From contig JACZXB010000008.1 of the NCBI GenBank assembly GCA_022571845.1, forward strand, positions 1 to 64,000: a DNA stretch of 64,000 nt, read 5' to 3'. The notes under the pieces are model-generated. The model saw only the letters and a program-made list of their open reading frames with translations. It was not told the origin of the DNA and ran no database searches. This document shows, in pieces, positions 1 through 64,000 of this stretch (the first letter of the stretch is position 1; every line of letters starts with the position of its first letter). This DNA is from Candidatus Zixiibacteriota bacterium (GTDB lineage: Bacteria > Zixibacteria > MSB-5A5 > GN15 > FEB-12). The position numbers and the translations under genes were made by a program.

Positions 1-1104
1 GCGGGAGCTTCAATACTAATTGTCGAAGTTGACGAAAGCCGTGTTGACCGCCGGGTCGAGCAGGGTTTTTGTGATGTCAAAGTTCATTCACTGGATGATG
101 CTCTGAAACTGATAGATGAACATACCAATAAAACTAAGCCGATTTCAATTGGCTTAGTTGGCAACTGTGCTGAGATTTTTCCTGAGATTGCCAACCGCTC
201 GGTTTTGCCGGACATAGTGACCGACCAGACCTCGGCTCACGATGAACTAAACGGTTATATTCCAAAAGGCTTGAGCGTGAAAGAAGCCGAAACACTCCGC
301 CGGAAAAATCCGGACGAATATATCAAACGTTCGTTTGAGTCGATGGTCCTGCATTGCCAGGCGATGGTGCATTTACAAAAAGCAGGCAGCATTGTTTTTG
401 ACTACGGCAATAATTTACGCGGTCAGGCCGAGACGGCAGGATTCGAAGATGCCTTTGCCTATCCCGGTTTTGTACCGGAATATGTACGGCCGCTTTTTTG
501 TGAAGGTAAGGGACCTTTCAGATGGGTGGCGCTTTCCGGTGACCCCAAAGATATTTTTCTGACCGATGAAGTTATCTTAAAAGAATTTTCATACAACGAA
601 CCACTCAAGCGCTGGATAAAAATGGCGCGTGAAAAAATTCCTTATCAGGGTCTGCCGGCTCGTATCTGCTGGCTTGGCTACGGCGAGCGCGCCCGCTTTG
701 GTGAGATCATAAATGACCTGGTCAAAAGCGGCAAGATATCAGCGCCGATAGTAATCGGCCGTGACCATCTTGACTGTGGTTCTGTCGCCTCGCCAAATCG
801 TGAGACCGAAAATATGAAAGACGGCTCCGATGCTATCGCCGACTGGCCTCTCTTAAACGCCCTCTTAAATACTGCTTCCGGTGCCAGCTGGGTTTCAATT
901 CATCATGGCGGTGGTGTCGGTATCGGCAATTCCATCCATGCCGGCCTGGTAGTAGTGGCCGACGGCACCAAAGAGATGTCCAAGCGAATAAACCGGGTTT
1001 TGACCAACGATCCGGGTATGGGAGTAGTGCGTCATGCCGATGCCGGCTATGAAAAAGCTCTGGAGTTTTCAAAAAAACATAAAATCAACATTCCGTCAGA
1101 ATAA
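1..1104 (+). CDS. hutU: Urocanate hydratase, 3' part (5' end outside window)
   Basis: The reading frame is open from the first base, so this is the C-terminal ~367 residues of a protein normally ~550 long. Urocanate hydratase is a cytosolic NAD-dependent enzyme that converts urocanate to imidazolonepropionate, the second step of histidine degradation. Recognisable family blocks are [41 protein letters not shown], the block [16 protein letters not shown] that carries the catalytic cysteine, and the glycine-rich [15 protein letters not shown] near the end. The next step enzyme, HutI, lies 1.5 kb downstream on the same strand. A TTG at 205 is only an internal codon, not a start. Identification is very secure. 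Confidence 0.97.
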
Positions 1105-1122
1105 AACGAATAAGAGCTAGCA

Positions 1123-2553
1123 TTGTTGAATTTGAATTTAGAACAAATTGACAGATATTTTTTTGCTGCGGCAATTCTGATTTTTGTCTTTATGCATCTG
1201 CACTATATAAACGCACCTCCCAATGGCTACCACCAATGGCGTGAATCCGATACTTCGGCTATTATTCTCAATTTTTATCAGGAAGACGCCAACTTTTTAC
1301 AGCAGCGCTGCAACCAGAGGGGCGCCGGCAGCGGCATCACCGGCGGTGAACTGCCCACCTATTCTTATTTGAGTGCCATTCTGTATTTTCTGTTCGGAGC
1401 ACACCATTTTTTACCACGCCTTTTGACTTTGATAGGCAGTCTGGTCGCTCTGCTTTTCTTTAGAAAATCAGCACAGCTTCTTACAAACCATAAAGCGGCA
1501 GACTATTCAACTATAGCTCTGGCATTTTCGCCGGTCTTTCTCTTTTACAGCTATAAAATCATGCCCGATATCTGGATGCTGATGTTTATGTTTCTCTCTG
1601 TTTTCTTCTTTTTGAAGCATGTGGAAACGAAAAAATGGCAGCAGTTGGCGACATCGTCTCTGTTTTTGATTCTTTCAGCCAGTATAAAACCGCTCAGCCT
1701 CTGTCTCTTTCTGCCTTACTTAATTTATCTGTTTTACAAAAATTACGGCGCCAAAAGGGCCACAGCAACCATCGCCGTTTACAGCAGCATCACTCTTACT
1801 TTTGTGACAGGCTGGTATCTTTATGGAGTTTACCTTAACTCGATTCATCAAAGCGAGGCTTTCTATTTGGGTAACTTAATATTGCGATCGCCGGAATACC
1901 TGATGAAATACCAGTTTTATAAAAAGCTGCTTTTGCAATGGCCGTTTGAGTTGTGGGTTGGCTGGGCGCTGCTGCCCGCTTTTATTTGGGGGGCCATCAA
2001 GTTTCGGCAAGAACGATTCAGCCAATTTGTTTTAAGCTGGATAATTGGCTGCTATATTGTATTCGCAATTGTCGCCGCCCACGCCGGATCGCATGACTAC
2101 TATACGTTGATTATCGTAGCGCCGCTGGCAATGATTTCGGGCTGGGGTCTGTATCTTGTTTCGCTTAAACCAAAATGGAAAGTGCCCCTGATTATTTTTA
2201 TGCTGATAGTTCTCCCGGCGGTCAGTTTCGTAAGAATCTCCAGCCGCTTTGCCGATATCGAAGAGTTTGATCTGATGCGCGAGTCGGCTGAGAAGCACAT
2301 TGATAAGAACGCTCTGGTAATAGTTGATGAATCGACCAGCGCTATACGCCTTTATCAGCTAAACAGAAAAGGCTGGGCCTATCGTGATAAAATCACCAGT
2401 GATAAAATTGAACCACTGATAGCTCAGGGTGGAGAATATCTGCTGCTTAAGAAACCGATCGAAGAATACGAAGAGAGTATGTCGCTGCTGGTACTTGATA
2501 GTGTCATGATGTTTGGTCCGCTTTATGGATACAAAACAATAAACCGTAATTGA
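1123..2553 (+). CDS. GT-C fold membrane glycosyltransferase (GT39/ArnT-like)
   Basis: A 476-residue integral membrane protein with about ten hydrophobic segments. The N-terminal loop after the first helix carries HQWRESDTSAI, the position and type of acidic motif seen in GT-C glycosyltransferases that use polyprenyl-phosphate sugars (PMT/ArnT/GT39 clan). It probably moves a sugar onto a lipid or protein at the periplasmic face of the inner membrane; donor and acceptor cannot be read from sequence. The C-terminal ~100 residues look soluble. The start is TTG at 1123, 18 bases after hutU, and hutI begins 31 bases after the stop, so it seems co-transcribed with histidine-degradation genes although no functional link is evident. 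Confidence 0.75.
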   Translation: MLNLNLEQIDRYFFAAAILIFVFMHLHYINAPPNGYHQWRESDTSAIILNFYQEDANFLQQRCNQRGAGSGITGGELPTYSYLSAILYFLFGAHHFLPRLLTLIGSLVALLFFRKSAQLLTNHKAADYSTIALAFSPVFLFYSYKIMPDIWMLMFMFLSVFFFLKHVETKKWQQLATSSLFLILSASIKPLSLCLFLPYLIYLFYKNYGAKRATATIAVYSSITLTFVTGWYLYGVYLNSIHQSEAFYLGNLILRSPEYLMKYQFYKKLLLQWPFELWVGWALLPAFIWGAIKFRQERFSQFVLSWIIGCYIVFAIVAAHAGSHDYYTLIIVAPLAMISGWGLYLVSLKPKWKVPLIIFMLIVLPAVSFVRISSRFADIEEFDLMRESAEKHIDKNALVIVDESTSAIRLYQLNRKGWAYRDKITSDKIEPLIAQGGEYLLLKKPIEEYEESMSLLVLDSVMMFGPLYGYKTINRN

Positions 2554-2584
2554 CCTGAGGGTTTATTAAGCTTTTATTCCAGCT

Positions 2585-3853
2585 ATGCAATTAAACAAAC
2601 GAGCCAGCCTGCTGATAAAAAACGCCAGGCAGCTGATCACCATGTCCGGCCCGGTGCCGCGTATCGGTCCCCAGATGAACGAGCTGGCTCTGATTGAAAA
2701 CGGCGGACTGGCTGCCGCTGGCGAGGAAATTATCGCAGTCGGAAAATCTGACGAAGTTGAACGGCAGACACAAGTAGCCGAAAATTGCCTCGTTATTGAT
2801 GCCAATGGCGGCGTAGTCACACCCGGCCTGATTGACCCGCATACCCATCCCGTATTTTCGATGACACGCCAAAAAGAATTCGAAATGCGCACGCTGGGAA
2901 AAACATATGAAGAGATTGCAGCTGCCGGCGGGGGCATTCGCTCTTCGGTACGTGATCTGAGAGCGACCTCAAAAGAAATTATTATGGACAAGACCAGAAA
3001 AAGGCTCGACCGGCTGCTCAAGCATGGCGTGACCACGGCCGAGGCAAAATCTGGCTATGGTCTCACTACCGAATCCGAATTGATGCAGCTGGAGATTATT
3101 AAAGAACTAAATAGTTCGCATCCGCTTGATCTGGTGCCGACATTTCTGGGGGCGCACGAAGTTCCCGATGAATATCAGAGCAATCGCCAGAAATATATAG
3201 AAATTATCATCAACGAAATGCTGCCGGTTGTTGCCGAAAGAAAACTTGCCGAATTTTGCGACATCTTCTGTGAGGAAAACGTATACAATATAAATGAATC
3301 TAATAAAATACAGACAGCAGCACGAAAATTGGGTTTGAAACTAAAATTTCATGCTGACGAACTCAAATCAACCGGCGGAGCGGAACTGGCCGCTTCACTT
3401 AAGGCTACCTCGGCTGATCACTTAGTCTATATTTCTGAAAGTGGCATCAAAGCGCTGGCAGAAGCCGGTACTGTGGCGACACTCCTGCCCGGCACTAGTT
3501 TTTCACTTCGCAGCAAACAGTACGCCCCGGCCAGAAGATTGATTGAAGCCGGAGCGATTGTGGCGCTGGCGACCGATTGCAACCCCGGCTCAAGTTACAG
3601 CGAACATTTTCCGTTTATGGCCTCCCTTGCTGCGCTTAATATGAGACTTACTGCTGCTGAAGCAATTTCTGCTATGACTGTTAATGCCGCCTGCGCTGTG
3701 GGACGAGAGAAATCTGCCGGAAGGCTCGAGTGCGGCCTGCCAGCCGATATTGTAATATGGGATATGGCCGACTACCGGGAATTGCCCTATCATTATGCTG
3801 TGAACCTGGTGACCCATGTTATAAAGGCTGGGAAATTAGTGGTCGAAAATTAG
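2585..3853 (+). CDS. hutI: Imidazolonepropionase
   Basis: A 422-residue amidohydrolase, slightly longer than the usual ~405. It hydrolyses 4-imidazolone-5-propionate to N-formimino-glutamate, the third step of histidine degradation, in the cytosol. The metal site is visible as the HTH in GLIDPHTHPVFS, a downstream His in GAHEVPDEY, KFHADELKSTGG and the late Asp in ATDCNPGSS. The TIM-barrel domain is flanked by the N- and C-terminal beta strands typical of the superfamily (GGVVTPGLID at the barrel entry). The start is ATG at 2585. It follows the glycosyltransferase closely and completes a hutU-GT-hutI series. A long antisense frame over its 5' part is a shadow. Confidence 0.97.
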   Translation: MQLNKRASLLIKNARQLITMSGPVPRIGPQMNELALIENGGLAAAGEEIIAVGKSDEVERQTQVAENCLVIDANGGVVTPGLIDPHTHPVFSMTRQKEFEMRTLGKTYEEIAAAGGGIRSSVRDLRATSKEIIMDKTRKRLDRLLKHGVTTAEAKSGYGLTTESELMQLEIIKELNSSHPLDLVPTFLGAHEVPDEYQSNRQKYIEIIINEMLPVVAERKLAEFCDIFCEENVYNINESNKIQTAARKLGLKLKFHADELKSTGGAELAASLKATSADHLVYISESGIKALAEAGTVATLLPGTSFSLRSKQYAPARRLIEAGAIVALATDCNPGSSYSEHFPFMASLAALNMRLTAAEAISAMTVNAACAVGREKSAGRLECGLPADIVIWDMADYRELPYHYAVNLVTHVIKAGKLVVEN

Positions 3854-4038
3854 TGTTATGAGAAAGGCGCCCTTCGACAAGCTGAGAGTGAAGATTATTT
3901 CTGGAATTAGCTCAAATCTCTGGAATCGTCATACGGAACTGGATATAATCGTCAGACTGAGCGGATAAAATAGTCATACTGAGCGGATAAAGTTTCGAGT
4001 AGTCGCCGGAGTCGAAGTGTGGTACCTTAAGAAATAAT
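3854..4038. repeat. Short spacer with degenerate dispersed repeats
   Basis: No gene is seen. The spacer repeats the unit GTCATACTGAGCGGATAAA in two degenerate copies (about 3950-3992), followed by GGAGTCGAAGTG. This resembles the CTGAGCGGAGTCGAAGG repeat family found in the other spacers of this window (near 9620, 24880 and 40121). It is a decayed intergenic repeat rather than a regulatory site I can name. Confidence 0.55.
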
Positions 4039-4530
4039 ATGAACAGAAATTACAAACATATCATTTTGCTGGCGCTTGCCGCTTTTTTCATAACCGGCTG
4101 CCCCTATTCCTTTAGTCCAAAAGGGAAACTTGACATAAACTCAGTTGCTATCCAGAGATTCGAAAACAATACAGCCGAGTTCGGTATCGAAGATCGCATG
4201 ACCGACGCCGTCATCGATGCTTTTATTGCCGATGGTACCATGCGGGTACTGCCGAGCGATCAGGCCGAGGCGATTTTGGAAGGTGCGCTGGTCAGGTATA
4301 ACCGCAGACCCTATGAATATGATGAGTCGGATCAGGTAACATCATATGTGGTGGAAATGGATTTTATTATTCATCTCAAAAAACCGGGCGATGATTCCGC
4401 TTTTTGGACTGAAACGATGAGCCAGAGAGGCGTTTACGACTTACTTACCGAAACAGAAGAAGATGCCCGCCTCAAGGCAATAAACCTGCTGGTCGAAGCA
4501 ATTATTAATAGAACGACCAAGAGCTGGTAA
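4039..4530 (+). CDS. LptE-like LPS-assembly lipoprotein
   Basis: A 163-residue protein with a lipoprotein signal (lipobox ITGC, mature Cys at about residue 21). The mature part has the features of the LptE/LPS-assembly lipoprotein family (PF04390): a block about making 'the appendix of rotation' of acidic and Asn residues, VAIQRFENNTAEFGIEDRMT, then an EAILEGALVRYNRRPYEYD strand and a C-terminal helix EDARLKAINLLVEAI. LptE plugs the LptD barrel that inserts lipopolysaccharide in the outer membrane; no lptD is in the window. This fits the Kdo/LptC genes at 33-37 kb. The family is divergent, so the assignment rests on pattern and context. Confidence 0.72.
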   Translation: MNRNYKHIILLALAAFFITGCPYSFSPKGKLDINSVAIQRFENNTAEFGIEDRMTDAVIDAFIADGTMRVLPSDQAEAILEGALVRYNRRPYEYDESDQVTSYVVEMDFIIHLKKPGDDSAFWTETMSQRGVYDLLTETEEDARLKAINLLVEAIINRTTKSW

Positions 4531-4559
4531 GGCTATATTGCCTTGATAATGGAAATTGG

Positions 4560-4588
4560 TTGACATTACAGTACAGTGCATCTAAAGT
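4560..4588 (+). promoter_or_regulatory. Candidate sigma-70-type promoter for the PorV-like gene
   Basis: TTGACA (4560-4565) is followed after 17 bases by TAAAGT (4583-4588), 25 bases before the ATG at 4614. The -35 box is a perfect match and the -10 box matches at four of six positions. Inferred by eye only. Confidence 0.45.
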
Positions 4589-4613
4589 TTAATCGAATTA
4601 GAAAGATTTTTTT

Positions 4614-5570
4614 ATGATTAAGACTAACTCAATACTAACTCTGCTGGCTGCCGCTTCTGTACTTTGTGCTAGCACTGCTACTTTTGCAAGCGGGGTAAAC
4701 TCAAACGTAGGAACTTCGGCATTTCCATTTCTAAAAATAAATATCGGTGCCAGAGCCGTATCAATGGGCGGCGCCTTTACCGGTCTGGCAGATGACGAGT
4801 CTGCCCTTTATTATAATCCGGCAGGGATTGCTTCATATGAGCAGAAAAGATTTATAGCCGGCTATCTAAACTATTTTGATGACATCCAGTCGGGGTTTTT
4901 GGGTTATATCAAACCGATAAAGCAGGATAAAATCATTTTGGGTTTTCACATTTCGTATTTGAATTATGGAGAATTTTTTGAGACTGACTCGGTCGGGAAT
5001 CTGCTGGGAAATTTTTCCGGCGGTGATCTGGTGCTGGCCGGCACTGTTGCTTTCAAAAAAGGCTACAACTGGAAATTCGGTTTGACCTCTAAAATCATTT
5101 ACGAAAAGATTCAAGCTTTTTCTGCAGCCGGATTGGCCTTTGATCTGGGAGCTAAATATTCCAGCGACCGCGAATATATTAGCGCCGGCCTGGCTGTCCA
5201 AAACCTCGGCTTCCAGCTTTCCGGACTGGGGAACGAAACCAGCAAATTGCCTTTGACGGTGCGGGGCGGCGGATCATTAAAACTTCGCCGGATGCCGCTG
5301 CTTCTGGCAGCAGATTTGATTTTGCCTGTCGACAATGATCTCTCGTTGGCATTTGGCGGAGACTATAGCGGACTCAAGCCGTTTTATATCCGGGCCGGAT
5401 GGAACACCTTTGGTTCAAATTACCGCGCCGCCAAATCCGAAGACAGCTGGGCTGGCCTGGCGCTTGGGTTCGGCTTTGATTTCAAAAATTCTTTGCATAT
5501 AGCTTATGCCTTCACGCCCGGCGCAGAGCTGGGCGATAACCATCGCATAACTCTAACAGGAGGGCTTTAG
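4614..5570 (+). CDS. PorV/PorQ-like (UPF0164) outer-membrane beta-barrel protein
   Basis: A 318-residue exported protein with a signal peptide ending around ATFASG. The first mature block, FLKINIGARAVSMGGAFTG, followed by LADDESALYYNPAG, is the hallmark of the PorV/UPF0164 family of FadL-like outer-membrane barrels common in FCB bacteria, where relatives take part in type IX secretion or cargo attachment. The rest alternates short amphipathic strands and ends in TLTGGL, as expected of a barrel. A candidate promoter lies just upstream, and the next lipoprotein gene overlaps its stop codon, so the two are probably translated together. Substrate or secretion partner cannot be told from sequence. 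Confidence 0.82.
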   Translation: MIKTNSILTLLAAASVLCASTATFASGVNSNVGTSAFPFLKINIGARAVSMGGAFTGLADDESALYYNPAGIASYEQKRFIAGYLNYFDDIQSGFLGYIKPIKQDKIILGFHISYLNYGEFFETDSVGNLLGNFSGGDLVLAGTVAFKKGYNWKFGLTSKIIYEKIQAFSAAGLAFDLGAKYSSDREYISAGLAVQNLGFQLSGLGNETSKLPLTVRGGGSLKLRRMPLLLAADLILPVDNDLSLAFGGDYSGLKPFYIRAGWNTFGSNYRAAKSEDSWAGLALGFGFDFKNSLHIAYAFTPGAELGDNHRITLTGGL

Positions 5571-6028
5571 TGGTGAAGACTGTTAAGAGCATACTGGTAT
5601 TCCTGATTACTTTTTCAATTATGTTACTTTCTGTTTCATGTGGTAGTTCAGGACCGGCAGGGCCGCGCGATGCCGTAATTGAACTATTTGGCGCTATGGA
5701 AAAAGATGACCAGGCCGCTCTGGCGCATCTATTAGACCTTTCAGCGCTAATGAAAAATAGTGAGTTCGACTACGCCCTCAGCACCGAAGACGAGCCCAGG
5801 CAGTTTACCTCTCCCATCGAAATTCTCGAAGATATGACCGGCGAGGGACTGACCAAAAAGCGCTGGTTTTCTTTTCAGCGGATTGTCAGCGAGGTTGAAA
5901 TGTTTGGCGAGACTGCCACGGTCGAAGTTACTTTTGTTGATAAAAAAAGCTCCGAGGGCTACCGGACCAAATTTGGGGTCCATGTCGTCAACGATAAATG
6001 GAAAATCTACACCTTTAAGGTCGAATAG
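5570..6028 (+). CDS. Hypothetical lipoprotein (NTF2-like fold suspected)
   Basis: A 152-residue protein beginning at GTG 5570 (a second GTG follows at 5573), sharing one base with the previous stop. A strong Shine-Dalgarno AGGAGGG lies at 5558-5564. The N-terminus is a lipoprotein signal with lipobox VSCG. The mature part starts GPRDAVIELFGAMEKDDQAAL and ends FGVHVVNDKWKIYTFKVE. This pattern, a helical start then strands closing with a 'WKI' strand, resembles DUF4878/NTF2-like lipoproteins, but the match is structural guesswork. Translational coupling suggests it works with the PorV-like barrel. Confidence 0.7.
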   Translation: MVKTVKSILVFLITFSIMLLSVSCGSSGPAGPRDAVIELFGAMEKDDQAALAHLLDLSALMKNSEFDYALSTEDEPRQFTSPIEILEDMTGEGLTKKRWFSFQRIVSEVEMFGETATVEVTFVDKKSSEGYRTKFGVHVVNDKWKIYTFKVE

Positions 6029-6061
6029 TATTGTATATATCTTTTTGTGCTGCAACGGCTT

Positions 6062-6092
6062 AAGAGCTAAGATGCGCTGCCTTTAGCTTTTT
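6062..6092 (+). terminator. Candidate intrinsic terminator
   Basis: A 9-bp stem with one G-U pair (AAGAGCTAA at 6062-6070 with its complement at 6083-6091) and a 12-base loop runs into a U-rich tract. It lies 34 bases after the lipoprotein stop and would end the PorV-lipoprotein unit. Confidence 0.5.
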
Positions 6093-6194
6093 ACTCTGTC
6101 TGAAATTTTTTTAAAAAAATCTATGGGATTAAACGAAACTCTGCATATATTCGTTTTTAAAGGGCAGACAAAATCTGCTGCCTTGTGAAAGGGG

Positions 6195-6223
6195 TTGAAT
6201 TCTGTCTTGAGTGTATATATATT
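6195..6223 (+). promoter_or_regulatory. Candidate sigma-70-type promoter
   Basis: TTGAAT (6195-6200), a 17-base spacer and TATATT (6218-6223) precede the ATG at 6258 by 35 bases. It lies between a terminator and the next gene, where a promoter is expected. The same -10 sequence recurs at 28380. Confidence 0.45.
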
Positions 6224-6257
6224 CGAGGCTCTAAGATTTTGAAGGAGAGAAATTAAA

Positions 6258-6677
6258 ATGAAAAAATATTTGAGCATAGTCGCTTTAGCATTACTAGTGA
6301 CTTTAGTTTTTGCAACTTCCTGTAGAGACGATATTTTTCTGGAGCCGCTGCCTACTCTTGAAGGTACATACGATGGCACCTACAGTGTTATAATCGACCG
6401 TACTGACACATCAATCTCCACTTTGGAAATGAGATTTTCAGACGAATCATATTGGTTTGATTCTGATAATTCTCCGGACAATTTCTGCAGCCCGCGTGGC
6501 AGATATGTCTTAAGCGGTACTTTGGAGTTGACTGAAACAAACCCTGGCTGTAATGTGACTGCTACAGAAAAAGATAATCCCATTGGTGTTTTTTCTATCA
6601 GACGCCCCGGAGACAGCGTGATAATGCTGCAGCAGACGGAGAATACGCTCAAGCAGATTTTACTAGTCGGACGATAA
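6258..6677 (+). CDS. Hypothetical lipoprotein
   Basis: A 139-residue protein with a clear lipoprotein signal (lipobox FATSC, Cys at residue 22) and a good ribosome site GAAGGAGAG at 6241. The mature domain begins LEGTYDGTYSVIIDRTD and is made of short strands (LEMRFSDESYWFDS, GRYVLSGTLELTE), suggesting a small lipocalin- or calycin-like beta barrel. It contains two further Cys that could pair. I do not recognise a named family. It is monocistronic: its own promoter lies upstream and a strong terminator follows. Confidence 0.72.
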   Translation: MKKYLSIVALALLVTLVFATSCRDDIFLEPLPTLEGTYDGTYSVIIDRTDTSISTLEMRFSDESYWFDSDNSPDNFCSPRGRYVLSGTLELTETNPGCNVTATEKDNPIGVFSIRRPGDSVIMLQQTENTLKQILLVGR

Positions 6678-6699
6678 ATTTAGACTCAAAGCAAAATTA

Positions 6700-6733
6700 A
6701 AAGCGGCAGTGGTTTTCCTCTGCCGCTTTTTTT
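6700..6733 (+). terminator. Strong intrinsic terminator
   Basis: A perfect 10-bp stem AAAGCGGCAG (6700-6709) / CTGCCGCTTT (6720-6729) with a 10-base loop is followed directly by a T run. It ends the lipoprotein gene 23 bases after its stop. Confidence 0.88.
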
Positions 6734-6955
6734 GTAATTGCCACTTTGAAATCCAACGTCGGAACCACTAAAGGGCATGGTGCCCTGCAAGAGCTTATAA
6801 AATACCAGTTCTCTTTTATCCATTCGTCAAGTATATTATGGATAATATCAAAAAATGTTCTAACAGATATATTTTCGATAAAAAAACTAAACGATTATGA
6901 CAATAACTTCGTCAATAAGCAGGAGGTCACACTTTCTCGAATCTTGAAAATTCTT

Positions 6956-9557
6956 ATGGGTTACTTTAAGTACTGCATAATATTTAGTCTGGCTATTTGT
7001 CCAGTCTCTGGTTATTCACAGCCGCCGGATTTCTGCGGTGTTCGTCACGATATCGGTAAGATTGCCCTGGTTCGCAGCAATTATCCGGAATTCGGAGGAA
7101 GCAATTTCGTTGATTTTCCGCTCATTGATTGTCTGACCGGTTCTGAAATACCCCTGGGAAGCTGTTTATACCCCAGGAATTCTCTGGTAACATATCTTGG
7201 CTTCGGTTTTGCCTGGGTGGGTGGAATTGTGAAAGGCGATACGCTGGTTTCTGCGCGCGCTATGTGGCCGTCATTTCAGCTCTATCCAAGTGGTGACGGC
7301 TTCGAGTTCCATTCACACGACTACCCCCTCGGCCACATTGAAACCCGCTCTAATTTAGACCCCCTCATCGGATGAATTTGAAGGTTCAATTTCCGAGCAG
7401 GATTTCATTTCAGTTTCAACTGACACAATTACCAGAGGTATCAATATTATTCCTGACTATTTCAAATTTCGACCGCACAAGCCACTGGGTTTGGAGTTTG
7501 TTAATCGGTCTTATGCCTGGTCGCTTAGTCACACCGAGGACATCGTCATGTTTGACTGGCTCATAAGAAACATTGGTAAGGATTTTATCAATGATGTTTA
7601 TGTAGGAATCGAACTCAGAGTCACTGTGGGGGACCTTTATGTAGCGGATCCCTTACAAGAAGAGAAATTCCGAGATTATGACGAATTTGGGGGATTTCTA
7701 TCTGTGGTTAACTCTCCGCAAGGATGTGGTTTTTTGGACACAGTATTCGTCGTTTGGAGCGCTGATAATGATGGTGATCCCGTACAAGGTGGTTTTGTGG
7801 AAAGGCCTACTGTTGACCCCAATACTGGAGATATAGTTGCATCTTGTCGCCACGTTAGTGCAGTGGAACTAATTTCGGCACCTATAGATTTAATTGCCGG
7901 CAATACCGTTTCCTATAATTGGTGGGATGGCAACTTCCATCACTTCTATAACTTCGGGCCACGAAAGAAGGGGAATTTCAGAGAGTTCCATACTGGCGGA
8001 CTTGGTGTACCATGGGGAGATGTGAACAAGTATTACGTAATGCAAAACCGTGAGATTGACTATGACCCCGCTTATATCACAAATATCAGGCAGTACGATC
8101 TCAACTGGATGTATCCGAGACAGGATATGGCGCTCGATATTTCTGACGGTACAGTCTTGACCCACCTCTTGTCTGTCGGTCCATTCGACCTGGCACCGGG
8201 AAACGAATTGCCAATCGTGCTCGCCTTCGTTATGGGAGAGAACTTTCATACCAACCCCAGAAATCTGGCGAATATCTATAGCGGCGATGTTGATGCCTAC
8301 TACGCCAATCTTGATTTTTCTGATTTAATCAAAAACGCCCAATGGGCCAGATGGATTTATGATAATCCCGGAATAGATACAGACAACGATGGCTATGCCG
8401 GTGAGTTCCGGGTCTGTGTTTTTGATTCTGTGCTTGATGCTGATTCTTTCTGGGAGGCGACTGTGGCTGAGACCACCTGGTACAAAGGCGACGGTGTGCC
8501 CGACTGGCGGGCGGCTGTGCCGCCGCCGGCACCGAAGATGTGGCTGACGCCGACTTTCAAAGGCATTCATATCAGATTCAACGGGCAGGAGTCAGAGACA
8601 ACGCCGGACATTTTTGCCAAGCTGTTGGATTTTGAAGGGTATAGAATTTACTTGGCCCGTGATGACCGCGAGACCAGCTATTCGCTGTTGGCTTCGTATG
8701 ATATCGAAAACTATGACAAGTATGTTTACAACTATGAGAAACAACCGCAAGCGGGCTGGGAACTGCTTGATTTCCCCATGACACTTGAGGAAATTCTATG
8801 CGCCTATGCCGACAGCTGCAACGATAGTCTGTTTGACGTATTTCAGTACAGACCAAGTTTCCCTTACTCTCACCCGAACTATCCCGAATCACTCTTCTAC
8901 TTTGTCAAACACGAAGACAATGTTTCAGAGTTCGGAGTTACCACTCCTATAACAAAACGATTCCCCAATGCCTCCGACCCAAGGAGTAAACCGGCAGATT
9001 CGATCACCGCAGACTTCTACACCGATGACGGCTATCTCAAATTCTTTGAGTACGAATTTATCATCGAAGATATAATTCCGACTGTGGCCTACTATGTCAG
9101 CGTGACAGCAATTGATTTTGGCTGGCCAAAGTCAGGACTCGAGCCGTTAGAAACCTCGATAACAGAAAACGCCCAGCAAGTCTATGCGAGCGTCGTTGAC
9201 CCGGCAGTCGGCGCGGACAGCTTGCAAATAGTTGTCTATCCTAATCCTTATCGGATAGATGCAAATTACCGCGCTCGTGGCTTTGAAGGCTTAAATCAGG
9301 ATGACCGCTGGAGCGAAAGAGTGCGCCGGATTCATTTTGCCAATATCCCGCCCAAGTGCACTATCAGCATATTTTCACTCGATGGCGACTTGATCAGAGA
9401 GATTCACCATGACAAAGACCCCAGCGACCCGACCTCCAGACACGCCGAGTGGGGACTTATCAGCCGCAATGGTTTGAGAGTAGTCTCCGGCTTGTACTAC
9501 TGGGTGGTCGAGTCCGACAGCCGGACGGAGATGGGCAAGCTGGTTATTATTTTCTAA
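6956..9557 (+). pseudogene. Large secreted protein with sorting-type C-terminal domain, interrupted by a one-base frameshift
   Basis: Two frames join into one ~866-residue protein. The first frame (stop 7373-7375) gives a signal peptide MGYFKYCIIFSLAICPVSG and ~120 residues; the second, open from 7359, continues with SSDEFEGSISEQDF to 9557. Removing one C from the C5 run at 7360-7364 restores a single frame. The protein has aromatic beta-rich repeats and ends with a VYPNPYR block and SGLYYWVVESDSRTEMGKL, the pattern of FlgD-like/type IX sorting-type tails. The start is uncertain: ATG 6956 fits the signal peptide, TTG 6944 is an alternative, and the AGGAGGT at 6921 is rather far from both. The upstream open frame from 6746 is not convincing coding sequence. 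Function unknown. The frameshift may be a real lesion or a homopolymer sequencing error. Confidence 0.75.
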
Positions 9558-9676
9558 CGTCGCCCATTTGTCATTCCCGAGTAGTCGGGAATCCATATTC
9601 ATATGGCGGTTGAACCCACCCTTCGACTCCGCTCAGGGTGACGGGAAATTTTGCTCAGGGTGACGGGTGTGGCTCT

Positions 9677-9737
9677 TGTAGGTCAGGAGTCTTGTACTCC
9701 TGACTTCGCGTCAGGACCGCAAGGGTTCTGACCTACA
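9677..9737. repeat. Imperfect palindrome, dispersed-repeat type
   Basis: The arms TGTAGGTCAG and its near-complement TCTGACCTACA enclose a second nested hairpin (AGGAGTCTTGTACTCCT and nearby). The whole 61-base unit can fold as a branched hairpin and resembles mobile palindromic intergenic repeats. No second copy was found in this window. Confidence 0.55.
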
Positions 9738-9798
9738 GGAACTTTAGTCCCGAGCGAGGTCTCGGGGTAGTCGGGAATCCATCTTCTAGCCGTTACGA

Positions 9799-9824
9799 TC
9801 CCACCGCAAGCGGTCGGCGACCCG
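9799..9824 (-). repeat. Dispersed repeat, CCACCGCTTGCGGTGG family, inverted copy
   Basis: This stretch is nearly the reverse complement of the element at 24340-24365 and 24998-25021 (core CCCACCGCTTGCGGTGGG, itself palindromic). Three copies in one window in spacers only indicate a dispersed family. Confidence 0.65.
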
Positions 9825-9825
9825 T

Positions 9826-9978
9826 TGAGAGTAGTCTCCGGTTTGTACTACTGGGTGGTCGAGTCCGACAGCCGGACGGAGATGGGCAAGCTGGTAATAA
9901 TTTTGTAACGTCGCCCATTTGTCATTCCCGAGTAATCGGGAATCCATATTCATATGGTGGTTGAACCCACCCTTCGAC
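9826..9978 (+). repeat. Duplicate of the 3' end of the upstream gene plus adjoining repeat
   Basis: The sequence repeats 9474-9627 at an offset of 351-352 bases with about six substitutions and one deleted base. It covers the last 27 codons, the stop and 70 bases beyond. The one-base deletion near 9840 breaks the reading frame, so the copy is not coding. The two copies are separated by dispersed repeats (9628-9825). Confidence 0.88.
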
Positions 9979-10037
9979 CCTCACGGGACTTTGTCCGCTC
10001 AGGACCTTGCCGCAAGCCGTGGGCGACCCTGTTATCA

Positions 10038-10138
10038 GTCATTGCGAGGAGCTCCTGATTTCAATCGGAAAGACGCGGCAATCTCGGCAGATGAAAGCGA
10101 GATTACCACACCCCAATTTCGTCTCGGTTCGCAATGAC
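10038..10138. repeat. Dispersed repeat, GTCATTGCGAGGAGC family
   Basis: It begins GTCATTGCGAGGAGC and ends with the inverted GCAATGAC, enclosing ~80 bases. The same ends and a similar interior occur at 41138-41228 before the M16 protease gene. Confidence 0.65.
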
Positions 10139-10400
10139 AGAAGCGTCAGGAACCACGCCTAAGAGGCCGCTGCTTCGCTACGGCAGTTTTAAGACTGTAT
10201 CACATTGGACAATCAGCTCAATTTTTACTGACAGGTTCTGTCAGTAGGCTATCTGATATTGCCCTGCGACGGCGACTGGGCTGTTTCTGCCATATTTTTT
10301 GCAGACTTTTGTTGCTTTATGAGCCAGAGGGGATGGAGGCGAGACCGGCAGGATCGGTCGGTCTTGCTTCTCTGATAAACAATTTGAAGGGAACCGTAAT

Positions 10401-11939
10401 ATGTTGTCAAAAGTAACCTCATCGGCGACGCACGGAGTCGATGCTTATAAAGTAGAAGTTGAGGCAGATATTCAGCAGCAGCTGCCGGCATTTATAACTG
10501 TCGGACTACCGGAAGGCGCTGTCAGAGAATCCAAAGAGCGGGTAACATCGGCCATAAAAAATTCCGATTTTGTGTTTCCTTCAAAGCGTATAACCATAAA
10601 CCTGGCACCGGCAGACCGACGCAAAGAGGGTACGGCCTTTGATCTGCCGATTGCAATCGGGATTCTTGCTGCAACCGGTCAGATAATGCGCGACCGCTTT
10701 GACGAATTTGTAGTTTTGGGTGAGCTTTCACTGGACGGTGCGCTTCGTCCTGTACCCGGTGTTTTACCGATGGCGCTTTCTTTTCAGAAGCAAAATGGCG
10801 TCAGGGGCATCATAGTCCCGCGCGAAAACGCCAAAGAAGCGGCGATTGCTCAGACACTTCCGGTACATCCCGTGAAATCATTACAGGAAACTGTACATTT
10901 TTTAGAAGATGAAAGTTCGATTAAGGCCTTTACCGTAGACATAGCTGCCATCTTTAACGAGGCCCGGCATTATCAGGTAGACTTTGCCGATGTCAAAGGC
11001 CAGGAGTCTGCCAAACGGGCGCTCGAAGTTGCCGCTGCCGGCGGACACAATATTATAACTATCGGTCCTCCCGGTTCCGGCAAGACCATGCTGGCCCGGA
11101 GGATGCCTACTATACTGCCGGATCTTACGCTGACGGAAGCGCTGGAAACTACCAAAATTCATTCCGTAGCAGGCCGGCTTGAAGTTGGCCAGGCGCTAAT
11201 AGCGGTCCGCCCGTTTCGTTCGCCCCATCACACAATTTCGTACGCTGGCTTAATCGGCGGCGGCAGCATTCCGAAACCGGGCGAAGTTTCTTTGTCGCAT
11301 AACGGAGTTCTGTTTCTGGACGAACTTCCTGAATTCAAAAAGGATGTTTTAGAAATGCTCCGGCAGCCGATGGAAGATAATTTCGTTACCATATCACGCG
11401 CCGCCACAACTCTGACTTACCCGGCCGGGTTTATGCTGGTGGCAGCAATGAACCCCTGCCCTTGCGGCTATCACGGTGACCAGAACCATGACTGCACTTG
11501 TTCTTCGGGGGAGATTCAAAGATATATGTCACGTATCTCTGGGCCATTGATGGACCGAATTGACATTCACATATCGGTGCCATCTGTTAAGTTTAAGGAG
11601 TTGTCGTCAGAAACTAAGGGAGAGAAATCAGAAATCATCAGAAAGCGCGTCAATGACGCCCGCAAGAGACAGCTTGAAAGGTTTTCCCACGAAGACAAAA
11701 TTTTCTGCAATGCTAATATGGAATCACGGGATATTCGCTCATATTGTAAGATAGATGACAAATCTCAGTCACTTCTGCATCTGGCTATCACTAAACAGGG
11801 TTTGTCTGCCCGGGCCTACGACAGAATCTTAAAAGTATCCCGGACGATTGCCGACCTGTCGGATTCCGATTCAATCGAAACGACCCATGTCGCCGAGGCG
11901 GTCCACTATCGATCACTGGACAGGAAGTTGTGGATGTAA
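10401..11939 (+). CDS. comM: YifB/ComM-family Mg-chelatase-like AAA+ ATPase
   Basis: A 512-residue protein of the usual family length. The N-terminal ~180 residues form the ChlI-type domain (GVDAYKVEVEADIQQQLPAF, then RITINLAPADRRKEGTAFDL). The AAA+ core has Walker A GPPGSGKTMLARR, Walker B VLFLDELPEF and the block MNPCPCGYHGD with clustered Cys that may bind metal. ComM is a cytosolic hexameric helicase that drives branch migration in natural transformation, which fits the comEA and pilM-like genes elsewhere in the window. It has ATG at 10401 with GAAGGGAACC just upstream. Function is inferred from the family. Confidence 0.93.
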   Translation: MLSKVTSSATHGVDAYKVEVEADIQQQLPAFITVGLPEGAVRESKERVTSAIKNSDFVFPSKRITINLAPADRRKEGTAFDLPIAIGILAATGQIMRDRFDEFVVLGELSLDGALRPVPGVLPMALSFQKQNGVRGIIVPRENAKEAAIAQTLPVHPVKSLQETVHFLEDESSIKAFTVDIAAIFNEARHYQVDFADVKGQESAKRALEVAAAGGHNIITIGPPGSGKTMLARRMPTILPDLTLTEALETTKIHSVAGRLEVGQALIAVRPFRSPHHTISYAGLIGGGSIPKPGEVSLSHNGVLFLDELPEFKKDVLEMLRQPMEDNFVTISRAATTLTYPAGFMLVAAMNPCPCGYHGDQNHDCTCSSGEIQRYMSRISGPLMDRIDIHISVPSVKFKELSSETKGEKSEIIRKRVNDARKRQLERFSHEDKIFCNANMESRDIRSYCKIDDKSQSLLHLAITKQGLSARAYDRILKVSRTIADLSDSDSIETTHVAEAVHYRSLDRKLWM

Positions 11940-12206
11940 TTGGCTGATACTGTCAGAAGTTTAAGTCATGATGTTCTAAATGGATTTGAGCAACGCGCTA
12001 AGGTCTTGCCCTGCATCTATTTTCCAATTATCCTTGCAGATTCTACATTTTCGGTTATATTTAAGTTGTATCGTTAACCAGTAACCGAAGCACTTAATTT
12101 ATGAAAGAACTTCTGGACGAGAAGTTTTACATATCAGATTTTAAGCCAAGCCGATCAGCTAAGCCTGAGTTCTGTCTGACCGGTACCGGTTCTACCTCAG
12201 ATTATC
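11940..12206. other. Spacer without a convincing gene
   Basis: A TTG-started frame of 45 codons directly after comM and an ATG-started frame of 49 codons (12101-12250) are present, but neither has a ribosome site or a recognisable motif. The spacer sits exactly where most relatives of the next gene would have a radical-SAM domain, of which I see no trace here. Confidence 0.5.
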
Positions 12207-12983
12207 ATGCAACTTCAATCAAATCTGTTTTTATACATGAAAGATTATAAACCTGTGCGATTTGGGCGTTCCAAAAAGAAAGTCGCTTCAAGAAGTTTGG
12301 CTGCAGTTTCATCAAAACGACTTCGCATTCGCTGGGGTAGAACAGCAAGCCATACTCATTTATCGCACCTGGATAATATTCGAACCATTGAAGACGCCAT
12401 TAGGCGCTCTGATATTCCGGTAGTGTATTCGCGAGGGAAGCACCCCAGAATGAAACTTTCGTTCAGTCCGCCGCTGCCTGTAGGATTTACATCGGAAACC
12501 GAGTTTTTCGATTTAAGTCTCAAACAGGATTATTCCAGCCAGATGATTAATGCCTTAAGAAAAGCTATGCCCGAAGGATGTAAAGTGCTGGAAGCCAAAG
12601 CTGTATTTGCAAAAACAGCTTCGCTGTCGGAAGTAATCAACCTGGTTGTCTACACCTTGAAACTGGATAATTCAATTGACACTGTGCAACTGCAGTCGCG
12701 CATCAATGACATTCTGAGCAAAGATGAGCTAATAGTCAACCGTAAATCAAAATCAGGCGAAAGCGATGTAAATATTCGTAAGTCGATTTATAAAATCGAA
12801 TTTTCTGAGGGGCTGTTGACTTTGACACTCGGAATTGGCAGCGAAGGATATGTCCGCCCTACAGAGGTTGGCCGGTTATTATTTGATATGGATGAAAACG
12901 AAGTTTCTAAATTAAAATTCCACAGAGCGAAGATGTTCCGGCAGGTAGACGAAAACCGTCGCATTCCGGCGATAGAGTTGTAA
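12207..12983 (+). CDS. DUF2344 protein (TIGR03936-type), stand-alone
   Basis: A 258-residue protein. The core RLRIRWGRTASHTHLSHLDN, then IRRSDIPVVYSRGKHPRMKL and SFSPPLPVGFTSETEF, is diagnostic of DUF2344, which usually follows or is fused to a B12-binding radical-SAM protein (TIGR03960) next to ribonuclease G. The N-terminal VRFGRSKKKV resembles the linker that joins the two parts in fusion proteins, yet no radical-SAM gene is upstream. The start may be ATG 12207 or ATG 12237; neither has a clear ribosome site. It lies two bases before rsmB. The exact reaction is not established; a role in RNA modification is suspected from the family's context. Confidence 0.85.
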   Translation: MQLQSNLFLYMKDYKPVRFGRSKKKVASRSLAAVSSKRLRIRWGRTASHTHLSHLDNIRTIEDAIRRSDIPVVYSRGKHPRMKLSFSPPLPVGFTSETEFFDLSLKQDYSSQMINALRKAMPEGCKVLEAKAVFAKTASLSEVINLVVYTLKLDNSIDTVQLQSRINDILSKDELIVNRKSKSGESDVNIRKSIYKIEFSEGLLTLTLGIGSEGYVRPTEVGRLLFDMDENEVSKLKFHRAKMFRQVDENRRIPAIEL

Positions 12984-12985
12984 TC

Positions 12986-14344
12986 ATGGCTCAAAAGACA
13001 AAACCCAAAACCAGAAATTTTGATCCCGTAAGAGCCGCCGCTGTTGAAGGCTTAGTTCTTATTGAGCAGGGGCAGCAGGCAGATTATGCCCTTGAAAGTG
13101 TGATCAGAGACAAGCATTTTAGACCCCTTGATATCCGTTTTTTGTCGCAATTGGTCAACGGCGCCACCAAAATGCGAAGACGCTTAAACCATGAACTTCG
13201 CTTTTACTTAGCGAAACCATCAACTAACCTGCCTCTGCTTCTGGCCAATGTCCTCAGGTTAGGCTTGTACCAGCTTCGTTTCACCGATCGCATCCCCGAT
13301 GCCGCGGCTGTTTCGGAGTCGGTCAATCTGGCCATGAGAATGATGGACAGGCCGCGAGCTAATCTGGTCAATGCGGTCTTACGTGCCTCCATTCGAGAAC
13401 CGGAAAAAGTACAGTTTGTTTCTATCAATGATGATCCGGTTAAACATCTGGCAGACTTCTACAGCTTCCCGGACTATTTTGTAAAATATTGCTACCAGGA
13501 ATATGGTCTTAAGCAGGCCACACAACTCTTGCAGAATTTCAACAAACCTCCGCACGTAACTTATCGTGTAAATTTTTTGAAAGCTAAGCCGGAGGAAATT
13601 ATTGAGCTATTGAAAGAGGAGAAAGTTAAATGTTCCGAAGGAAAATTCATCTCGGAGTTTTTGCATATTGACCAGGGCGGACTTCCCCTGGAAAGAGAAT
13701 TATTGCAAAGTGGCAAGGTGTTTGTGCAGGATGAGTCGGCCGGTATTGCGGTGAGACTCTTAAACCCCCGCCCGGATCAAGACTGTCTCGATTTGGCCTC
13801 TGCTCCGGGAGGCAAGTCTACTTATATGGCGATTCGCATGCGCAACAAGGGCAGGATAACTTCTGTTGATAAGTCGCAAAGAAGGTTGGAGGTTGTTGCA
13901 GAGAATACGAAGCGCCTTGGTATAAAAATAGTTTCGCCGGTAGCCTGTGATATTATGGATTTCAAAGGCGGCCCCTACGACCGGGTACTGCTTGATCCGC
14001 CTTGTACCGGCTGGGGTACGGCCGGCAAGCATTCTGATTTGCGCTGGAGAAAGACCGCTGAAGATGTGAAGAATCTGGCTAAAATTCAAACTGCCATGAT
14101 TGACCGGGCGGCAAAACTTGTCAAACCCGGAGGTGTGCTGGTCTATTCTACCTGCACCATAATGCGTGCTGAAAACGACCAGATTATCGAAGAATTCCTG
14201 CTTAGAAATGACAAATTTGAAATCGACCCGGCTTCCCAGTTTTTCCCAAGTAAGATTGTGACCGAACGGGGATTTGTAAAAACTTACCCAAATGTTTACG
14301 ACCTCGACGGTGCTTTCTGCGCCCGCCTAAAGCGTAAACTGTAA
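12986..14344 (+). CDS. rsmB: 16S rRNA (cytosine-967-C5)-methyltransferase RsmB
   Basis: A 452-residue protein with two domains. Residues ~10-140 are a NusB-like RNA-binding domain (RFLSQLVNGATKMRRRLNHE). The C-terminal SAM-dependent domain has the SAM loop LDLASAPGGKSTYMA, the PPCTGWG motif and the catalytic STCTI motif with its nucleophilic Cys. It methylates C967 of 16S rRNA using S-adenosylmethionine in the cytosol. The start ATG at 12986 follows the DUF2344 stop by two bases, suggesting co-translation. All catalytic motifs are intact. Confidence 0.95.
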   Translation: MAQKTKPKTRNFDPVRAAAVEGLVLIEQGQQADYALESVIRDKHFRPLDIRFLSQLVNGATKMRRRLNHELRFYLAKPSTNLPLLLANVLRLGLYQLRFTDRIPDAAAVSESVNLAMRMMDRPRANLVNAVLRASIREPEKVQFVSINDDPVKHLADFYSFPDYFVKYCYQEYGLKQATQLLQNFNKPPHVTYRVNFLKAKPEEIIELLKEEKVKCSEGKFISEFLHIDQGGLPLERELLQSGKVFVQDESAGIAVRLLNPRPDQDCLDLASAPGGKSTYMAIRMRNKGRITSVDKSQRRLEVVAENTKRLGIKIVSPVACDIMDFKGGPYDRVLLDPPCTGWGTAGKHSDLRWRKTAEDVKNLAKIQTAMIDRAAKLVKPGGVLVYSTCTIMRAENDQIIEEFLLRNDKFEIDPASQFFPSKIVTERGFVKTYPNVYDLDGAFCARLKRKL

Positions 14345-14497
14345 ACAGCTTGCACTTAATTTTTAAATTAGCCTAATCTCTTAAAATCTGTATAACAAAT
14401 AGAGCCAAGAATTATTATTGATTTATCAAGCTGTTTTGGTGCTTTTTCAGTTTAGTTAACTTAAAATCAAAGGTAAGAAAATTACGGGATATTTAAT

Positions 14498-15307
14498 TTG
14501 AATCAGGTAAGAGCTTCTCGACTGGAACAGCCGCAGAGACGGCAACAAGGTTTTATGTCGGACAAATTGCCCTATGGCTCCTGGCAGCGCCGGTTTGTCT
14601 TTTGGCTGGTTGCTCCGACTTTTGTCATTTTAGTCCTTTACTGGATAACCAATTCTGTGCTGATGCCAATTATCACGCGCCACGGCGACGAGTTTGTGCT
14701 GCCGAACTATGTTAACCAAAGACTGGTCGAAGTTCAGTTGAAGCTGGAAGAGCTGGGGCTGGACTATGAGATTGCATCGGAGGAATTCTCTCCCGGTAAA
14801 GAGAAAGGACTTATCTTAAATCAGTATCCAATCCCCGGTACAAAGGTAAAATCCGAGCGGGCCATCAAATTTATAATCTCGCTCGGACAAAAACTTGTGC
14901 CTATTCCACAGTTGTCAGGTTTGTCCGTCCGGCAGGCGATACTTGATCTGGAAACTGCCGGTTTGGAACTGGGTGAAATTGCCTGGGCGCATTCTGACAC
15001 TCTGCCTGAAAAAGTTGTGGTCTTTTCCTATCCGGCCGGCTCCACCGAAATTCCGCTCGGCTCACCGGTTAACATTATGGTCAACCGCGGCCGGGCCTCG
15101 AACTTTACCTATATGCCCAGAGTAGTTGGCAGGCAACTAAGCGAAGCGGAATCGCTTTTAGAAGAAAAGATTTTGAAGCTGGGGCTGGTAACTTACCGCC
15201 GCGATGAAAACTATCTGCCCGAAACAGTTCTGGAGCAATCCGAGAGAGAAGGCAGCGAGCTTGACAACTGGACCGAGATAGACCTGGTGGTCAGCAGCAC
15301 CGAGTAG
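14498..15307 (+). CDS. PASTA-domain membrane protein
   Basis: A 269-residue protein with a short cytosolic N-terminus, one membrane helix (about residues 35-57, FWLVAPTFVILVLYWITNSV) and three PASTA repeats outside: VLPNYVNQRLVEVQ..., VPIPQLSGLSVRQAILDLET and YMPRVVGRQLSEAESLL. PASTA domains bind peptidoglycan fragments or beta-lactams and usually sit on Ser/Thr kinases or penicillin-binding proteins. No kinase or transpeptidase domain is attached here, so it may sense or scaffold at the cell wall. The start is TTG 14498 or ATG 14555; the second has AAGG close by. It lies ~150 bases after rsmB. Confidence 0.85.
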   Translation: MNQVRASRLEQPQRRQQGFMSDKLPYGSWQRRFVFWLVAPTFVILVLYWITNSVLMPIITRHGDEFVLPNYVNQRLVEVQLKLEELGLDYEIASEEFSPGKEKGLILNQYPIPGTKVKSERAIKFIISLGQKLVPIPQLSGLSVRQAILDLETAGLELGEIAWAHSDTLPEKVVVFSYPAGSTEIPLGSPVNIMVNRGRASNFTYMPRVVGRQLSEAESLLEEKILKLGLVTYRRDENYLPETVLEQSEREGSELDNWTEIDLVVSSTE

Positions 15308-15325
15308 CAGGTACAATTCACAATT

Positions 15326-15559
15326 GAGTAGGTCGAAACCCGCCTCTTGGGTGTGGTTTCGACACCTTCTTACCGTTGCTTTCATGAGTAGGTCGAAACC
15401 CGCCTCCTGGGTGTGGTTTCGACATTTAAACTAATCTTAAGATTCACATTAAACTAAACGAGCAGGTCAAAACCTCACGATAGCGGGATGGTTTCGATAT
15501 CTTCATTGCTTTGCTTTCATGAGTAGGTCGAAACCCGCCTCCCGGGCGGTGTTTCGACA
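15326..15559 (+). repeat. Cluster of four direct REP-like palindromes
   Basis: Copies lie at 15326-15364, 15386-15424, 15460-15500 (degenerate) and 15521-15559. Each has the arms GTCGAAACC and GGTTTCGAC around a GC-rich centre, preceded by the tetranucleotide GTAG (GAGTAG). Copies 1 and 2 are exactly 60 bases apart. The GTAG-plus-palindrome layout and the adjoining transposase gene are those of REP elements mobilised by a RAYT. Confidence 0.85.
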
Positions 15560-15627
15560 TTCTTACTCTATTTCACATATCGATAGCAGACTATTGCTAC
15601 CAAGATACCCTTCTATATATTTGTTAC

Positions 15628-16131
15628 ATGACAAATATTAGACGATACTTTCGTGCAAATGACATCATTTTTGTTACGCACGTTTCACATAATCGCATGC
15701 CAATCCTCGTTGCTAATTTTGACCTGCTCTGGAAAGCTATTGAGATAACCAAACAGAAAACTCAATTTGATATTATTGCTTGGGCTGTTTTACCTGACCA
15801 CTTCCACATGATCATTGAGCCAATGAGAAATAATCTTTCAGCACTAATGAAAAGTATGAAACTATCATTCTCGTGGCACTACCGAAAAAGAGCTGGTTTG
15901 GTAAAAGGGCGCGTCTGGCAGAATAGATTCTGGGACCACATTATCAGGGATCAGGAAGATTTGAATAAACATATTGATTATATTCATTTCAATCCCGTTA
16001 AGCATGGAATCGTTGCAAATGTGATTGAGTGGAAGTATTCTTCACTACACCAGTATTTCGAGGATGGGCTTTGTTCGAAAGAATGGAGTTCGACAGAAAA
16101 ACTGTCGTTCGTAGGAGAATTTGGTGAATGA
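15628..16131 (+). CDS. REP-associated tyrosine transposase (RAYT, IS200/TnpA_REP family)
   Basis: A 167-residue single-strand DNA transposase of the Y1/HUH family. The metal-binding HUH motif is LPDHFHMIIEP, and the catalytic tyrosine lies in HIDYIHFNPVKHG, both typical of TnpA_REP proteins. VWQNRFWDHIIRD is another family block. Such enzymes cut next to the GTAG of REP hairpins and are thought to spread them through the chromosome. Four direct palindromes lie just upstream and one inverted copy 13 bases downstream. The gene is intact at full length, so it may be active. No transposon ends of a classic IS200 were seen. Confidence 0.93.
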   Translation: MTNIRRYFRANDIIFVTHVSHNRMPILVANFDLLWKAIEITKQKTQFDIIAWAVLPDHFHMIIEPMRNNLSALMKSMKLSFSWHYRKRAGLVKGRVWQNRFWDHIIRDQEDLNKHIDYIHFNPVKHGIVANVIEWKYSSLHQYFEDGLCSKEWSSTEKLSFVGEFGE

Positions 16132-16143
16132 GAATTTTTGAAA

Positions 16144-16182
16144 TGTCGAAACCGCGCCCAGGAGGCGGGTTTCGACCTACTC
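16144..16182 (-). repeat. REP-like palindrome, inverted copy
   Basis: This is the reverse orientation of the 39-base unit found four times upstream of the RAYT gene (arms GTCGAAACC and GGTTTCGAC, ending CTACTC). With the upstream cluster it brackets the transposase gene in inverted orientation. Confidence 0.85.
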
Positions 16183-16521
16183 CTGCTTGAGTCTCCACTT
16201 TCATCAAGAAACAATATCATAATTCTCGAAGATAGATTATTGAATTCCTCTGTCAATCACAGAATTCCAGTGGATAAGACCTCCCTAACCCCTTTATACG
16301 ACTTGTTTTAGGCTATTCAGGGATTCTTTTAAACTCCTTGCAAATATGTCGGTTTTTACTATATTTATGGGCTGTGGTAGGCGAGCTGAGGTTAAAGTAT
16401 GCCCTGATGAGAGGTTGTTTTGCTCTCCGCTTGAGATACAAAGCTACTGACAGCCTTGTTAATGGGGCAGATGGGGACATCTGCCGCCCACGAAAATTGA
16501 CTGATTTGATTAGAAAGAAAA
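16183..16521. other. Spacer upstream of ffh with possible structured RNA
   Basis: No gene is supported. From 16369 to 16456 nested complementary segments can be drawn by eye: GGCTGT (16370) with ACAGCC (16450), GTAG (16377) with CTAC (16444), CGAGC (16382) with GCTTG (16429), and GAGAG (16409) with CTCTC (16423). A separate 8-bp hairpin GGCAGATG/CATCTGCC lies at 16466-16485. It is not the SRP RNA: the conserved core of that RNA is absent. An open frame over this region (16338-16529) runs into the ffh start and is not convincing. Confidence 0.4.
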
Positions 16522-17850
16522 ATGTTTAACAACCTGTCTGAAAAATTAGAAAGCGTCTTTAAGAAGCTTCGCTCTGTCGGCAAACTCTCGGAGAAAAACA
16601 TCCAGGAGTCAATGCGCGAGGTCCGTCAGGCCTTGCTGGAAGCGGATGTCAATTATAAAGTCGCCCGTGATTTTGTGAAAGCTGTTCAGGAAAAAGCTGT
16701 TGGGCGGAAAGTCCTGGATTCAATTGATCCGGGACAGCAGGTTATAAAAATAGTCTATGATGAACTGGTTGCACTTTTGGGCGGCAGCGCCGAACCTCTG
16801 GCAGCGGTTGATAATCCACCGACTGTTTACTTAGTTTGCGGTCTTCAGGGTTCGGGAAAAACGACTCTAGTCGGCAAGCTGGCTTTGATGTACAAGCGCA
16901 AAGGCAAAAAGACGCTGGTAGTAGCGGCCGACATATATCGTCCGGCGGCAGTTAAGCAGTTAAAAGTTCTGGCAGACTCAATTGACGTTGAACATTTCTA
17001 TCTTGAAAACAAGACTCCGCAACAGATATGCACGGCAGCAGTCAAGTATGCCGGAGAAAATTTTATTGACCTGGTCATTCTGGATACCGCCGGCCGCCTG
17101 CATGTTGACAAAGAAATGATGGCTGAAATAGCCGAAATAAAAGAGCAGACCAAGCCGCAGGAAATTTTATTGGTGGCAGACGCCATGACCGGTCAGGATG
17201 CTGTCAATGTTGCCAGAGAGTTTAACGAACGCCTTAGTATTACCGGTGTTGTACTTTCCAAACTTGATGGTGACGCCCGCGGCGGCGCGGCACTTTCTAT
17301 CCGTCAGGTAACCGGCTGCCCGATAAAGTTAGCTTCGGTGGGCGAAAAGCCGGGAGATTTGGAAGTTTTCCACCCCGACCGTCTGGCCTCTCGCATATTG
17401 GGCATGGGTGATATTGTCAGCCTTGTAGAAAAAGCGCAGGAGCATATTAACCTAAAAAAAGCTGCCGAGATGCAAGAGAAACTTCTTAAAGCACGTTTCG
17501 ACTTTGAGGATTTCTTAGAGCAGATGTCCCAATTGAAAAAGATGGGGCCGCTTGAGTCAATTATAGGAATGATTCCGGGAATTGGAAAGGCGATGAAGAA
17601 TGTTCAGGTTGACGAAAGAGCAATGGACCGGATGGTTGCTATCATACAGTCGATGACTATCCAGGAGCGCCAGAATCCGCACATTCTTGATGGCTCACGC
17701 AAAAAAAGAATAGCGATTGGCTCGGGCAACTCAGTACAGGCGGTCAATCAATTGATAAAACAGTTTAATGCAATGCAAAAAATGTTCAGCAGTATGAATA
17801 AAGGTAAACTAAAAGGCATGTCGAAAAGTATGATGCCGTTTTTTAATTAA
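16522..17850 (+). CDS. ffh: Signal recognition particle GTPase Ffh
   Basis: A 442-residue protein of normal length. The N domain comes first (NNLSEKLESVFKKLR), then the G domain with P-loop GLQGSGKTT, DTAGRLHVD, SKLDGDARGGAAL and the closing loop GEKPGDLEVF, and finally the methionine-rich M domain (LEQMSQLKKMGPLESIIGMI) that binds SRP RNA and signal sequences. It targets nascent membrane proteins to FtsY and the translocon. It heads the operon ffh-rpsP-khpA-rimM-trmD-rplS, a conserved bacterial order. The start ATG at 16522 has only a weak purine-rich ribosome site. Confidence 0.97.
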   Translation: MFNNLSEKLESVFKKLRSVGKLSEKNIQESMREVRQALLEADVNYKVARDFVKAVQEKAVGRKVLDSIDPGQQVIKIVYDELVALLGGSAEPLAAVDNPPTVYLVCGLQGSGKTTLVGKLALMYKRKGKKTLVVAADIYRPAAVKQLKVLADSIDVEHFYLENKTPQQICTAAVKYAGENFIDLVILDTAGRLHVDKEMMAEIAEIKEQTKPQEILLVADAMTGQDAVNVAREFNERLSITGVVLSKLDGDARGGAALSIRQVTGCPIKLASVGEKPGDLEVFHPDRLASRILGMGDIVSLVEKAQEHINLKKAAEMQEKLLKARFDFEDFLEQMSQLKKMGPLESIIGMIPGIGKAMKNVQVDERAMDRMVAIIQSMTIQERQNPHILDGSRKKRIAIGSGNSVQAVNQLIKQFNAMQKMFSSMNKGKLKGMSKSMMPFFN

Positions 17851-17868
17851 CGTATGGAGGTAATTTAG

Positions 17869-18381
17869 TTGGCAGTACACATAAGACTTCGTCGGATGGG
17901 TAAAAAGAAACAGCCTTTTTACCGGATTGTGGCCGCAGACCACCGCCGTGCCCGCGATGGCCGCTTTCTTGAGATTTTGGGAACTTATAATCCGATGACC
18001 GTTCCGGCAAAGGTAACGCTGTTTGAAGAGAAAGTCACCAAATGGCTTAACGATGGCGCTGAGCCATCGGCTACAGTTAGCTCTCTGTTCACGCAGATAG
18101 GATTTACAGAAAAATATCTGAAACTTAAGAAGGGTGAAGATGTTTCTGCAATTGAAATCAAGACAGAAATATCAGAGCGTCGCAAAAAAACCAAAGGGAT
18201 GAAAAAAGCCGTAGCCGCCGAAGCAGAGGCCAAAAAAGCCAAAGCAGAAGAAGCTCCTGCTGAACCTGTTGCTGAAAAATCAGCGCCCGTCGAAGAGACA
18301 GCTCCTGCAGAAAAAGCCGCGCCCGCAGAAGAATCAGCTCCGGCAGAAAAAGCTGACAGTGAAAAGGAAGATAAAGAATAG
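17869..18381 (+). CDS. rpsP: Ribosomal protein bS16 with long acidic C-terminal tail
   Basis: The first ~80 residues are a normal bS16 ([35 protein letters not shown]). It starts at TTG 17869 after TATGGAGG. Instead of ending near residue 85-90 it continues to 170 residues with a low-complexity tail rich in Ala, Glu, Lys and Pro (repeats of [12 protein letters not shown] type). The core binds 16S rRNA in the small subunit; the tail is probably disordered and exposed. It lies 18 bases after ffh. bS19-type tails are known in some lineages but this one is unusually long. Confidence 0.97.
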
Positions 18382-18480
18382 ACGGATTCGAAAATTTGTG
18401 ACAGTTGTAATTCATATTGATATGAACCGACCTGAATCTAATTTTGGAACTCAAACGAATATGTAAAGGGGTACCCAAAA

Positions 18481-18711
18481 ATGAAGGAATTTATTGAGTA
18501 CATCGTCAAGAATCTGGTAGACAATCCGGATGAAGTAAGTGTTGTCGAAATCGAAGGCACTCGTACTACCGTATATGAACTGCGGGTAGGTGAGGGAGAT
18601 CTGGGTAAAGTTATTGGCAAGGAAGGCAAAACAGCCAGATCAATCAGGACTATACTCTCGGCAGCCGCAGCCAGACAAGGCAAACGGGCTGTACTGGAAA
18701 TTCTCGAATAA
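18481..18711 (+). CDS. khpA: KH-domain RNA-binding protein KhpA
   Basis: A 76-residue protein that is essentially one KH domain. The RNA-binding GxxG loop is in [16 protein letters not shown], followed by a short closing helix and strand. KhpA (YlqC) binds RNA, usually with KhpB, and influences cell division and growth in Gram-positive bacteria. Its position between rpsP and rimM is the conserved one. The ribosome site AAAGGGG lies ten bases before the ATG. Confidence 0.93.
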
Positions 18712-18713
18712 CA

Positions 18714-19235
18714 TTGGCAGCCGACGAAAAGTTTGTGACAGTTGGACGGCTGGGACGGCCGTGGGGAGTCAAAGGAGAAATTTTTGTGACCCCCCTGACA
18801 GATTTTCCGGAGCGCTTTGATAATATTGAGGAGATTTTTGTAAGCAGCAAGAATGACTGGGAAAAGAAAAAAGTTGTTTCAAGCAAATTTATATCGGGAC
18901 GCCCGGTGCTGTTGTTTGAAAACATAAACAGCCCCGAAAACGCAGCACGTCTGACTAACCGCTACCTGGCAATACCGAAAAGTATGGTGAGGGAGCTGCC
19001 CGAAGGCAGCAACTACATATATGACTTGATTGGCTGCCAGGTAATTGATGAAAAAACAGGCGAAGCGATTGGTAAGATTACAGATGTTGAACTGTTTCCA
19101 GCCAACGATGTCTATATGATTGAAACTAATGACGGTAAAATTAAAAGCCTGCCGGTAATTGAGCGATATGTTAAAAAAGTTGACGCTGATTCAAAGAAAG
19201 TATTTGTCGATCCATCGGGGATGATTGAGCAGTAA
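18714..19235 (+). CDS. rimM: Ribosome maturation factor RimM
   Basis: A 173-residue protein starting at TTG 18714, two bases after khpA. The N-terminal domain has the signature VGRLGRPWGVKGEIFVTPLT. The C-terminal PRC-barrel has YIYDLIGCQVID and LPVIERYVKKVD. RimM binds protein uS19 on the small subunit and helps mature the 16S rRNA head domain. The operon position between khpA and trmD is typical. Confidence 0.95.
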   Translation: MAADEKFVTVGRLGRPWGVKGEIFVTPLTDFPERFDNIEEIFVSSKNDWEKKKVVSSKFISGRPVLLFENINSPENAARLTNRYLAIPKSMVRELPEGSNYIYDLIGCQVIDEKTGEAIGKITDVELFPANDVYMIETNDGKIKSLPVIERYVKKVDADSKKVFVDPSGMIEQ

Positions 19236-19237
19236 AG

Positions 19238-19990
19238 ATGAAATTTGAAATTATTACATTATTCCCTGATTATTTTGTGCAGTCGCTTAAACAGTCTCTG
19301 CTGGGTAAAGCAGTAGCTGACGGACTGGTAGAATTTGAGATAGTCGATCTGCGCCAATTCGCGACTGACAAACACCGGACGGTTGACGACACTCCCTTTG
19401 GCGGCGGTGGCGGTATGGTTTTAAAAATCGAACCGATTGACAGATGTTTAGCTTCATTAGGATTTGAGCAAAAAGCAAACGCAGAAAATAATACAAACTC
19501 AAGAATCGTGCTGACTTCAGCCGCTGGTGAAACATTCACCCAGCCTAAAGCTATAGAATACTCGGGCTGCCAGAGACTGACTATTATCTGCGGGCACTAT
19601 CTCGGCGTGGATGAACGCTTGTTAGAGCTATATGATGTCGATGAGATTTCTATTGGAGATTATGTCTTAACCGGCGGTGAACCGGCGGCAGCTGTGATGG
19701 TTGATGCGGTGGCCAGGCTATTACCCAAAGTTCTGGGGAATTTCCAGTCGGCCCTGGGTGATTCCTTTATGGATCAAATCACCGGCACACCGGTCTATAC
19801 CAGGCCGGCTGTGTATGAGGGCTTGAGTGTTCCCTCGGAGTTGCTTTCCGGCAACCATGAAGAGTTAAAAAAATTCCGCAATAAAGCGGCTATAGGCAAA
19901 TGCTCCAAAAACAGACCTGACTTGTTACGAAATTTGGAAATATCTGAAGAAGATTTAGAACTATTAAAAGACGTAAAAAACGAGACATAA
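19238..19990 (+). CDS. trmD: tRNA (guanine-37-N1)-methyltransferase TrmD
   Basis: A 250-residue SPOUT methyltransferase. The N-terminal block KFEIITLFPDYF, then DLRQFATDKHRTVDDTPFGG and GGGMVLKIEPI, and the SAM-binding knot ISIGDYVLTGGEPAAAV are all characteristic. It methylates G37 next to the anticodon of tRNAs that read CNN codons, preventing frameshifting; it acts as a dimer in the cytosol. The start ATG at 19238 is two bases after rimM. The C-terminal tRNA-binding domain is complete. Confidence 0.97.
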   Translation: MKFEIITLFPDYFVQSLKQSLLGKAVADGLVEFEIVDLRQFATDKHRTVDDTPFGGGGGMVLKIEPIDRCLASLGFEQKANAENNTNSRIVLTSAAGETFTQPKAIEYSGCQRLTIICGHYLGVDERLLELYDVDEISIGDYVLTGGEPAAAVMVDAVARLLPKVLGNFQSALGDSFMDQITGTPVYTRPAVYEGLSVPSELLSGNHEELKKFRNKAAIGKCSKNRPDLLRNLEISEEDLELLKDVKNET

Positions 19991-20029
19991 TATTTTATAT
20001 AAACTTTTTCTAAAAAGAGGTAAATTAAG

Positions 20030-20542
20030 ATGAAAAGAGTACAACAGATAGAAAAGAGCTATTTGACCCAGAACTTGCCAGAATTCTCCTCCGGCGACAC
20101 CCTTCGCGTTCACGTAAAAATTAAAGAAGGTGATAAGGAACGGATTCAGGTCTTTCAGGGGATAGTAATCGGCCGCAGGGGCAGCGGCACCGGCGCCACC
20201 TTTACAGTCCGTAAAATGTCGGCCGGGATTGGTGTCGAAAGAATTTTTCCGCTGCACTCACCCAATATTGACAGGATTGAAAGAATCAAAATTGGTTCTG
20301 TGCGGCGCGCCAAACTTAATTATCTCCGGGAATTAACCGGCAAATCTGCCAGAATCAAAGAGCGGATAGTTGAGGCCGAGAAGAAAACTACTAAGACAGC
20401 TGCCACAGTTGTCAACGAAGAAAACGCCGAACCCAAGCTGGATGAAGTTCCTGATGTTTCAGAAACTGCGTCTGACGGCGCTAGCGAAGATACGACTGCG
20501 CAGCTTAATTCAGCAGAAGAGACTGAATCGGCTAAGAAATAG
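20030..20542 (+). CDS. rplS: Ribosomal protein bL19 with acidic C-terminal tail
   Basis: The first ~115 residues are bL19 ([58 protein letters not shown]). A further ~55 residues rich in Glu, Ala, Thr and Asp follow, so the protein is 170 long against the usual ~115-120. bL19 sits at the interface of the two ribosomal subunits. AGAGGTAA gives the ribosome site. It is the last gene of the ffh operon; a hairpin that can stop transcription from both sides follows. The tail parallels that of bS16 in the same operon. Confidence 0.97.
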
Positions 20543-20572
20543 TTTCTAATATTTAAGTTATTGGATGATTGG

Positions 20573-20603
20573 AGCGCTCTATCAATTAGATTGAGCGCTT
20601 TAT
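20573..20603. terminator. Candidate bidirectional terminator
   Basis: AGCGCTC (20573-20579) pairs with GAGCGCT (20593-20599) around a 13-base loop, followed by TTTATTT on the plus strand. It lies between the convergent rplS and rsmD genes. Confidence 0.6.
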
Positions 20604-21212
20604 TTATTCTGCTATTAAAATTGTAAATGTCGTATTGCCGTATTTTCTCTGGTCTTTAATTTCAAAATCCAACGATTCTATACGATCGGTCTCAGAGCTG
20701 TCGTGCTGACAAAGCAGAAACCCGCTATCTGCAAGAATCGGAAATTGACTCAGGCATTTTAAGGTCTCGTCTATGATGCCTTTATACTGAGGTGGAGCTA
20801 TCATTATAATATCAAACTTTTCATCTGAATTTTTTAACTTCGGCAGAGCCTCAAAAACATCATCGCAGCGACAGTAGAGCTTATCGCCAATATTGAAGAC
20901 CTCGGCCTGAACGTTAATTGATTCAGCCAATTTCGGCTCTTTTTCGACTCCCACGGCTTTCACCACACCCCTTGATACAGCCTCAAAAAGGTAACTTCCG
21001 GTTCCGCTGAATAGATCCAGGTAGCGGGAATCAGGCAGAAACGGCATCAAAAAGTCAAAAATCGAGCGCCGTATTCTCGATAGGGGCGGGCGTGTGACAC
21101 CCAAATCCGGCGCTGTTATAGTCCTGCCTTTTAGTTGTCCGGCAATGACTTGAAAACTGAAGTCATCCGCTAAGTCTGCTTTCTTTTTGGTCATATTACT
21201 CGTAAATATCAC
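20604..21212 (-). CDS. rsmD: RsmD-family 16S rRNA (guanine-966-N2)-methyltransferase
   Basis: A 202-residue SAM-dependent methyltransferase. The N-terminal VIAGQLKGRTITAPD and RPPLSRIRRSIFDFL match the RNA-recognition part of RsmD, and YLDLFSGTGSYLFEAVSRG is the SAM site. The catalytic motif, usually DPPY, reads APPQYKG here, so the acidic residue is missing. I recall the same variant in other lineages, so it may define a subfamily rather than a dead enzyme. The start may be the internal ATG eight codons in (MTKKKADL) or residue 1. It faces the ffh operon and diverges from rnhB. Confidence 0.85.
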   Translation of the reverse strand: MIFTSNMTKKKADLADDFSFQVIAGQLKGRTITAPDLGVTRPPLSRIRRSIFDFLMPFLPDSRYLDLFSGTGSYLFEAVSRGVVKAVGVEKEPKLAESINVQAEVFNIGDKLYCRCDDVFEALPKLKNSDEKFDIIMIAPPQYKGIIDETLKCLSQFPILADSGFLLCQHDSSETDRIESLDFEIKDQRKYGNTTFTILIAE

Positions 21213-21320
21213 TTTCCCGTCTATTTTTTTGATATTAAAAAGCTAACGAGATTGGCTGTCATAGTCGATAATTAATTTAAGAGTTTTTTATTGATTTGAG
21301 GTGGCAAATTCGGCTATCAA

Positions 21321-21989
21321 ATGACGATGCCAATACGAATGAAAGAAAATAATCAGCAGACGACTATCGATTTATCCCACATGGAACAGATGCTCCGTGA
21401 CAAGGGCTACCAGACAATTTGCGGTGTAGACGAGGTTGGCCGCGGTCCTCTGGCCGGTCCGGTGGTGGCGGCTGCAGTCATATTGCCTGTTGGTGTCGTA
21501 ATCGAAGGCTTAGCTGATTCAAAGAAGCTGACCAGCATCAGACGTGATGAGCTGTTCGACGAAATAGTCAGATTAGAAATCCCCTGCGCGGTCGGAATTA
21601 TTGATAACGAAGAGATAGACCGGCTAAACATTTTGAAAGCATCACTTCTGGCCATGAGAAAAGCGGTTACAGACTTAAAATCAACCCCGGAAATTGTTCT
21701 GGTTGATGGCGATTACCCCATCCCCAAAATTTCCTATCCGCAGCTTTCTATAATAAACGGCGACAATCTTTGTGATTCTATAGCGGCAGCCTCGATAGTA
21801 GCCAAAGTCACCCGCGACCGCATTATGGATCGCTATGATAAAATGTATCCTGCCTTTTCTTTTTCTCAGCACAAAGGATATTATACTGCTATTCATATGA
21901 GCGAACTGAAAATGCACGGCCCCTGCGACATTCACCGCAGATCGTTTAAACCGGTGGCAGAATTAGTGGAGCAGTATGTCCTCACCTAA
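21321..21989 (+). CDS. rnhB: Ribonuclease HII
   Basis: A 222-residue enzyme that cleaves RNA in RNA-DNA hybrids and single ribonucleotides in DNA. The active-site acidic pair is in CGVDEVGRGPLAGPVVAAAV, the next Asp in LVDGDYPIP, and the last in CDSIAAASIVAKVTRDRIM. SQHKGYYTAIH is another family block. The start may be ATG 21321 or one of two further in-frame Met codons within the next five. The yraN gene overlaps its 3' end by 14 bases, the usual arrangement. Confidence 0.95.
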   Translation: MTMPIRMKENNQQTTIDLSHMEQMLRDKGYQTICGVDEVGRGPLAGPVVAAAVILPVGVVIEGLADSKKLTSIRRDELFDEIVRLEIPCAVGIIDNEEIDRLNILKASLLAMRKAVTDLKSTPEIVLVDGDYPIPKISYPQLSIINGDNLCDSIAAASIVAKVTRDRIMDRYDKMYPAFSFSQHKGYYTAIHMSELKMHGPCDIHRRSFKPVAELVEQYVLT

Positions 21990-22359
21990 AAAAAGAAAAC
22001 AGGAAAAAGACAGAGTCAAAATTGGGCGCAGCTACGAAGAACTGGCAGCCCATTTTTTTTTGGATAGCGGCTATCTGATTCTCTCCAGGAACTATCGTGC
22101 CGGCCAAAAAGAGATAGATTTAATTGTTCAAAAAGGAAATACTCTGGTATTTGTGGAAGTCAAATCGGCCTCATCGGCAAAATTTGGCCATCCGGCTGAA
22201 CGAGTTGACAAAAAGAAAATCAATAATCTAATTCGGGCCGCACAGCAGTATTTGATCGAAAACAACGTCGAGGGCTGCGACCTTCGCTTTGACGTAGTGA
22301 CATTTGTCAAGGGAGAGATGGAGCACTATCCGGCGGCCTTTGAAATCGAGAACAACTAA
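21976..22359 (+). CDS. yraN: YraN/UPF0102 family endonuclease-like protein
   Basis: A 127-residue protein of the restriction-endonuclease-like fold. The family motif is visible: GRSYEELAAHFFLDSGYLIL, NYRAGQKEIDLIVQKGN and LVFVEVKSASS, giving the E..D..ExK catalytic pattern, and FDVVTFV near the end. It is almost always found beside rnhB, as here; its biological role is unclear. It overlaps the rnhB 3' end by 14 bases and the convergent next gene by four bases. Confidence 0.92.
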   Translation: MSSPKKRKQEKDRVKIGRSYEELAAHFFLDSGYLILSRNYRAGQKEIDLIVQKGNTLVFVEVKSASSAKFGHPAERVDKKKINNLIRAAQQYLIENNVEGCDLRFDVVTFVKGEMEHYPAAFEIENN

Positions 22360-22742
22360 CCATCCGGAGTGGACAAGCTTTTTACGGTATCTGAAGCTGT
22401 CTTCAGGATTGAGTCCTCAATAGCGACCAGCGAATCAACATAGAATTTCACAAATCCGGCATAGCCGACATATTTTTCGGCCTCGTCTTTATATGCCGAT
22501 AAAAAAGACTCCATTTCGTCAATTGTTGTTTTCTGGGCCACCAGAAGCGATTCCCGGAAAGCTATATATTTTTCAGGCTCATCCATGAATTTGGCCGTTG
22601 CCAGCCAGGATTGGGCTGTTATCAGGGCATATTTTCGGGATAATTCTTGATTTTTGGCCGTTTCATATTTGCCGTAGATAAAATAGGCGGACAGAAGCCC
22701 GGTAATGGCGGCCACCAGAAGCAACCTTTTAAACCAGAACAA
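22356..22742 (-). CDS. Hypothetical membrane-anchored protein
   Basis: A 128-residue protein with one N-terminal membrane helix (RLLLVAAITGLLSAYFIYG, residues 5-23) and a helical, charged remainder that likely lies outside the membrane. The distribution of Glu, Lys and Ala suggests a coiled or bundled helix. No family is recognised. Its stop overlaps that of yraN by four bases on the other strand. The length of the open frame and the signal-anchor support a real gene. Confidence 0.6.
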   Translation of the reverse strand: MFWFKRLLLVAAITGLLSAYFIYGKYETAKNQELSRKYALITAQSWLATAKFMDEPEKYIAFRESLLVAQKTTIDEMESFLSAYKDEAEKYVGYAGFVKFYVDSLVAIEDSILKTASDTVKSLSTPDG

Positions 22743-22821
22743 ATTAGCGTTAACTTTCTGTTGCAGTTGTTTGTTTAAGATGATAAACTACATAGTGCAA
22801 AAAATGGGGTCAACAAGATAG

Positions 22822-23919
22822 ATGCTGAAGTTTGAATATCCGATAAAAAGGCGAAAAAGCCGGGTTATAAAAATCGGCGAGGTTTTGATTGGCGGCGGTT
22901 TTCCTATCGCCATACAGTCGATGACAACCACCGATACCCGCGATGTTGAGGCTACTGTCGCCCAGATAAATCAGCTATATGAGGCAGGCTGTGATATTGT
23001 GCGCATTTCAGTTTTAAATCACGATGCCAGCCATCATCTCAAGAAAATACGCCAAACAGTAGACAAGTCCAGGCCACTGGTGGCAGATATTCATTTTCAA
23101 TATAAACTGGCTCTTAACGCGATTAAGGCCGGTTTTGAAAAAATTCGCATTAATCCAGGTAATATCGGCGCTGAGTGGAAAGTGCGCGAAGTCACCAAAG
23201 CGGCCAAAGAAGCTTATGTGCCTATTCGAATCGGTGTAAATTCCGGCTCACTCCCCAAAGACCTGCTCGAAAAATATGGCCCTGAAGACCCCAAGGCTTT
23301 TGCCGAAGCCGCCATGCGTGAGGTGCACGTACTCGAAGATATGAATTTTGAAAATATTGTTATCTCGGTTAAATCGACCAACACCCAGACTGCTTTCTGG
23401 GCTTATCATATGATTGCTCAAGAATGCGACTACCCTCTTCATGTCGGCATTACCGAGGCCGGCACGCTGAATACCGGATCTATTAAATCTTCAGTCGGCA
23501 TTGGCGCTATTCTTATGACCGGTGTCGGTGATACTATCAGGGTATCGCTTAGCGCCGACCCGATTCACGAAGTCAAAGTAGCCAAGCAGATTCTTACTTC
23601 GTGTGCTCTTAGTCAAGAGGGCCTCGAAGTTATCGCCTGCCCTACCTGTGGGCGCTGTCAGATTGATATGATTCCGCTGGCTGAAGCTATTGAAGCCAAG
23701 ACCCGCAATATTAAAGCCAAGCTCAAAGTTGCCGTGATGGGTTGTGCGGTCAACGGCCCCGGCGAGGCGGCCGCAGCCGATGTCGGCATTGCCGGTGGTG
23801 ATGGTCAGGCGCTGCTTATCAAAAAAGGCAAGATTGTCAAGCGCTTTGATGAATCGATGCTTGAGACGGCACTGCTTGACGAAATCGAAGCCATGACCGG
23901 CGAAAAAGTCGACCGGTAG
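22822..23919 (+). CDS. ispG: 4-hydroxy-3-methylbut-2-en-1-yl diphosphate synthase
   Basis: A 365-residue enzyme of the non-mevalonate isoprenoid pathway, making HMBPP from MEcPP with a 4Fe-4S cluster. The TIM-barrel starts with IGGGFPIAIQSMTTTDTRDV, and has LVADIHFQYKLAL and IRINPGNIG. The cluster ligands are visible in ACPTCGRCQ and MGCAVNGPGEA, with the conserved Glu after them. All residues expected of an active enzyme are present. It shows the organism makes isoprenoids by the MEP route. It begins with ATG at 22822. Confidence 0.97.
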   Translation: MLKFEYPIKRRKSRVIKIGEVLIGGGFPIAIQSMTTTDTRDVEATVAQINQLYEAGCDIVRISVLNHDASHHLKKIRQTVDKSRPLVADIHFQYKLALNAIKAGFEKIRINPGNIGAEWKVREVTKAAKEAYVPIRIGVNSGSLPKDLLEKYGPEDPKAFAEAAMREVHVLEDMNFENIVISVKSTNTQTAFWAYHMIAQECDYPLHVGITEAGTLNTGSIKSSVGIGAILMTGVGDTIRVSLSADPIHEVKVAKQILTSCALSQEGLEVIACPTCGRCQIDMIPLAEAIEAKTRNIKAKLKVAVMGCAVNGPGEAAAADVGIAGGDGQALLIKKGKIVKRFDESMLETALLDEIEAMTGEKVDR

Positions 23920-23938
23920 TGACGTAGTCACTCTTTTC
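23918..23938 (+). terminator. Small hairpin after ispG
   Basis: AGTGAC (23918-23923) and GTCACT (23927-23932) form a 6-bp stem with a 3-base loop, followed by CTTTTCT. The stem is short and the tail not purely T, so termination is uncertain. Confidence 0.35.
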
Positions 23939-23967
23939 TCTGACGATAATTTAGCGAGGATTACAAT

Positions 23968-24213
23968 ATGAGAATGCTTGATGCAGATGAACAGGCAGAG
24001 GTGTATACTTTTCAGTTATATTTGACTCCGAGCGAAGCTAAAGAATTGATAACCGAACTTGAAAAACTCTTAAAAGACCCGGAAGCCAACGAACATTTTC
24101 ATGTTGGATTAGATACTGGCAGAGATTTTTCCTGTTCCTTGATTACAGATAACAAGATGAAAGATATTTCTGGCTACACACAGTTGGAGCAGAAGATTCT
24201 AAAGAAAAGATGA
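23968..24213 (+). CDS. Small hypothetical protein
   Basis: An 81-residue soluble protein without signal or membrane segment. It has a strand (EVYTFQLYLTPSEA), a charged helix (KELITELEKLLKDPEANEHF) and two more strands (HVGLDTGRDFSCSLITDN), the layout of a small alpha-beta domain. A ribosome site GCGAGGA lies ten bases before ATG 23968. Family not recognised. It stands alone between ispG and a repeat island. Confidence 0.6.
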   Translation: MRMLDADEQAEVYTFQLYLTPSEAKELITELEKLLKDPEANEHFHVGLDTGRDFSCSLITDNKMKDISGYTQLEQKILKKR

Positions 24214-25151
24214 TTCTGTGCGCGGCAGATTCCTTCACGCCGTCCTGAGCGTAGTCGAAGGATCTGCCGTTTGACTCGAAGAGTCAATTGTAAGTCTGGG
24301 CGGCCTACTTGCTTAGATGTGGTGATTTCGTGGGTTATCGGTCGCCCACCGCTTGCGGTGGGATCTAAGCATACAAAAAGTTGGATTCCCGACTGCTCGG
24401 GAATGACAAGTAGAAGAATTGTGTGCCCGGCAGATTCCTTCACGCCGTCCTGAGCGTACGAAGTCCCGTGGGAGTCGAAGGATCTGCCGTTTGACTCGAA
24501 GAGTCAATCTAACAGAATCCCCTTGCGGCACCCAATAATAGTGTCCCGACACAATACTACTACAATTCTGCTACAAAATACTTTCCTAGCTCCATTGTAC
24601 GATGACTGACATCGTAAACGACGAAAAGGAGAGAAAAAAAGATGTTAAATATAACAAAACGAACCTGAGAGTACTCTCCATCCCACGGGGCTTTAGCCCC
24701 TGTGGGACATTTAATCCCGAATTACAAAAAAAAGATGTTAAAATATAACAAAACGAACCCATTTTCATGCGATTTTGAGCCATAATAAGGGGTGGCTGCG
24801 ACCGGAGGTGGTAACAACATATTCATTGTCTTATAGAAAAGTAGGGCAGAACCCTTTAGCGGTTCTGCCAAAAAACGTCATCCTGAGCGGAGTCGAAGGG
24901 TGCGGTCGATCCACTAATATGGGAGGCAACTAAAAAAAAGATGTTAAAATATAACAAAACGAACCCATTTTCATGCGATTTTGAGCCATAATAAGGGGTC
25001 GCCCACCGCTTGCGGTGGGATCCAACCATACGAAATACGAGCGTCAAGACAGCAATAGTCCTGACCAACAAAAGATGGATTCCAGCCTGCCCCTAGGCTG
25101 CGCTCGGGACTAAGGTGCTGGAAAGACACAAAGAGCATGGAAGGACAAGTC
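24214..25151. repeat. Repeat island without genes (938 bases)
   Basis: The stretch is a mosaic of at least four repeat families. Family A (CGGCAGATTCCTTCACGCC... GAAGAGTCAAT) is at 24223-24288 and 24428-24508, the second with a 15-base insertion. Family B (A8 then GATGTTAAAATATAAC... ATAAGGGGT, 68 bases) is identical at 24726-24793 and 24932-24999, with a truncated copy at 24634-24665. The CCACCGCTTGCGGTGG element is at 24345-24362 and 25002-25019. A palindrome TCCCACGGGGC...GCCCCTGTGGGA is at 24681-24707. Several minus-strand open frames here are translations of the repeats. Confidence 0.85.
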
Positions 25152-26825
25152 CTACCCCTCCGGCTTGGACGGGGCGACCATCACAGACTTTTCGCGCTCG
25201 ACTGTAACCAGGCCCGGTTTGGATTTGCGGGGTTTGCGGACATATTTGCGGGGCGTATAGAGCACCGGCACCAGTGAATCATTTCTGGCTTTGCTAAAAA
25301 AAGCTGCCACCGCCGCGGTTTCTTCGATCTCACGCTTGGACGGCTCAAAAGACTTGTTGGGGAATTTGAGCACCACATGGGAGCCGGCGCACTGTTGAGC
25401 GTGAAACCAGAGTTCGTATGGTTTGGCAAAATCAAAAGTGGTGCGGTCGTTGTCGGAGCCATCTCGCCCGACAAATATCTTAACTCCTGATTTTAGCTCG
25501 TATTCTTTATACGGCAGGCGCTGGATGTTTTCAGAAACTCCAGCTTCTTTGGGCATAATCTCAGCCAGTTCACTTTTGTACTGGTTTTTGGCCCTTTCAA
25601 AGTTTGACTCTAAATCGCTCTGGATACGCAGTAAATTCGCAAGTTCCAGATTGGAGATTTCCAGCCGGCGTTTCATCTGCTCCAGTCCTTCGCGAGCTTT
25701 TCTATGCTTTTGAAAATATTTTTCGGCGTTTTTAGCGGGAGTCAGCGCCGGGTCTAGTTTGATAGTAAGCTTTGCACTAGATTCCAGATAGATATCATCG
25801 ACAGATATTTCTTTGGTCCCTTTTTTGATTTTATTCAGGTTTATCTGAATAAGCTCCGCCATTTTTTTATATGTTGCATAGTCCTCAGCTGTTTCTATCT
25901 CTGCCTCGATTTTTGCGATCCGTTTTACAAGGCGTTTAGTTGTACGCTTTAGAGCAGCGACGATGTTTTTTTCTTCGCCGGCCTGTTCGACAATAGTCTG
26001 GCGCCGCAAAGTCAGCTCTAAAACTGCCAGCGAAAGTGTCTTGAATTTTTCCGGCTGAGTCTCTTGTGATGACAACTTAAATGGATAGACCTCAATTGCG
26101 CCTGCTATCTCATAGAGGTAACCCGAAGATGCACTTTCAAAAAGTTTAACAAGTTCCCCGATGCTCTTTGACAGCTGCTCAAAATGATTTTCTGTCAGAC
26201 TTCGGAAATCTTCATCTTCAAGCCCGCTTCGTTTAACTATCTCCGAGGCTATGGTTTTGTTTACGCCGAAAAGTCGTTTTTGCAAAAACTGCCTGATTGA
26301 ATAGAAATTTTGGTCTTTGGCGCATTTCTGCAACTTGTCAGCCGAGACGTTAATAGGAGAGACAGAATCGGGAAGTTTCGGCTGCTGATATTCTGCGCCT
26401 GAGCGGTACTCTCTTTTTCGCAGGGTTGCCTGAATAATTTCGTTTTTATCGGTCAGCCAGATATTGCCGTTGGGACCGATTGATTCGAACGCGAGCTGCC
26501 GCTTTTTGTCATCTTTCTCTATTGTGATTTGAAAGATGCGGTCAAAGCCAAGTTGTTTTATTTCTGTTATTGTGGCGCCAACGATGTCAAATATTGGCCA
26601 TGATTTTTCTCTGGTGTCGACTTTTACTTTCGAAGCCGGCACCAAGTAAGTGCCGAACCCGGCCGGATGAAAAACAAAACCCAGAGCGCTAGTAGATTTA
26701 TCTTTCTTGATAAAGATATAGGCCGAGCGTTCTTTTTTATAAAACTCTGTTGAAACAATTTTCCCACCCACGATTATGCTGTTGAGCTCTTTTATGAGTG
26801 ACAGAATGTGAAAGGCGGTTTGCAT
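25152..26825 (-). CDS. rqcH: NFACT family protein (RqcH/Rqc2 homologue)
   Basis: A 557-residue protein with the three parts of the family: an N-terminal NFACT-N region (LIKELNSIIVGGKIV and the DR motif D95-R96 in GFDRIFQI), a central coiled coil (about 285-420), and the C-terminal NFACT-R domain (IFVGRDGSDNDRTTF, PYELWFHAQQCAGSHVVL). RqcH binds obstructed 60S/50S ribosomal subunits carrying peptidyl-tRNA and adds alanine tails for degradation. The DR motif required for that activity is kept. The gene is older-annotated as fibronectin-binding protein. It ends beside the repeat island and is followed upstream by fumC on the same strand. Confidence 0.88.
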   Translation of the reverse strand: MQTAFHILSLIKELNSIIVGGKIVSTEFYKKERSAYIFIKKDKSTSALGFVFHPAGFGTYLVPASKVKVDTREKSWPIFDIVGATITEIKQLGFDRIFQITIEKDDKKRQLAFESIGPNGNIWLTDKNEIIQATLRKREYRSGAEYQQPKLPDSVSPINVSADKLQKCAKDQNFYSIRQFLQKRLFGVNKTIASEIVKRSGLEDEDFRSLTENHFEQLSKSIGELVKLFESASSGYLYEIAGAIEVYPFKLSSQETQPEKFKTLSLAVLELTLRRQTIVEQAGEEKNIVAALKRTTKRLVKRIAKIEAEIETAEDYATYKKMAELIQINLNKIKKGTKEISVDDIYLESSAKLTIKLDPALTPAKNAEKYFQKHRKAREGLEQMKRRLEISNLELANLLRIQSDLESNFERAKNQYKSELAEIMPKEAGVSENIQRLPYKEYELKSGVKIFVGRDGSDNDRTTFDFAKPYELWFHAQQCAGSHVVLKFPNKSFEPSKREIEETAAVAAFFSKARNDSLVPVLYTPRKYVRKPRKSKPGLVTVEREKSVMVAPSKPEG

Positions 26826-26888
26826 AATGAAAATATAATATAGAGTTTAAGCGTCAGGCAACTTAAGAGAGCCGCTTGCCAGTTGTGG

Positions 26889-28286
26889 CTACTTCTTTAT
26901 GTTCGGCTTGACCATATCTGCCGGGCGGACTTTCTGGTCAAATTCCTCGGCTGTCATCAGTCCCAGCGCCACCGCAGCTTCTTTTAGGGTGGTGTCATCG
27001 GTGAAAGCTTTTTTGGCAATTTTGGCGGCCTTGTCATAGCCGATGTGCGGGTTTAAGGCAGTTACCAGCATCAGGGAATTATCCAGATACTCTTTGATTT
27101 TAGCATGGTTGGGCTCTATTCCTTGAGCGCAGTTTTTCTCAAAACTATCGCAGGAATCAGCGAGTAACCGTAATGACTGCAGCACGTTGTAAATTATCAT
27201 TGGTTTGAAAACGTTCAGTTCAAAATTGCCCGAGGCGCCACCTATGTTTACGGCAACGTCGTTACCCATTACCTGGGCACAGACCATTGTCATCGCTTCG
27301 CATTGGGTTGGGTTGACTTTGCCCGGCATTATTGACGAACCCGGTTCGTTGGCCGGTATAATAAGTTCGGCAAAACCGCCGCGCGGGCCGGAGGCCATCC
27401 AGCGGATATCGTTGGCTATTTTCATAAGCGAGGCTGCAATAGTTTTGAGGACACCCGAAAATTCGACCATGCTGTCATGACTGGCTAAAGATTCAAACTT
27501 ATTGGGAGCTGTCACAAACGGCTGGCCAGTCAGCTCTGATATTTTTGCGGCGAACTTAACGGCAAACTCCGGGTGACTGTTGATGCCGGTGCCGACTGCC
27601 GTGCCGCCCTGAGCCAGCTGGTACAATCTTTTGGAGGCATCTGCTATTCTGTCCAGCCCGTTTGAAAGCATGGTGACATATCCGGAAAACTCCTGTCCTA
27701 ACGTCAGCGGCGTGGCGTCCATTAAATGTGTCCGACCGATTTTGATAATATCTTTGAAACTTTCGGATTTTTGTTTAAGCGTATCGCGCAATTTTGTTAT
27801 GGCCGGAATCAGCCGTCTCTGGATTTCTTCGATTGTAGCCACGTGCATGGCGGTTGGAAAAACATCGTTGGATGACTGCGACTTGTTGACATCGTCATTG
27901 GGATGCACCGGTTTTTTTGATCCAATCTTTCCGCCGGACAGTTCGATGGCGCGATTGGAGATGACTTCGTTACAGTTCATATTTGTCTGCGTGCCCGAGC
28001 CGGTCTGCCAGATTACCAGCGGGAAATTGTCATCGAGTTTACCTGCGATAACTTCGTCGGCTGCTTTTATGATTATGTCACGTATATCATCGGCTATCAG
28101 GTCGAGTTCGGAGTTCACCAAAACTGCAGTTTTTTTAATCAGCCCTAAGGCCCGAATAATTTCAGGCGGCATCTTCTCATCGCCGATTTTGAAATTTTCT
28201 AAAGAACGAGCGGTTTGGGCGCCGTAATACTTATCAGAAGGGACTTTAATCTCCCCCATCGAATCTGACTCTGTGCGAAATGACAT
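26889..28286 (-). CDS. fumC: Class II fumarate hydratase
   Basis: A 465-residue enzyme that interconverts fumarate and malate in the citric-acid cycle. The family signature [13 protein letters not shown] is exact. Other blocks are [42 protein letters not shown] and [20 protein letters not shown], with the catalytic residues. The iron-free class II type tolerates oxygen. ATG at 28286 follows GGAGGTAAA. It lies 63 bases upstream of rqcH on the same strand. Confidence 0.97.
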
Positions 28287-28356
28287 TTTACCTCCGCAAG
28301 CTGTTATGTTGCTTCAAGTTCCGGATCTAGAAAAGCCGGCATTTTCAATAAGGGAC

Positions 28357-28385
28357 TTGTAAAACAACAATCAGGACTATATATT
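28357..28385 (+). promoter_or_regulatory. Candidate sigma-70-type promoter
   Basis: TTGTAA (28357-28362), 17 bases, TATATT (28380-28385), 58 bases before the probable ATG at 28443. It lies between the divergent fumC and the barrel gene. The -10 is the same as at 6218. Confidence 0.4.
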
Positions 28386-28442
28386 TACAGGTAATCATAA
28401 GCAATACCTTTCAAAAAGGAAATCCAAATTATGGGCTGTAAA

Positions 28443-29396
28443 ATGAGGAAAATTTACCTTTTGCTATTTGTGGTTGCTGTCTTTTTTACGGTCAATCAAG
28501 CTTGGGCAGCTACAGCTTCTCTGGTCGAGCTCTTTGACGGCACCACCTATGAAAACGTTGAATTTAGGGTTGATAAATCTTACAAAGTAATCAGCTTTAA
28601 GATAGACGGTAAGAAAAAGAACATCAGCTTTACGGATATTTCAAGAATACTTGACAATAATGGAGAAGATGTTACTGCCAGATATCTTGGCAAGTACATG
28701 AAGACCAGTCAGGCTATGCAGAGCCAATCTGACATGACCGTCCAGAAAAAGGAAGACTGGCTGGGCGAAACTGATCCTATAAGAGAGAAATATAATAAAC
28801 CTCTCTGGAGTGTGGCCTTTCCCATAAGCGCCAATTTCAGCATTCCCGCGGGCAGTTACTACCAGGGGTTCAAAGCCGGCCTTGGGTTTTCTGGTGAAAT
28901 TTTGATTTCAATCAATAGAAATCTTTCACTGCGAGGTACAGTTTCCAAATCCGGAATGCAGGATGACTTAGAAGAGATTGCTCCCGGGTTTAGAATAATT
29001 GATGACAACCTCAAGTTCAATGTCTGGAAATATTATATTTCATTGCAATTCAGCAACGGTCCCAACTGGTCGGCCAATAAAAAGATGGGACTTTACGGTT
29101 TCGGCGGAATTGGCGCAGTTTCTCATAAACTCACGGGAGCGGCAATAATACAGGACCCGGCCACAGACTCGATGTTCATTATAATCGGCTCAGGGGAAGG
29201 CGACTCGAAACTTGCCCTTACCTCCGGCTTTGGCTTTGTTGGCCTGCTCTCTCCGTCGTTCGGGGTAGAATTTGGAAGTACTATTGATGTCATAATAGTT
29301 GGCACCAGACAAGGCACCGCTGGCTATGATCCCTATGGAAATGTACAGACTGCATTACTATTGGACTTTCATGTTGGCCTTATAACTTTTTTGTAG
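28443..29396 (+). CDS. Hypothetical exported beta-barrel protein
   Basis: A 317-residue protein with a signal peptide (MRKIYLLLFVVAVFF... QAWA). ATG 28443 is chosen over ATG 28431 because the signal begins there. Residues ~25-75 form a small domain that reads VELFDGTTYENVEFRVDKSY and IDGKKKNISFTDISRI, similar to the N-terminal domain of other FCB outer-membrane proteins. The remainder alternates amphipathic strands and ends in LDFHVGLITFL, with a terminal aromatic-leucine pattern that suggests an outer-membrane barrel. I do not recognise a family. A lipoprotein gene follows by 33 bases. Confidence 0.7.
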   Translation: MRKIYLLLFVVAVFFTVNQAWAATASLVELFDGTTYENVEFRVDKSYKVISFKIDGKKKNISFTDISRILDNNGEDVTARYLGKYMKTSQAMQSQSDMTVQKKEDWLGETDPIREKYNKPLWSVAFPISANFSIPAGSYYQGFKAGLGFSGEILISINRNLSLRGTVSKSGMQDDLEEIAPGFRIIDDNLKFNVWKYYISLQFSNGPNWSANKKMGLYGFGGIGAVSHKLTGAAIIQDPATDSMFIIIGSGEGDSKLALTSGFGFVGLLSPSFGVEFGSTIDVIIVGTRQGTAGYDPYGNVQTALLLDFHVGLITFL

Positions 29397-29429
29397 CTAT
29401 ATAATTAAACTAAGACCGGGGAGTATATT

Positions 29430-30008
29430 ATGAACTTTTGGAAAAGAACGTTACCGCTTTTTGCCGTCATGGCAATATTGATTGCCAGTGGCTGCGCCAA
29501 AAACTACCGAATCACTCAGGAGCTGGAAGCACCTATTGATAGAACAGCAATCGCAACAATAGGTGAAATAGTAGATTTGCTTCCTGACGATTTCGATGAA
29601 GGCAAGAAACCTACAGCAGAGCAGATTGATGCGTTTAAGTCTCATCTCACAGCGCAATTGCGAGACAAGGAGATTTTTGGTGCCGTGGCATACGATGAGC
29701 CCGATGCTGAATATGTGGTTGAAGGTTCTGTTCTGGAATTCAAAAAAGGCAGTGGTCTTGTTCGTGCCTTGATTGGTTTCGGTATCGGCAGCGCAAAAGT
29801 GACTACTGAATTGAAACTGATTAAGAAGGCCAAAGGCCCCGAGGAACAGGACGAAGTAATATTCGCCGGCAACTTTAAGCAGACGGTTTCTGATTGGACA
29901 GAGTCGGGTGACAAGATTTTTGAGAGGGTCGCCAAAGATTTTGTCAAAGCTCTCAAAAAGAGGATGAAAAAATTAGAAAAAGAGATGGCTTCCGGAAAAG
30001 AGAGTTAG
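29430..30008 (+). CDS. DUF4410-like lipoprotein
   Basis: A 192-residue protein with lipobox ASGC (Cys about residue 22) and a good ribosome site (GGGGAG before ATG). The mature part has the layout of DUF4410 proteins: a helical segment with KSHLTAQLRDKEIFGAVAYD, the strand YVVEGSVLEFKKGSGLVRAL, a glycine segment IGFGIGSAKVTTELKLI, and a C-terminal helix. DUF4410 proteins resemble TolB-N/LptE-type outer-membrane lipoproteins; no function is known. It converges with lysS. Confidence 0.7.
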   Translation: MNFWKRTLPLFAVMAILIASGCAKNYRITQELEAPIDRTAIATIGEIVDLLPDDFDEGKKPTAEQIDAFKSHLTAQLRDKEIFGAVAYDEPDAEYVVEGSVLEFKKGSGLVRALIGFGIGSAKVTTELKLIKKAKGPEEQDEVIFAGNFKQTVSDWTESGDKIFERVAKDFVKALKKRMKKLEKEMASGKES

Positions 30009-30052
30009 GCTAAGTTCATCTGTTTATTTTTCAAAAAGCAGCATCCAGCGAT

Positions 30053-31627
30053 TTAAGAGTTTTCCTCTGTTGCAATCTGTGCCAGGATTTTTGAAAACTG
30101 CCCGGAACCGTCGCCGGCATCTTTCATCTGAGGAAATAAAATAACATCCCGGATAGTCTGCTGATTGGTCAAAATCATGACCAGCCGGTCAATGCCGAAA
30201 CCAAGCCCGGCGGTGGGAGGCATGCCGTAAGCCAGTGCCGTCACAAAATCATCATCCAACGGCTGGGCTTCCTCGTCACCGGCATCCAGAGCTTTCCCCT
30301 GTTCAATAAAGCGCTGTAACTGGTCGACCGGGTCGTTTAATTCGCTAAAGGCGTTACCCGTTTCCTGTCCGGCAATGAAAAGCTCAAAGCGCTCGGTAAG
30401 ACGTGGATCATCGCGATGCTTTTTAGCAAGAGGTGAGATTTCTACCGGAAAGTCTGCTACAAAGGTCGGTTGAATCAAAGTATGCTCAACTTTTTTCTCC
30501 CAGAGAGCTTCGATTACTTTGCCGCGGTTGATTAAGCCTTCGCCTGCTACCCCGTGTTCTTTGGCGGCTTTTTTAACTTCTTCAAATGACATATCGGTTA
30601 AATCAACGCCGATGGCATCGTTAATTGAACCAATCATGGTGACCCATTTGAATTTCGGTTCAAAATCCAGCTGGTGGTCGCCATATTGGATTTTATAACT
30701 ACCGTGAATTTTGAAGACGACATCGCGCAATAGATCTTCAAACAGTGCCGCAATATCTTTGTAATCGGCGTAGGCCCAGTACATTTCTATCATAGAAAAT
30801 TCCGGGTTGTGCAGCCGGCTTAAGCCCTCGTTTCTGAAATCTTTGCAGAACTCCCAGACTTTATCAAAGCCACCGACAATCAGGCGTTTCAGATAAAGTT
30901 CGTCGGCGATACGGAGAAACATTTCTTTGCCCAGTTTTTCGTGATAAGTTTTAAACGGCTTGGCGGCCCCGCCTCCGTAGAGCGGCTGAAGAATCGGCGT
31001 TTCTACTTCGAGAAATCCCTTACTATTTAAAAAATCCCGAATCGTCTGAATGATTTCTGTCCGTTTTCTGAAGACTTCACGTACTTCGGGGCTGACTATC
31101 AAATCAGCATAGCGTCTGCGATAGCGGGTTTCGACGTCAGTCAGGCCGGAATGTTTATCCGGCAGCGGATGAAGTGATTTACACAGAATTTCGTAGCTTG
31201 CGACTTTGATAGTTTTCTCTCCGGTGCGGGTGGTGAACATAGTCCCCCGGCAGCCGACAATGTCCCCCAGATCCAGAATATCAAATCGCTCAAAGTTCTC
31301 TGCTCCGACATCGTTAGTTTTTAAGTAAACCTGGATTTTTCCGCTTTGGTCATGGACATCGGCAAAAATTGATTTGCCCATTTTGCGTTTGAGCATAATG
31401 CGGCCGGCTATTGAAACTTCGGTCGCACTCTCTACAAGTTTTTCAAAATTTTCTTGCAATTCCAAGGCGCTATGTGTCCGCTCGTATTTATAGGGATAGG
31501 GATTTATGCCTTCTTTTTCGAATTTAAGCACTTTATTGCGGCGCGTTCTTACTAATTCCGCAAGCGGCTTTTGGGTTTCGGTTCTATCGCCGCTCTGGTT
31601 TTGATTTATATGTTTTTCGTCTGACAT
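30053..31627 (-). CDS. lysS: Lysyl-tRNA synthetase, class II
   Basis: A 524-residue enzyme that charges tRNA-Lys. The N-terminal OB-fold binds the anticodon (ESATEVSIAGRIMLKRKMGK). The class II core shows motif 2 in FRNEGLSRLHNPEFSMIEMY, motif 3 in GLGFGIDRLVM, and the family block QPLYGGGAAKPFKTY. The sequence is complete. It is the last gene of the minus-strand series running from kdsA, 26 bases after coaD. Confidence 0.97.
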   Translation of the reverse strand: MSDEKHINQNQSGDRTETQKPLAELVRTRRNKVLKFEKEGINPYPYKYERTHSALELQENFEKLVESATEVSIAGRIMLKRKMGKSIFADVHDQSGKIQVYLKTNDVGAENFERFDILDLGDIVGCRGTMFTTRTGEKTIKVASYEILCKSLHPLPDKHSGLTDVETRYRRRYADLIVSPEVREVFRKRTEIIQTIRDFLNSKGFLEVETPILQPLYGGGAAKPFKTYHEKLGKEMFLRIADELYLKRLIVGGFDKVWEFCKDFRNEGLSRLHNPEFSMIEMYWAYADYKDIAALFEDLLRDVVFKIHGSYKIQYGDHQLDFEPKFKWVTMIGSINDAIGVDLTDMSFEEVKKAAKEHGVAGEGLINRGKVIEALWEKKVEHTLIQPTFVADFPVEISPLAKKHRDDPRLTERFELFIAGQETGNAFSELNDPVDQLQRFIEQGKALDAGDEEAQPLDDDFVTALAYGMPPTAGLGFGIDRLVMILTNQQTIRDVILFPQMKDAGDGSGQFSKILAQIATEENS

Positions 31628-31653
31628 CTGTTCTTTTCTTTTGGTTCTGATTG

Positions 31654-32157
31654 TTATTTTGTTTTCTGCTCAAACATTTTTACGACATTTGCAGGGACCA
31701 GGTCTTCGACATTTCCGCCATGGCGGGCGACGTCTTTGACGATTGTCGAAGAAAGATAGACCCAGGATAGTGACGGCATCAAGAAAACTGTCTCTACATT
31801 TCTGGCAAGTTTGCGGTTCATCAGGGCCATCTGAAACTCGTATTCAAAATCCGAGACAGCTCTGAGTCCACGGATAATCGCAACCGCCTTTTCACGTTGG
31901 GCCAGTTCAGCCAGGAGACCCTCGAATCCGATTACTTTTATTTCGCAGGCCATACTTTTTTCGGTGCTGGCCTGTTTGACCATGTCCAAACGTTCTTCAA
32001 AACTGAACATGGCTGATTTTCCGGCAGACTTTGAAACGGCTATTGTCAGACTGTCAAATAGATGGCAAGCACGCTCCATCAGCGAAATATGTCCGTTTGT
32101 AACCGGGTCAAAAGTCCCCGGATAAATAGCCATTCTTTTGGATTTGCTTTCGCTCAA
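31654..32157 (-). CDS. coaD: Pantetheine-phosphate adenylyltransferase
   Basis: A 167-residue enzyme that makes dephospho-CoA from 4'-phosphopantetheine and ATP. The nucleotidyltransferase motif is YPGTFDPVTNGHISLMERA, with the T/NxGH element. Other blocks are VAIIRGLRAVSDFEYEFQMA, and LSSTIVKDVARHGG near the end. It is a hexameric cytosolic enzyme. It lies in the series between the pilM-like gene and lysS. Confidence 0.95.
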   Translation of the reverse strand: MSESKSKRMAIYPGTFDPVTNGHISLMERACHLFDSLTIAVSKSAGKSAMFSFEERLDMVKQASTEKSMACEIKVIGFEGLLAELAQREKAVAIIRGLRAVSDFEYEFQMALMNRKLARNVETVFLMPSLSWVYLSSTIVKDVARHGGNVEDLVPANVVKMFEQKTK

Positions 32158-32229
32158 TATATAGTCCGCACTTATTGTATCAGAATATCTGTCGAGGCAA
32201 AATATGAAAGTGGCTCGAAGCAGGCAAGT

Positions 32230-33078
32230 TTATTCGGTCGTCAATCCGAGCGCTACCAGAAAATCTATAGCGGATAATCCTGTTTCTGAGACTGAGTCAG
32301 ATAGTCGGGAAGGCATTATTTCTGGCTCACCTATTTTTAGTCCCAGTTTGCGTTCGAGGATTTCTATGTCTCGGTCTGTAAATAAATGGCCGCAGATATA
32401 AAGGCTTTCAAGCTCAACATCTTGGTAATGTTTGCAAAGAGAATTATGCTTAAAATTCAGGAAAGTTTTAAGCTCAGCTGCTAATCGGAACATATCCCTG
32501 TCGCTGCCGCTGGTGAGCCTTTGCCAGTCAAAATGTCCCAGGGCAACAATCCTTTTCTCATTAATAAAACAGAGCGAAGCTCTCCTGTCTGAAAAATCCG
32601 TCAGGCATATCAAGCCGCTTGTCTGATTATGGCAGTAGCGCAAAAATCCAAGACCCAGCGCCACCGCTCTCATCTTAAAACCTGATATGTTTTTCTCTTG
32701 GGCCAGCATATCAGACAGAACGGTTTTTCTGGTAAGAAGACAGATGAAGCGATTCTTCTGATTGGTCGCGATCGTATCGTAGCAGAACTGCTGGGGATCT
32801 TCCGGCAGGGAATGTTTTAGCTCAAACTTTATTTGTTCCTCTAAGTCATCGGCATCCGGGTTGGCGATGCTAACCTCTTTGACCATCACCAGATTATCCG
32901 CAATTGAAAAGTAGTTTTCGGTTCCGCTTAGCTCGGTTTCCAGTCTCATTTTTTCATCAATTAATTGAGAGGAAATCGAAGTTATTCTGGCTCCATATTC
33001 GGATATCGCTATTTCAATAGCCTTGCGCTGGCCTCCGGCAATATCCAGCCCTAGTATTCTATCGCTTTGGTGGTCCAT
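32230..33078 (-). CDS. PilM-like actin-fold protein
   Basis: A 282-residue protein starting DRILGLDIAGGQRKAIEIAI, the first phosphate-binding strand pair of the actin/PilM fold. The region LEEQIKFELKHSLPEDPQQF resembles the PilM segment that holds the amphipathic helix, but the protein is shorter than PilM (~350) and diverges at the C-terminus. PilM is the cytosolic part of the type IV pilus assembly complex. No pilN, pilO or pilQ gene follows here. The start overlaps comEA by 28 bases, implying coupling with a DNA-uptake protein. Assignment is moderate. Confidence 0.65.
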   Translation of the reverse strand: MDHQSDRILGLDIAGGQRKAIEIAISEYGARITSISSQLIDEKMRLETELSGTENYFSIADNLVMVKEVSIANPDADDLEEQIKFELKHSLPEDPQQFCYDTIATNQKNRFICLLTRKTVLSDMLAQEKNISGFKMRAVALGLGFLRYCHNQTSGLICLTDFSDRRASLCFINEKRIVALGHFDWQRLTSGSDRDMFRLAAELKTFLNFKHNSLCKHYQDVELESLYICGHLFTDRDIEILERKLGLKIGEPEIMPSRLSDSVSETGLSAIDFLVALGLTTE

Positions 33079-33443
33079 TTGTTTATCTTCAGGTAGGGTT
33101 TCAATTTTTCAAATTTTTTGGCGCCAATACCGGAAACTTCGGTAATGTCTACCTCTTTTTCAAATCTATGGTGCTGCCGATATTCAATTATTCTATCTGC
33201 CAGAACTTTGCCGACACCCGGTAAAAGTTCCAGCGAATCAGCCGGTGCGGTGTTGGGATCCAGCACAAAAATACCTGTTAATTTCCGCTCCGGCTCACCA
33301 ATATAGACATTAAAACCTGGTGAAGCTGAGGTGGGCACAGAAAACGACTTTACAAACAGGTAACCAGCCATTATCAGTATGCTTCCACTGAGAATCGCCA
33401 GAAATTTTAACTGCCTTGACGAAAAATCAAAAAACTGATTCAT
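33051..33443 (-). CDS. comEA: ComEA-like helix-hairpin-helix DNA-binding protein
   Basis: A 130-residue protein with an N-terminal membrane anchor (FLAILSGSILIMAGYLFV, residues 14-31) and a C-terminal pair of helix-hairpin-helix motifs, LELLPGVGKVLADRIIEY and ITEVSGIGAKKFEKLKPYL. ComEA binds incoming double-stranded DNA in the periplasm during natural transformation and pulls it through the outer membrane. It overlaps the pilM-like gene by 28 bases. It agrees with comM at 10.4 kb in suggesting that the organism may be competent, although comEC was not seen. Confidence 0.87.
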   Translation of the reverse strand: MNQFFDFSSRQLKFLAILSGSILIMAGYLFVKSFSVPTSASPGFNVYIGEPERKLTGIFVLDPNTAPADSLELLPGVGKVLADRIIEYRQHHRFEKEVDITEVSGIGAKKFEKLKPYLKINKWTTKAIEY

Positions 33444-33499
33444 AATGTTAATAATAAATTTACTTACTGAAAAGTAAGGCGTAAACCAATAAATGGCAA

Positions 33500-34063
33500 C
33501 TATTCTGAGCTGTTCTGGTTGTCCCGAATCGTCCCGGAGACACGATTAAGAATTTTGATGCGGGTCAGACCGGGGTCCGTTTCCATGCCCCAGCCGGTGA
33601 TAACATCACCATTTTTAGTAATCCTGACGAAGGCGTCGGTCTCGATCTTATCAGTATTGAAATTCCAAAAGAGGTAATCAGTTTCGAGTTTTGAACTGTC
33701 GCTAGTTGTGACCACAACATTGCCGTAAACATAAAGAAGTTTGCTTCTTTCCCGGATAATCCCTGAATCACCAACCAATTCTGTCTTAATCTGACCGGTG
33801 GAATCAAAAAAATCGATTTCAAGCTGATATGCCATAGTCGAATCTTGAGCTTCGAATTTCAAAAGCCTCTCAGCTATAATCTCTGTTGTTACTACATCTC
33901 TTTCGTAGAGATGAATAGTGGCACCCCTTAATTCTGAGTCAGGGACAAGTGTCCGGTCTTCTGTAGAGTCGGAATCCACTGAGACCTTTTCCTCTCTGGA
34001 ACAACCGCCAATAACAACTGCCATGAGAGATAAGAGAGCTAATATGTAGAAACTTTTTTTCAT
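33500..34063 (-). CDS. lptC: LptC-like LPS export protein, lipoprotein form
   Basis: A 187-residue protein. The N-terminus is a lipoprotein signal (VIGGCSREEK), whereas classical LptC has a plain membrane anchor. The LptC/DUF1239 domain follows: a pattern of short beta strands (GATIHLYERDVVTTEII, QDSTMAYQLEIDFFDSTGQ, KLLYVYGNVVVTTSD, LETDYLFWNFNTDKIE) that make the beta-jellyroll bridge. It would take lipopolysaccharide from LptBFG to LptA. Its position next to the LpxL-like and kds genes supports the role. Confidence 0.85.
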   Translation of the reverse strand: MKKSFYILALLSLMAVVIGGCSREEKVSVDSDSTEDRTLVPDSELRGATIHLYERDVVTTEIIAERLLKFEAQDSTMAYQLEIDFFDSTGQIKTELVGDSGIIRERSKLLYVYGNVVVTTSDSSKLETDYLFWNFNTDKIETDAFVRITKNGDVITGWGMETDPGLTRIKILNRVSGTIRDNQNSSE

Positions 34064-34135
34064 TCTATCTTTCTAAGTTTAAGTCAGGGCGCCAAATGTC
34101 GTCAATTTGCCAAAAATGTCAAGTCCTTATCTTCC

Positions 34136-35035
34136 CTAAGGTGCCGTATGCCAGCGGTTGTGCATCCAGATCCATTGTTCACGATATTGGTCGATTAGTT
34201 CTTCGAGGACATGGTGGCAAGCCAGAGTCGTCTGGCAGATATCAGCTTTTGAGCCTCCCTTATATGTTATCGGAATCTCGGGTTTGATAATAACCTGATA
34301 CCTGCCCATTTTACTCCTTATACAAACCATAGGCATCAGGGTCGCGCCTGTTCTGGCGGCTATAATTAATTGTCCCGCAGGCACTTTGGAGGGGCGGCCG
34401 AATGTCGGCAGGAAAACAGACCTGAGCCTGGCAGAATCCAAATCGATCACCGCTCCAATCGCCCCCCCGGCTCTTAGCCAGCTAATAATTTTTTGAGGCG
34501 GCTCAGTGGAATCAAAATTGACAATGCCCATTTTCTGACGCTTTTCAAGGAGCAGATTATTGAGTTTAGAGTCGGCCAGTTTTCTGCCGATTGCTCCTAC
34601 TTTATAACCAAGCTTTACCAGATAAGCGGCCAGCAGCTCAAAATTTCCTAAATGCCCGGTAATCCCCAGCACCCCTTTTCCCCTATTGTAAGCACGGTCA
34701 AAATATTCGAGCCCGCTGCAATCTACAACTTTTAGAATTTCATCGGGATGCAAAGAGGAAAACCTCATCAGGTCTGCAATGTTTCTGCCGCTATTGATAT
34801 AAAATGTTCTGCCGATCGATATTTTTTCATTGGCAGTCAGAGAATTTTCGTAGGCGATTGAAAGATGTCTGAAAATTCTTATCTGGTCGCGAGTAACAAT
34901 TTTATGTGCAGCCAGCCCCAGCCAGCTTCCGGCAAACATCGCCAGTGGCCGCGGCAGGAAATTAAACAAGCGGTCGAACATAACAGCAATGCTGTAAACT
35001 AATTTTCGTCTAATTTTCTGAGCAAGTTTCATCAA
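34136..35035 (-). CDS. LpxL/HtrB-family lipid A acyltransferase
   Basis: A 299-residue membrane-associated acyltransferase. The catalytic motif H-x4-E is in GVLGITGHLGNFELLAAYL. Other family blocks are the IGRKLADSKLNNLLLEKRQK region and the late RYQVIIKPEIPI strand. An N-terminal hydrophobic stretch anchors it to the inner membrane. It adds a secondary fatty acid to Kdo-lipid A (LpxL) or a related lipid. The neighbouring kdsA, kdsC, kdsD and lptC support the lipid A role; which acyl position it serves cannot be told. Confidence 0.88.
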   Translation of the reverse strand: MMKLAQKIRRKLVYSIAVMFDRLFNFLPRPLAMFAGSWLGLAAHKIVTRDQIRIFRHLSIAYENSLTANEKISIGRTFYINSGRNIADLMRFSSLHPDEILKVVDCSGLEYFDRAYNRGKGVLGITGHLGNFELLAAYLVKLGYKVGAIGRKLADSKLNNLLLEKRQKMGIVNFDSTEPPQKIISWLRAGGAIGAVIDLDSARLRSVFLPTFGRPSKVPAGQLIIAARTGATLMPMVCIRSKMGRYQVIIKPEIPITYKGGSKADICQTTLACHHVLEELIDQYREQWIWMHNRWHTAP

Positions 35036-35099
35036 GCTCTTCTCAATTGAAATGCTAAAACTAATATATCAAAGAATTATTTGCCGGCAATGTGAACAA

Positions 35100-36065
35100 T
35101 CAGACAAGTTTCGATTTGAGAATATCATGAAGGTGAATTATGCCGATTAGTTTTTGAGTTTCGTCTACTGTCGGAAGTTGCGAAATCGAATGTTTTTCCA
35201 TAATTGCCAGACCGGCGTCAAGCACGGCAGACTGCACTATAGCCTTGGGATGTTTTATCATTACATCTTCGGCTTTGTAGCTAAACAAATCTTGGTTTTG
35301 TTCTGCCAGTCGCCTCAAGTCGCCATCGGTAAAAATCCCTGCAATCTTGCCGGTCTCATCTTTGATGACAACACAGCCAAGACGCTTGGATGTCATCATA
35401 AGAATCATTTCTTTCATGGTAGCATCTTTATTAACCAACGGAATATCATCACCAGTGTGATGAAGTTCAGAGATAAGCTTGACCAGCCTCCTGCCCAAAA
35501 ATCCGCCGGGGTGAAGGGCTGCAAAATCATCTGCTGTAAAATTTCTTGCTTTTAACATGGCAATTGCGATGGCGTCGCCCATGACCAAAGCCGCGGTAGA
35601 AGACGAGGTCGGCACCAAATTATTCGGGCAGGCTTCTTTGTCTACAGAACAGTCCAGCGGAATATCGGCGCGTTTATATAATTCAGAGTCTACCGTGCCA
35701 CACAGTCCTATTATTGTTATCCCAAGCCTGCGGGCAGTTGCCAAAAGCAATTCTATTTCGCCCATCTGCCCTGATTTGGAAACTAGTAACATAACGTCGC
35801 TGGCTGTAATCAGTCCCAGCTCGCCGTGCATTGCATCGGCCGGATGTAAAAACGATGAAGGAATTCCGGTTGAATTAAATGTCGCACTGATTTTTTTTCC
35901 AATCAGGCCGGACTTGCCCATACCGGCGACTACCACCCGCCCCTGGCAGTTTAAGATAGTCTCGACAGCGCGGTTGAATTTTTGATCGAGCCGGTCGGCC
36001 AGCGCCGCTACGGCCTCTGCTTCTATAGCGATAACTTCTTTGGCCAGTTTCAGATAGTCAGTCAT
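35100..36065 (-). CDS. kdsD: Arabinose-5-phosphate isomerase
   Basis: A 321-residue enzyme that converts ribulose-5-phosphate into arabinose-5-phosphate, the Kdo precursor. An N-terminal SIS domain (VVVAGMGKSGLIGKKISATF, HPADAMHGELGLI, LLVSKSGQMGEIE) is followed by two CBS domains (about 205-255 and 270-321, with IAGIFTDGDLRRLAEQ and LIGIIHLHDILKS). The start codon shares one base with the kdsC stop (TAATG), so they are translated together. Confidence 0.95.
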   Translation of the reverse strand: MTDYLKLAKEVIAIEAEAVAALADRLDQKFNRAVETILNCQGRVVVAGMGKSGLIGKKISATFNSTGIPSSFLHPADAMHGELGLITASDVMLLVSKSGQMGEIELLLATARRLGITIIGLCGTVDSELYKRADIPLDCSVDKEACPNNLVPTSSSTAALVMGDAIAIAMLKARNFTADDFAALHPGGFLGRRLVKLISELHHTGDDIPLVNKDATMKEMILMMTSKRLGCVVIKDETGKIAGIFTDGDLRRLAEQNQDLFSYKAEDVMIKHPKAIVQSAVLDAGLAIMEKHSISQLPTVDETQKLIGIIHLHDILKSKLV

Positions 36066-36592
36066 TACAAAAATTCCTTAGGGTCTTTCTCTAGCGCTTC
36101 AAAATAATATTCCAGAAGTTCCCGTACGGCGCCATTGCCTCCGGTCTTGCTTGTTACAAAATCAGCGTTTTCGATTAGTTCCGGCGCTGAATCTGCTACT
36201 GCAATGCCCAGGCCTGCTTTTTTAACCAGGCTGACATCCATTATTTCGTTGCCGACAAAGGCTATTTGATGGTAGTCTAAGTCGAGTTTATCCAGCAGCG
36301 GCTTAACCATTTGAACTTTGTCCTTATGCTCCTGCAAAACATGCTTGACGCCAAGGTCTTTCATTCTTGATTCGGTAGCTTTTGAGGAACGCCTTGAGAC
36401 AATGGCAATCTCCAGTCCGGCTTGCATGGCCAACACCATAAAAAGACCGTCTGAAATATTAAACTTTTTAAGTTCAAAGTTGTCCGGCCCAAAATAGATG
36501 CTGTCGTCGGTTAAGACACCATCAACATCGAGGGCTAACAACTTTATCTCTTTTAGTTTTGCTTTTAGTTCTGTCGATGAAAGTTTTGTCAT
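36065..36592 (-). CDS. kdsC: 3-deoxy-D-manno-octulosonate 8-phosphate phosphatase
   Basis: A 175-residue HAD-type C0 phosphatase. The nucleophile and acid-base pair are in LALDVDGVLTDDSIYFG. The serine-arginine motif is VSRRSSKATE and the last motif is GNEIMDVSL, each a slight variant of the usual SGRSS and GDDxxD. It removes phosphate from Kdo-8-P in the third step of Kdo synthesis and normally works as a tetramer. It lies between kdsA and kdsD. Confidence 0.92.
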   Translation of the reverse strand: MTKLSSTELKAKLKEIKLLALDVDGVLTDDSIYFGPDNFELKKFNISDGLFMVLAMQAGLEIAIVSRRSSKATESRMKDLGVKHVLQEHKDKVQMVKPLLDKLDLDYHQIAFVGNEIMDVSLVKKAGLGIAVADSAPELIENADFVTSKTGGNGAVRELLEYYFEALEKDPKEFL

Positions 36593-36597
36593 GATTG

Positions 36598-37398
36598 TTA
36601 ACTTGAAACCACTTCTCTCACTTTCATAACCGCCAGCAAGAGCGATTCTATTTTATCCAGAGGAAGCATGGAGCCGGAATCCGAAAGAGCCTCTTTCGGG
36701 TCGGGGTGTGTCTCCACAAATAAGCCATCAATGCCCACCGCTGCAGCTGCTTTGGCCAGTGGCTCTGCAAATTTTGGCTGACCGGTTGACGTGCTGCCGC
36801 TGCCGCCAGGAAGCTGCAAAGAATGGGTAACATCAAAGACAACCGGCAGGCCGGTTTCTTTCATAATAAGTAGTGAGCGAAAGTCCACGACCAGGTTATG
36901 GTAGCCAAAAGTCGTGCCGCGCTCGGTCAGCATTACTTTTTTCGAGTTCGCTTTTTGGGCGATATGCTGCATGTCTTCGGGGGCTAAGAACTGTCCCTTT
37001 TTGATATTAATCCATTTGCCGGTGGCGGCGGCCTGTTTGACCAGCTCTGTCTGCCGGCTCAAAAAAGCCGGAATTTGCAAAATGTCGGCAACTTGCGCGG
37101 CTGCAGAAATCTCGGTAGTCTCGTGGATATCGGTCAGTATGGGAAGTTGAAATTTTTTGCGGATTGTGCTCAGGATTTTTAGGCCTTCATCTATTCCCGG
37201 TCCGGAGTATGATTTCCCGGAAAGCCGATTAGCTTTACTGTAAGAAGATTTGAAAACCAGCGGGATTTTGAGTTTGTCTCTGATTTCGACCAATTTTTCG
37301 GCAACTTGCAGACATAACTCTTCTGATTCTATTACACAGGGGCCGGCGATGACAAAAAACTGGCCCCGTTCAATTTGGGCTATAGTCTTCTCTGGCAT
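36598..37398 (-). CDS. kdsA: 3-deoxy-8-phosphooctulonate synthase
   Basis: A 266-residue TIM-barrel enzyme that joins arabinose-5-phosphate and phosphoenolpyruvate into Kdo-8-phosphate. Clear blocks are FVIAGPCVIESEELCLQVAE, FKSSYSKANRLSGKS, ERGTTFGYHNLVVDFRSL, and VFDVTHSLQLPGG. All substrate-binding residues seen in the family are there. It is the first gene of the kds series; kdsC follows by five bases. Confidence 0.97.
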   Translation of the reverse strand: MPEKTIAQIERGQFFVIAGPCVIESEELCLQVAEKLVEIRDKLKIPLVFKSSYSKANRLSGKSYSGPGIDEGLKILSTIRKKFQLPILTDIHETTEISAAAQVADILQIPAFLSRQTELVKQAAATGKWINIKKGQFLAPEDMQHIAQKANSKKVMLTERGTTFGYHNLVVDFRSLLIMKETGLPVVFDVTHSLQLPGGSGSTSTGQPKFAEPLAKAAAAVGIDGLFVETHPDPKEALSDSGSMLPLDKIESLLLAVMKVREVVSS

Positions 37399-37455
37399 CT
37401 GGCAAATATAGTGTAAGATTCAGTAAAAATCAGTCTTTATCGAAAAGCGGTAAAA

Positions 37456-37818
37456 TTAAGGGATAATCTGGCGGAAATACCAGACGACTTCGTCCCCCGG
37501 GCCAATTTTCTTCAGATTTGAAGCCATAGCACCCATCGTATCGTTTACCGAATAAATCCAGAAATAACCATCAAACTGGTCGACGGAATTAATCGAAGCT
37601 ACAAAATACCCCTGTGCTGTTTTATCGTATTCTACCGGGCCATTGGCTACAGTCAGGTCGAATACGGTTGTGGAATCCTCCGCTGTCAGCTCAAGGATAA
37701 TGCTGTCTTTGGGAGCGGCCGCATCAGAGCCGGATTCTCTTTCTTTTTTAGCGCCGCAGGAGGCGATCAACATTATTGTCAAAAGCAGACCAAAATTCGC
37801 CAATAAGAGCTTTTTCAT
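37456..37818 (-). CDS. DUF4430-like lipoprotein
   Basis: A 120-residue lipoprotein. The start is taken as ATG 37818, which has GGAAGGG 12 bases upstream and begins the lipoprotein signal with lipobox IASC; the longer frame to 37878 has no ribosome site. The mature part ends with QFDGYFWIYSVNDTMGAMAS and GPGDEVVWYFR, the hallmark of DUF4430, a small domain related to the C-terminal part of transcobalamin. Function unknown; a role in binding a ligand at the outer face of a membrane is a guess. It may share a promoter region with the kds series that follows it. Confidence 0.72.
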   Translation of the reverse strand: MKKLLLANFGLLLTIMLIASCGAKKERESGSDAAAPKDSIILELTAEDSTTVFDLTVANGPVEYDKTAQGYFVASINSVDQFDGYFWIYSVNDTMGAMASNLKKIGPGDEVVWYFRQIIP

Positions 37819-37991
37819 TCTTGATAGACCCTTCCAATAATAGACGCGAATAGTCGCGCAAAATTCTCTGGTTCCCAAGTCAGCAATATTTATGGCGGTT
37901 TGTCAATCTTTTCTTGCTGGCTTTTTTAAGTTGCCCCAAAGCGCCTTGCAAATGATTTTTGAGTTTAGTAGTTAAAGGTAAATATAGGCAT

Positions 37992-38867
37992 ATGAATTAC
38001 GGTAAAATAGTAGAAGATTCTTTTGGTCTGGGCTGGAAATATAAGTCACTCTGGTTTTTTGGCTTGTTTGCAGGCTCTTTCGGGGAATTCAATTTCCAAT
38101 ACAAAGCAGATGAACCATTTGATTTTGAAACATTAGAATACGACTCTTATCAGAGTGTATTGGAATATCTGGCGCCGATTTTGGCTGCCGTTTTAGTAAT
38201 GGTTTTCGTTCTCTCGATACTACGGCTTATTTGCTCCCCTGCTTTAGTTGATGGCGTTAACAAAATCACACGAGGGGGAACTTACAAATTCTGGGATTCC
38301 TATTCACGCGGTCTGGATTTCTTCTGGAGATACCTGGGAATAAACGTTTTGTTTGCAGCGGTGATGATCGGAGTGATCATAGTATCATTGGGCATTGCAG
38401 TTTTGATTCACTGGCTCATATTTTTCTTGATGATCCCGGTCATTATGATATTTGGTTTTGTAGGTAGCTCGGTTTTTGGACTGGCGGAGAGATCTCTGGT
38501 AGTACGTGATAATTCTATAGGTGATGCGCTCGAAGAAGGCTGGGTTCTTTTCAAGAACAATATTGGCAAGTGCATTGTAATAGTGCTAATAATATTCGGT
38601 CTGGCTTTGGCTTTGGCGATTGTTCTGGCACTAATGGGATTCATGTTTTATTTCCCGATAAATCTTCTGGTAGGTGGTATTACTGAAAATATCGCGCTTA
38701 CTTTTGTGCTGGCCTTTATATTGGGACTGCCGGTTTCTATCGTTCTGGGTGGCTTTGGCGGTACATTTTTCCACTCACTTTATACTCTGTTTTATTTCGG
38801 GCTGGTCGATCCCTCAACTCCTTATGCCGCTCATCCTCCAGCAGCACCGACTCCGACCCAACCATAA
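37992..38867 (+). CDS. Hypothetical polytopic membrane protein
   Basis: A 291-residue inner-membrane protein. ATG 37992 (MNYGKIVEDSF) is preferred to the in-frame TTG 37959 because the family-type start WKYKSLWFFGLF follows. It has about six hydrophobic segments (for example YLAPILAAVLVMVFVLSILR and IVIVLIIFGLALALAIVLAL), and a Pro-rich C-terminal tail. The pattern, with SLVVRDNSIGDALEEGWVLF between helices, is that of DUF7544/'glycerophosphodiester phosphodiesterase membrane domain'-like proteins. No function is known. Confidence 0.7.
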   Translation: MNYGKIVEDSFGLGWKYKSLWFFGLFAGSFGEFNFQYKADEPFDFETLEYDSYQSVLEYLAPILAAVLVMVFVLSILRLICSPALVDGVNKITRGGTYKFWDSYSRGLDFFWRYLGINVLFAAVMIGVIIVSLGIAVLIHWLIFFLMIPVIMIFGFVGSSVFGLAERSLVVRDNSIGDALEEGWVLFKNNIGKCIVIVLIIFGLALALAIVLALMGFMFYFPINLLVGGITENIALTFVLAFILGLPVSIVLGGFGGTFFHSLYTLFYFGLVDPSTPYAAHPPAAPTPTQP

Positions 38868-38909
38868 GGTCCTTAGGTGTATAATATTAAAAAGGGTTAT
38901 TATTGATAT

Positions 38910-40097
38910 ATGAAAAAAAATCTTGCGGTATTCTTTCTGATTTTGTTTGCTGCCTGTGCTGTAAACGCTCAGCAGACGTACTACTCGCTTTTCAGCTATG
39001 ATAGTTTTGTGCCGGCTGTTTCGATTAACGACCGCGCCGTGGGACTTCAAAGTTCGCTCTATCCGCAGATGTACAAAATCCGTTCGGCTGAACGGGATAT
39101 ACGCTGGGTCACAGAAAATGACAGCAGTCTGATTGCCTTCTGGCAGCAAACGGGTGACACCATCCTGCACATTATAACCGAACTTTCCGGTTTTGAATGG
39201 GCCGAAGCTGAGTTTGAAATTTATTTTCTCAGGCATTACCCCACTCCCGGTTCCGGTAACCCGATGATTCTGGCGCTTGATGGTGTCGGTTTTTCTCCTT
39301 TGATTGAAGCTGTCCCCGATGATGTGCGCATGTACTTAAATCTCATTTTTCAGTTATCTCGCAGACTTTTATCTCAGCCGGAGCGTTCTGAGGACGCCCT
39401 GAGTTACGCCATATCGCGTCATCCCCTGATGCGTCCCACCGCTTACCGCCGCGATAATCTGGCTATGCTGCTGGCGCTGACTACCTGTCAGAATATTTTC
39501 GGCTACGATTCGGCCAACACGGCTTATGAGTCGAAATACTGGAGTCGACATTTTAAGGGCAAAGAGACATTTGAACGGTTCTTCAGAAATAAATGGATAC
39601 TGTCACCATCAAGAACTCTGGCCGATAGAATTCTGGACGAGTCGCTCAACTCAGCTCTGGTCAATGCCACCCGTCCCCCGCGTGTGAGACGGCCAATACC
39701 AAAGCAACAGACACCCACAGCAATTGCCGGAATCTCTCCCACCGGCCGTCTTGGCTTTTCTATGAAATACAATCAACTCAATCAGCTGGTGGTTGATACA
39801 CTTGATATTTTCCGCCTGGGTTACGCCAACGGACTTCGCTCAGGCGATAGGATACGAAGAGTCGAAGGTAAGATAGTAGTATCATTTCGAGATTTAGTCG
39901 GCAAGCTCTTGGTCGGACTCGAACAGGGCGGCGCTGAGATAGAGATTACCCGCGCTGGCGAGTCAATGTTTTTGGTCTTCCAGCCGATAGTGCTACCGGA
40001 GTTTGAGGAAGATTATTACGAAGAAGACCCGGAACTGGACTCTTTGCTTTTTCCGGACGAAGATTTTTCCGAAGAAGACGATTATGATGATGAGTAA
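38910..40097 (+). CDS. Exported PDZ-domain protein
   Basis: A 395-residue protein with a signal peptide (KKNLAVFFLILFAACAVNAQ). The first ~260 residues are unfamiliar and rich in aromatic and acidic residues. Residues ~275-355 form a PDZ domain (GRLGFSMKYNQLNQLVVDTL, YANGLRSGDRIRRVEGKIVV, FRDLVGKLLVGLEQGGAEIE). The C-terminal 35 residues are almost all Asp and Glu. No protease motif was seen, so the PDZ may hold a C-terminal peptide or anchor a periplasmic complex. It follows the membrane protein by 42 bases on the same strand. Confidence 0.75.
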   Translation: MKKNLAVFFLILFAACAVNAQQTYYSLFSYDSFVPAVSINDRAVGLQSSLYPQMYKIRSAERDIRWVTENDSSLIAFWQQTGDTILHIITELSGFEWAEAEFEIYFLRHYPTPGSGNPMILALDGVGFSPLIEAVPDDVRMYLNLIFQLSRRLLSQPERSEDALSYAISRHPLMRPTAYRRDNLAMLLALTTCQNIFGYDSANTAYESKYWSRHFKGKETFERFFRNKWILSPSRTLADRILDESLNSALVNATRPPRVRRPIPKQQTPTAIAGISPTGRLGFSMKYNQLNQLVVDTLDIFRLGYANGLRSGDRIRRVEGKIVVSFRDLVGKLLVGLEQGGAEIEITRAGESMFLVFQPIVLPEFEEDYYEEDPELDSLLFPDEDFSEEDDYDDE

Positions 40098-40120
40098 GGG
40101 GTGACAATCTGGTGCATTAT

Positions 40121-40148
40121 GTCATACTTCGACTCCGCTCAGTATGAC
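40121..40148. repeat. Palindromic repeat, ACTTCGACTCCGCTCAGT family
   Basis: GTCATACT (40121-40128) and AGTATGAC (40141-40148) pair perfectly around TCGACTCCGCTC. It may end transcription of the PDZ gene, but lacks a T tract. Related sequences are at 9621 and 24880. Confidence 0.5.
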
Positions 40149-40247
40149 TTCAGCAGGCACCGCAACATTTACAGTGGGACTTTTAAATTGGGCCGAGCAT
40201 CAACGTCGAACCCGCAGAATTTTCGACTAATTCGATTACTACAACTG

Positions 40248-41078
40248 CTAATAACTCCTGAACAGGTAACCATCTGAAGTGTTGATGTTTACTTTCACCA
40301 AATTGCCCGCTTGAATTTGAAAAGCCGCTACAAGATTGCTCAAAGCTGTAGTGTCGCCGGTGTAGTTGTAGATGTACGAAAACAGAGAGTCTGTACCTAT
40401 CGATGGACCAAGTTCCAATATAGAATCGATTGCATATGTACTGTCTATAAAGAAATATCCGTAGTGGCCACTTGAAAGCGTGTCCGGAGTGGCGCCCAAA
40501 CTTGCCAGCGAATCAAAAAATGTTAAAGCGCTGTCTCTTAAGACCGGGTCATTGTAGCCGACCTCGCCTCAGATAATACTGGCTGGCACTCTGTACAAAA
40601 TAGAACGGACAATGTTCGTCCAGGTGCTGTCGCCGTTCAATATTTCGATAGTTGAATCGGTTAGTATCAACTGGGCCGGAACTGTCACTCTGTCGACTGT
40701 GATAGGAAAGTCGTAGCTGATATTGGCTAAGGGATCCAGACTTACTATAGCCGTGGCCGGACCAAAAGGATCCAGGCATATGGTCAGATCGGAAATTCTG
40801 GTAAAAGTCAGATCCAAAGTATTGGACGTTATGATTAGATCATATTCTATGAGAAAATTGGCGCAAGGGAAGATTGAGTCAGTAACGCAGCGGAGTTCCA
40901 AATTGCGAAGGCCGTTGTCTAAGTTTTCAAAAAACTCAATGTTGATGATGGTGTTGATGCTGTCAATTTCGGGGCCGATAATGACTTCGCTGGTGTTGTT
41001 GCAGCCAAGTGACACAATTACCCAGAGCAACAATAGCACAGACAATATAATAATTCTTCGAAATTCTAATCCCAACAT
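40248..41078 (-). pseudogene. Hypothetical lipoprotein interrupted by an in-frame TGA
   Basis: The frame from ATG 41078 stops at a TGA (codon 170, 40569-40571). It continues in the same frame for 107 more codons to 40248 (GEVGYNDPVLRDSALTFFDS and on), and the second half looks equally coding. The N-terminus is a lipoprotein signal (lipobox VSLGC, Cys about residue 26), followed by beta-rich sequence. A single C-to-T change from CGA (Arg) would give this stop. The context (VPASII-stop-GEVG) has no Cys neighbour, and no hairpin that meets SECIS rules was found, so a nonsense mutation or base error is likelier than selenocysteine. No family recognised. Confidence 0.6.
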
Positions 41079-41137
41079 TTCTATTTGATTATATTCATGA
41101 ACATAGGATTTTGTGCCGGCACAAACAAGAAGTCCCT

Positions 41138-41228
41138 GTCATTGCGAGGAGCGAAGCGACGAAGCAATCTCATATGATTCGACGGCGAGATGGCCACGTC
41201 CCCGCCCAGGCGGGGAACTCTCAATGAC
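41138..41228. repeat. Dispersed repeat, GTCATTGCGAGGAGC family
   Basis: It starts GTCATTGCGAGGAGCGAAGC and closes with the inverted TCAATGAC; the interior includes CCCCGCCCAGGCGGGG, itself a hairpin. The element at 10038-10138 has the same ends. It lies in the 306-base spacer between the broken lipoprotein gene and the protease gene. Confidence 0.7.
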
Positions 41229-41384
41229 GTTTCCAAGCAGGAGCTAAAACAAGGAAAACTTTTCAATCTTCCCCTCCTACAAATGCCTAAATAGCTGTTG
41301 GCTTGCCTGTTATTGGGCATTATAATAGACAAATATTACGGAAATCTAATGTCCAAACTCTTGCTTAAAACAAGGACGAAAAAA

Positions 41385-44300
41385 ATGACCAATATTTCAA
41401 AAGCTCTATTTGCTTTATGCCTCACATTTGTGTTAGTGACACCGGCCTTCTCAAAAATTACTCTGAAAGATTTAACAGAAGACCAAAGGGTCGCCTCGTT
41501 TGAAACCGAAGCGGTTTATCTTAATCAGGACGGCAGACGAATTGGAGCGCGATTCCGTCATATCCCCAGTCGGTTTGTGCTGGATATTTTGCGGATTCAG
41601 TCTTTGCCGCAGACTTTTATTTGGGTAAATACACCGCCGCCGACCGACCAGGGGGAGCCGCATACGCTGGAGCATTTATTGTTGGGGAAAGGCACCAAAG
41701 GCCGCTATGTAGCCAGCCTTGAGGAAATGTCACTGGGCAGCAGCTCAGCCTTTACCCAGCAGATTCGTACCTGTTATCATTTTAACACTTCGGCCGGCAG
41801 CGAAACTTTTTTCAACCTGTTTGAAGCCAAACTCGATGTCATGATTCATCCGAATTATTCCGATGAAGAAATCCGCCGCGAAGTACGTAACATGGGCGTT
41901 GCCGTAAATAACGAGGACGGTTCAAAATACTTGGAAGAAAAGGGCACTGTCTATAACGAGATGGTCAGTTCGTTTGAGCGGCCCTGGGGAAATCTTTATT
42001 TCAATCTTTTGAAAAATGTCTATGGCGACGGCCATCCGCTGTCTTATTCTGCCGGCGGGCTGCCATCGGCAATCCGCACCATGCAGCCCGAAGATATCAG
42101 AAATTTTAGAGAAAAATATTACCATCTAGATAATATGGGTGCGGTGGTGTCTATCGGTGATGAAATTTCACTCGCTGACTGCCTCGGCAGTCTTTCTAAA
42201 ATTTTTGATAGAATTGAACCGGATTCAAAAGCAGGCGCTGATCCGGCCGAGTTTGCCGCCAGCCTGCCCCAAGCGTCACCTCAAGAACAGGGGAAAATAA
42301 CGACAGTAACTTTTCCGAATAAAAATGAAAATGAACCGGGCCTGTTAGTTTATGCCTGGCCGGCCGAAAGAGAAATGGGTCTCAAAGAATACCTTTTGTT
42401 TAATCTATTCGTTGAGAATCTTTCGTCGGGGCAAACATCAAATTTGTACAAACGTTTTATTGATTCGCAAACAAGGCTGCTGGATATAGGAGCCAGTTCG
42501 TCGTTCGGCTGGATTTCTGACCATCCCGGGCAGGCGTTGTTTATCGGGTTTAGTAATGTCAGCCGTGATGCTACCGGCGCAAAGATGATTGACTCGGTAC
42601 GCTCGGTTCTATTGAAAGAGATAAAAATGATTTCATCGTTTGCAGATAACTCCCCTGAACTGCTTGAGTTCAACGAACGCCTGCGGTCTCTCTCGATAAA
42701 TAACAAAAGAGAAATAAAGAAATTTCTTAATTCACCTCCCCGCTTTGGCTATCGCGGAACCGGCTCAAGATGGTTCGATCATTTGCAGCTGCTTAAGGAT
42801 GAAAAAGAATTTGAGCGTGATGTTTCCGGCCAGGCTGCTTTTGCATTTGTTGACCAGATGCTTGACTCCAAAACAAATTTCTGGCAGGAATATATTACAA
42901 ATTGGAAACTGTTGAGTACTATACCTTTTGGAATAGCCACCCATCCCGACCCTGAAATGTTGACCGAAAGCGAAAACTCGCGAGAAAAAAGAATAGATGA
43001 TTACGTGGTTGAGCTTCAAAAGAAGTACGAAGCTGACAGCAAGGAAGCTGCCATCGAAATCTACGAAAAAGAATATGCTAAGAAAACCGAGATAATAGAT
43101 GCCGAGGCTGCCACTATTGAGATGCCCCCGTTCGTAGAAAATCCGCCACTGACGCTGGATGACCAGTTAAACTACACAGTCGAGAAACTTCCGGGCGGAG
43201 GGGACTGTGTTTATTCTCGCTTTGATAATATTTCGAGTACAACCGTAGGACTGGTCTTTAATTTATATTCTGTGCCGGAATCACTGCTGGTCTTCCTGCC
43301 GGTTTTGCCGACTGTCATGACGCAGATAGGTGTAATTAAAGACGGGCAGACGATTTCATTCGATGAAATGAATCAGGCCATTAAAAGAGACATCCTGGGA
43401 CTTAACGCCTACTTTTCTACCGGAAACCGCACCGAGCGCGTCGGTCTTACCGTAGAGGCGGCTGGCGGCGACAAGACTGAAACCGAAAAAGCTCTTAACT
43501 GGCTCAGCACGGCCTTATTTTCTCCGAATTTGAGCGAGGCGAATCTTCCTCGAATCAGAGATGCCGTAGATTTGAGGCTTAAATCTTTGCGCAATCGCAT
43601 GCGTGGCTCTGAAGAGAGCTGGGTAAATGAACCGATGTACGCTTACTGGCGTCAGCACAACCGGCTTTTTTTGAGTGCGCGTTGCTTTTTGACACAGGCG
43701 CATTTAGTTCATCGTCTGCGCTGGATGTTAAAGTCAGCCAGCGACCCGGATCAGTTTATTTTCTTTGAAAAGTTCATGGGTCTGTTGTCGAGCGAACTTG
43801 CGCGTTTAAAACGAGAACAGGTTCAGACACTTCTTTCTGCGCTTTCTTCGACGGACAATGAAACCGATCCGATGCAACCTCTGGCACTAATGCACGGCGC
43901 TGCTCCTGACGATGCCAAGCAGCTGCTTACGGACGCTTTCAATGATTTAACTCAAATCCTCTCTGATATCCCCGACAACAGTTTGTCCAGAGACTTAGTT
44001 TATCTTTGCAGCCAGATCACTGCCGATCTGAAAAAAACGCCTGCTGAGGCGCTTGGCTCATTAAATCATCTGCTTGATATAATCAGGCATCAGGATAACG
44101 TACGCGCTTACATTGTATCAAATGAAGAGAACAACAAAATAGCAATGCGCAAACTAACTGATATCGTCAGCAGGCTGGCGGATGGAGAGGTCGAGAGATA
44201 CAGCTATAATAGTTCACCGCTCATTAATAACCGGCTATCTGAGCGGACGCCTTTGTTATCAAAGCCGGTTTGTTTTGGACTGGTCAATGAAAATACCCGT

Positions 44301-44957
44301 TCAGGTGTGCATAACAATACGTCTAACTGTGCCTCTTACGAAGATACTGACCCGGAGATACTTTTGAAATTCTTGTCGGCTCGCCTTTATGGAGGCGGCG
44401 GAGCGCACTCAATGTTTATGAAAACCTGGGGTGCGGGGCTGGCTTATTCCAACGGACTCAGAAGTAACGAAAAAGACGGTCGTTTAGTGTACTATGCCGA
44501 GCGCTGTCCTGACCTGGCTCAGACAATGCAGTTTGTAATAGACCAGCTGGAAAATGCCCCCTATGACCCGTCGCTGGCTGACTATGCCGTATCGCAGGCT
44601 TTCGCCGGAATTCGATCAGGGTCCACTTATGATTCGCGCGGCGAAGCGATGGCGGCTGATCTGGCCGACGGCCTGACGCCTGATGTTGTCAGACGATTCA
44701 GAAGCAGCATATTAGAATTGCGAAACAGCGATGACCTCTATGACAAACTTCACAAGCGCATGGCTTCAACTTATGGCGAGGTTCTCCCCGGCTATGGCCC
44801 GACAACCAGAGAAGCCAATGAAAAGTCCAATGCTATTATTTTTGTGATCGGACCGGAAAAACAGCTGACCTCTTATGAACAATATTTGAAGAGTGTAGAA
44901 AAAGATGCTATACTTCACCGCATTTATGCCAGAGATTTCTGGATAGTGGCGGATTAG
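41385..44957 (+). CDS. Large exported M16-family (pitrilysin-type) metalloprotease
   Basis: A 1190-residue protein when started at ATG 41385, which is preceded by AAGGACG and begins a signal peptide (MTNISKALFALCLTFVLVTP). The zinc motif HxxEH is HTLEHLLLG; the distal Glu is in KGTVYNEMVSSFERPW. The remainder has the repeated ~230-residue modules of M16C enzymes such as presequence protease, with the typical hinge. These enzymes enclose and degrade short peptides. Exported versions in FCB bacteria probably clear peptides in the periplasm. The longer frame to 41298 lacks a ribosome site. Confidence 0.87.
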   Translation: MTNISKALFALCLTFVLVTPAFSKITLKDLTEDQRVASFETEAVYLNQDGRRIGARFRHIPSRFVLDILRIQSLPQTFIWVNTPPPTDQGEPHTLEHLLLGKGTKGRYVASLEEMSLGSSSAFTQQIRTCYHFNTSAGSETFFNLFEAKLDVMIHPNYSDEEIRREVRNMGVAVNNEDGSKYLEEKGTVYNEMVSSFERPWGNLYFNLLKNVYGDGHPLSYSAGGLPSAIRTMQPEDIRNFREKYYHLDNMGAVVSIGDEISLADCLGSLSKIFDRIEPDSKAGADPAEFAASLPQASPQEQGKITTVTFPNKNENEPGLLVYAWPAEREMGLKEYLLFNLFVENLSSGQTSNLYKRFIDSQTRLLDIGASSSFGWISDHPGQALFIGFSNVSRDATGAKMIDSVRSVLLKEIKMISSFADNSPELLEFNERLRSLSINNKREIKKFLNSPPRFGYRGTGSRWFDHLQLLKDEKEFERDVSGQAAFAFVDQMLDSKTNFWQEYITNWKLLSTIPFGIATHPDPEMLTESENSREKRIDDYVVELQKKYEADSKEAAIEIYEKEYAKKTEIIDAEAATIEMPPFVENPPLTLDDQLNYTVEKLPGGGDCVYSRFDNISSTTVGLVFNLYSVPESLLVFLPVLPTVMTQIGVIKDGQTISFDEMNQAIKRDILGLNAYFSTGNRTERVGLTVEAAGGDKTETEKALNWLSTALFSPNLSEANLPRIRDAVDLRLKSLRNRMRGSEESWVNEPMYAYWRQHNRLFLSARCFLTQAHLVHRLRWMLKSASDPDQFIFFEKFMGLLSSELARLKREQVQTLLSALSSTDNETDPMQPLALMHGAAPDDAKQLLTDAFNDLTQILSDIPDNSLSRDLVYLCSQITADLKKTPAEALGSLNHLLDIIRHQDNVRAYIVSNEENNKIAMRKLTDIVSRLADGEVERYSYNSSPLINNRLSERTPLLSKPVCFGLVNENTRSGVHNNTSNCASYEDTDPEILLKFLSARLYGGGGAHSMFMKTWGAGLAYSNGLRSNEKDGRLVYYAERCPDLAQTMQFVIDQLENAPYDPSLADYAVSQAFAGIRSGSTYDSRGEAMAADLADGLTPDVVRRFRSSILELRNSDDLYDKLHKRMASTYGEVLPGYGPTTREANEKSNAIIFVIGPEKQLTSYEQYLKSVEKDAILHRIYARDFWIVAD

Positions 44958-44986
44958 GAAGTATTGGTAAAATTGAGTTGGCAGTT

Positions 44987-45026
44987 AAAAAAATGGCCTG
45001 ATTCAAACGAGTCAGGCCATTTTTCT
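44987..45026. terminator. Strong bidirectional terminator
   Basis: The 12-bp stem AAAATGGCCTGA (44990-45001) / TCAGGCCATTTT (45012-45023), flanked by A and T runs, lies between the convergent protease gene and the DUF3179 gene. Confidence 0.9.
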
Positions 45027-45045
45027 TGAAATTTGTAAATCTGAT

Positions 45046-46005
45046 TTATTTTATAAGTTCAGTTTCCGGAAAGAAACTTACCCAGGCAAACCAGTAGGCG
45101 GAGATAACAGGAAATGCCCTGGCAGTCTGATTATTGATTTCTATCTTGCCGGCCAGCCTTAATGAATCCGGCAAAGCAAAAGCAACTACGGACATTTCGG
45201 ATTCATCGTATGATAGATAGATTCGCTTTGAATCATTTACTATCAAAGCAAAACCGTTTTTCTTAAGATAACTTTCAGCGACTGCGAATTCGCTATTTTC
45301 AAAACGAATGCCATAGACCTTATCTTTGCCGGCCAGCTTCTTGAAATTATCGACTCTGCCAAAAATGCCCAGTTTGTCTTTGTCGGCAAAGTAAGAGTCG
45401 TAAGTAGAACCGGCCTGACCATCGGCGGGCTTCTTTAACAGCTTACCTTTTGGGTACTGCTCTTTAAATGCAGCGAAAGTAGTATGGCTAAAAGGGACGG
45501 TCTTGAGTTTGGTGCCTTCCATTTTACCCTGAATACATATTCCGGAAATTTGAGACCAGAGCGACTTGGTTTCCAAATCCTGCATGACCAAGGCGTCCTG
45601 CCAGAGTGATCCGGAAGCCTGAAAAGTGTAACGTTTATTGTCGATTTCGGCGGCATAAACTATGCCGGTAAAGCAAAGTGGTCACCAGGTTACGGCGATG
45701 GCAGCACCGCCAATCTGTTCGTTTACGATTTCATGGTGGTCCAGATGCCAGGTGCTGTAGCCGCGGGCATCGTCACCTCTGACCACAACCAGCAGCGGTT
45801 CGTCGGCATAGTAAGTGCTTTCTGCCTCACTTACAGAAACGAACTCCGGCTCAAAAATTGCCGGTATGCCGCCGGGTTCGAGCAAAGTATACATGGTGTG
45901 TCCCTGTATCTCTGTTTGTTTTAGCTCCGGCCGCTGTGCCAATACTGAGCTGGTCAGCAGCATGGCGAACGGCAGCAAAAGAACTGATTTGTATGATTCA
46001 AACAT
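45046..46005 (-). CDS. DUF3179 protein, candidate selenoprotein (TGA at residue 108)
   Basis: Read through one TGA (45682-45684), the frame gives 319 residues of a complete DUF3179 protein with a signal peptide (MFESYKSVLLLPFAMLLTSS, start ATG 46005 after AAAGGAA). The blocks before and after the TGA belong together: HHEIVNEQIGGAAIAVTW, then PLCFTGIVYAAEID, ASGSLWQDALVMQDLETKSL and WSQISG. In the neighbouring paralogue the matching segment is AITYCPLTGSALAW, so the TGA replaces the conserved Cys and gives U-P-L-C, a redox-like UxxC motif. A hairpin suited to a bacterial SECIS follows (45651-45667). I infer selenocysteine. DUF3179 has no proven function. A gene caller would split this into 46005-45682 and a false C-terminal gene from 45591. 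Confidence 0.85.
45651..45667 (-). promoter_or_regulatory. Candidate bacterial SECIS hairpin
   Basis: On the coding strand the 7-bp stem CGGCATA/TATGCCG closes a 3-base loop GTT. The loop begins 21 bases after the TGA and its first base is G. This agrees with the published general rules for bacterial SECIS elements (small loop with a G in its first two bases, 16-37 bases from the UGA). The hairpin is within the coding sequence (codons for TGIVYA). Seen by eye; no folding energy was computed. Confidence 0.7.
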
Positions 46006-46122
46006 TTTTAAATTCCTTTCTCTGCCGAATAAGAAATCGAAATAGGTCAGTTTACACAACAATAATTTGGGCAATCACATTTACGAACCAGGATTATTTC
46101 CTCCAATATCCTGAGCCTCGAT

Positions 46123-47208
46123 TTAAAATATGTCGAGAGCAGGATAAAATGCAGCCAGAGCAAACCAATAAGCAATAAATGATGTAGTGGTAGTTAGCTG
46201 TTGGCCTGCTCTCGGACCGCTAACCGCCACTCCAAAAATATCCCATTTGTTGCCTTCGTTATCCTCAAGGATAATCGGCAGCGCGTTTTGAACTGCCTTA
46301 AATGTCAGCACAGAATCGTCAGCCAATTTACGACTAAAGACAACCGCCAGATTCTTACTGCTGCTTCCGGCGGCAACTACCGGCAGACCGTTAAAATCAT
46401 GAACGAAGATACTAACGCTGTCGGCAAAGTCTGAAATTCGATATGCCAAAGCGTTTCCATCGACAATTAAACTTAGCACGCGTTCCTTGCCCGGAAGTCT
46501 TGAGTCGCTATTTGATACCGGAAAAAGCAGTCGAAATTGATTTGTCCTGTAATCACCGTAAGGATAACTGCCATAGGGTCGCGAAAATCCAGTGTTGGTA
46601 GAAACTACCAATGTATTGGGATACAATTCTTTCCAAGTTTTCCAGGTTGTTTCGACAATATTAAACAATTGCGGTGTTTCGCCAATTAGCTCACCATTGA
46701 CACACTGCAGTCTCATCTGTGACCAGTTGCTCTGCGTTAATCTGTCATACGGGATAAGATTAGTGTTGTACAATAATCCCGAGACGCCAAAAGTCGTTTC
46801 GGTTCCATTTATAGTTCTGTTCCAGGCCAGGGCGCTTCCCGTAAGCGGACAATATGTAATAGCAAAAGCATTGGAAGCGATCTTGTCATTGATGATTTCA
46901 TGCCAATCTAAGATAGGATGCGGATAAGCCCTTACAACATTCCCCATTTTAATACCGACGACCAGATCAACATCTGATAGATATGAATTGGCAGGATCAT
47001 CTGCCGCTATCAAAGAGGGCTTATCAACTGAGGGAATGCCGTCCCGCCCGGGGCCTCCGTCAAAGACTTCGTTCACCGGTATTAACCAGGCTGAAGGGTC
47101 TGAACTTGCGCCTCCTAGTGAAGAACTATCATCGTCACTGCAGCCCGAAATCAAAAACAGAACTATGAAAACGAAAGCTGCTCCGAAAATGTATTGCTTT
47201 TTCATCAT
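46123..47208 (-). CDS. DUF3179 lipoprotein (cysteine form)
   Basis: A 361-residue lipoprotein (lipobox ISGC, Cys 23); ATG 47208 or the next Met are both possible starts after AAAGGAG. The DUF3179 core is complete: VVRAYPHPILDWHEIINDKI, FAITYCPLTGSALAW with the conserved Cys120, FGVSGLLYNTNLIPYDRLTQ and SNWSQM, and WKTWKELYPNTLVVS. Only one Cys is in the motif (CPLT). The domain is common in exported proteins of unknown function near redox or electron-transfer genes. It lies 117 bases upstream of the candidate selenoprotein and directly after the barrel gene. Confidence 0.9.
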   Translation of the reverse strand: MMKKQYIFGAAFVFIVLFLISGCSDDDSSSLGGASSDPSAWLIPVNEVFDGGPGRDGIPSVDKPSLIAADDPANSYLSDVDLVVGIKMGNVVRAYPHPILDWHEIINDKIASNAFAITYCPLTGSALAWNRTINGTETTFGVSGLLYNTNLIPYDRLTQSNWSQMRLQCVNGELIGETPQLFNIVETTWKTWKELYPNTLVVSTNTGFSRPYGSYPYGDYRTNQFRLLFPVSNSDSRLPGKERVLSLIVDGNALAYRISDFADSVSIFVHDFNGLPVVAAGSSSKNLAVVFSRKLADDSVLTFKAVQNALPIILEDNEGNKWDIFGVAVSGPRAGQQLTTTTSFIAYWFALAAFYPALDIF

Positions 47209-47216
47209 TTACTCCT

Positions 47217-48203
47217 TTAGAATGGAAATTTTGTATCTTTATCTGGCGGTGCGATAGTATAGAATAGTGAAAACGAAACTGTGTAGCTGGTTGTAAGTTG
47301 GGTACCGTTCAACTTCCTGTACAGAGGCAGTTCGCCTTCGCCGCGAACTCCAAACCTTTCATAAACATTCAAATTAAGGCCGGGCACGAAATTCAGCCAT
47401 TTGCCGCCGCTATTGTTTACATCATTATTATCAAAGGCATCGGCCGTAGTTGATCTGTAGCGAAGTCCCAGATTGTAATTAATGCCGGTCATATGATTGA
47501 AATTAACGGCCAGCGAGGTTACCAGTTCATTGCCAAATTTGTAGCCAAGCGAACTTTGGCCGAACCTGTCATTGGTTCCGTTAAGCCGGTACGAAAAAGT
47601 TGAATATACCGTTATGGGAAATTTTGTAAATAATCCCTGCTGCGCATGTCCCCACAACACGAAATCCCAGGCCCCTGTACCGGGCTGCATATCAGCGGCT
47701 AACAAAATATTATTACTCTTGATATCCGATTGACCAACGGGTACTTTGACACCGCCGCCGATGGATAATTGTCTGCGGTTTCGGATTGACTGAGGTAAAA
47801 CGGCATACTTAAGCAAGAATAGACCATCACCGATTCCCCGGGTGCGTACTATTTCGCTGGTGACAAAATTGGAGGTGGTTTTGCGCTCCTGCTCCAGCAG
47901 AGTAAAAAACCCGGCTATAGAAAAACGTTCAGTCAAACCATAATTGATTTCGAAAAGTCCTGATTGCACCCGGCGACTGCGGACGTCATCATCTAATTTG
48001 TCACTGCCGCTATAAACATTTGTAATGGAACTGAATTCATAGGTCAGTCCGAAATGCCAGACTCCTTCAGGTGTCGAAGGAACTTCAAGGGAACTTAGAA
48101 GCGGCGCTCCACCGCAGCTGCAAGCCTGAGGCTTGACCGCTGAAGGCAGGTAAGTAATAACTCCGATTATCAAAACAATGGTAGAAATATTTATCTTTGT
48201 CAT
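47217..48203 (-). CDS. Outer-membrane 'transporter'-type beta-barrel with CSCGG motif
   Basis: A 328-residue exported protein with signal peptide and a first mature block ACSCGGAPLLSSLEVPSTPE holding two Cys. The remainder (WHFGLTYEFSSITNVYSGSD, FEINYGLTERFSIAGFFTLL, LSIGGGVKVPVGQSDI, GYKFGNELVTSLAVNF) shows strands typical of MetA/phenol-pathway 'transporter' barrels (PF13557-like) and ends in SLFYTIAPP... with a terminal Phe. It is 8 bases upstream of the Cys-type DUF3179 gene in transcription order, so the three genes 48203 to 45046 are probably one unit. Its CxCGG may bind metal or form disulfides. Confidence 0.72.
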   Translation of the reverse strand: MTKINISTIVLIIGVITYLPSAVKPQACSCGGAPLLSSLEVPSTPEGVWHFGLTYEFSSITNVYSGSDKLDDDVRSRRVQSGLFEINYGLTERFSIAGFFTLLEQERKTTSNFVTSEIVRTRGIGDGLFLLKYAVLPQSIRNRRQLSIGGGVKVPVGQSDIKSNNILLAADMQPGTGAWDFVLWGHAQQGLFTKFPITVYSTFSYRLNGTNDRFGQSSLGYKFGNELVTSLAVNFNHMTGINYNLGLRYRSTTADAFDNNDVNNSGGKWLNFVPGLNLNVYERFGVRGEGELPLYRKLNGTQLTTSYTVSFSLFYTIAPPDKDTKFPF

Positions 48204-48530
48204 TTTCGTCGATACAACTCCTACCCTCCCCGGTCGCTCACTAATGAGATGTCAAACTACTCAAACACTTAAACCTGCATTCAGGTTCAGCTGTTTCTTT
48301 CCATAGGGTTAGTCGTTAAATCGACCAGAGTGTTACAAATGATTGCCGTGAGGTCTTAAGGTGTTGGCAGGCAATGCCTTACTCTCCACAGAAAGAGATA
48401 CAAAATTGAGGGGAGTATCGATTTATACTTTAACATAAATCAAGAAACTGTTCCTGGTATGGCTGTTATAGGGTTATAATCTATAAATAGAAAGGAAGCT
48501 GAAGGAATAACATAGCTCCGGGATTATCAC
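48204..48530. other. Divergent intergenic region
   Basis: This 327-base spacer must hold promoters for the barrel-DUF3179 unit (left) and for the DUF4846 gene (right). A TATAAT at 48475-48480 lies 50 bases before the DUF4846 start but has no good -35 box. No repeat or RNA gene was recognised. Confidence 0.5.
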
Positions 48531-49379
48531 TTGAAATTATCACTAAGAGTCACAACGTTTGCCACTTTATTTTATTTTTTGATTTCTAATCTGCAGGCAC
48601 AATCATATAGATACAATTGGGCGAATGATTACGACTCAAGCTCCGCCCTGATAAATTACATTCCATTACCAGCGGGATATAAAAGAACCGCTGTAGAAGC
48701 TAACAGCTATGCCGACTGGTTGAGACACTTGCCCGTGAAGGACGGCCAGAAGGTTTCTTATACTTACGATGGCAGACCAGCGATGTCCGAAGATGTAGTA
48801 TTTGCTGTTTTGGATATTGACATTGGCTCGAGCGATTTGCAGCAATGCGCCGATGCAATAATACGTCTGCAGGCCGAGTATTTGTACACACTCAGTAAAT
48901 TTCGTGACATTAAATATAATTTTACCAGCGGAGATACGTCCCGCTTTGATAACTGGATTAAGGGATATAGACCGCTTGTAGAAGGTAACATGGTCAGCTG
49001 GACAAAATCGGAAATAGTAGATTCGAGTTATCAATCTCTCCGCAATTATCTTTACAATGTCTTTATGTATGCCGGAACATACTCATTAGAAAAAGAAATG
49101 GACAGTGTTAAATCATACGACAGTATTCAGATCGGTGATGCCTTAATTCTTCCCGGATTCCCCGGCCACGCCGTTATGGTAGCAGACATTGTTTTCAACC
49201 AAAAATCGGGAGAAAGGTCGTATCTCTTCATTCAGGGCTATACACCGGCGCAGGATATTCACGTTATCAAAAATCCCTCACGGCAGGACGGTTTACCCTG
49301 GTTTGAATTGAAACCCAATAATAATCTGCGAATAATGCACTGGCTCTTTGATGAAAATAACATAAGGCGATTTAAATGA
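48531..49379 (+). CDS. DUF4846 exported protein
   Basis: A 282-residue protein starting at TTG 48531 with a signal peptide (KLSLRVTTFATLFYFLISNL). The DUF4846 blocks are clear: the opening INYIPLPAGYKRTAVEANSY, ADWLRHLPVKDG, and the later DLQQCADAIIRLQAEYL. A region with IQIGDALILPGFPGHAVMVA resembles cysteine-free NlpC/CHAP-like segments, but no Cys nucleophile is visible. The function of DUF4846 is unknown. It precedes the DUF2784-DoxX-deiodinase-like genes on the same strand. Confidence 0.85.
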   Translation: MKLSLRVTTFATLFYFLISNLQAQSYRYNWANDYDSSSALINYIPLPAGYKRTAVEANSYADWLRHLPVKDGQKVSYTYDGRPAMSEDVVFAVLDIDIGSSDLQQCADAIIRLQAEYLYTLSKFRDIKYNFTSGDTSRFDNWIKGYRPLVEGNMVSWTKSEIVDSSYQSLRNYLYNVFMYAGTYSLEKEMDSVKSYDSIQIGDALILPGFPGHAVMVADIVFNQKSGERSYLFIQGYTPAQDIHVIKNPSRQDGLPWFELKPNNNLRIMHWLFDENNIRRFK

Positions 49380-49420
49380 CACCTCGGGCTGAGCGGTTTA
49401 AAGAGATTCAATTCTAAGAA

Positions 49421-49822
49421 ATGTTTTACCGAATTCTGGCAGATGCAATAATGGTCATTCATTTGGCTTGGATTCTGTTTATGATCTGGGGGTTCGTGCT
49501 GACTATCAGGGGCTTTTTTCATCCGAAGTTTTTTGACCGCTGGCTGTTTAGAACAATTCATCTATCTGGGATTCTGTTTGTGTCCACGCTTGAAATATTG
49601 GGCAAATATTGCCCGCTGACTCTTTGGGAAAACGCGCTAAGAAGCCATTACAATCCAGAAACCGACTACCCCGGTTCATTTATCATAAAGCATATTGAGC
49701 AAATGATTTACCCCGATGTCTCGCCGTTGGTTGTAATTATCCCGACAGTACTAATAGCAGCTTTTATTCTGGTAGTATATGTCTTGAAACCTCCGGCAAA
49801 ACTAAGGACCTTGTTCAAATGA
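49421..49822 (+). CDS. DUF2784 family membrane protein
   Basis: A 133-residue protein with about four membrane helices. The family pattern is ADAIMVIHLAWILFMIWG, then FRTIHLSGILFVSTLEILG, and YCPLTLWENALR, typical of DUF2784. Function unknown. It overlaps the next gene by four bases (ATGA), so the two are translated together. Confidence 0.88.
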   Translation: MFYRILADAIMVIHLAWILFMIWGFVLTIRGFFHPKFFDRWLFRTIHLSGILFVSTLEILGKYCPLTLWENALRSHYNPETDYPGSFIIKHIEQMIYPDVSPLVVIIPTVLIAAFILVVYVLKPPAKLRTLFK

Positions 49823-50280
49823 ATAATATGAAAAACAATATTGATTCTCTCGACCAACACATTGCCAGCTGGATGTACAAGTATGGCATGCTGGTCTTGC
49901 GCATTTCGCTGGCGGTAGTTTTTATCTGGTTTGGAGCGTTGAAGCCACTGGGGATCAGCCCAGCCGAAGAATTGGTTAAGCGCACCGTCTACTGGTTGCC
50001 GCCAGATTTGTTTTTGCCCCTGCTTGGTTACTGGGAGGTCGCAATAGGTGTCTGCCTTTTGTATCGACCGTTAATTCGAGCGGCAATACTGCTATTGTTC
50101 CTTCAGATGCCCGGAACAATGTTACCATTAATACTTTTACCCCACGTCTGCTTTACGAAATTTCCGTTTGGTCTTACCTTAGAAGGTCAGTATATAATTA
50201 AGAACCTGATTTTGATAAGCGCCGGCTTGGTAATTGGCGGCACCGTGCGACTTCGAAACGATAAGAGTCATTTAATCTAA
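49819..50280 (+). CDS. DoxX/DUF417-like membrane protein
   Basis: A 153-residue protein with four membrane helices and an N-terminal cytosolic part. YGMLVLRISLAVVFIWFGAL and the LGYWEVAIGVCLLYRPLIRA and LEGQYIIKNLILISAG blocks match the DoxX/YkgB superfamily of small quinone- or redox-linked membrane proteins. Precise role unknown. It overlaps DUF2784 by four bases and is followed 18 bases later by the nitroreductase gene, giving a probable three-gene unit. Confidence 0.82.
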   Translation: MNNMKNNIDSLDQHIASWMYKYGMLVLRISLAVVFIWFGALKPLGISPAEELVKRTVYWLPPDLFLPLLGYWEVAIGVCLLYRPLIRAAILLLFLQMPGTMLPLILLPHVCFTKFPFGLTLEGQYIIKNLILISAGLVIGGTVRLRNDKSHLI

Positions 50281-50298
50281 GCGAATTGAGGCCAATAA

Positions 50299-50967
50299 AT
50301 GAAAGATTATAAATTTCTACCCTTGAGTACATACAAAAAATATCCTGCCGAAGAAATGAAAGCGCGCGCCAAAAACTTTTATGCCGAGATGAAACGCCGC
50401 CGCACCATCCGCGAATTTTCAACTAAACCTGTGGCTAGAGAAATCATCGAAAATTGCCTGATGACTGCCGGTACTGCCCCCAATGGCGCCAATATGCAAC
50501 CCTGGCATTTTGTGGTAGTTAGCGATGCGGAAATTAAAAAGAAAATCAGAGTCGAAGCGGAAATAATAGAAAAAGACTTCTACGAAAATCGTGCTCCTGA
50601 TTACTGGCTGGAAGCATTAGAACCTCTGGGCACCGATAAAGACAAGCCGTATCTGGAAGAGGCGCCTTACTTAATAGTTATCTTTTCACAGCGGTATACG
50701 ATTGCCAAAGACGGCAGAAAAAAACATAATTATTATTTACCTGAGTCGGTCGGGATTGCTACCGGTTTTTTGATTGCCGCCATTCACAACGCCGGATTGG
50801 TTTGCCTGACACACACCCCCAGCCCGATGGGGTTTTTAAGAAAAATATTAGACCGCCCTAAATACGAGACTCCCTTTTTGGTGCTGGTAGTCGGCTATCC
50901 CAGAGAAGACGCCAGAGTGCCGGATATCAGCAAAAAGAAATTAGAGGAAATAGCAACTTTTATCTGA
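50299..50967 (+). CDS. Nitroreductase-fold flavoprotein, iodotyrosine-deiodinase-like
   Basis: A 222-residue FMN protein. The family start [20 protein letters not shown], then [20 protein letters not shown], and the late [16 protein letters not shown] are nitroreductase-fold blocks that resemble the iodotyrosine deiodinase (IYD) branch most. In IYD an active-site lid supplies Glu, Tyr and Lys that hold the amino and carboxyl groups of the substrate. Here E91, Y95 and K116 stand in the matching spacing (EKDFY ... KPYL). I recall the same numbers from a characterised bacterial IYD, but cannot check that. It likely reduces a halogenated phenol or related substrate. It is the last gene of the DUF2784-DoxX unit. 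Confidence 0.82.
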
Positions 50968-50976
50968 ACATTCCGC

Positions 50977-52143
50977 TTAGTAACGAAAAATTGCCGCGGC
51001 TGATCTTTTCCCCGGCATCTTACTTCGCGACAAAGGATAGACCACGCCGTGGTTTATCAAAGTGTGGACAGCGGCGAAATCAAGCAGGTCTTCGTCCCCG
51101 GCATCGTGCTGGTCATGTGCTTCGACCTGATTCGAGTACTTATAGTACTTACCCCACCTCTGTTCGTTTGTTGCTACAAAAAGTGTTTCTATTCTCTTGT
51201 TATTTGCGGCGGGAATTATTTGTTCCAGTTCCGTAACCGCTTGAGTGCTGCCTAAGCTATACAACGTTTCAAATTTCTGAACCGCTTCTTTTTGAGATTT
51301 TTCAAAAATCGGTGAAGTTATTTTCCAGGCCTTTTGATGCAGTTCCGAAGCCGGCAGATTGTCCGGGTTGCCGATGATACCCTCATTTACAAGTTGTGAG
51401 TAGCGGCTGGCCTCCCGGTAGATAGGTAAAAGATATTCCACGCCGGCGATAACCAGCGGAGAGTTTTTGCTTTTAAGAAACTCGCAGACACCTTTGTCTA
51501 CCTGTTGAAAATATCTCAAAAGTCGGTCTTTCTCATCGGGGTCACCGGCACCAGTCCCAAAATACTGAGCATCACGTTTACCACCATGCCTGGAAGCGCC
51601 AGTATGGTACTGAAGTTCCTTTTGGGGAAGATCATCGTTCAGGGCTTCCGCCAGACTGCCAGGAACGCCATCAATATTAATTTCAGTGGCGCTATATTTT
51701 GTGCCCTGCAATAAGCGGACTTTGTTTTTGCTGAATGCCAATAGGTAAAACAAGCCGTCTTCGCTGAACATCGGCAGCAGAGGTTTTATATGAAACCGTC
51801 CGGAAACAAGCGCCAGTTCCTTGAAACTCAAAGGTAAACGGTAATGAAAGAATTCGTTTTCGGATCTAAACAGCGCTAATCCCTGGCTTTGATTTCTCCA
51901 GAACAATGTTTCGTCTACATATTTTTTCAGTGGTGACAAAAGTTGCCTGACTTGTGACGGACGCAAGTCCGTTTTGTTTAGTTTTTCAGAAACGATACGA
52001 AAGAGATTCTTGTAGCGGATTTGGTTTTGTCCAACTTCGCTGCCCGACACAAATGTCGGCAAATAAATTGAAATACAGAAACTCTCCTGAGTTTCCATCA
52101 ATATTCTGAGCTCTGGTGCTGTCAAAAGGTCCATTACCTGCAT
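50977..52143 (-). CDS. baeRF-family protein (archaeo-eukaryotic release-factor-like, family 3 type)
   Basis: A 388-residue soluble protein. The start LRILMETQESFCISIYLPTF, then FHIKPLLPMFSEDGLFYLLA, VRLLQGTKYSATEI, LVIAGVEYLLPIYREASRYS and ETLFVATNEQRWGKY match the bacterial homologues of eukaryotic release factor 1 (baeRF). They have the RNase-H-like and the eRF1 middle-like folds. Some are proposed to act at stalled ribosomes or in RNA-linked defence; none is well established. The C-terminal DLLDFAAVHTLINHGVVYPL is diagnostic. It converges with the deiodinase-like gene and lies upstream of lpdA in transcription order. Confidence 0.82.
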   Translation of the reverse strand: MQVMDLLTAPELRILMETQESFCISIYLPTFVSGSEVGQNQIRYKNLFRIVSEKLNKTDLRPSQVRQLLSPLKKYVDETLFWRNQSQGLALFRSENEFFHYRLPLSFKELALVSGRFHIKPLLPMFSEDGLFYLLAFSKNKVRLLQGTKYSATEINIDGVPGSLAEALNDDLPQKELQYHTGASRHGGKRDAQYFGTGAGDPDEKDRLLRYFQQVDKGVCEFLKSKNSPLVIAGVEYLLPIYREASRYSQLVNEGIIGNPDNLPASELHQKAWKITSPIFEKSQKEAVQKFETLYSLGSTQAVTELEQIIPAANNKRIETLFVATNEQRWGKYYKYSNQVEAHDQHDAGDEDLLDFAAVHTLINHGVVYPLSRSKMPGKRSAAAIFRY

Positions 52144-52198
52144 GTCTGTTTAAGACAAAACAATCTACTCTAACATCTAATAGGCTTTGTCTCCCTTT

Positions 52199-53635
52199 TT
52201 ATTTTCGCATCGGTTTATAGTAATGGGTCGACTGTCCCTCAAACATCTCAGCCGCCTCCATAACTGTTTCTGAAAGAGTCGGATGGGGATGAATAGTCAG
52301 CTCTAAGTCTGACGCCAGAGCCGCCATTTCAATCGCCAAAACGCCCTCTGTGATAAGTTCACCTGCACGTGGACCAGCAATGCCTACTCCCAGTATACGG
52401 CCGGTTTTGGCATCCACTATATGTTTGGTGAGGCCATCGGATCGGTCAAGTGTTGCCGCCCGCCCCGAAGCTCTCCAGGGAAATTTTAAAATTTTTACAT
52501 CACGCCTTTGCTCTTCGGCCTCTGTTTCGGTCAAGCCGCACCAGGCAATTTCGGGATCTGTAAAAACAACCGCCGGAATAGCTTTCGGCTCAAAGGCTGT
52601 CTTCTTACCTGCGATTGCCTCCACCGCTACTTTGCCTTCATGCGAGGCTTTATGCGCCAGCATCGGCTCACCGGCAACATCGCCGATTGCAAAGACTGAG
52701 CTTTCACCTGTTCGGCGCTGTAAATCTACTTTTATAAAACCGAGTTTATCTGTTTCTACATTTATATTTTCAAGACCAATATTTTTTGAATTCGGATTAC
52801 GGCCGATTGATATTAAAACTTTATCAAACAGTTGTTCTTTCTTTTCAACATTGTCACCCTCGAAACTGACTTTAATACCGCTATTTTCTTCAACAAGACC
52901 GACAACTTTTGTTTTAAGCAGAATTTTATCAAAAATCTTTTCTATTCTCTTCAAGAGCTCTGCTGCCAGGTCGCGGTCGGCTCCGGGTAAAATCCCATCG
53001 GTCATTTCTACGACCGTCACTTTGGAACCTAGTGCGGCATAGACTGTTCCCATTTCAAGCCCGATGTAACCTCCCCCAATTACTAACAGACTGCCCGGTA
53101 GTTCGTCCAAATCCAGCGCCGTGGTCGAGTCCAACACATTCTTGCTGTCGATTGAGATACCGGGAATGTTGGATGGTGATGAACCGGTTGCTATGATCAC
53201 GTTTTCAAACGATAGCTTATAAGATTCGTCGTCGTTGGTTTTTATTTTGAGCGTGTTGGCATTTTCAAAAGTTGCCAGGCCTCGTATATGTTCAATTTTT
53301 CTAAGTTTGGCCAGCTGTCCTACTCCGCCGGTTAATTTGCTGACGACATCATCTTTCCAGCCTCGAAGTTTACTCAGATCTATCTTAGGTTTACCGAAGT
53401 CTATCCCGAAGTTTTTAGCGTGCTCTGCCTCGCGAATAATTTCTGCCGCGTGTAAAAGTGCCTTTGATGGAATACATCCGCGATAAAGGCAAACTCCGCC
53501 GGGGTTAAGCTCGGGGTCAACGATAACTACTTTCATGCCCAGATCAGCAGCATGAAAGGCGGCTACATAACCTCCCGGTCCGCCCCCGATTATTACTAAC
53601 TGTGTCGATTTATCTTTGGTGTTCATTGCTGTCAA
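52199..53635 (-). CDS. lpdA: Dihydrolipoyl dehydrogenase (E3)
   Basis: A 478-residue FAD enzyme that reoxidises lipoyl groups of the pyruvate dehydrogenase complex with NAD. The FAD site is VIIGGGPGGYVAAFHAADLG, the redox disulfide is in GGVCLYRGCIPSKALL, the NAD site is SLLVIGGGYIGLEMGTVYAA and the C-terminal active-site block is TIHPHPTLSETVMEAAEM. The sequence is complete. It follows aceF by nine bases. Confidence 0.97.
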   Translation of the reverse strand: MTAMNTKDKSTQLVIIGGGPGGYVAAFHAADLGMKVVIVDPELNPGGVCLYRGCIPSKALLHAAEIIREAEHAKNFGIDFGKPKIDLSKLRGWKDDVVSKLTGGVGQLAKLRKIEHIRGLATFENANTLKIKTNDDESYKLSFENVIIATGSSPSNIPGISIDSKNVLDSTTALDLDELPGSLLVIGGGYIGLEMGTVYAALGSKVTVVEMTDGILPGADRDLAAELLKRIEKIFDKILLKTKVVGLVEENSGIKVSFEGDNVEKKEQLFDKVLISIGRNPNSKNIGLENINVETDKLGFIKVDLQRRTGESSVFAIGDVAGEPMLAHKASHEGKVAVEAIAGKKTAFEPKAIPAVVFTDPEIAWCGLTETEAEEQRRDVKILKFPWRASGRAATLDRSDGLTKHIVDAKTGRILGVGIAGPRAGELITEGVLAIEMAALASDLELTIHPHPTLSETVMEAAEMFEGQSTHYYKPMRK

Positions 53636-53644
53636 TTGTCTATT

Positions 53645-54955
53645 CTACTTATCTACAAACAATGTTAAGGGATGTTCAACTGCTTCGCAGACCCAGCGCA
53701 TAAAACGGGCGGCATCTGCTCCGTCGTTGGCACGATGGTCATACGAAAGAGCCAGAGGCATAATCAGTCTCGGCACAAATTCACCATTAACATAAACCTG
53801 CTGCATTGAGGCTCGGCTCACTCCGAGAATAGCCACTTGAGGCCACAGAACTATCGGTGTGAAATTACTACCGCCGATGCCGCCTTGATTCGAAATAGTA
53901 AAAGTGCCGCCATCAAGCTCGTCTGGACTTATTTTCTTATTGCGCGTGCGCTCGGCTATATCTATCAGTTCTCTGGCAAGCACGACTATGCTCTTGCTTC
54001 TAATATCGCGAATGACCGGTACCAAAAGGCCCCTGTCGGTGTCAGCGGCAATTCCTATATTGCAATACTTTCTGTATACAATTTCATTGGTGGCGTCATC
54101 TATGCTGGCATTAAAGCGAGGAAATTCACTGACAGCCTCGGCGATAACTTTCATTAGAATCGAAGTTACAGTAAGTTTGATTCCGTTATTTTTGTGGCGC
54201 TTGTTGAATTTCTTTCGAAATTCTTCGAGCTGAGTTATATCGGCCTGGTCAAACTGGGTAACGTGGGGAATTATTGACCAGGAATAGCCGGTACCACTGG
54301 CAATAAGCTGCCGGACGCGGGACATTTTTTCTCTTTCAATTTCCCCCCACTTACTTAAATCTGGCAGAGGAATAAATTCCCGGGCGCCAGACGGCTCTCC
54401 ACCTTTGGCCAGTACCAGGCGTTTTACAAACGCTTTTACATCTTCATCGGTAATGCGCTGGCCGGGGCCGGTTCCGGAAACTTTGTTGATATCTGCTCCA
54501 AGCTCCCGCGCTAATCGCCTGACTGTTGGCGACGCCGGAGCGGAGTCAGTTCCTATCGGTATATCTTTAAGCACCTCAGCTTTGGTTCTTGCTAAAGCCG
54601 GAGCTTCTGCTCTTTTTTTTTCGCTTGCTTCTTGTTTTGGTTTGCTTACTGCACTTTCTTTTTCTTTAGCAGCAGCCGGGGCAGACTTTTCTTTCTCTTT
54701 CGCAGGCTCAGCGGCAACTTCGGTTTCTATTTTTATAATAACTTTGCCGATACTGACCGTGTCACCTTTGGCAATCAAAATTTCGCTGACCTTGCCCATA
54801 AATGGTGACGGAATATCAACCACCGCTTTGTCGGTTTCAAACTCTATTAAGCCCTGCTCTTCTTTGACCAGGTCGCCTTCGGCAACCAGAATATCAATCA
54901 CGGTCCCTTCGGTTATGTTTTCACCTATGTCGGGAATGCTGACTTCTTTAATCAT
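53645..54955 (-). CDS. aceF: Pyruvate dehydrogenase E2, dihydrolipoyl acetyltransferase
   Basis: A 436-residue protein. One lipoyl domain comes first (the lipoylated Lys is in LIEFETDKAVVDIPSP), then an Ala/Glu/Lys linker, the E3-binding peripheral domain (ASPTVRRLARELGADINKVS) and the acetyltransferase core, closing with LSYDHRANDGADAARFM. The HRxxDG catalytic motif reads HRANDG. It transfers acetyl groups to CoA. The start overlaps the aceE end by eight bases. Confidence 0.95.
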   Translation of the reverse strand: MIKEVSIPDIGENITEGTVIDILVAEGDLVKEEQGLIEFETDKAVVDIPSPFMGKVSEILIAKGDTVSIGKVIIKIETEVAAEPAKEKEKSAPAAAKEKESAVSKPKQEASEKKRAEAPALARTKAEVLKDIPIGTDSAPASPTVRRLARELGADINKVSGTGPGQRITDEDVKAFVKRLVLAKGGEPSGAREFIPLPDLSKWGEIEREKMSRVRQLIASGTGYSWSIIPHVTQFDQADITQLEEFRKKFNKRHKNNGIKLTVTSILMKVIAEAVSEFPRFNASIDDATNEIVYRKYCNIGIAADTDRGLLVPVIRDIRSKSIVVLARELIDIAERTRNKKISPDELDGGTFTISNQGGIGGSNFTPIVLWPQVAILGVSRASMQQVYVNGEFVPRLIMPLALSYDHRANDGADAARFMRWVCEAVEHPLTLFVDK

Positions 54956-57623
54956 GATGAGGATTCAGTTTTTGAGGATTAATGTCTAAGTCTTTATACG
55001 CTTTGGCAACTACCGATTTTTCAACTGTGCCCTGTTCGGCCAGCTGAATCAAAGCAGCTATGGTTATAAAGCGGTGATCAATTTCGAAGAAGTTTCTGAG
55101 TGCAACTCTGGAAGCAGACCGGCCGTAGCCATCGGTCCCCAGTGCTGCCATTGGTCCGGGCAGCCACTTGGCGATTGAACAGGGCAGCGATTTTAGATAG
55201 TCAGACGAGGCTACAAAGACGCCGGATTCTCCTCTCAGCGCTTCAGATATGTACGGAATTTTCTGTTTTTTATCGGGGTTCAACAGATTCCATCTCTCGG
55301 TCTCTATGGCATCGTGATAAAGTTCTTTGTAGCTGGTCACGCTCCAGACATCGGCTGATACGTCATATTTGTCTTCGAGAATTTTCTGCGCCTTTATAAC
55401 TTCGTTTAAAATTGTGCCGCTGCCAAATAAGTACGCTTTGCTTTTAGAGGGATGCGATGATTTGCTAAAGCGATAAATGCCTTTCAATATGCCTTCTTCT
55501 GACCCCTCTGGCATAGCCGGCATTTTGTAGGTTTCATTCATAACGGTCAGATAATAAAACAGATCTTCCTGCTTAACGAACATTCTGTTTATACCTTCCT
55601 TGATGATAACAGCCAGTTCATAGGCAAAAGCCGGGTCGTAGGCTTTCATGTTAGGCAGCGCATAGGCATAGACGTGGCTATGACCGTCCTGATGTTGCAG
55701 CCCCTCGCCGTGCAATGTGGTTCTGCCGGCTGTGCCGCCCAAAAGGAAACCGCGCACCTGAATATCTCCGGCCGCCCAGATAAGATCGCCGATTCTCTGA
55801 AAACCAAACATTGAATAAAAAATAAAAAATGGAATCATGTTTATGCCGTGAGAAGCATAGGCAGTTCCGGCGGCAATAAATGATGACATCGAACCGGCCT
55901 CGGTAATTCCTTCTTCTAATATCTGACCATCGGTCGCTTCTTTGTAATAGAGCAGTGTTTCTCTATCAACCGGCTCATAAAGCTGCCCCACCCGTGAGTA
56001 TATACCGACTTTTCTAAAAAGCGATTCCATTCCAAATGTACGGGCTTCGTCCGGTACAATCGGCACTACATATTTGCCAAGTTCTTTGTCAGCCAGAAGT
56101 TTTGACAAAAGCTGTACTACTACCATGGTAGTAGCAACTTCTCGCTCGCCGCTGCCCTTGTAGAATTCTGAAAAAATTTCAGCGGGCGGAGGCTTGATCG
56201 GGTCGACAGCCACAATCCGCTGCGGTACATAACCACCCAGTTCTTCTCTTCGCGCGCGGAGATACTGCATCTCTTCGCTGTCGTCGGCAGGTTTATAGAA
56301 AGGAGCTTCAGCTACGTCGTCATCTGAAATTGGAATGCCGAATCTGGTGCGGAACTCGCGGAGTTCCTGTTCGTTCAATTTTTTTTGCTGGTGGGTTACG
56401 TTTCTGCCTTCACCCGCTTCACCCAGCCCGTAACCTTTGATAGTTTTGGCTAATATCACTGTCGGCTGACCGGTATGCTCAACTGCTTTTTTGTAAGCTG
56501 CATAAACTTTCTCCGGATCGTGTCCGCCGCGATTGAGCTTGTGCAGCTGTTCGTCGGATAAATTACTGACCATTTCGGTCAGCTTCTCATATTTTCCGAA
56601 AAATTGTTCTCTGATATATTTACCACCGGAAACGGAATATTTTTGGTAATCGCCGTCCACGGCCTCTTCCATTCTCTTTACTAAAGTGCCGTCGTCGTCT
56701 TGCTCAAAAAGCGGGTCCCAGCCATCTCCCCAGATAACTTTGATAACATTCCAGCCCGCTCCGCGGAAAGCAGCTTCAAACTCCTGAATTACTTTGCCGT
56801 TACCTCGGACAGGTCCGTCGAGGCGCTGCAGGTTACAATTCACAACGAAAATCAGATTGTCTAACTTTTCGCGGGAAGCCAGCGTGATGGCTCCCAATGA
56901 TTCCGGTTCATCCAGTTCTCCGTCGCCCAGAAAGGTCCAGACTTTTGGACCGTCGGTATCTTTTATGCCTCTATCACGCAGATAGTGATTAAACCTGGCC
57001 TGATAGATAGCCATGATAGATGAAAGTCCCATTGAGACTGTCGGGAATTCCCAGAAATCCGGCATCAGGCGCGGATGCGGATACGACGAAAGACCGCCGC
57101 CCGGTTGCAACTCACGGCGGAAATTCTCAAGATGTTTAAGAGTTAGTCTGCCCTCCAGAAATGCCCGGGCATAAATTCCCGGTGCGGCATGACCCTGAAA
57201 ATATATCTGATCGCCCTGATAATTTTTACCTTTGCCTTTGAAAAAGTGGTTAAATCCTACTTCCAAAAGTGTCGCCGCCGAAGCATAAGTCGAGATATGC
57301 CCACCTATACCGGCTTCCTGACGGTTGGCGCGGACCACCATAGCCATCGCATTCCAGCGGATAATGCTCTTTATGCGGCGTTCAATTTTGCGATTACCCG
57401 GATAGACCGGCTGCTCTTCGACCGAAATAGTATTGATATAGGGAGTGTTGGCGGTAAATTGAAGAGGCACACCGAGCTGCTGCGCACGCAGCTGGAGTTT
57501 TTTTAGGAGCTCCACCACTCGCTTAGGACCCTGATTTTGATAGATGTAATCCAGCGATTCCAGCCACTCTTTATTTTCAAATTCTAACTGTTTTACTATA
57601 TCCTGCGGGTCTTTTACGGCCAT
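54948..57623 (-). CDS. aceE: Pyruvate dehydrogenase E1, homodimeric type
   Basis: An 891-residue enzyme, the length of the single-chain E1. The thiamine-diphosphate motif GDGELDEPESLGAI...FVVNCN (GDG to NCN) is present, with other blocks RVVELLKKLQLRAQQLG and HGINMIPFFIFYSMFGFQRI. It decarboxylates pyruvate and passes acetyl to the E2 lipoyl arm. It is the first gene of aceE-aceF-lpdA; the order and tight spacing make one transcription unit. A 251-base spacer before it contains no gene. Confidence 0.97.
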   Translation of the reverse strand: MAVKDPQDIVKQLEFENKEWLESLDYIYQNQGPKRVVELLKKLQLRAQQLGVPLQFTANTPYINTISVEEQPVYPGNRKIERRIKSIIRWNAMAMVVRANRQEAGIGGHISTYASAATLLEVGFNHFFKGKGKNYQGDQIYFQGHAAPGIYARAFLEGRLTLKHLENFRRELQPGGGLSSYPHPRLMPDFWEFPTVSMGLSSIMAIYQARFNHYLRDRGIKDTDGPKVWTFLGDGELDEPESLGAITLASREKLDNLIFVVNCNLQRLDGPVRGNGKVIQEFEAAFRGAGWNVIKVIWGDGWDPLFEQDDDGTLVKRMEEAVDGDYQKYSVSGGKYIREQFFGKYEKLTEMVSNLSDEQLHKLNRGGHDPEKVYAAYKKAVEHTGQPTVILAKTIKGYGLGEAGEGRNVTHQQKKLNEQELREFRTRFGIPISDDDVAEAPFYKPADDSEEMQYLRARREELGGYVPQRIVAVDPIKPPPAEIFSEFYKGSGEREVATTMVVVQLLSKLLADKELGKYVVPIVPDEARTFGMESLFRKVGIYSRVGQLYEPVDRETLLYYKEATDGQILEEGITEAGSMSSFIAAGTAYASHGINMIPFFIFYSMFGFQRIGDLIWAAGDIQVRGFLLGGTAGRTTLHGEGLQHQDGHSHVYAYALPNMKAYDPAFAYELAVIIKEGINRMFVKQEDLFYYLTVMNETYKMPAMPEGSEEGILKGIYRFSKSSHPSKSKAYLFGSGTILNEVIKAQKILEDKYDVSADVWSVTSYKELYHDAIETERWNLLNPDKKQKIPYISEALRGESGVFVASSDYLKSLPCSIAKWLPGPMAALGTDGYGRSASRVALRNFFEIDHRFITIAALIQLAEQGTVEKSVVAKAYKDLDINPQKLNPHHD

Positions 57624-57874
57624 AACTCATACCTCGTTTTGGGTGCGCTGCTGAAAATCATTGTATCAGCGGCATTTTATTCAGCATAAGTTAACAATTG
57701 CTATCGGTAGGCTCAACAAGTTTTATTGCTCGAAATTGTCATTATCTGGGGAGAAATAGCAGTGTTTATCAGGAATACCTAAGCTTAGAGTGCCAGATTT
57801 TGACAAACGCTGAAGGAGAGTCGGAGTTGACTGTAATAGAATTTCTTAAATCCAAAGACTCGCTAAGTCGAAAT

Positions 57875-59260
57875 CTATTTAACATGCCTCGCACAAGCAA
57901 TCATCGCCTCTACACTTTTTTTCATATCTTCTTTAGTAGTCGCCCACGAGATAACGCTGATGCGCATCGCCCGTCGACCTTTCCGGATAGTGCCGCCACA
58001 CCAGCAGGTGCCGTCGCGCTGAATCTCTTTGATAACTTCGTCGGTGCGGGCGTCATCGCCAAAAGATACCAGCACCTGGTTGAGTACGACATCGTTTAAA
58101 ATTTCAAAACCGGCTCTTGATAATTCTTCAGCGGCGTAATTGGCGTGTGAACAGCAGCGTTCGACAATTTCGGCAATTCCACTTTTACCCAGAGTCACTA
58201 AGGCTGTCCAGACATCTATACCTCTGGCTCTATTTGATAATCCGGTGCTATAGTCCGTTGGTCGTCTCTGCCCGGGAGCTGGTGTTAGATACGAAGCGCC
58301 GAATGACATAGCAGATCGAAGTGCATCTTCATTTTTGACCAGCGCCATACCGCTGTCGTAGGGAACATTGAGCCATTTGTGAGCATCGATAGACCAGGAG
58401 TCAGCTTTTTCTATTCCTTTGGCAAGATGCTTGAATTTTTCTGATACCAGCGCCCACATTCCAAAAGCAGCGTCGATATGGAACCAGGTGTCGTCTGAAT
58501 CGAGTTCGCTTATAATTTCATTAAACGGGTCAAAGCAGCCGCTATTTACATCACCCGCCTGAAGACAGATAATAGTCGGGCCGCTTAGATCTGGAATTTC
58601 GTCTACGAGCATTCTGCCTTGATTGTCAGTACGTACTTTTGTCAGGCGGTCACTGCCTAATCCCAAAAGCGAAATTGCTTTAAGATTTGTAACGTGAATT
58701 TCTTCACTGACAATTATGTTTATCTTCGGTGCATCAAAGAGGCCATTTTTTCTAACATCCCAACCCTGTCGATTCAGCAGATGGTTTCTGGCAGCGGCCA
58801 GCGAAGTAAAGGCAGCCATAGTGGCACCACTTAAAAAAGCGCCGCCGCAAGTCTTCGGAAGGCCGAACAGCTCCACCAACCACCGGAGGGAAATTTCTTC
58901 GGTGTAAGCCGCAATTGGCGAGGTATCAAACAGACCCGCGTTTTGGTCCCAGGCTGAGGTCAGCCAGCTTGAAGCTAATGTCTGTGGCAACGAGCCGCCC
59001 ATTACAAAACCAAAGTAGCGCGGACCCGCTGAAGTCACGGTAGCTTTTAGTCCTACTTCGTGAAGAAGTTTCAAAGCCGCTTCCGGGTCGGTTGGTTTTT
59101 CTGGCAGAGGAATGTCAAGCCGTTTTAGTTCTTTTAGCATTTTCTCGTCAGGGTAGACTCGTCTGTCGTTCAATTTTGAAAGAAACTCTAAGGCATAGTC
59201 ATATGCCTGATAAAGTAGTCTTTTTGCTTCTCTGCTCATATCTTGATTTACAATAGCCAA
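57875..59260 (-). CDS. PLP-dependent group II decarboxylase-like protein
   Basis: A 461-residue fold-type I PLP enzyme. The lysine that binds PLP is in SIDAHKWLNVPYDSG, and the aspartate-alanine pair is in TWFHIDAAFGMWALV. The segment YFGFVMGGSLPQTLASSWLT is typical of the aromatic-amino-acid/glutamate-type decarboxylase family. The substrate, perhaps an aromatic amino acid or diaminobutyrate, cannot be told from sequence. It is divergent from the NUDIX gene next to it. Confidence 0.88.
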   Translation of the reverse strand: MAIVNQDMSREAKRLLYQAYDYALEFLSKLNDRRVYPDEKMLKELKRLDIPLPEKPTDPEAALKLLHEVGLKATVTSAGPRYFGFVMGGSLPQTLASSWLTSAWDQNAGLFDTSPIAAYTEEISLRWLVELFGLPKTCGGAFLSGATMAAFTSLAAARNHLLNRQGWDVRKNGLFDAPKINIIVSEEIHVTNLKAISLLGLGSDRLTKVRTDNQGRMLVDEIPDLSGPTIICLQAGDVNSGCFDPFNEIISELDSDDTWFHIDAAFGMWALVSEKFKHLAKGIEKADSWSIDAHKWLNVPYDSGMALVKNEDALRSAMSFGASYLTPAPGQRRPTDYSTGLSNRARGIDVWTALVTLGKSGIAEIVERCCSHANYAAEELSRAGFEILNDVVLNQVLVSFGDDARTDEVIKEIQRDGTCWCGGTIRKGRRAMRISVISWATTKEDMKKSVEAMIACARHVK

Positions 59261-59347
59261 TAGTCTGGTACAATGTCAATCGAATGTAATTCGTCATTTC
59301 GATTTATTCCTCTTTTCAATCGAGCTTACGGTAGCTATGATAGAACT

Positions 59348-59896
59348 ATGAAACCGGATAAAAAAACTGATGAAGCAAATATAATAAGGGAGCCAACAAA
59401 AGCAGCAGTTCTCGTTCCGGTATATCGCCGTGACGACGGTGAAGTAGTGGTTATTTTGGTGCGTCGCTCCGAGGGAGACACCCATGGCGGACAGATCGCT
59501 TTTCCCGGAGGCAAAATTTCAAAGAGTGACAAGACTCTCTTGGATACCGCTCTGCGCGAAGCTCACGAAGAAATAGGATTGCCCCCGGAGAATGTTCAGA
59601 ACATCCGACGGCTCTCCAATGTTTATACGAATTCTTCCAACTTCGAAATTACTCCGTTTTTGGGTAAAATAAAAAGACCCACCAGCTGGAAGCTCTCAAG
59701 AAATGAAATATCTGAGGTTATAGAAACACCTGTCAAAATATTAACAGACCCTGCGCTGCACGGCCGGGAAACTATGAGTTTTTCCAACTGGGACAAACCG
59801 CAAGATGTGCCGTTTATCAGGGTTGGCCAGTATAAACTCTGGGGCGCCAGCTATCGCATTCTTGAGCCGATATTAGAAAGCCTTTTGAGTCTTTAG
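59348..59896 (+). CDS. NUDIX hydrolase, CoA-pyrophosphatase type
   Basis: A 182-residue enzyme. ATG 59348 (MKPDKKTDEANIIREPTKAA) is preferred to ATG 59273, which lacks a ribosome site and adds an unlike extension. The NUDIX box is GGQIAFPGGKISKSDKTLLD followed by TALREAHEEIGL, with the SD form of the CoA-hydrolysing subfamily (YPG-like block absent). It probably cleaves CoA or acyl-CoA to 4'-phosphopantetheine and 3',5'-ADP. A terminator hairpin follows. Confidence 0.88.
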   Translation: MKPDKKTDEANIIREPTKAAVLVPVYRRDDGEVVVILVRRSEGDTHGGQIAFPGGKISKSDKTLLDTALREAHEEIGLPPENVQNIRRLSNVYTNSSNFEITPFLGKIKRPTSWKLSRNEISEVIETPVKILTDPALHGRETMSFSNWDKPQDVPFIRVGQYKLWGASYRILEPILESLLSL

Positions 59897-59933
59897 AGCT
59901 TGTTATAAATCCTGACTACAAAGCTCTATTTTT
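59894..59933 (+). terminator. Candidate intrinsic terminator
   Basis: TAGAGCTT-GT and ACAAAGCTCTA pair with one bulge around a ~15-base loop and run into ATTTTT. The hairpin starts at the stop codon of the NUDIX gene. Confidence 0.6.
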
Positions 59934-60025
59934 CGCTTTGCAAACTGGATTCTGTTTCCTATTTTTAAATACGAAACTGTTGGATTAATCTGGGCTCGGT
60001 TTTTCAAAAAACCAAGGGAGGCACG

Positions 60026-61949
60026 ATGAGCAGGCGTGTGTATCTATTTGCTGTACTATTACTTTGTCTATCTACGACTTTGACTTTTGCCGGCGATAAA
60101 CCGAAATGGGGCAAAATCAGTGAGGCCGAATGGGCAACTCCCTTGCCGGAGGATTATTCTGACGCAAATGTCATAATCCTTTTTGATATAGGTGAAATGG
60201 AAATCGAACCGGACGGCATCTCTTTTTACCGGCATGTTCGTATGAAAGTATTTAATGATGCCGGTGCTGAAGAAGTAGGAGATATTGCTATCTGGTACCG
60301 AGATGGTGATAAGATTAAAAGTCTCAAGGCTCACACCATAACTCCCGACGGTAAAAAGCATAAAGTTGAAGGCGGTAATATTCAAAAGCAGGAGTACGAC
60401 ACCTACCGCACCAAAACTTTTTCTTTCCCCCATGTCGAACCGGGCTCTATTCTGGAATACAAATACCGCAATTTTAACAAGCGTTTTTTCGGCTCTTGAT
60501 TCCTGGGAATTTCACAACCAGCAATACACACTTACTTCGCAATTTTCACTGACCCTGGCACCGGGATTTATTTATTCATCAGCTTACAATAATATCCCTC
60601 TTCCATTTCAAGAGCCAACCGAAAAAATAAGCGCACTCAATAAATATAAAACCTTTACTTGGACAATGACTAATTTGCCTCCTTTGCGCGATGAACCAAT
60701 GAGCGGCGCCATTTACAATTTCGAATCATCGTTGAAAAACCAGCTTGTTTCCTACACCAGCGCCTCTCAGTTTGTTGCTTTTGTGGAGGGCTGGCAGGAT
60801 CTTGGCGAATTCTTCACCGACAAGGTAATTAAAAAATATATCAGGAAAAACAAAGGGCTAAAAGATCTTGTGGCATCTTTGACAGCGGACGCTGAAGACG
60901 AGGATGCAAAAGCGCTGGCAATATATAAATTTGTGCGTGACAGTATTCGGACCACCAAAACCGACGTAAGCACCTGGTTTTATAATGATAACATTGAGAA
61001 GGCGCTGAAAACCAGAGAAAGTACCGAAGAAGAAAAAAATGTGCTGCTGGTTGCCATGTACCGCCAGGCCGGGTTTCAGTCATGGCCGGTTCTTATTGCT
61101 ACCAGTGACTATGGCGTCTTCAGCCCAAAACTTTATCAGTTGAGTCAGTTTAATCATATCATTGCAGTAGTAGACTTTTCCGATGGCGGCGCTATTGTCG
61201 ATGCCTCCAGCAAATACTGTCCCTTTGGCGTCTTGCCGCCAACCTGTCTTGTCAATGGGGGATTTTTGCTGGACGGCAAACAATCCAAAATAATTACGAT
61301 TAAGCCGGTCCCGCCGAAAAGTTACAGGCTCGATAATCATTATGTTACGATTGATGACTCCGGTCTGGTACACTGTTCCACAGCAATTACACTTAGCGGC
61401 TACTTTACCGACAAATACGGCGACCAAATCGAAGCAAGCGAAGAAGAAGATTTTATTGAAGATGTGCTGCTGGCTGACCTTGAGGTAGAGTTTGATCTAA
61501 TAGATTATGGAATAGAGCAGAAAAGAGAAGAACAGGTAATCGAAATTTTTGCAACCTATACCAGCAAAGGATTGGTAGAGATTCTTGATGGCAACTTGTT
61601 CTTCACACAACCGACTCTAGTTCTTAACACCAATCCCTTCGTTGATGAAAAGAGGTTTTTCCCTATAGATTTTCAGTTTCCGTGCACTTATCATACTAAA
61701 ACCAGTTATTCAGTACCGTCAAAATATTCTCCGGCAGATATGCCCAAAGATATCAACTCAAAAACATCCATCTTGAATTTTCATAGAGCAAGCTTTGTTG
61801 ACAGCTTCGATGTAACGATTGAAAGCAGGCTGGTAATAAACAGTGCGCTGGTCGGTCCAATCTATTATGAGGGAATCAGGAGAATATTCGAAGAAATTGA
61901 GCAGGCCAATAAAGAACAGATTGTCTTTGCGCCGGTTGAAAATGAATAG
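60026..61949 (+). pseudogene. DUF3857/transglutaminase-like protein, frameshifted and lacking the catalytic Cys
   Basis: The frame from ATG 60026 (after GGGAGG) has a signal peptide and the DUF3857 start but stops at 60497-60499. The second frame continues DSWEFHNQQYTLTSQF to 61949. Deleting one T from the T6 run at 60484-60489 joins them into one ~640-residue protein, with the junction at KYRNFNKRF/SALDSWEF. The transglutaminase-like core keeps the His (FNHIIAV) and Asp (AIVDAS) positions, but the Cys position, by ungapped alignment with the next gene (TKYGDCKD), is Glu (TRESTEEE, codon 61026). So it is probably a non-catalytic partner, if it is expressed at all. Confidence 0.8.
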
Positions 61950-63825
61950 ATTAAAAACTGCCCGCTTCGGTCTCATTTTCATTGTCGCTCTAACTCTGTG
62001 CAGCACTGCCGCCACTGCAACTGACGACAAGTCTGCGCAGTGGGATTTTATCAAAGAACACATCGAAGTCAAGGGAGACAGAGTTTTAGTGCGTACTCAT
62101 CGCCAGATAACGATTAATAATCCAGCCGGAGACGAACATTCAGAAATTACGTTTTACGAGAATAAGTTGGTCCGCCTAAAAAAACTAAAAATAATATTAA
62201 GAGACTCAAATGGTAAGACTATCGACGAGTTCAAAAAGAAGGACTTGAAAAAATCCTGCGGATTTGGGGCTTCTTTTCAAGTGTTTGATGATATTTGTTA
62301 TTACAGATTTGAGCCAACGCCCCCCGGATATCCTTTCACCATAGAATATTCGTACGAAAAGCATCTTAAGAACAAGTTTTTCCTGCCGACAATTTCTCTG
62401 CCCACAAAATTGTCGGTTGCTTCAGTAGCCTGCACTCTTGTTTATCCCGCCGGTGTAAATATCAGGCACAAGACTTATGCTTTGCCGATGGAAGCTATCG
62501 AAATTAATATTGGTAACAAGATGGCATTAATCTGGAATGCCTCAGATATCGCCCCTCTGGATTTTGACACATTGAGTTCACTTGATTATGATCGGGCAGG
62601 AGAAATAAATTTGGTTGCGGATGAATTTGAATATATAAAATCCAGGTTCTTTGGTGCTTCATGGAAAGAGATAGGCAAGTGGTACGCCGGTGTATTAAAA
62701 ATGCGCTACGACTGGAACAGAATCAAAGCCCAAAGTTGTGCGCCTGAATTGGATCTCGATCTTTTGAAGAACACTCTTGACGGCGTAATCGGCGACTATC
62801 GCTATGTTTCTATTTCTATTGGTGTCGGTGGCTGGAGACCGCGACAGTTTGAGGATATCATAGACACCAAGTATGGCGACTGTAAAGATTTCTCTATGCT
62901 CTTAGTAAATGAGCTTAGATGTAAGAATGTTGAAATATATCCAGCTCTTATTTTGACTCGCTCTTCCGGGACAATTGACACAGCCTTTCCCTGCTTTTAT
63001 TTTAATCATCAAATATCGGTAGCGGTAACCTCTAATGATACTCTCTGGATGGACCCGACCTGCCGGACCTGTCCGCTTGGTGTTATCCCCTGGCAAGACC
63101 AGAACAACTACGCTCTCATAATAACAGATAGCGGCGGAGTTCTGGCTCGTACCCCCACCTCAAAAGCCGAAGACAACGCTATTACCAGAAGAACAAAAAT
63201 CTTTGTTGACCAAAATTTGATGGTTCATTCTGAGATTGAAACAAAATATTCTGGTCAGTTGGGAATGCGATGGAGAAGCTCTTTTGAGCAAATGACGAAT
63301 CAGGAGCTTATTCAATTTGGCGAGTCTATGCTATCGAGCAAAGCCGCTTCAGCTGAAATTATCGATATATCTTATCAGAATCTTGATAAATTATATGAAC
63401 CGCTCTATCTGACTATCAAAGCAAAATCTATTAAGTCACTTCGCTCTGTTCGAAACATAGCCTATCTCGACCCATGCCTGGTGGAGCCGGGCATTTGGTT
63501 TACTGAATCAGACTATGATCGTATCCGCCCGATAAAACTTCGCTATCCGCGATTAGTCATAGACTCTGTCTGGCTGACCGTTGACTCAGCCCTGGGAGCA
63601 GTAGAGTTTGTGCTGCCCCAAGCAGATACTTTTAGAAACGATGTTGGCTTCTGGAGTATCAGCACAGATTCATCGATATCTGGTTCTTCAAAACAGCCGG
63701 TACTAGTTTCTACCTATGCTCTTGAGTCGCCTATAATTGATCCTAACAATTTCGGACAACTTAAAGAATTAGTAGAAACTGTGGCAAATCGCAATAAACG
63801 TCTGGTTAAGATCAGACTAAAGTAG
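61942..63825 (+). CDS. DUF3857/transglutaminase protein with Cys-His-Asp triad
   Basis: A 627-residue exported protein starting at ATG 61942, which overlaps the previous stop by eight bases (the open frame runs back to 61843, but this start gives the signal peptide MNRLKTARFGLIFIVALTLC). DUF3857 occupies about 40-200. The transglutaminase-like domain has the triad Cys314 (TKYGDCKDF), His356 (FNHQISVA) and Asp371 (LWMDPT). It may crosslink or cleave proteins or cell-wall peptides in the periplasm. Overlap with the previous gene suggests coupled expression of an inactive and an active copy. Confidence 0.88.
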   Translation: MNRLKTARFGLIFIVALTLCSTAATATDDKSAQWDFIKEHIEVKGDRVLVRTHRQITINNPAGDEHSEITFYENKLVRLKKLKIILRDSNGKTIDEFKKKDLKKSCGFGASFQVFDDICYYRFEPTPPGYPFTIEYSYEKHLKNKFFLPTISLPTKLSVASVACTLVYPAGVNIRHKTYALPMEAIEINIGNKMALIWNASDIAPLDFDTLSSLDYDRAGEINLVADEFEYIKSRFFGASWKEIGKWYAGVLKMRYDWNRIKAQSCAPELDLDLLKNTLDGVIGDYRYVSISIGVGGWRPRQFEDIIDTKYGDCKDFSMLLVNELRCKNVEIYPALILTRSSGTIDTAFPCFYFNHQISVAVTSNDTLWMDPTCRTCPLGVIPWQDQNNYALIITDSGGVLARTPTSKAEDNAITRRTKIFVDQNLMVHSEIETKYSGQLGMRWRSSFEQMTNQELIQFGESMLSSKAASAEIIDISYQNLDKLYEPLYLTIKAKSIKSLRSVRNIAYLDPCLVEPGIWFTESDYDRIRPIKLRYPRLVIDSVWLTVDSALGAVEFVLPQADTFRNDVGFWSISTDSSISGSSKQPVLVSTYALESPIIDPNNFGQLKELVETVANRNKRLVKIRLK

Positions 63826-63842
63826 CTGGAGAACTTTATAGG

Positions 63843-64000
63843 TCAGTCTTTTTTCGGTGGTGTGTAAACCACCCCATGCTCAATGTAAAATTTGAGCAGC
63901 GTTGCCGCTTCCCCCCAGCCGGAAGCACATTCTAAAATCATAGTCCGGCCTTCGGGTGTGTTCTGGTAGCCGTCTTCAGTGATAGTCAGCACCGTGCCAC
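63843..64000 (-). CDS. Unidentified protein, C-terminal end (continues past window)
   Basis: A minus-strand frame runs from the window edge to a TGA at 63843-63845, giving the last 52 residues (VLTITEDGYQNTPEGRTMIL, then ECASGWGEAATLLKFYIEHG). The GWGEA...LLKFYIEHG pattern resembles the end of SRPBCC/AHSA1-type proteins, but the fragment is too short for a firm call. Confidence 0.45.
   Translation of the reverse strand, partial: GTVLTITEDGYQNTPEGRTMILECASGWGEAATLLKFYIEHGVVYTPPKKD

Follow-up and report, generated by a model that had tools for sequence, protein, structure and literature searches.

A DUF3179 gene of Candidatus Zixiibacteriota with a conserved in-frame TGA is predicted to encode an exported selenoprotein

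In the 64,000-nucleotide stretch of Candidatus Zixiibacteriota DNA that we analyzed (the window), the minus-strand interval 46005-45046 very probably constitutes one gene for an exported DUF3179 protein in which an in-frame TGA at 45684-45682 would be read as selenocysteine (Sec108); this high confidence applies to the selenoprotein assignment and excludes function. The original prediction, that this gene is a Sec-containing form, is supported by (i) the Sec machinery of the genome; (ii) conservation of the TGA among homologues; and (iii) conservation of the sequence downstream of it. Comparison of sequences establishes the single frame, the TGA kept at one codon, the covarying hairpin, selection past the TGA and the full set of Sec genes; Sec insertion in the cell, as well as the export and function of the product, we infer.

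Results

A single DUF3179 protein interrupted by one TGA

Translation of 46005-45046 yields 319 residues with a sole internal TGA, at residue 108, in the context AVTW-U-PLCFTG. When genes are called under translation table 11, the interval is split at this TGA into two short ORFs, as had been anticipated. The proposal that these two same-phase minus-strand frames together form one full DUF3179 protein agrees with both the translation and the PF11376 match of the read-through protein (E 7.9e-62, 209.7 bits, against a curated cut-off of 27 bits), which is full-length, covering residues 45–315 and profile positions 2–292 of 292. Residues 1–23 are likely to be a signal peptide, and it is from our own reading of this signal-like N-terminal stretch that export of the product is predicted. 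Elsewhere in the window, a TGA breaks up thirteen further long frames, none of them, as judged by eye, in a comparable context; of all these frames, 46005-45046 is the one that was tested.

Immediately upstream lies a DUF3179 paralogue (46123-47208, minus strand; PF11376 E 2.3e-86, 290 bits) that carries cysteine, Cys120 in the motif YCPLT, at the Sec column. Alignment of the two proteins (26% identity, E 3e-26) confirmed the suggested correspondence between residue 108 and Cys120, and the in-frame UGA occupies a position at which homologues carry Cys or Sec. Eight base pairs upstream of the Cys paralogue, 47217-48203 (minus strand) encodes a probable exported or outer-membrane, barrel-like protein, for which no match was found in Pfam or NCBIfam; the sequence CSCGG occurs close to its N-terminal start. 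Genes of this type recur beside Cys-type DUF3179 genes in other genomes (neighbourhood cluster 2, 11 loci). The three co-directional genes probably form one operon ending at an inverted repeat with a T run, read from the sequence as resembling an intrinsic terminator (45025-44987, minus strand; AAAAATGGCCTGA...TCAGGCCATTTTTTT). An Rfam scan of 44900-47300 returned only a weak Thr_leader match that overlaps this repeat (44964-45026; E 0.21, with 23 bits where the gathering score is 55), and NCBIfam and PHROGs searches gave no match. Among the genomes of the phylum, a Sec gene directly beside a Cys paralogue is found in this genus only, and the neighbourhoods of the Sec copies revealed no shared partner widespread enough to hint at function.

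The genome encodes the selenocysteine machinery

The source genome (2.75 Mb, 98.8% complete, a draft in 21 contigs) contains selA, selB, selC and selD, the set whose presence the original prediction had proposed to check. The tRNA-Sec gene scores 71.3 bits and was also called by ARAGORN as tRNA-SeC with anticodon tca; selA (E 3.4e-150) and selB (E 6.3e-99) adjoin on one contig; and selD was detected with an E of 1.6e-116. The selD gene (G000:C2:167049-167969) has an in-frame TGA of its own, in VSCAGUASKL, and SelD is therefore itself a predicted selenoprotein. Across the phylum Zixibacteria, selA was found in 119 of 132 genomes. In one Marinimicrobia genome that carries a TGA copy of DUF3179 (G132), no tRNA-Sec was found above the cut-off, perhaps because that genome is incomplete.

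TGA recurs at the same codon in homologues

A six-frame PF11376 search of the 132 Zixibacteria genomes detected DUF3179 in 33 of them. Full-length copies are of two main sorts: high-scoring, stop-free copies with the motif YCPLT, and copies with exactly one TGA. In every copy of the latter group that was checked by read-through translation, the TGA falls on the WUPLC codon, and within the main Zixibacteria clade all WUPLC copies keep the equivalent of Cys111. All W-type copies with a readable motif have the TGA at this codon except one, a long-branched copy (L059, genome G098, about 1025-2110) that reads SPFSF at the motif, contains no TGA, has neither Sec nor Cys, and is possibly a non-redox paralogue.

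The TGA is also found at this codon in copies from Neomarinimicrobiota (WUPLC) and Acidobacteriota (WUPLA). The latter phylum (that of G134) contains dozens of DUF3179 copies with one TGA, and those that were read out have it at the same column, in UPLC, UPLA, UPLV or UPLT. None of the copies read has TAA or TAG at the Sec codon. Since separately assembled genomes share the TGA, 45684-45682 is not a sequencing error, which the original prediction had named as a possible refutation.

A hairpin downstream of the TGA covaries among homologues

The hairpin described in the original prediction, CGGCATA-GTT-TATGCCG, is present on the minus strand at 45651-45667, spanning 15–31 bases after the TGA, with a 7-bp stem and a GTT apical loop at 45658-45660. 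The distance of 21 bases given for its start is that to the loop and not to the stem; the stem starts after 14 bases and the loop after 21, so that the apical loop begins 22 nt after the UGA. In bacterial SECIS elements, the apical loop is located 16–37 nt after the UGA. In the position of its loop, the initial G of that loop and its covarying stem, the hairpin fits the rules for a bacterial SECIS, as had been proposed. By itself, it is only slightly more stable than its base composition would predict (z -1.9 to -2.3), and proof must therefore rest on comparison across homologues.

In an alignment of 34 sequences, 90.8% of the stem cells are paired and six of the seven pairs have changed on both sides; this degree of pairing was matched by none of 500 shuffles, and pairings slid along the alignment reach 18–50%. 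RNAalifold recovered the same stem unprompted, with six pairs. In a wider set, all six lower pairs are present in 40 of 41 Sec-type homologues versus none of 18 of the Cys type, and the first base of the apical loop is G in 41 of 41 Sec sequences. The pair that closes the loop, the seventh, persists in just 39% and is not counted as conserved for that reason. Among 251 codons, the four under the strongest synonymous constraint include those for Gly+6, Tyr+9 and Ala+10, all three of which have their third position in the stem.

Selection and evolution of the Sec codon

Over the 212 codons that follow the TGA, comparison with copies of the same genus showed 46–50 synonymous and 17–20 nonsynonymous changes, and purifying selection is similar before and after the TGA. 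The downstream sequence, for which decay had been named as a warning sign, is conserved; a pseudogene beyond the TGA is ruled out by this synonymous excess.

In a tree of 70 DUF3179 domains, computed with the motif residue masked, the W-type sequences form one clade (support 99/99), with Sec in 38 of 40. A Cys copy nested among Sec copies (L115, genome G319, WCPLC) is best read, from its position in the tree, as a Sec-to-Cys change among close relatives, the support for the fork being moderate. Sec also occurs outside the W-type clade, in the lectin-type group described below and in a Y-type DUF3179 (L109, genome G162, YUPLT; hairpin GGAGTAGTTTACTCC), and the position of this Y-type copy apart from the main Sec clade suggests that it acquired Sec independently. 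As the tree was rooted at its midpoint for drawing only, it does not fix the direction of the deeper Sec/Cys changes.

Lectin-dockerin proteins with the same TGA

In other Zixibacteria genomes, five candidates (L062, 2504-3850, minus strand; L065, 1661-2995; L066, 1607-3022; L067, 1634-3043; and L052, 664-1980) combine a signal-like start, a C-type lectin domain and dockerin-like repeats with a shortened DUF3179 domain. In these, the TGA occupies the same column, no Cys is close by (UPLQ, UPLK, UPIA), and a hairpin follows the TGA at the same distance. A further protein, L068 (UPLR), resembles this group and has no lectin match. No selenoprotein combining a C-type lectin domain with dockerin repeats was found in the literature searched, in which few subscription journals were covered.

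Structure and conserved residues

No solved relative of the Sec protein was found by sequence. Its AF2 model (mean pLDDT 88, pTM 0.86) is mostly beta, and a Foldseek search of the PDB with this model gave no match at E <= 0.001 (best E 0.12), a thioredoxin fold included. Apart from position 108 itself, the residues invariant across Sec and Cys forms include Leu88, Asp89, His91, Glu92, Asn95, Pro109, Leu110, Ser131, Gly132, Asp143 and Trp150. The lectin-type forms keep Glu92, Pro109, Ser131 and Gly132, and His91 is not present in all of them. We place the putative active centre around Sec108 and Glu92. The residue three positions after Sec varies among Sec forms (UPLA, UPLV, UPLT, UPLQ, UPLK and also R).

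Discussion

Other explanations of the TGA would have to account for this pattern. If the TGA were a real stop, the gene would be truncated, or a pseudogene of recent origin, next to an intact Cys paralogue. The two short ORFs obtained under the standard code and the adjoining paralogue would be in keeping with this reading, yet it is very improbable given that more than 25 distinct Zixibacteria copies, as well as copies from Acidobacteriota and Marinimicrobia, have TGA at this codon, that no copy read has TAA or TAG there, and that purifying selection is similar on its two sides. Nor does an error for TGC, TGT or TGG have any appreciable likelihood: nothing other than the draft state of the assembly speaks for it, whereas different studies have yielded many independent assemblies with the identical TGA. 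A frame that is open under another code does not in itself prove Sec, and the TGA might be decoded as Trp, Gly or another residue, either under an altered genetic code or by simple readthrough; however, TGA still terminates three ORFs of at least 250 aa in the window, relatives have Cys at this column and not Trp or Gly, the hairpin is specific to the TGA copies, and the Sec machinery is complete, so that we give non-Sec decoding, too, very little weight.

Under the selenoprotein assignment, a ribosome reaching UGA108 would meet the hairpin just downstream; this hairpin, in the role of a bacterial SECIS, would be bound by SelB, which would deliver Sec-tRNA(Sec), and after insertion of Sec at position 108 translation would continue to the end of the DUF3179 domain. 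The function that we consider most likely for the product, at about even odds, is that of a periplasmic or surface redox protein with Sec108 as its reactive selenol. The invariant Glu92 could assist Sec108, as could His91 close by, and in this copy a selenenyl-sulfide between Sec108 and Cys111 could form. This cannot be the general mechanism, as many Sec forms lack a Cys three residues on, and for the same reason a selenoprotein in which Sec108 binds a metal or forms a peroxidase-like centre with one selenol, rather than half of a thioredoxin-type pair with Cys111, is a serious rival. This reading would be in keeping with Cys111 giving way to A, V, T, Q, K or R in other Sec forms that retain Sec, Pro109 and Glu92, and also with a beta-rich model that matches no solved fold, thioredoxin among them. 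Against it stand the presence of Cys111 in every WUPLC copy from the main clade of the phylum and the retention of a Cys pair in the CPLC group, and we regard it as plausible but the less probable course.

More broadly, we tentatively suggest that DUF3179 is an old, largely selenium-based type of periplasmic or surface enzyme, with a fold that has no solved relatives and a Sec acting without a resolving Cys, and that part of it has been incorporated into secreted proteins of the lectin-dockerin type (UPLQ, UPLK, UPIA). If true, the latter would represent a selenoprotein architecture absent from the literature searched. Because standard annotation cuts these genes at the TGA, the exported selenoprotein is probably annotated wrongly where it recurs, in Zixibacteria, Acidobacteriota and other groups. 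The adjacent Sec and Cys paralogues of one genome, together with the nested Sec-to-Cys change, offer a comparison of what selenium contributes.

The protein resembles thioredoxin-fold UxxC/CxxU selenoproteins in having Sec and Cys two residues apart; it differs from them in that its model has no confident fold match in the PDB and that many of its Sec-containing relatives lack the second Cys. With the Cys-type DUF3179 proteins (YCPLT, YCPLC) it shares the domain and the conserved residues, although these have Cys at the Sec column and are without the SECIS-type hairpin; the YCPLT group moreover has no second Cys and, in Zixibacteria, adjoins the gene for the probable outer-membrane protein. 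PF11376/DUF3179, with the motif UxxC/T, already appears among the selenoprotein families in the tables of PMC9312934 and PMC13188914, the entry in the latter citing a study of the Olavius algarvensis Delta 1 symbiont; the entries give neither function nor SECIS alignment nor structure. The 'seleno' label mentioned in the original prediction thus proved right, and 46005-45046, with W-U-P-L-C, adds a member to a known family. As far as these tables describe them, the listed proteins and the present one have in common the Pfam family, Sec in UxxC/T and an exchange of Sec and Cys among homologues; in contrast to them, the gene described here comes from a different phylum, Zixibacteria, and adjoins a Cys paralogue.
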